DNA of 20,226 nt from a virus, in the IMG/VR virus record IMGVR_UViG_3300037189_018569, positions 1 through 20,226 of that record; one strand, given 5' to 3'. The stretch's first letter is position 1; every line of letters starts with the position of its first letter. Positions 1-20,226 of this stretch are shown one piece after another. Both the position numbers and the translations under genes were made by a program. The notes beneath the pieces are model-generated. The model ran no database searches. It worked only from the letters and a program-made list of their open reading frames with translations, and was not told the DNA's origin.

Positions 1-1
1 A

Positions 2-1288
2 GTAGCTTTGTATCAAGAGCAATTAATGAAGATGGCTCATAAAATTGGATTCACCTTAGATGAAGCAGAAATTTTAAGAAGAATTGTAGGTAAAAAGAAA
101 ACCGAAGAAATTAAAGCTTGGAAAAAGAAGATCGAAGATAAGATTAAAGAAAATAAACTTCCAAAAGAAGTAGGGGAAATCTTATGGAAAATCTTGGAGG
201 ATTCAGCGAACTATTCATTTAATAAATCACATTCAATCGCTTATGCAGCTTTAGCCGCGATTACTATTTATTTAAAATTCAACTATCCTCAACAATTCTT
301 TTTATCTCTACTAAAGATGACTAGAAATGAACCAGATCCAATTGGTGAAATATCTAAAATTCAAAAAGAAATGGGTCACTTTGATATTAAATTATTAAAA
401 CCTCATATCATTAAATCTCAGATGGATTTTTCAATAGAAGGCTCTGATATTAGATTTGGATTATTATCAATTAAAGGTATTTCAGATAAGTCAATTGAGA
501 AGTTAAATGGATTTAGAAACAAGTACTCCAATAAGTTTGAAATTTTTCAAGCAGCAGAAGAAGCAGATCTTAACATCGGAGTATTATGTTCGTTGATTCA
601 AGCTGGAGCTTTAACTGGATTTAAACAATCTAGAAGTAAAATAGTATTAGAAGCTCAACTTTGGAATATATTAACATCAAAAGAAAAGAAATATGCAATT
701 TCATTTGCCGAACAATTTGATTATGATCTTATTAGAATCATTAAACATTTAAATACATTTACTGATGAAAAGAATAAAGTTATAATTAAGAGCTCTAGAT
801 TAGATACAATTAAAACTAAATACGAACCCTACCTTAAAATATACAATCAAAATAGCAAGAGCGAAAGTTTTGCTAATTGGTATTATGAAAAAAGACTTTT
901 AGGCTATACTTACGAAAGAACATTAAAAGATATCTTTAATGAAAAGAGAGAAGATTTATTGTTTATTGATGAAATCATGGATTTGCCAGTAAATCAAAAA
1001 GTAGCATTAGTTGGAGAAGTTACTGATGTACATTCTGGTATATCAAAGAACGAGAAGAAAACCAAATATCTAAGACTTAAAGTTTCAGACGAATCTGGCG
1101 ATATTACTGTATTATTATTTAATGATAAGATAGAAAATTGCAAAACCTTGAATGGAAATAAGAATCCAGAGGAAAAGAATATTGTAATAGTCAAAGGTAT
1201 TAAAAAAGAAGACTGCATATTTGCTGATTTAGTAGCCGTTCAAGATCATCAAATATATATGAAATTAAGCGAAATTAAAAAGATTTGA
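2..1288 (+). CDS. dnaE: DNA polymerase III alpha subunit (DnaE-type), C-terminal part, 5' truncated by window edge
   Basis: This is the C-terminal part of a replicative C-family DNA polymerase. The reading frame is open to the left edge; the TTG at 8 is an internal Leu codon in the conserved stretch LYQEQLMKMA, so the real start and the palm catalytic aspartates lie outside the window. Visible landmarks are RRIVGKKK and SFNKSHSIAYAALAAITIYL (the fingers region, matching the bacterial 'AHA..YA..AY.TAWLK' block), a helix-hairpin-helix-like LLSIKGISDKSIEKL near residues 155-170 of the visible part, and a C-terminal OB-fold (about residues 330-415, starting VALVGEVTDV). This matches the DnaE layout. 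It is followed after 31 nt by a small candidate ssDNA-binding gene, consistent with a phage replication module. The family call is very likely correct; whether it replaces the host polymerase is inference. Confidence 0.93.
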   Translation, partial: VALYQEQLMKMAHKIGFTLDEAEILRRIVGKKKTEEIKAWKKKIEDKIKENKLPKEVGEILWKILEDSANYSFNKSHSIAYAALAAITIYLKFNYPQQFFLSLLKMTRNEPDPIGEISKIQKEMGHFDIKLLKPHIIKSQMDFSIEGSDIRFGLLSIKGISDKSIEKLNGFRNKYSNKFEIFQAAEEADLNIGVLCSLIQAGALTGFKQSRSKIVLEAQLWNILTSKEKKYAISFAEQFDYDLIRIIKHLNTFTDEKNKVIIKSSRLDTIKTKYEPYLKIYNQNSKSESFANWYYEKRLLGYTYERTLKDIFNEKREDLLFIDEIMDLPVNQKVALVGEVTDVHSGISKNEKKTKYLRLKVSDESGDITVLLFNDKIENCKTLNGNKNPEEKNIVIVKGIKKEDCIFADLVAVQDHQIYMKLSEIKKI

Positions 1289-1319
1289 CATTTTATTAAA
1301 CATAATATATCATCACTAT

Positions 1320-1871
1320 ATGATATCATTCTACAAACCTAATAGTAAAAATACTGGAACCGCTTGCAGTTTTACAGTAAATTCAAAAGATGCTTCTATT
1401 TGGAGCTCATTAATTAAACAATCTTCTTGGAATGAAGTTAAGAAAATTGGCTCATTTTCTGAAAATCAAAATAATCCAAACAAAAGTGTTAAGATCAAGT
1501 TTTCTTTAACAGAAGCTGCTGGTCTTTTAGACGCTCTTGAAAGAAATACCGAATTTTCTGCATATCACACATCAGAAAAACAATCTACACAAATTAAATT
1601 ATCTCCATATATTAGAGAAGATAAACAAGTTGGATTCTCTTATATGGTATCTAAAACAGATAAACAAAATAGTGAAAATAAACAATCATATTTAATTGGT
1701 TTTTATTTTAATGAGGCTCGCTTGCTAAAGCAATTTTTATCTTATGCATTAGATTCCGTTTTTGAATGTCAAAGAATAGAAACAATTAAAAAACTTAAAA
1801 ACTCTAAAAAAGAAGATAACGACGAAAATCAAAACGATGCCAAAACTGATAATGATGGCGAACTTTGGTAA
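1320..1871 (+). CDS. Small candidate ssDNA-binding protein with acidic C-terminal tail
   Basis: This 183-residue soluble protein has no signal peptide or membrane segment. I do not recognise the family with certainty. Residues about 55-155 alternate beta-like stretches (VKIKFSLTEAAGLL, TQIKLSPYI, SYLIGFYF) with a helix (ARLLKQFLSYAL), a pattern reminiscent of small PC4/Whirly-like nucleic-acid-binding folds. The last 25 or so residues are Asp/Glu/Asn-rich and end DGELW, that is, an acidic tail with a hydrophobic tip as in bacterial SSB and T7 gp2.5, where the tip recruits replication partners. It lies between the polymerase gene and a glycosyltransferase and overlaps the latter by one base (TAATG). 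The ATG at 1320 has no Shine-Dalgarno sequence but follows an A/T-rich stretch. The ssDNA-binding role is inferred from tail and position, not from a proven domain match. Confidence 0.6.
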   Translation: MISFYKPNSKNTGTACSFTVNSKDASIWSSLIKQSSWNEVKKIGSFSENQNNPNKSVKIKFSLTEAAGLLDALERNTEFSAYHTSEKQSTQIKLSPYIREDKQVGFSYMVSKTDKQNSENKQSYLIGFYFNEARLLKQFLSYALDSVFECQRIETIKKLKNSKKEDNDENQNDAKTDNDGELW

Positions 1872-3793
1872 TGTCTAGAAAAAAGAAATTTTTATATCAT
1901 TCAGATTTTGCTTTAGCCAAAACAGGTTTTGGTAGAGTTTCTAAATCTTTATTAACTTATTTATATAAAACTGGTAAGTATGATATCGTGCATTATTGCT
2001 GCGGTATGCAAGAAGGAAATCCAGATTTATTAAAGACCCCTTGGAAATCTTTAGGTGCTCTTCCAAATTCTCAAGCAGAAATAGAACAATTAAATAAAGA
2101 TCCAAACCAAGCTAGAATGGCTAGTTATGGCTCATATTACATAGATAAAGTTATAGAGCAAGAAAAGCCAGATGTTTATATTGCTGCGCAGGATATTTGG
2201 GGGGTAGATTATAGCATATCTAAACCTTGGTTCAAAAAAATTAAATCTTCAATTTGGACAACTTTAGATTCTTTACCTATCCTACCTACAGCTGTAGCTT
2301 GCGCTCCAAAATTAAAACATTATTGGATTTGGAGCGATTTTGCGACAAAAGCTCTACATGAAATTGGACATAAGCATATAGATACAATGCACGGCCCTAT
2401 TGACGTTAATAGTTTTTATAAATTATCACAAGACGAAAGAAGGGATTTAAGAATTAAAAATAACATTTCTCCGAATGCCTTTATTATTGGATTTGTTTTT
2501 AGAAATCAACTTAGAAAAAGCGTACCAAATTTATTAGAAGGTTACGCTCTATGGAAAGCCAGAAATCCAGAAGTAAAAAATACATATTTATTGTTGCATA
2601 CTCATTGGTCTGAGGGTTGGAATATATATAAATTAGCAGATGAATATGGAATCCCAAAGAGCGAAATTTTAACAACTTATGTATGTAAAGTTTGCGGAAA
2701 TTATGAAATTAAAAATTTTACAGGACAAGAGTTAGATTGTAAATTTTGTGGAGCACAAAAAGCGCAGATTACAACAAATGTTGGACTTGGAGTATCAGAG
2801 GCTCAACTTAATGAAGTTTACAATTTAATGGATGTATATTGTCATCCATTTACAAGTGGAGGACAAGAGATACCTATTCAAGAAGCAAAGCTCACAGAGC
2901 TAATCACTTTAGTTACGAATTATAGTTGCGGTGAAGAAATGTGTTACGAAGAAGCTAATTCTCTAGCTTTAGATTGGTCGGAATACAGAGAGCATGGAAC
3001 TGAATTTAGAAAAGCTTCTACAATACCAAGTTCTATCGCAAAACAACTTCAAAAGGTTTGGAAAATGCCTATTCAAAAAAGAATAGAAATGGGAAAAGCC
3101 GCAAGAGAATGGACTATAAATAATTACTCTTCTGAGGTTATTGGCAAAAAATTTGAAGATTTTATTGATTCTGCAGAGTATATAGATTATAAAAATTTCT
3201 CAATTCAAGCAGAAGACCAAGATCCACTTTTCAATGTTCCTAAAATAGATAATGATTCTGAATGGTTAAAATGTTTATATGCTAATATCTTAAAAAGACC
3301 AGATGTAGACGAAAACGACGATGGCCATAAATACTGGATGCAAGAATTAGGAAAAGGCAAAAAACGAGAAGAGATTGAAAACTATTTTAGACAAGTAGCT
3401 TGGCAAGAGAATCAAAAAAATAAAAAAGTCAATTTTGAAGATCTTTTAGACAAAAATGATAAAGGCAAAAGAATATTATACGTTATTCCACAAGAAGAAT
3501 CAGACGTATTCTTAAGTACTAGTCTATTTCCTTCTATTAAAAATCTTTATCCAAACCATAATTTATATGTTGCCACAAAAAATGAATTTTTCGAAATATT
3601 AGATGGCAATCCTAATATTCATAAAGTAATACCTTTTGTTCCACAAATGGAAAATCAAATTTGGTGTGAAGGCAATAAAGATCACGAAGGTTATTTCGAT
3701 ATAGCATTTTTGCCCTACGTTGGAACACAAAAAATATTAAACTATTTACATAATGCTAAAGATAAAATTGAATTTGATATTAAGAATTTTTAA
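1871..3793 (+). CDS. GT4-type glycosyltransferase with zinc-ribbon insertion, DUF4214-like linker and N-terminal part of a GT9 domain
   Basis: The start chosen is ATG 1871, overlapping the upstream stop as TAATG; a TTG six bases earlier is in frame but less likely. The 640-residue protein opens with a GT-B N-lobe (FLYHSDFALAKTGFGRVSK). The C-lobe has GFVFRNQLRKSVPNLL and an E-x-x-x-x-E block in GGQEIPIQEAKLTE, typical of retaining GT4 enzymes. Four cysteines, C272/C275 and C290/C293 (CKVC...CKFC), form a treble-clef or zinc-ribbon-like insertion in the C-lobe. Residues about 462-515 (WLKCLYANILKRPD...YWMQEL) resemble DUF4214. From about residue 533 (RILYVIPQEESDVF) the sequence resembles the N-terminal half of GT9 heptosyltransferases and then stops mid-domain at a T-run; the rest is encoded in the next gene. 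The target glycan is unknown. Confidence 0.8.
   Translation: MSRKKKFLYHSDFALAKTGFGRVSKSLLTYLYKTGKYDIVHYCCGMQEGNPDLLKTPWKSLGALPNSQAEIEQLNKDPNQARMASYGSYYIDKVIEQEKPDVYIAAQDIWGVDYSISKPWFKKIKSSIWTTLDSLPILPTAVACAPKLKHYWIWSDFATKALHEIGHKHIDTMHGPIDVNSFYKLSQDERRDLRIKNNISPNAFIIGFVFRNQLRKSVPNLLEGYALWKARNPEVKNTYLLLHTHWSEGWNIYKLADEYGIPKSEILTTYVCKVCGNYEIKNFTGQELDCKFCGAQKAQITTNVGLGVSEAQLNEVYNLMDVYCHPFTSGGQEIPIQEAKLTELITLVTNYSCGEEMCYEEANSLALDWSEYREHGTEFRKASTIPSSIAKQLQKVWKMPIQKRIEMGKAAREWTINNYSSEVIGKKFEDFIDSAEYIDYKNFSIQAEDQDPLFNVPKIDNDSEWLKCLYANILKRPDVDENDDGHKYWMQELGKGKKREEIENYFRQVAWQENQKNKKVNFEDLLDKNDKGKRILYVIPQEESDVFLSTSLFPSIKNLYPNHNLYVATKNEFFEILDGNPNIHKVIPFVPQMENQIWCEGNKDHEGYFDIAFLPYVGTQKILNYLHNAKDKIEFDIKNF
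3787..3791 (+). other. T5 run at the break in the GT9 domain: possible frameshift or indel site
   Basis: Five Ts lie directly on the stop codon that ends the first glycosyltransferase ORF (codons AAT TTT TAA). One extra T, or a -1 slip of the Phe codon on the stop, would continue ...NF into LIYIMHTLESF and join both GT9 halves into one protein of about 1,028 residues. The junction TAATATATATTATG also resembles other gene starts in this genome, so true separation into two genes is equally possible. Confidence 0.4.
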
Positions 3794-3801
3794 TATATAT
3801 T

Positions 3802-4956
3802 ATGCATACTTTAGAATCATTTGCAACATCTTGTGGAGTTAAAATCAATAGACCATATATTTATGAAAAATATTATCCATTAAATTTTGATAAATACATT
3901 ATATTAGACACAAACGATAACAAAGCCCCAGCTAAAAATTACGATTACTGGCAAGAAGTAGTTAATCTTATTCTTCCAGAATTAAATAAAGCTAATATTA
4001 AAATACTACAAACTTGTGCGCAAAATGATCTAAAATTACTAAATGCTTATACAGTTATTGGCGAGACATATAATCAAAAAGCATATTTAATTAAAAATGC
4101 TCAATTATACGCAGGTTCTAATAACTTTGGTATTCAACTAGCCTCTTATTTAAATAAGAAAACTGTAGCTTTATATGGTAATATCTATGCTGCTCAAAAT
4201 AAGCCTTATTGGAGTAAAGATCAGGACATTGTTCTTATTGAAGGATTTGAAAAAGGTAAGCCATCTTACGCTGCTCAAGAACAACCCAAATTAATTAACG
4301 AAATTAAACCAGATAAAATTGCAGAAGCTATTCTCAATAAATTAGATATCAAGCCTAATGTAAAATATAAATTTACAAACATTGGATTAAATTTTAATAC
4401 TAAAACTATAGAGATGTTGCCAACAATGATAGTTAACACTCAGGCATTTAATGTTCCTCATATTATAGTTAGAATGGATTTACATTTTAGTGAAATTGTA
4501 TTGGAAACAGAATTAGCGCAAAATAAATGTATTATCGTAACAGAAAAAAGTATATCAGAAGAGATAATCAAAAAGTATAGAGCAAACATTGTTCAAATCA
4601 TCTATAAAATAGACAAAGACAATAATCCAAACTTTATTAAATTATTAAAAAGTTTGAATATCCAATATGGGCTAATGTCCGATTTAGAGCAAGAAGAGAT
4701 TGATAAAATTAAAATAAATTATATGGATTTAGGTTTAATTATAAAAGCTCAAACCAAGACTAAAAAAGATTTTAATGTTAAAGGTAAATACTACAAAAGT
4801 AATCGTTTTATATTAAGTGATAATAAGTTATACATGAGCGAAGCTGCTGTAGAAAAAGATTTACCTATTAAAGATTTTAATGAAAATATCCAAGAGATAA
4901 TTGACACAGATACATTTTGGAAATATGCAGAAAATTATGCTTTTTTAGTTGACTAG
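3802..4956 (+). CDS. C-terminal part of GT9 (heptosyltransferase-like) domain plus unknown C-terminal domain
   Basis: The 384-residue protein starts MHTLESFATSCGV, which is where an intact GT9 protein would continue after the break in the previous ORF. Residues 30-160 carry the nucleotide-sugar-binding lobe of GT9: a beta strand YIILDTND, then AQLYAGSNNFGIQLASYLNKKTVALYG, matching the GT9 'D/GSn.G..HLA...g..tialyG' signature. Residues about 190-384 form a second region I do not recognise, rich in Lys, Ile and Asn. Without the N-lobe this protein alone should not be a complete glycosyltransferase, so it probably acts with, or is fused to, the preceding product. There is no Shine-Dalgarno sequence; the start follows an A/T-only leader of 8 nt after the upstream stop. 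Confidence 0.7.
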   Translation: MHTLESFATSCGVKINRPYIYEKYYPLNFDKYIILDTNDNKAPAKNYDYWQEVVNLILPELNKANIKILQTCAQNDLKLLNAYTVIGETYNQKAYLIKNAQLYAGSNNFGIQLASYLNKKTVALYGNIYAAQNKPYWSKDQDIVLIEGFEKGKPSYAAQEQPKLINEIKPDKIAEAILNKLDIKPNVKYKFTNIGLNFNTKTIEMLPTMIVNTQAFNVPHIIVRMDLHFSEIVLETELAQNKCIIVTEKSISEEIIKKYRANIVQIIYKIDKDNNPNFIKLLKSLNIQYGLMSDLEQEEIDKIKINYMDLGLIIKAQTKTKKDFNVKGKYYKSNRFILSDNKLYMSEAAVEKDLPIKDFNENIQEIIDTDTFWKYAENYAFLVD

Positions 4957-4960
4957 TTTA

Positions 4961-4968
4961 TATAAATA
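4961..4968 (+). promoter_or_regulatory. TATAAATA box, possible phage promoter
   Basis: The octamer TATAAATA lies 18 nt upstream of the ATG at 4986, in the only sizeable gap of the glycosyltransferase/recombination gene run. It equals the T4 late-promoter core, but in a genome this AT-rich it can occur by chance, and no sigma factor of that type is visible here. Confidence 0.25.
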
Positions 4969-4985
4969 GACTATCATTACTAATA

Positions 4986-5795
4986 ATGAGCCCAAAAATT
5001 AAACAACAAGATCAAACCTCTTCTATTGGAAGTTCGGCGCTTTTTGATACGAATATTATTCCGCAATTGGTTAATGAACCAGTACTAGAAGTAGTCCCAC
5101 CAAAACTTATTACCAGAAATAAGTATGGGTTAATTGAAGATAAAAATATCAATTACGTATATAATGATGATGCAACAATTAATTGGCGTAAAATGGTTAA
5201 ACAAGAATATCTTGTACCAAATAGACAAAAAACTCAAGAAACAGACGTATCTAAATTAGAAGATAAGGATTTACTTATTCTTTTAGGTGGCATAAAAGAA
5301 CTTGCTCAAATTAGAGGTTATACTAGCGTTGAATATAAAGTAGTTGCAGCTAGTGAAAATTACTTTGCTACATCTTGTAAAATTACATGGATTCCTAATT
5401 ATGAAACAAGTGGCAGAGTTATCGAGTTTGAAGCTCTTGCTGATGCCACTTTAAATAATACAAAGAGTTTTGCTAGATTCTTTTTAGCAGCGATTGCAGA
5501 GAATAGGGCATTCGTAAGATGTGTGCGTAATTTCCTAAAGATTAACATTGTGTCTCAAGAAGAACTTGGAGATGCTAAACTTTTAGAAGAAGCGGTTTCA
5601 TCAAATGAAAATCCAACTTCTCCTCAAGTACTACTTGAAAAAGTTATGAAAGATAAAGGCGTATCATTTGAATATCTAAAAGAAAAACTTGTAAAAGAAA
5701 AGTTCGAAGGAGCAGAAAGTTTAAGCTCCGTTCAAGATATTCAAAAGTCTAAAATTTTTGAGCTGATTGATAGAATTAAAAAAATTAAGAAATAA
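4986..5795 (+). CDS. Candidate Rad52-like single-strand annealing/recombination protein
   Basis: This is a 269-residue soluble protein. The core (about residues 85-200) reads LLILLGGIKELAQIRGY, then beta strands VEYKVVAASENYFATSCKI and GRVIEFEALADAT, then a helix AAIAENRAFVRCVRNFLKI followed by VSQEELG. This order, a beta sheet with 'A.AdAt' then a helix rich in small and basic residues around 'AEnRA..R..Rn.L', resembles phage and bacterial Rad52-type single-strand annealing proteins. The C-terminal 60 or so residues are charged and helical (LLEKVMKDKGVSFEYLKEKL), like the variable tail of such proteins. It ends the plus-strand run that also holds a polymerase and a candidate SSB, a common partnership for annealing proteins. 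The assignment rests on remembered motif shape only and could be wrong. Confidence 0.5.
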   Translation: MSPKIKQQDQTSSIGSSALFDTNIIPQLVNEPVLEVVPPKLITRNKYGLIEDKNINYVYNDDATINWRKMVKQEYLVPNRQKTQETDVSKLEDKDLLILLGGIKELAQIRGYTSVEYKVVAASENYFATSCKITWIPNYETSGRVIEFEALADATLNNTKSFARFFLAAIAENRAFVRCVRNFLKINIVSQEELGDAKLLEEAVSSNENPTSPQVLLEKVMKDKGVSFEYLKEKLVKEKFEGAESLSSVQDIQKSKIFELIDRIKKIKK

Positions 5796-5796
5796 T

Positions 5797-6654
5797 TTAT
5801 AATCCAGAAAGTGCAGATATCAGAGTATTCACTCTAGCTTTCAACAAAGTCATATCCAAGTATTCTCCTATAGAATAAAAAGCTATTCTTGCTGGCGCAC
5901 CTTCACTAAGGCTATTACTTAGATTGGCCCGACCAAAAACTAAATAATTTGTTGTTGCATCTGGAGTTACACTTGCTACACTAGAAAATGTAAAGCTTGA
6001 TGATGCTGGAGAAGTAGTAAGTGGATAATGCAGAGTATGTTGAGAAGTGCTATTTTTTGTAACACCATAGATACCTGCTACATGAGAAGAAGTTCCATAA
6101 GGAGTGAAAATTTGGCTTTGACTGGTTCTAGCGCCCGCACCCATTCCCAATGCTCCAGAAGTACCTTTAAAGAAAGCAATATGGGACAAACAAGTTGTTG
6201 GTGATCTTGCCCCAATAAGATAATAATAAGTAGCATTTAGCGGAATAGTATTACTATGATGATATACTGATAAATGAAAATTATTTTGAGGATCTGCATT
6301 ATGGGCTCTATTACTATTTAAATACTTAGTAGTACCATCACTTAAAAGACCAGTGCTTCTACTATAATCAGAAGATGTAAAAAAAAAGCTAGTTGGAGCA
6401 GTTCCTTTTAAGGGCACAAGAGCGCCATTTAAAGTTCTTGCGCCAGCAAGTATGCAACAACTTTTTATAGCATCCCATATTCCATCGCTTTTGCATCCAT
6501 CTATAAAATTATTAATAGCTGTTTTTACTGAAGACTCTAATGATTGACCATCAGCAGCCTCAACAGCAGCAATATATGTTGATGCTTCTGTTACAACAGA
6601 AATAGAACTTGAACGGCTTATAATTCCAAAAGAAACTGATGGTAATATTATCAT
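5797..6654 (-). CDS. Lectin-like tail fibre tip / receptor-binding candidate
   Basis: The 285-residue protein starts within the stop codon of J (ATGA overlap), so it is translated together with the tip protein. Residues about 33-80 include AADGQSLESSVKTAINNFIDGCK, IWDAIKSCCILAGARTL and LVPLKGTAPT; then come LLSDGTTKYLNSN and NADPQNNFHLSVY, and near the end IAFYSIGEYLDMTLL. This block order recurs at the ends of phage tail-fibre and appendage genes and looks like a concanavalin/LamG-type beta sandwich. A role in binding the host surface is inferred from that and from its place directly after J. It ends one base from the convergent plus-strand gene, with no clear terminator between them. Confidence 0.6.
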   Translation of the reverse strand: MIILPSVSFGIISRSSSISVVTEASTYIAAVEAADGQSLESSVKTAINNFIDGCKSDGIWDAIKSCCILAGARTLNGALVPLKGTAPTSFFFTSSDYSRSTGLLSDGTTKYLNSNRAHNADPQNNFHLSVYHHSNTIPLNATYYYLIGARSPTTCLSHIAFFKGTSGALGMGAGARTSQSQIFTPYGTSSHVAGIYGVTKNSTSQHTLHYPLTTSPASSSFTFSSVASVTPDATTNYLVFGRANLSNSLSEGAPARIAFYSIGEYLDMTLLKARVNTLISALSGL

Positions 6655-9600
6655 GCAGCTGTATTTCCGTACATTAAATATCCATTATTTCCTGTATGGA
6701 GTAGTGAAATTCCAGCATATTGTCCTGCTGTTTTATATTGATTATTATAACTATTAATTAATACTCCCACTCCAGAACCAGTGATTTGAATTTGTCCTGC
6801 TCCAATTTGAATTATTGAAGCGTTAAATCCTGTAACATTTCCACTTACTATTGTACCCGTAATTAATGTGGCTGAATTTGCAAGTATCATTCTTGCGTTT
6901 TGTGTTCCAGTAATATTAAAATGAGTAGAAACATTTAAAAGGTCTGGCGCAGCATTTATTATTTTTGAATTTTTTAAATCTATTCCAGAAGTAAATATAC
7001 CACTTCCGCTTACGGTTAAATTACCACTAACAATATCAAGTCCAGAAGAATTTATTCTTGCTACGGTATTATTTTGATTTGTGCCTCCAGCATGAAATTC
7101 TATAAATCTTCCAGGTGTTCTTGTTCCAATATCCAAATTTCCGCCATCAATAAATAAGTAACCATCAAAACCAGTTCCATTTGTAAATCCACCATCGTTA
7201 TATCCACTATTATTTATTCCAAGATTAATGTAATTACTTGAGTCTGTTCCATTATTAGCAGTGATAACTAAATCTGCGGTAGCATTACTTCCAGTTGCAG
7301 CGTTTTGAATATTAACTTGAACATAAGTATTGCCACTTCCTATAATTGAAAGTGGATTACTTGGTAATTTCACTCCAGAAGCACCCGAAAGTGAAAATAC
7401 TCCAGAATTAAAAATACTTAAAGTACCACTAGGATTAATATTAATATTTGCACCAGTTAAATTAATATCTCTTAAAATACCAGAATTAGTTTGTTGCGTA
7501 CCAATTAGTAAGTTATTATTTTCCCAACCAAAAATACCATACTCTCCAGTATTTGTGCCAGTTTTATTGAATACTTTTAAATTTTGTGGATTACCACTAT
7601 TAATAATATTTATTCCAGTTGCAAAAGTTTTGATTCCAGAAATAGTTTGATTACCATATTTAAGAACTGCGTCACCACTTAAGGAAATTAAATTTCCACT
7701 GACTGTATCTATCCCCGTTTGCAAATAACCACTCATCGCTAGAACTTCCGCAGTATTTAAAACATTACTTAATGTGCCAGTTACTCCAATTGGTCCATTA
7801 GTAGCCCAACTTAATGCTAAAATTTGATTTGTTAATTTTCTATTCAATCTTACTCTATCTAAAGGCACTTGATTTCCTGGATTTGGAAATCTAAAAAATG
7901 GATCTTGATCTAAAAATGTATAATCTCTGTCATATCCAGTAAATGTGAACCATTCATTAATTAATGTATCGTAAGGCTTTATGTTAACGTAACCACTTTT
8001 AATAGGATTTCCATTATTAGAAAAAGATGAATTAGTTGAAAATACATTATCTGTTCCCATGTACATTTCTCTAACTTGAACTCCACTACTATATAATTCT
8101 GCTACCCAACTTTTAGTTTCGTCTGATAAAGCTTGATTTATGATTGAAGTGATATTCGCTTCTTGAAGCATGCTTTCTTTTGTTTCACTATAAAATACAA
8201 AACCGCCCCTAATATCAGGGTATAAAGCTTTTAATCCTGGAGTAGATAAATTAAAATTATTATCTGCAGTAAGACCTACATTAATACTATAATCACCATC
8301 TAAAGGAGGTTTAAGATCAAAAGATACATTATCATTTTGAAAATATCCTACTAAATAACCATCTGCATTTGTAAATCTATTAGAAGCTGGAGTTGATTGA
8401 GATGTCCATTTTCCTGCTGCGCCTGTTCGAGAATCTATAGCTATATAAAAACTGTTAATTGGTAAAGTAGCAAAAAAATTCAATCCACTATTGTTTGTAT
8501 TATTTGGATATACCGAATAACTTATATTTGCCCCATTGTTTTCAGCAAATCCAGTAAATGTAGATGTATAGATATTATTTTCAGAAAAAGTACCAGTTAT
8601 ATAATCAATTCTAAATTCAAGATCTTTTGCTTTCCAAGTTTTTAATAAAGGATATAAATTATTAATTCTCCAAGCTAAATTTATTCCATAATCTCTAAAC
8701 TTATTTGCAGTAAGTAAATTTGAACTTACACCACTTAAGCTATCAAGGGTTGTTGAATATTGAAAATTACTTAATGTAATAAAATTTGTAGCATCATTTA
8801 AATTTGCATTTGAAAAAGTTATAGGATTAGGGGATCCAGCAAGATAACCATTTGAAATATACCCATAACTATTTATTCCATAAGCTCTAAAATAATAATT
8901 TCCATTCACCGCATCTAGTCCAAAAGAAGAAGATGGATTTGTAACTACTATTGAGCCAATTTGAAAATCGTTTTTTGGAGCTTGTATTGAGTTTCCTTGA
9001 TTATTATAAAAAACAGTAGTAAGATCACCAGCATTAAAATCACTACCAGTCTTAGCAAAAATTTTCCAATAGGTCGTTTCTCTTGCTCCTGGTCCACTAG
9101 TTGGTTGAGTTTGAGCTCCAATTACTCCACTTATTCTTAATTGATTTGTATACGAAGTTAAGTTAAAAGAAGAGGGCGTTCCTGCATCAAGAATTGTTGT
9201 GCTTCCAGGATCCACTGGTGGAGCTTCTGAAAGAGAAATTCCAGATTCAATTGATGAATATTTAGAAGGATTGTATTCAATTGCATTAATATTAAATTTA
9301 TGAGATTCATTTTCTGTTATACTTATTACTTTAAATAATTCAGTTTCTGGAGTTAGATAAAAATTACCTGCACTACCAGTTTGTTCAATAGTCCAAACGG
9401 TTCCAGTTGTTAAAGCGTAGTTAGTTGTATCGAATAATTTATTACAAGTAAGTCTTGTTATTGCTCTGTCTGGAGTAGGGTTATATCCAGAAATTCCACT
9501 TATATTGTTTATAGAAAATAAGCCAGTTTGTATTTCGGATCTTTGATATCCAGTAAGAAAATCATTAAAAGTTGTTCCAGTAGTTTTATGCGTAGGAGTT

Positions 9601-11948
9601 AAAATATTAAATTTATATCGCGCAGCAGAAACACCATTTAAATAACCAGTTAAATCTGAATATGGTTGATCTAGAATAAATTCGTGAGAAGATGGTGTGG
9701 TTTTAATTCCTAAAATTCTTCCACCTAATCGATCTACTGTTCTATTACTATCCTGAATTTTTACTATATCTCCAGGATTTAAATATAAAGCATCATATCC
9801 TACTGTAAAATTAACTGTTTCTGTTTCATATTGCTCACTAGCTAACGCCCATTTTCCAATTCTATAAGCTTGACCGCGACTCGTACATCCAAAAGCAGTA
9901 ATTTCAATTTTTCTAACTCCATATTTTCTTAAACCTTCTGGATCTTCTGCGTATTCTATAGTTGGTTTTGCGAAATTAGACATATCATTCCATCTAACTA
10001 CTGCAACAGTATTTCTTACTTTTCTACTGCTACTTGAATAAATAAATTCTCCATTTTCTACACTACTATTAGTAAATAAAGTCGATGCCTCTTTTGGCAT
10101 ATCTGCTGTAGCGTATATTAATCCATTAGCATAATAAGATAACCCTCTAAAAATACTTGCAAAATCATTTACCAAAGTAAATGCATCAGAGAAGTCGTTA
10201 ATAACTGTATTACATGTAAATCTTGGTTCTAGTCCTCCAATACTATATCCATCTGAAACAAGAGTGTCGCAGTATCTCGCAATTTGATAAAGATTCCATT
10301 TGTCAACATCATAATTTTTAATATACTTTCCTAATCCATATCTACTATTCGTGAGTAAGTCGTAATAACACCAAGCTGGATTATCTGTCCAATATAAACC
10401 TACAGGTAAGAACTGATGAGAAACATCAGAAAATTGACCATCCCAATCTCCATTGTATGTTTTTCTAATTGGATCGTAATTACTTGGTATTTTTACTTTT
10501 AATAATCTAACATCATAAGCCCTTGGTGGAACTTGACTAAAGTATTCAGTAGTAAATAAACTTTTAAACATTGCAACTTTTGGATATATAAATTTTTCTG
10601 CAAAAATTTCAGTAATAGTTGCTACACTAGCAACATCTCTTAAATTTATAACTTTAGATTCTGCAGATGTTCTAGTAATCTCTACTCTCCAACCGATAAA
10701 GGAAGATTCTTCCGTATTTATATTATAAAAAGAAGAAACATCAAAATCAAATCTATGTAAAAATCCACTCGTTACTTTACCAGTACTAGAATCATCTCTA
10801 TTTATAACTAAATTTTCAGAAAATCCAGATGAACTATTGTAACTTAATTTTTTAATTTTAAAATTATAAGTGATTGTTCTATCTCGAATATCACCAACCG
10901 TTGTGGATTGTTTATAGCCTCCAGGATAATCAGCTCGATCTAAATTAGGATCATTTTGTTGGTCATATAAAGAGTCAATTTTAATTGCTACAATAATTTT
11001 ATTTACATTTTTTGATCTTAAATCAATTACTTTCTTAAAATCCGATCCATATCTTAAAGGTTCATTAATATTTAATGTTCGTGAAGCATAAGGTAAGGAA
11101 TCATAGGTATTTGTAGGCGTTAAATTATTCAAATTACTTTGTAAAAAATTCGCAGTTGTTTGAGTTCCATAATCTGCTCTAAAATTAATAGATGTATAAT
11201 TAAAATTTCCTGCATCATCAATTAATGGAACTTGCTTCCAATAAACTGATCTTAATTGTGGATTGCTTCCAGCGTAAGAAGCAAAATTCGCGGTTGTCCA
11301 TCCTACATTTCCAAGCGTACCATTATAACTATAACTACCAGACACTAAACCTTCGATTGGTCCTTCGCAAACTAAATCTGAAACTTCTGTTTCTGTTCTT
11401 GAAAGTTTTTTTGCCCCCTCTACAACAACACCTTCTTCAGCTTCTACTGGAGTGTGAGGTGGAGGCGGAGGCGGAGGAGGCGGTGGTGGTGGAGGTGATC
11501 TTCCTCCTTTGTTATGCACAAATATATCTTCTGCAATATAAGTATTATATTTTTCTACAGTAAAATTATAAACAGTAGAATCATTATTGATAATTTCTAT
11601 ATGATCTATTTTTATTCTTTCACCAAATCTATCTACAATCAAATCATCTGTAGTAAAATTTGCAATTTCAATAAATTCATTATTTTGATTTAAAAAAGGA
11701 TGGTTTGGAGTAGTTCGAATTTTTTTATCTTTAAAAAATACATCAATAACTTTTTCATTATTATGTATGAAAACATTTTCAACTGTACTAATTTTTATAG
11801 ATAAATCTTTATCAAAACAAAATACCGAATCTCCAATTTTAATATCTTCAATATTTTTATATCCAAAAGGTGTATATATTTTTGTTCCAGCGACAAAACA
11901 TCCTGCGCCTTTAATTAATTCATTAGGTAAAATATATTTTTTACTCAT
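6651..11948 (-). CDS. J: Tail tip attachment protein J (host specificity), with N-terminal Hint domain
   Basis: At 1,765 residues it is much larger than lambda gpJ (about 1,130). Conserved J landmarks are VCEGPIEGL (about 193-201), IPSNYDPIRKTYNGDWDG, NPAWCYYDLLTNSRYGLGKY followed by VDKWNLYQIARYCD, and ITAFGCTSRGQAYRIGKWAL followed by LNPGDIVKI (about 680-730). These form the hub at the tip of the tail. The N-terminus is unusual: MSKKYILPNELIKGAG, then a Hint domain (17-146), then KGGRS and 13 prolines (152-164). After the hub come fibronectin-like beta domains. The last 350 or so residues are fibre-like, rich in Ser, Gly and Asn, with ISGIKTF, LTVSGSGIFTSGIDLKNSKI and similar repeats, and probably trimerise. 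It starts 3 nt after gene I and overlaps the following fibre-tip gene as ATGA. Confidence 0.93.
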   Translation of the reverse strand: MSKKYILPNELIKGAGCFVAGTKIYTPFGYKNIEDIKIGDSVFCFDKDLSIKISTVENVFIHNNEKVIDVFFKDKKIRTTPNHPFLNQNNEFIEIANFTTDDLIVDRFGERIKIDHIEIINNDSTVYNFTVEKYNTYIAEDIFVHNKGGRSPPPPPPPPPPPPPHTPVEAEEGVVVEGAKKLSRTETEVSDLVCEGPIEGLVSGSYSYNGTLGNVGWTTANFASYAGSNPQLRSVYWKQVPLIDDAGNFNYTSINFRADYGTQTTANFLQSNLNNLTPTNTYDSLPYASRTLNINEPLRYGSDFKKVIDLRSKNVNKIIVAIKIDSLYDQQNDPNLDRADYPGGYKQSTTVGDIRDRTITYNFKIKKLSYNSSSGFSENLVINRDDSSTGKVTSGFLHRFDFDVSSFYNINTEESSFIGWRVEITRTSAESKVINLRDVASVATITEIFAEKFIYPKVAMFKSLFTTEYFSQVPPRAYDVRLLKVKIPSNYDPIRKTYNGDWDGQFSDVSHQFLPVGLYWTDNPAWCYYDLLTNSRYGLGKYIKNYDVDKWNLYQIARYCDTLVSDGYSIGGLEPRFTCNTVINDFSDAFTLVNDFASIFRGLSYYANGLIYATADMPKEASTLFTNSSVENGEFIYSSSSRKVRNTVAVVRWNDMSNFAKPTIEYAEDPEGLRKYGVRKIEITAFGCTSRGQAYRIGKWALASEQYETETVNFTVGYDALYLNPGDIVKIQDSNRTVDRLGGRILGIKTTPSSHEFILDQPYSDLTGYLNGVSAARYKFNILTPTHKTTGTTFNDFLTGYQRSEIQTGLFSINNISGISGYNPTPDRAITRLTCNKLFDTTNYALTTGTVWTIEQTGSAGNFYLTPETELFKVISITENESHKFNINAIEYNPSKYSSIESGISLSEAPPVDPGSTTILDAGTPSSFNLTSYTNQLRISGVIGAQTQPTSGPGARETTYWKIFAKTGSDFNAGDLTTVFYNNQGNSIQAPKNDFQIGSIVVTNPSSSFGLDAVNGNYYFRAYGINSYGYISNGYLAGSPNPITFSNANLNDATNFITLSNFQYSTTLDSLSGVSSNLLTANKFRDYGINLAWRINNLYPLLKTWKAKDLEFRIDYITGTFSENNIYTSTFTGFAENNGANISYSVYPNNTNNSGLNFFATLPINSFYIAIDSRTGAAGKWTSQSTPASNRFTNADGYLVGYFQNDNVSFDLKPPLDGDYSINVGLTADNNFNLSTPGLKALYPDIRGGFVFYSETKESMLQEANITSIINQALSDETKSWVAELYSSGVQVREMYMGTDNVFSTNSSFSNNGNPIKSGYVNIKPYDTLINEWFTFTGYDRDYTFLDQDPFFRFPNPGNQVPLDRVRLNRKLTNQILALSWATNGPIGVTGTLSNVLNTAEVLAMSGYLQTGIDTVSGNLISLSGDAVLKYGNQTISGIKTFATGINIINSGNPQNLKVFNKTGTNTGEYGIFGWENNNLLIGTQQTNSGILRDINLTGANININPSGTLSIFNSGVFSLSGASGVKLPSNPLSIIGSGNTYVQVNIQNAATGSNATADLVITANNGTDSSNYINLGINNSGYNDGGFTNGTGFDGYLFIDGGNLDIGTRTPGRFIEFHAGGTNQNNTVARINSSGLDIVSGNLTVSGSGIFTSGIDLKNSKIINAAPDLLNVSTHFNITGTQNARMILANSATLITGTIVSGNVTGFNASIIQIGAGQIQITGSGVGVLINSYNNQYKTAGQYAGISLLHTGNNGYLMYGNTAA
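11457..11495 (-). repeat. Run of 13 proline codons in J
   Basis: Thirteen consecutive CCN codons (mixed CCT, CCA and CCG) encode Pro152-Pro164, immediately after the Hint domain and the KGGRS linker. Mixed codons indicate selection on the protein rather than simple slippage. The tract is the most GC-rich short stretch seen in this AT-rich window. Such a run should stall ribosomes and depend on elongation factor P, and would form a stiff rod. Confidence 0.9.
11511..11900 (-). other. Hint (intein-like / BIL-like) self-processing domain inside J
   Basis: Residues 17-146 of J form a complete 130-residue Hint domain without a homing endonuclease. Block A starts at Cys17 (CFVAGTKIYTPFGYKNIEDI, then KIGD). 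Block B is TPNHPFL with T80 and H83 in the T-x-x-H arrangement. Blocks F and G are VYNFTVEKYNTY, then IFVHN with penultimate His145 and terminal Asn146. The next residue is Lys147, not the Cys/Ser/Thr needed for intein splicing. This resembles bacterial intein-like (BIL) domains, known to cleave at one or both ends rather than splice cleanly. Flanks GAG and KGGR match the Gly-rich N-terminal linker usual in J proteins. Domain identity is very likely; its activity is inference. Confidence 0.92.
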
Positions 11949-11951
11949 ATA

Positions 11952-12644
11952 TTATGTTGTACGTTGATCTGAAGATGATGGAACATAATTATTATTGTAA
12001 GAGGCAGATATAGTTTTTGATCCAATTAATAATCTTCCGTATCCTATTGGAATTGGTCCACCCTCTCCAGCTGTATTAGATGGTCCATCAAAAAGATAAG
12101 ATTTTCCACCACCACCTTTTGCACTGGCTACGTCTGGTGCAGAAAATTCTGGAGCAAGATAAGGAGGCGGAGAAGATAATAAAGAAGCAAATCCTGCTGC
12201 TGCAAGACCAATACCTCCTATAATTAAACCTACTCCCAGAGGAGCAGCGGCACCAGTAGCAATTAAAACGACTCCTACAACTATCAGAGCAATACCAAAT
12301 ATTGCTCCGAAAAAACCTCCACCACCTCCAGCGCCTTCAATTATGGGTATTATATCTATGCTTTTTAATTCATCATCTTCAAATTTAGTCATTAAATTTG
12401 AATTAAACACCCTATCAAAATCGTCTTTAATTTCTTCTTCATTCTTGAAACATTTAAAATCTCTTTTGTTGATTAGAACTCTATATTTTATGTTTTCTTT
12501 ATCTAATTCTTTTAAATTTTTATAAAAAATTTGAGTATTCGCTTCAATAGCTCTTATTGCCTCTGAAACACTATTAACACTTAATGACCAATTATTTTTT
12601 TTAATTTTTTCTCCAATTATACCATGTAGTTGTATGTTTACCAT
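11952..12644 (-). CDS. I: Tail assembly protein I
   Basis: The 230-residue homologue of lambda gpI is placed, as in lambda, between L and J. The N-terminal 100 residues are soluble (VNIQLHGIIGEKI, SVSEAIRAIEANTQIFYKNL), followed by a Gly/Ala-rich hydrophobic stretch at about 107-165 (GAGGGGGFFGAIFGIALIVV...), characteristic of gpI. The C-terminus KSYLFDGPSNTAGEGGPIPIGYGRLLIGSKTISA matches the conserved 'fdGp.N...qG.piPi.YGr..vGS' ending. It is needed for tail-tip assembly in lambda and is thought to be absent from the finished virion. The ATG follows an A/T-rich 17-nt gap with no Shine-Dalgarno sequence. Gene K (a NlpC/P60-type peptidase), usual between L and I, is absent here. Confidence 0.88.
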   Translation of the reverse strand: MVNIQLHGIIGEKIKKNNWSLSVNSVSEAIRAIEANTQIFYKNLKELDKENIKYRVLINKRDFKCFKNEEEIKDDFDRVFNSNLMTKFEDDELKSIDIIPIIEGAGGGGGFFGAIFGIALIVVGVVLIATGAAAPLGVGLIIGGIGLAAAGFASLLSSPPPYLAPEFSAPDVASAKGGGGKSYLFDGPSNTAGEGGPIPIGYGRLLIGSKTISASYNNNYVPSSSDQRTT

Positions 12645-12661
12645 ATAATATATTCCATTTA

Positions 12662-13777
12662 TTATACTGATTTTACTGTAGATGGGAATCCTCCAAATGG
12701 AATTCCATCTGGATGCGAACTGGTATATCTTTTTCTACATCCGCTTAATCTTTTCGTACATAGATCTTGATACCAGTAATTTTTATCTGTTGGTGGATAA
12801 ATTGCACTGTTTAGACTATTTATTTTTGCAACAAAATAATATTTGCACCCATTAATATTTATAAAACAAAATTGCCCTTTATTGTATACTCCAGGACTAG
12901 CAGAATTCCATTCTTGTGGAGATCCAGGAGTAATAGCTACTCCTAATAATGTACTAATTATTTCATCTTTATCCGTAGCAACTGGGTATCCATTAGCTGG
13001 ATTTTGAGAATTATAAACGTTATTTCCGTATTCACAACCACTTCCTCTATATTCAAAACTACAAGATTCAGAATATATAGTTCTTAATGGTAATTTAATA
13101 TTTTCTAAATCTAAAGCTGAACTCATTTCGTATTCAATAAGATTTTTAGATTCTCTTAGTTTTCTGTCTATATAAAAAATATCTGAAGGTAATTCCGCTA
13201 AAGAATCTGGATCAATTGCAAGATTATCATCATTTATAATTCCTCCATTACTTTTAAAATTAATTGCGTCTAAATATCTTAAAAATGTTCTTCGCCTCGT
13301 TACTTTTAAACCGATAATATCTCCCACAGATTTAATTGCATTTTTTATTGTTCTAAAGAAATAGTCATATTGACTAATATTATTTTGATTTGAAAAAGTT
13401 ATTTTAGGTTTTGGTAAAGTTCCTTTAGTTGCGGTTTCGTATCCTTCTACCATAATTGGGAATGGCAAGTATCTTTTTCCTTTCCAAATTAGTTGACCAA
13501 CTAATTGACCATTTAACAAACTTGAACTATAAGATTCTAAATTAATATCTAAATTATGAAATCTTAATATCCCATTATCATCTAAATTTACTAAACCTAA
13601 ATATGGATTTGGTATAGAAGCAGCGTAACTTAAATTATATAAATTTAAATCATTTTTTGCTTGAGCGATTTCTCTTAGATCCAATTCATAAAAACTAATT
13701 AAATTTGTAGGACTTAATTTTGATCTTTCTGTAAAGATTTTTTTAGTTCCAGCTTGTTGGTTTACATTTATACTCAT
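12662..13777 (-). CDS. L: Tail tip protein L (Fe-S cluster minor tail protein) with inserted carbohydrate-binding-like module
   Basis: The 371-residue protein matches lambda gpL, an iron-sulfur protein in the tail tip. Conserved parts include LISFYELDL near residue 26, FHNLDINL and WKGKRYLPFPIMVEGYE (about 73-113), the cysteine pair C239/C248 (CSFEYRGSGC), and a second pair C340/C347 (CTKRLSGC) before IPFGGFPS at the C-terminus. The pairs should ligate a cluster. Between them lies an extra segment (about 289-338: EWNSASPGVYNKGQFCF, YYFVAKIN, PPTDKNYW) resembling a CBM5/12-type module, with two more cysteines (C304, C311) that might form a disulfide. It starts one base after the stop of M (TAATATG), so translation is probably coupled. 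Confidence 0.9.
   Translation of the reverse strand: MSINVNQQAGTKKIFTERSKLSPTNLISFYELDLREIAQAKNDLNLYNLSYAASIPNPYLGLVNLDDNGILRFHNLDINLESYSSSLLNGQLVGQLIWKGKRYLPFPIMVEGYETATKGTLPKPKITFSNQNNISQYDYFFRTIKNAIKSVGDIIGLKVTRRRTFLRYLDAINFKSNGGIINDDNLAIDPDSLAELPSDIFYIDRKLRESKNLIEYEMSSALDLENIKLPLRTIYSESCSFEYRGSGCEYGNNVYNSQNPANGYPVATDKDEIISTLLGVAITPGSPQEWNSASPGVYNKGQFCFININGCKYYFVAKINSLNSAIYPPTDKNYWYQDLCTKRLSGCRKRYTSSHPDGIPFGGFPSTVKSV
12764..12913 (-). other. CBM5/12-like module inserted in tail-tip protein L
   Basis: About 50 residues between the two cysteine pairs of L show the pattern W-(x)n-Y-x-K-G-x-x-x-x-x-x-x-x-x-Y-Y-x-A-(x)n-P-P-x-D-x-x-Y-W, familiar from chitin/glycan-binding CBM5/12 modules. The assignment is by eye; ligand residues cannot be confirmed. 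Confidence 0.6.
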
Positions 13778-13778
13778 A

Positions 13779-14348
13779 TTATATATTTGAAGTCTCTATA
13801 AAAGTAGTAGATATATTATAATTATTAAAAAATACATATCTTATAGACCAATCTTCACAAATAAATCTTTTTGGAAAATTTTGCGAAGTACTGTCAAAAT
13901 TATATGGAAATGGTGCATCAAAGAAAAAATGTTGAGCCCCTCTTCTTTTACTTACAAAATGAGTTATTGCTCTTGTTTCTTGTTTATCTCTGCCTTCAAA
14001 TGTTAAGTTTAATTTTAGTAAAGTATTATTAATACCGTCTTCGGTTCTTTGTTCGTAACCATCACCAAATTTTACAAGATTCATTGATGGTTTAGATTGA
14101 ATTTCTGAAGCATAATTTGATACCCAAATGAATTCTGGAGCTGAAACTCCAGCAGCAAAAGCACTACTATAAGACCTATATCCTCCCCAATATGAATTAG
14201 CGGCCGAAGTAGGGGTATTACCAAAATTGTTATTAACTAGACTATAATAATATTGTCCATTTGATGATGGGTGATATACAATATCATTCTTACTGTAAGT
14301 AGTAGAATTACCATAAACGCTTACGTCATATATCGAAGATTCTGCCAT
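13779..14348 (-). CDS. M: Minor tail protein M with N-terminal carbohydrate-binding-like module
   Basis: The 189-residue protein contains, from about residue 88, the minor tail protein M core: VKFGDGYEQRTEDGINNTLLKL, then FVSKRRGAQHFFFDAPFPY, then KRFICEDWSIRYVF. This follows the 'fGdGYeQr...GiN' signature of the family. In lambda, M acts between the tape measure and L in building the tail tip. Residues 7-57 are an added module (YGNSTTYSKNDIVYH, GQYYYSLVNNNFGNTP, SYWGGY) of CBM5/12-like pattern, similar to the one inside L. A possible Shine-Dalgarno sequence (AGGAAAGG) lies about 9 nt upstream of the ATG, one of the few in the window. It is the first gene of the M-L-I-J run and diverges from the plus-strand gene at 14401. 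Confidence 0.88.
   Translation of the reverse strand: MAESSIYDVSVYGNSTTYSKNDIVYHPSSNGQYYYSLVNNNFGNTPTSAANSYWGGYRSYSSAFAAGVSAPEFIWVSNYASEIQSKPSMNLVKFGDGYEQRTEDGINNTLLKLNLTFEGRDKQETRAITHFVSKRRGAQHFFFDAPFPYNFDSTSQNFPKRFICEDWSIRYVFFNNYNISTTFIETSNI
14178..14330 (-). other. CBM5/12-like module at the N-terminus of M
   Basis: Residues 7-57 of M follow the pattern T-x-Y-x-K-x-D-I-V-Y-(x)n-Y-Y-x-S-(x)n-N-T-P-(x)n-Y-W, typical of small tail-associated glycan-binding modules. It ends about 30 residues before the conserved M core. Ligand unknown. Confidence 0.6.
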
Positions 14349-14369
14349 TTCCTTATACCTTTCCTATTG

Positions 14370-14392
14370 ATTACACTTATTAATAGTGTAAT
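14370..14392. promoter_or_regulatory. Perfect 8-bp inverted repeat in the divergent intergenic region
   Basis: ATTACACT (14370-14377) and AGTGTAAT (14385-14392) are perfect complements around a 7-nt A/T spacer. The element sits between the start codons of M (minus) and the tube-like gene at 14401 (plus), in a 52-nt gap. It could be an operator for a dimeric regulator, or a hairpin in the leader of the plus-strand gene. No T-run follows, so it is not a typical terminator. Confidence 0.5.
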
Positions 14393-14400
14393 TATAGCTA

Positions 14401-15453
14401 ATGTTAGCTAGAATTTCCAAACAAAATCAACATTTATATATCAATAATACTGGCATTGTTGGAATCCAGAATTTTAATGCAAATTACGCCAGCCCAATAG
14501 AAATAGTTAAGTCTCTTGGTATGGAATCAGTAACATATCATAATAATAGTAATGTAACAGCCGAAATCACTATAAATAAACTACTTATAGACAATGATCC
14601 ATTTATTAATTTTATAGATTACGATAATACCTTTTCTGGTCATGTTGATTATAAAAGTAGATATTTTGCATTTAATTCGGGTGTTTTAACTAATTATAGA
14701 CTTGGATGTTCGATTGGGGAGATTCCCCAATTAAGTGTCACAATTAATACATTAGGAGAATTTGGTAGTGGAGTCGCTAAACCAAACACCACATCTCTTC
14801 AACAACCAGAAATTGATATAACAGACTACTCAAATATAGAGATTGATTTGGATGATTTTCAATTTAATAGACTTCAATCTTTTAATTTAAATATAACTTC
14901 AAATAAAAATATCATATATGCAATAGGCAATTCATATCCAGTTGATATTAAAATCATCCCTCCAATTATCGTTGAATTGGAATTTGGAATCAAACCAGAT
15001 GATTATAATTTGAAAAACATAAGAGATTTATTATGTAAATATAAAGTAGACTCTTTTAGTATTAGATTTAATAAATTCAAAGATCCTTCTCAAGAATTAT
15101 TTAGATTCACATTTAATGAAGCTTTATTCATGGGAGAAACTTTTGGTGGATCCGCCGATAGTTCTTCGGATGTCATCATAAGGTATCATGCATTTTTATA
15201 TGATCAGAGAAATATAACTTTATCTACTCCATTAAATATTGGCGATACTGATGATCTTAACCCATCCGCAGAGTCAGAAATAACTACCTCTTCAGCTTTA
15301 GCAATTGGTGATACGAATGACCTCAATCCATCCCCAGAGTCAGAAATAACAACTTCTTCAAATTTACCAATTGGAGATGCTAATCTTTATGTACCTTTGC
15401 CAGAAGATTCAATCACAACATCTAATATAATTCCTTCTGACGCAAAAGATTAA
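14401..15453 (+). CDS. Tail-tube-like structural protein with C-terminal 22-residue repeats, on the opposite strand to the tail module
   Basis: The 350-residue protein has two beta-rich domains. Domain 1 (about 1-120) ends SGVLTNYRLGCSIGEIPQLSVTINTLGEF, a tube-protein-like 'G.l..y.....n..pqlsvt....' block. Domain 2 (about 150-280) holds FNRLQSFNLNITSNKNIIYAIGNSYPVDIKIIPPIIVELEF, the 'i..in.....e.i..lG..yP..i..p..v...f' pattern seen in tube proteins. It aligns by eye with the proteins encoded at 16294-17136 and 17137-17949. The C-terminus holds three 22-residue repeats (GDTDDLNPSAESEITTSS and variants). It is the only plus-strand gene within the tail module, has its own upstream region with a palindrome, and overlaps the convergent gene at its 3' end by 4 nt. 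The tube-like role is inferred. Confidence 0.65.
   Translation: MLARISKQNQHLYINNTGIVGIQNFNANYASPIEIVKSLGMESVTYHNNSNVTAEITINKLLIDNDPFINFIDYDNTFSGHVDYKSRYFAFNSGVLTNYRLGCSIGEIPQLSVTINTLGEFGSGVAKPNTTSLQQPEIDITDYSNIEIDLDDFQFNRLQSFNLNITSNKNIIYAIGNSYPVDIKIIPPIIVELEFGIKPDDYNLKNIRDLLCKYKVDSFSIRFNKFKDPSQELFRFTFNEALFMGETFGGSADSSSDVIIRYHAFLYDQRNITLSTPLNIGDTDDLNPSAESEITTSSALAIGDTNDLNPSPESEITTSSNLPIGDANLYVPLPEDSITTSNIIPSDAKD
15232..15429 (+). repeat. Three tandem 66-bp repeats encoding 22-residue units
   Basis: Units at 15232-15297, 15298-15363 and 15364-15429 each begin L-x-IGD and end I-TTS. The first two are nearly identical in protein (IGDTDDLNP.../IGDTNDLNP..., both ESEITTSS) but differ at many third codon positions. 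The third is diverged (IGDANLYVPLPEDS). The repeats lie outside the tube-like domains and may form an exposed acidic decoration or spacer. Confidence 0.85.
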
Positions 15454-16286
15454 TTTTTTATTAATTTATTTAATTTATTTTCTAATTCACCAAATTTTAA
15501 ATCTATACTAGTTAATAAATTTTTATAAAATTTATTTAAAAATGGATCAAATTCTAAATCTAAATAATAAATTTTAAGATTTGGCAAATAGTTAGTAATT
15601 ATTAAAATCTCTTTATCTTTTTTAAATCTAGACTCAAGATCCTGCTCAACTGTTAGAATAATTTTTTGAGTAAAAATATTTCCATCTAAAATATGATCTT
15701 GTAAATTATTATTGAATTCAATAATTGAATAATTTTTAAAATTAAATATATTTTTGATTATGTTTGATTGCACTTTGATTTCTGAAATTTTAGAATAAAT
15801 ATGATCGATTAAGATTCTAGCTCCATGATTATTTATAAAATATGATCCTTTCTCTGGTGGCGAAGTATATTTTCCATTATTTATTATTGAAAATTTTATT
15901 TTAGAATCCTTGACCTCAACTACCCTTAAAATAGTTTTCTCATTCCAGCAAAAAATACCTTTTTCTGGATAAAATTCTTGCCCATCAAATACTTCACCTT
16001 CAATATTTAATATTTCACTATATTCTTTGAATTCGTATTCGTTATATCTTAGATCAATTTGATCATTTATTGATAAATCATTAGAAGGTTCAAATATATA
16101 TATCCTATTTTTTTCTTCTAATTTTTTAAAAGGTTTTTCTATAAAATATCTTTCAACTTCTTTTATATTAAAAATAGAGTGATCATCTTTGAATATAACA
16201 GATGAGTTTTTTGATATAGTACTATTAGATAAATTAGCGTTAACTAATATTTTATTATTATAAATAGAAGCGATTAAGTTATCCAT
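15450..16286 (-). CDS. Unrecognised tail-module protein
   Basis: I do not recognise this 278-residue protein. It is unusually rich in Ile, Asn, Lys and Phe, with mostly predicted beta stretches (RIYIFEPSND, TILRVVEVKDSKIKFSII, ARILIDHIYSKISEIKV). The C-terminal end is helical with heptad spacing (FYKNLLTSIDLKFGELENKLNKLI), possibly a short coiled coil for oligomerisation. There is no signal peptide or membrane segment. It lies 7 nt downstream of the tube-like gene at 16294-17136, so it is probably co-transcribed with tail genes and may be a structural or assembly protein. Its last 4 bases overlap the convergent gene ending at 15453. Confidence 0.6.
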   Translation of the reverse strand: MDNLIASIYNNKILVNANLSNSTISKNSSVIFKDDHSIFNIKEVERYFIEKPFKKLEEKNRIYIFEPSNDLSINDQIDLRYNEYEFKEYSEILNIEGEVFDGQEFYPEKGIFCWNEKTILRVVEVKDSKIKFSIINNGKYTSPPEKGSYFINNHGARILIDHIYSKISEIKVQSNIIKNIFNFKNYSIIEFNNNLQDHILDGNIFTQKIILTVEQDLESRFKKDKEILIITNYLPNLKIYYLDLEFDPFLNKFYKNLLTSIDLKFGELENKLNKLIKN

Positions 16287-16293
16287 TTAACTA

Positions 16294-17136
16294 TTATATA
16301 TAATATTTTAGTGATATTCTAGTATTTATAACGTTATCAGTTTTTAAATCAAAATCTTTATTTACTAAATAACCACTATTTAAGCTTATATTGCTTGATA
16401 AATTTGTATTATTTAAATTTTTAAGAGATATTAGTCCAGAATAATTAGTATTAGAATCCATCATAACATAATCAGAATAATTAAATAAAGTATTTAAATT
16501 GATCTCTTCTTTATTATAGAATACTCTATAAGGGTATGATTCGTCCATTCTATAAACAGCATTAATATCTGCTTTATAATCAAAATTAAAGTTTAATACT
16601 TCGCCAGATAAAGTGTCTAATATTAGATTATTATTTTCCCATAATTTAAATGAAAAATCTTCTGCGGCACTAGTATTTCTTCCAGTAATGCCATACTGAT
16701 CTAATTGCCAAGATGTATTATTACTTTGTAAATTAGTTATTAAATTTGGATTAAATCCAGATCCAGTACTATAAAATACAAATTCTAAATTATTTCTAAC
16801 TATACTATTTGGCACAACCTCAAAAGAATACGATCTTAAATATCCACTTTCAAATACGCCACTTCCAAAGCATAACGTGTAAAAATATTTTTGTCCACTT
16901 GGAGAGACTATATTATTTAAAAATATATTTTCTTTTGGTATTTCTGCTAAATAACTTAAAGCTATTGTGGTGGTTAGACCTTGAGATGCAATACTTCTGA
17001 ATGGTCTTTTGTCTCCAATTTTAAATGAAAAATCTAAATTTGGATTTATTGTTAATTTTATATTTTGGGCATTGAATTGATAGCCCGAATTATTTCCAGT
17101 TACAACAATTGGTAAATCTTTAAATGAATAAAACAT
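16294..17136 (-). CDS. Tail-tube-like minor tail protein (paralogue 2)
   Basis: The 280-residue beta-rich protein has its ATG directly abutting the upstream stop (TAAATG), implying translational coupling. Domain 1 contains IGDKRPFRSIASQGLTTTIAL and SGYLRSYSFEVVPNSIVRNNLEFVF, which line up with IGKRQAYYNQ... and GCFLDGFSFSVAPNTIVSAQ in the neighbour at 17137-17949 and with LGMESVTYHN... and NYRLGCSIGEIPQLSVTIN in the plus-strand gene at 14401. Domain 2 includes FDYKADINAVYRMDESYPYRVFYNKEEINL. The shared pattern suggests a common tail-tube-type fold that has diverged after duplication. Exact position in the tail cannot be told; a minor or distal tube protein upstream of M is likely. The family name is inference. 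Confidence 0.62.
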   Translation of the reverse strand: MFYSFKDLPIVVTGNNSGYQFNAQNIKLTINPNLDFSFKIGDKRPFRSIASQGLTTTIALSYLAEIPKENIFLNNIVSPSGQKYFYTLCFGSGVFESGYLRSYSFEVVPNSIVRNNLEFVFYSTGSGFNPNLITNLQSNNTSWQLDQYGITGRNTSAAEDFSFKLWENNNLILDTLSGEVLNFNFDYKADINAVYRMDESYPYRVFYNKEEINLNTLFNYSDYVMMDSNTNYSGLISLKNLNNTNLSSNISLNSGYLVNKDFDLKTDNVINTRISLKYYI

Positions 17137-17949
17137 TTAATAAAATTTAGTAAATCTTCTTCTAGTTGTTGTTACTCCATCTACAGCGCTACTTCCTTCT
17201 ATAGCAACATTTTGTGCGCCACTAATTTCTACAGAGTAGGTTGTTCCTGGACAACAAATAGCTTCTAATGAGAAATTAACATTTCTAGATTCTCCAGTAT
17301 ATAATATTCTTCTATACAAAGATTCATTCATTTCAAATTCTTCTGATGCACCATTGAATTTCACAGTCTTGGGTCTTCTGTAATTTAATACTTTAATTGG
17401 TAAATAAGATGGTTTAAAATTATAACTTATACCAAAAATATCGTCATATGATTCAATTTGATTTTGGTAATTATTTGGAGTCAAACTCATGCTTGTTCTT
17501 GATCCGTGCAGAAAATTTGCATTTAAATTTTGTCCATCAATGTAAGAACCAACTTGACCACTAGGAGGATTAAAAGTAAAAAATGAAGCTTGTGCGCTTA
17601 CGATTGTGTTCGGAGCCACACTAAAAGAAAAGCCATCTAGAAAGCAACCTGTATATCTTAACCCTCCAACATCAACATCACAGTTTGGAGCAACGTCTGT
17701 TAAATTACTTTTCATATTAGTAATTAACGCCTTAATTGGATCATCATTTTGAATATTATATTGAAGCGAAACGTTATGAATGACAACATCATTTGTTACT
17801 TGGTTATAATAAGCTTGTCTTTTTCCTATACTTTTTACAGGTGTTACGCTAGATGTACTAGAAAAAGTCACATTTGTTGCTGCTAGAGACCCCGTAACAT
17901 TATTAAAAATGAACCTAAGTGGGGTGTATTTAAAAGAATATATGTTCAT
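17137..17949 (-). CDS. Tail-tube-like minor tail protein (paralogue 3)
   Basis: The 270-residue two-domain beta protein contains FNNVTGSLAATNVTF and IGKRQAYYNQVTNDVVIHNVSLQYN near residues 15-65, then GLRYTGCFLDGFSFSVAPNTIVSAQASF (about 96-123), the strongest tube-like 'G..l..fsfs...n..v.a.asf' block in the window. Domain 2 carries LNYRRPKTVKFNGASEEFEM and SRNVNFSLEAICC, paralleling the second domains of its two paralogues. Several cysteines (NCDVDVGG, YTGCF, ICCPG) are unusual for an intracellular structural protein. It is followed without gap by the paralogue at 16294-17136 and preceded 17 nt upstream by the large gene at the right edge. Membership in the tail is inferred from fold and context. 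Confidence 0.65.
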   Translation of the reverse strand: MNIYSFKYTPLRFIFNNVTGSLAATNVTFSSTSSVTPVKSIGKRQAYYNQVTNDVVIHNVSLQYNIQNDDPIKALITNMKSNLTDVAPNCDVDVGGLRYTGCFLDGFSFSVAPNTIVSAQASFFTFNPPSGQVGSYIDGQNLNANFLHGSRTSMSLTPNNYQNQIESYDDIFGISYNFKPSYLPIKVLNYRRPKTVKFNGASEEFEMNESLYRRILYTGESRNVNFSLEAICCPGTTYSVEISGAQNVAIEGSSAVDGVTTTRRRFTKFY

Positions 17950-17966
17950 ATGACTATATTACACCA

Positions 17967-20226
17967 TTAAAATGGATTTACTCCAGAATTGGCCACCCCA
18001 AAGGTCCATTTATTCTGGTCAGCTCGAATATTAGTTGAATCTGTGGTAATTTGTATTCTAACGCCAGTAACATTATTTGCTAGGGATAAATCTTGAGTTA
18101 AAATACTAATTGTTGATAAAGTATCTATTAGACTTGAAGTTCCACCTCCTCTGACCAAAGCCGTCATAACTAATCTATCTGGTTCTGTACTATTAGGTTT
18201 AAATTTGACTCTAATTTTTCTTGTATAAGTTACTGGCACAATCCAATCAGTTGTCCAAGGCGCACTTCCACCAGCAGCAATATTGTCTGTAGAAGTCACA
18301 TACTCTACATAAAGATTAGTTAATAAATCATTTGGTCTTGCTATTACACTATAACTCCAAAATCCACAAGTAGATTCGTATGAAACAATTTCTGCTTTTA
18401 TAGTATCATAAGACTCAGTTTTATAAAAACAGTAAATTCCAACTCCAGGAGCTTGTATTACTGAATTATCAAAAGCATCATCGGTTATTTCTCCACAAAT
18501 AGTTGTATCATAAATTATAGCATTGGTGTCTGCTCGTCTAAAGATAATTCTATTTGGTACAGAAAATGTTCGAAAATTTATTAAAATCCATCCAGGATCA
18601 GATCCAACATAAGTTGTTCTGTAAGGATATTGAGTAGATGGATAAAGCCCTTCTACTTCTGGAAGCCAGGTATCAGATGCCGCAAAATTAGCCCTATTCC
18701 TTCCGTAAATTGGACAGGAATTAAATTCTCTATATACTCCTATATCTTGAGAAAGATTAAAATCTGCTAAATCTCTTGCCCCTGTTAATGTGCTTCCATA
18801 TCCATATCCATATCCAGTATATGGATTATATTGATAATTACAATTACAATCTTCTTTATAAGCGTTATGAACAGATTTTGAATCAGTTAATTCAAAACTT
18901 GATAATTTTCCAGCTACATTAATAACGCCATCGATATCAGTATTAAATACATAAAATCTTATAGGAGTATTTTTAGGTACAATTCCATCCCATGGAGTAT
19001 TTTTAAAATTGATAAAAGAATTGTAGTTACTATATATGTCGTAAAATGTCATATCCATTCTTGGGTTTATTTCTTTTAAAGAGCTGCTACTATTTAATAT
19101 AAATTGCCCAGAAGATAAAGTTCCACTTGTTCTTGGTAATGGCACTATATTCCAATAAAAATCTCCGTGTTCTCTTCCTTGTCCAACTTTTTGTAAACTA
19201 TAATCATCATAAGCAATTGGCCCTACTGTCACTCCTGCATTAATAGGAGGATATACATCATGCATTCTTTGAGATATTGGATTACCTTGTGTATCAGTTA
19301 ATACTTCAGAAACCGTTCCAACTGCTGGTCCATTTGTTGCTAAAATTCCAACTCCATTTGGACCATTCATTAGGGAGACTGCTGTCCCAGTATAAGCTAT
19401 AAATTCTATTGGAACAGAAGTAGCCCAAGTTGATCCTGTTGAAACGCAAATACCCAAACATTCGGAATTTATTAAAGTTGCAGTTCCAGTTGTAATACCA
19501 CTAGAATATATTTTATATCCATTTGCTAATGTAGTTCCAGAAAATCTATTTAATGTTGCAAATTGTGCTCCACCCCATGGATTGTTAAAGCTGGTCCACA
19601 CAGTTCCATTCTGACGATAGGCTGTTATATATGTAAGGGCTGGAGAAGTAGTGAAATCTGGAGTTGCAAGAAATTCTATGTATTCATTATCTGTACCAAA
19701 ATCATCATAAGATATTTCGTTTAGCCATATAGATTTTGTTTTTGGAGAAGTGGCTGTTCCAAAATATCCACTAAATGCATTTATGTTTCCTGGAGAACTT
19801 ATTGCTGTTTTATATACAGGATCCATTCTTAAAGAAGTATAAAGTGTAAGTCGTGGTCCGATTCCACTATACGCTACAGTATAAGGCGAGTACCATATTA
19901 CAGTTTGATTAGCTTCTGAGCCGCTTGTTATTACAAAAATTTGATTTGGATTATTTACCGAAATTCCTTGTGGAGCAATTAATCTATAATCAAATGGTGC
20001 AGGACCAAAATAAAAACTTTCTATAGCAAAATTTGAATCTGTTTTATTAAGTTCAGAAAAATTTACATCAATTCCGCAATATGCACAGTAGTCTATTTTC
20101 ATTGAATCATAATTATATATATAATTTGGAATATATTGTTGTTCTTTTCCCCAAAGTTGTTCGTATCCGTATTTTCGTTCGTAACCATATTTTTGTTCGT
20201 ATCCATATTTTTGTTCGTAACCATAT
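17967..20226 (-). CDS. Large beta-rich tail-module protein, N-terminus beyond the window edge
   Basis: The frame is open to the right edge; an internal ATG at 20102 would give 711 residues. I do not recognise the protein. It is rich in Thr, Ser, Gly, Tyr and Asn, with many short beta-like stretches and no transmembrane segment, as in extracellular or virion proteins. Visible features are DYCAYCGIDV (CxxC, just after Met20102), scattered cysteines (CNCNY, FNSCPIYG, TICGEI, TCGFWS), and a Tyr/Gly stretch YNPYTGYGYGYGS near residue 430 counted from Met20102. Upstream of Met20102 the same frame encodes tandem YGYEQK-type hexapeptides. Position upstream of the tube-like genes suggests a tail structural or appendage protein. 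No tape measure protein is visible in the window. Confidence 0.65.
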   Translation of the reverse strand, partial: YGYEQKYGYEQKYGYERKYGYEQLWGKEQQYIPNYIYNYDSMKIDYCAYCGIDVNFSELNKTDSNFAIESFYFGPAPFDYRLIAPQGISVNNPNQIFVITSGSEANQTVIWYSPYTVAYSGIGPRLTLYTSLRMDPVYKTAISSPGNINAFSGYFGTATSPKTKSIWLNEISYDDFGTDNEYIEFLATPDFTTSPALTYITAYRQNGTVWTSFNNPWGGAQFATLNRFSGTTLANGYKIYSSGITTGTATLINSECLGICVSTGSTWATSVPIEFIAYTGTAVSLMNGPNGVGILATNGPAVGTVSEVLTDTQGNPISQRMHDVYPPINAGVTVGPIAYDDYSLQKVGQGREHGDFYWNIVPLPRTSGTLSSGQFILNSSSSLKEINPRMDMTFYDIYSNYNSFINFKNTPWDGIVPKNTPIRFYVFNTDIDGVINVAGKLSSFELTDSKSVHNAYKEDCNCNYQYNPYTGYGYGYGSTLTGARDLADFNLSQDIGVYREFNSCPIYGRNRANFAASDTWLPEVEGLYPSTQYPYRTTYVGSDPGWILINFRTFSVPNRIIFRRADTNAIIYDTTICGEITDDAFDNSVIQAPGVGIYCFYKTESYDTIKAEIVSYESTCGFWSYSVIARPNDLLTNLYVEYVTSTDNIAAGGSAPWTTDWIVPVTYTRKIRVKFKPNSTEPDRLVMTALVRGGGTSSLIDTLSTISILTQDLSLANNVTGVRIQITTDSTNIRADQNKWTFGVANSGVNPF
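20136..20225 (-). repeat. Tandem 18-bp repeats encoding YGYEQK-type hexapeptides
   Basis: Five consecutive 18-nt units encode YGYEQK, YGYEQK, YGYERK, YGYEQL and WGKEQQ (reading N to C), and the array continues past the window edge. Most differences between the first four copies are at third positions in this frame (GGT/GGA, TAT/TAC), which supports the Tyr-Gly-Glu reading over the other two open frames. Confidence 0.85.

Follow-up and report, generated by a model that had tools for sequence, protein, structure and literature searches.

The tail-tip operon and its Hint domain

The window, i.e., the whole stretch of 20,226 nucleotides of viral DNA that was analyzed, carries the tail genes M, L, I and J in this order on one strand, which corresponds to a lambda-like tail-tip set. 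Outside of the Hint domain the product of the last gene is a lambda-type tail tip protein, as revealed by profile searches (phrog_31, E 1.2e-128; lambda_TipJ, E 8.1e-76; Phage-tail_3), and its J core domains together with the order of the tail operon place it among the lambda-type J proteins. It shares the J core, the gene order and the operon position with lambda gpJ; unlike the window J, lambda J and the J proteins of cultured phages among the matches examined are all devoid of a Hint domain. The following features were assigned:

13779..14348, minus strand: tail protein M (profile searches)
12662..13777, minus strand: tail protein L (profile searches)
11952..12644, minus strand: protein I, a tail assembly/plug protein (phrog_32, E 2.2e-35)
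6651..11948, minus strand: tail tip protein J (host specificity protein), 1765 aa, with the Hint insertion inside (phrog_31, lambda_TipJ, Phage-tail_3)
11901..11948, minus strand: N-terminal flank of J (N-extein), residues 1-16, MSKKYILPNELIKGAG; its counterpart directly abuts the linker in the Hint-less relative L045
11511..11900, minus strand: Hint domain (type-A BIL-like), J residues 17-146, without homing endonuclease (profiles, phmmer, AlphaFold2, Foldseek)
11898..11900, minus strand: codon of Cys17, the residue for the N-S acyl shift, invariant in alignments A1 and A4 and in 26/26 distinct Hints
11700..11711, minus strand: block B motif T80-P-N-H83, with T80, N82 and H83 invariant in alignment A4
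11511..11516, minus strand: His145-Asn146, the residues for Asn cyclization (Asn146 at 11513-11511); Asn is invariant, His is replaced by Ser in 5/26 distinct relatives
11502..11510, minus strand: Lys147-Gly-Gly, the first three residues of the C-terminal flank (+1 to +3); all 26 distinct J Hints have KGG here
11439..11501, minus strand: poly-proline linker between Hint domain and J core (sequence)
9708..10175, minus strand: conserved J core, residues 592-747 (Phage-tail_3 match)

Protein I of the window consists of an N-terminal ubiquitin-like fold, a glycine linker and hydrophobic helices and contains no Hint domain. The model of the whole protein was poor (pLDDT 54); its N-terminal part alone was usable with caution and, as a low-confidence model, matched the fold of Urm1/MoaD/SAMP proteins. 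In the lambda virion, protein I forms a plug within the tip and touches J (PMC10721106, PMC11101478). With 371 aa the window L exceeds both its Pfam match (91-258) and the 232-aa lambda L. No gpK-like gene was found between L and I in the ORF list and the profile searches of the window. On the opposite strand, at 1865-4956 (+) and 8-1288 (+), the tail genes are adjoined by glycosyltransferase-like ORFs, in which a DUF4214-like stretch occurs, and by sequence encoding the C-terminal part of a DnaE-type DNA polymerase III alpha subunit.

An original prediction, made from the letters of the DNA, had placed a complete Hint domain at the N-terminus of J, and its coordinates and the motifs T80-P-N-H83, H145-N146 and K147-G-G proved to be exact. 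Profile searches and structure prediction bore out the identity of the domain as well. Pfam PT-HINT matched the N-terminus of J with E 9.9e-12 (score 45.7, cut-off 27.7), and the N- and C-terminal intein signatures of NCBIfam both exceeded their cut-offs. In a phmmer search against the PDB the best match was the BIL structure 2lwy (E 3.5e-13), followed by an intein with 5e-4. The AlphaFold2 model reached a pLDDT mostly above 90 across the domain; its top matches in Foldseek were BIL2 (6y75) and CthBIL (2lwy) with E 1e-10, BILs occupied ranks 1-5, and inteins came close behind. Since Pfam, NCBIfam, phmmer, AlphaFold2 and Foldseek agree, a chance match can be dismissed, and the horseshoe beta fold and the block A, B and G motifs assign the domain to the Hint superfamily. 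Three further contigs carry copies with 98-100% identity, so that the combination of Hint and J is not an assembly error. Within its 130 residues the profile search found splicing-domain motifs only and no homing endonuclease domain, which a mobile (homing) intein would carry. The G+C content of the Hint (21.5%) is lower than that of the J body (31.2%).

In sequence and structure the domain is nearer to known BILs than to inteins. With the type-A BIL of Clostridium thermocellum (2lwy) it has in common the fold (E 1e-10, TM 0.86 by target length), the block A Cys, the TxxH motif, the C-terminal His-Asn followed by a +1 residue other than Cys, Ser or Thr (H145-N146-K147, with Lys at +1 in 26/26 distinct J relatives), the lack of an endonuclease and a variable linker as site. 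It departs from type-A BILs, which have been described in variable regions of proteins from bacteria, by its recurrent site in a phage tail tip, by presence/absence alleles and horizontal exchange, and by the invariant Lys-Gly-Gly which follows the Hint in the phage J and in the hub protein described below. Class 1 mini-inteins (DnaB, gp41-1 and others) share the fold, Cys1, TxxH, HN and the insertion into a host protein. They carry Cys, Ser or Thr as first C-extein residue and mostly reside at conserved sites of DNA-metabolism proteins, whereas the J Hint is followed by Lys147 and is located in a flexible linker of a virion protein. Like an intein, it is a discrete insertion for which host alleles without it exist, and it is intein-like in these presence/absence alleles and in its discordant ancestry. 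As the sequence and fold are those of type-A BILs, and the +1 nucleophile and the endonuclease of mobile class 1 inteins are both lacking, we file the J Hint, on its sequence features, as a putative phage tail-tip branch of the type-A BIL domains.

Distribution, conservation and exchange among J proteins

Two samples of relatives were used, in which the domains were parsed by sequence motifs. A DNA scan with the pattern VHNKGGG yielded at least 78 new loci, at which the pattern, judged by eye, marks the end of a Hint in all but five (L144, L152, L159, L169, L178); among the matches listed, 26 of the 46 non-redundant loci encode J proteins. This pattern presupposes the +1 residue; another sample was therefore taken independently of the Hint, by the part of J downstream of the linker alone. 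It comprised 358 relatives, and in the best 80 of these the Hint was present in 38 and absent in 42 rows.

All of the 26 distinct J Hints keep Gly at -1, Cys1, TxxH, the terminal Asn and KGG. A free loss of catalytic residues among relatives, which the original prediction had named as evidence against itself, was thus not observed, and its non-nucleophilic +1 residue turned out to be a conserved rule: Cys, Ser or Thr did not occur at +1 in any of the 26, nor in any other tail-tip Hint examined (J, I, long-J, hub). The residue before the terminal Asn is His in 21/26 and Ser in 5/26 distinct J Hints. Across the J sample the Hint has a length of 129-135 aa. One J clade (L280-L285, L298) has a Hint of 135 residues that ends with Ser-Asn instead of His-Asn and retains the remaining catalytic residues.

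The relatives L005-L008 have kept the Hint with 78-84% identity (domain plus flanks), and the close J relatives L043, L044 and L045 have none. The J bodies of the sisters L005 (with Hint) and L045 (without) are 85-86% identical and their 5' DNA is nearly the same; the junctions read RGAG-[Hint]-KGGGGGSC and RGAG-GGGGGGQSC, respectively. This comparison identifies the Hint as an insertion into a glycine-rich linker. In Hint-less rows the linker is continuous, e.g., SGAKGGKGGGGG, and also GAKGGKGGGGG or GSKGGKGGGG. In a marine group (GAKGGKGGG) the +1 Lys appears to be the host linker's own; as a general rule this was rejected, because the window's Hint-less sisters L043, L044 and L045 contain no Lys in the linker and remote hub Hints do have the Lys.

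Hint-bearing J relatives derived exclusively from uncultured metagenomic contigs, and among the tblastn matches examined no J of a cultured phage contained a Hint. The candidate PseuP_222 was rejected since its alignment extends beyond the start of J into upstream sequence whose frame contains stops, and matches in Proteus and Vibrio are helicase inteins. Bacterial genomes contributed two Hint relatives, both outside of J. The literature searched, with most subscription journals outside it, contained no account of a Hint domain in J or I; similar proteins in databases may carry automatic 'Hint domain' names.

With a dN/dS of 0.2-0.3 the Hint is shown by its sequence to be under purifying selection. 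Among the window and L005-L008 its dS amounts to 0.34-0.50, about half the synonymous divergence of the flanking genes (gene I 0.74-1.13; most J segments 0.6-1.5); the pair L007-L140 shows the opposite order (Hint 1.07, gene I 0.50, J 0.45-0.71). All of these are Nei-Gojobori estimates near saturation, to be read as contrasts and not as dates. The lower dS of the Hint could partly reflect its composition (GC3 of 6% versus 12.5%), but its synonymous sites are not capped, since pairs with L140 reach a pS of 0.55. The J tree unites L007 and L140 at 100/99, and a Hint tree in which the two, picked from the J tree and the distances, are held as a clade was rejected by the AU test (p 0.039). The genealogy of the Hint is thus discordant with its flanking DNA, as expected for a mobile element, and from the dS contrast and the tree conflict it follows that the Hint was exchanged between phages separately from its flanks. 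Its presence changes about three times over the J tree (61 rows) and is stable across much of it, and mobility is therefore occasional.

Hint modules at other tail-tip sites

Protein I of L051-L054 and L058 also contains a Hint, 44-48% identical, with an N-terminal domain before and the hydrophobic plug after it and with Gly at +1. In L051-L054 it occupies the same protein I linker that lacks one in the window. In L051 protein I lies at about 4620-5942 and J further downstream. These five loci encode two Hints per tail operon, one in I and one in J, the latter being located between an N-terminal extension of 740-985 aa and the J core and followed by Met, Gly or Arg. The J extension of L053 includes a match to the Ig-like He_PIG.

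A third site is a hub protein which is I/J-like and whose start resembles the plug of I. Here the Hint begins at residue 2-6, preceded by 1-5 residues (MC, MGGS, MGGGS) and followed by KGG, and Hint-less hub homologs, including gp51 of Pelagibacter phage HTVC111P, have their Met start near the post-Hint position. In other hub homologs (L335, L336, L339, L349, L386) a different short N-terminal module, MKIYKKIV.DKD..IIEE.SYEY.GP...C(K)GGGG, stands in the place of the Hint, with a conserved Cys beside the glycine run. At all sites the Hint directly precedes a core domain, and the part in front varies from nothing to 985 aa. Tandem Hint domains were detected in L188, L193, L126, L059 and L065; those of L193 have glycine runs of about 16-22 residues behind their HNK motifs.

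The top fold match of the J Hint, BIL2 (6y75, 6tmm), originates from BUBL1 of Tetrahymena thermophila, where BILs are tied to ubiquitin-like domains. In the phages L051-L054 the Hint likewise comes after the N-terminal domain of protein I; a ubiquitin-like fold of this domain is judged from the window counterpart (low-confidence model). BUBL1 is a eukaryotic polyubiquitin locus for which isopeptide chemistry via Lys has been demonstrated, whereas the phage counterpart is known from sequence, and the window J, in contrast to BUBL-type proteins, has no ubiquitin-like domain directly before its Hint.

In many siphophages from the environment the host-recognition tip thus contains a BIL-type module; selection keeps it intact, it passes between phages without the help of an endonuclease, and it adjoins the core domains of two neighboring tail-tip proteins. 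The usual contexts are different ones, variable bacterial regions for BILs and mainly DNA-metabolism proteins for inteins.

Proposed self-processing of protein J

We consider it likely, if by no means certain, that this horizontally exchanged Hint of the type-A BIL kind removes itself post-translationally from the J linker, the N-terminal peptide being either released or re-joined. Cys17 would attack the carbonyl of Gly16 to give a thioester, and cyclization of Asn146 would free Lys147-Gly-Gly as new N-terminus of J. The peptide MSKKYILPNELIKGAG would then be released or re-joined to J, in the latter case by an attack of the freed Lys147 amine (alpha, or possibly side chain) on the thioester; with Cys, Ser or Thr lacking at +1, the formation of a branched ester as in class 1 inteins is precluded. 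We infer excision through Asn146 as the best reading because the kept residues serve N-S acyl shift and Asn cyclization. The protein from which these phages make their tail tips probably cuts itself and perhaps also re-joins its ends. If the Hint processes J, this would represent an autocatalytic step in tail-tip assembly that is unknown in lambda, and the mature ends would be wrongly predicted for J, I and hub proteins in many phages of marine and fresh waters.

In type-A BILs without a +1 nucleophile cleavage dominates, and splicing is possible if the freed amine reacts with the N-terminal thioester (PMC4031507; also PMC5874633); ligation by these domains is judged more negatively in PMC7765530. 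In Tetrahymena BIL2 (6y75) the amine of a Lys is used to make an isopeptide bond (PMC8616854). The original prediction had held that splicing needs Cys, Ser or Thr at +1, which in view of this ligation by type-A BILs is too strong. Its expectation of cleavage as the likely outcome is plausible from BIL biochemistry, while the continuous linker and the conserved N-terminal peptide leave room for ligation. The prediction also proposed that the domain could time tail assembly, serve as a checkpoint or transfer the peptide; it did not foresee that the module is mobile and recurs in protein I and in the hub protein.

To a reaction that ends with cleavage we assign close to an even chance. The Hint would in this case be an N-terminal pro-domain, mature J would be released from Lys147 on by cyclization of Asn146, and the N-terminal peptide plus Hint would be discarded or held non-covalently. 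The dominance of cleavage products in BILs points in this direction, as do the hub proteins with their 1-5 residues before the Hint and Hint-less homologs starting near the post-Hint position, and the constant place of the Hint upstream of core domains regardless of what precedes it. Lambda J itself presumably begins within the linker that holds the Hint here, which we count on the same side. The N-terminal peptide of J argues against cleavage only: P and G are invariant and I/V is conserved in it, in a sample whose search motif itself required P or A, I or V, and G, and its pooled pN/pS is 0.67 with and 0.63 without a Hint. Since it is equally conserved in both, this suggests that the peptide is still needed as a part of J.

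This conserved peptide fits in with splicing in the absence of Cys, Ser or Thr, which we regard as a tentative but serious possibility. The amine or side chain of Lys147 would attack the Gly16-Cys17 thioester, mature J would equal the Hint-less form, and the module would be an endonuclease-free, intein-like passenger. The insertion site, a linker continuous in sister proteins, agrees with it, and so does the +1 Lys, invariant in J and remote hub Hints and missing from the linker of the window's Hint-less sisters; precedents are the ligating type-A BILs (PMC4031507) and the Lys-dependent BIL2 (PMC8616854). On the other hand, splicing without a +1 nucleophile tends to be inefficient, the Hints of I and long J have Gly, Met or Arg at +1, and re-joining makes little sense with an N-terminal flank of 1-5 residues. 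The invariant +1 Lys renders nucleophile-free splicing directly testable on a small construct.

A Hint that remains within J as a folded accessory domain, or that has no enzymatic activity in this setting, seems unlikely. A linker could carry a passive domain and the penultimate His is lost in some relatives, yet the near-perfect conservation of Cys1, TxxH and Asn and the low dN/dS are unexpected for a passive domain. A more speculative proposal, which we consider improbable, is that tail-tip Hints make up a distinct family which links or transfers protein segments via an amine (+1 Lys in J and hub) without Cys, Ser or Thr; following the ubiquitin-like domain of protein I, the Hint would produce an activated ubiquitin-like C-terminus and act as an enzyme-free, BUBL-like conjugation device. 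A replacement of the lambda tail protease gpK by the Hint as maturation enzyme, in line with the absence of a gpK-like gene from L to I in the window, is very improbable, because the Hint-less L043 likewise passes from L directly to I, L263 and L272 (one Hint-less, one Hint-bearing) are similar in upstream gene content with an NlpC/JAB gene in neither, and ORF layouts look alike in 16 and 16 relatives.

A deviating form was noticed at L180:409-1443 (minus), where a Hint-like domain ends with HN-KGGG and seemingly lacks Cys1 and TxxH; judged by these motifs it could be a form capable of C-terminal cleavage only.
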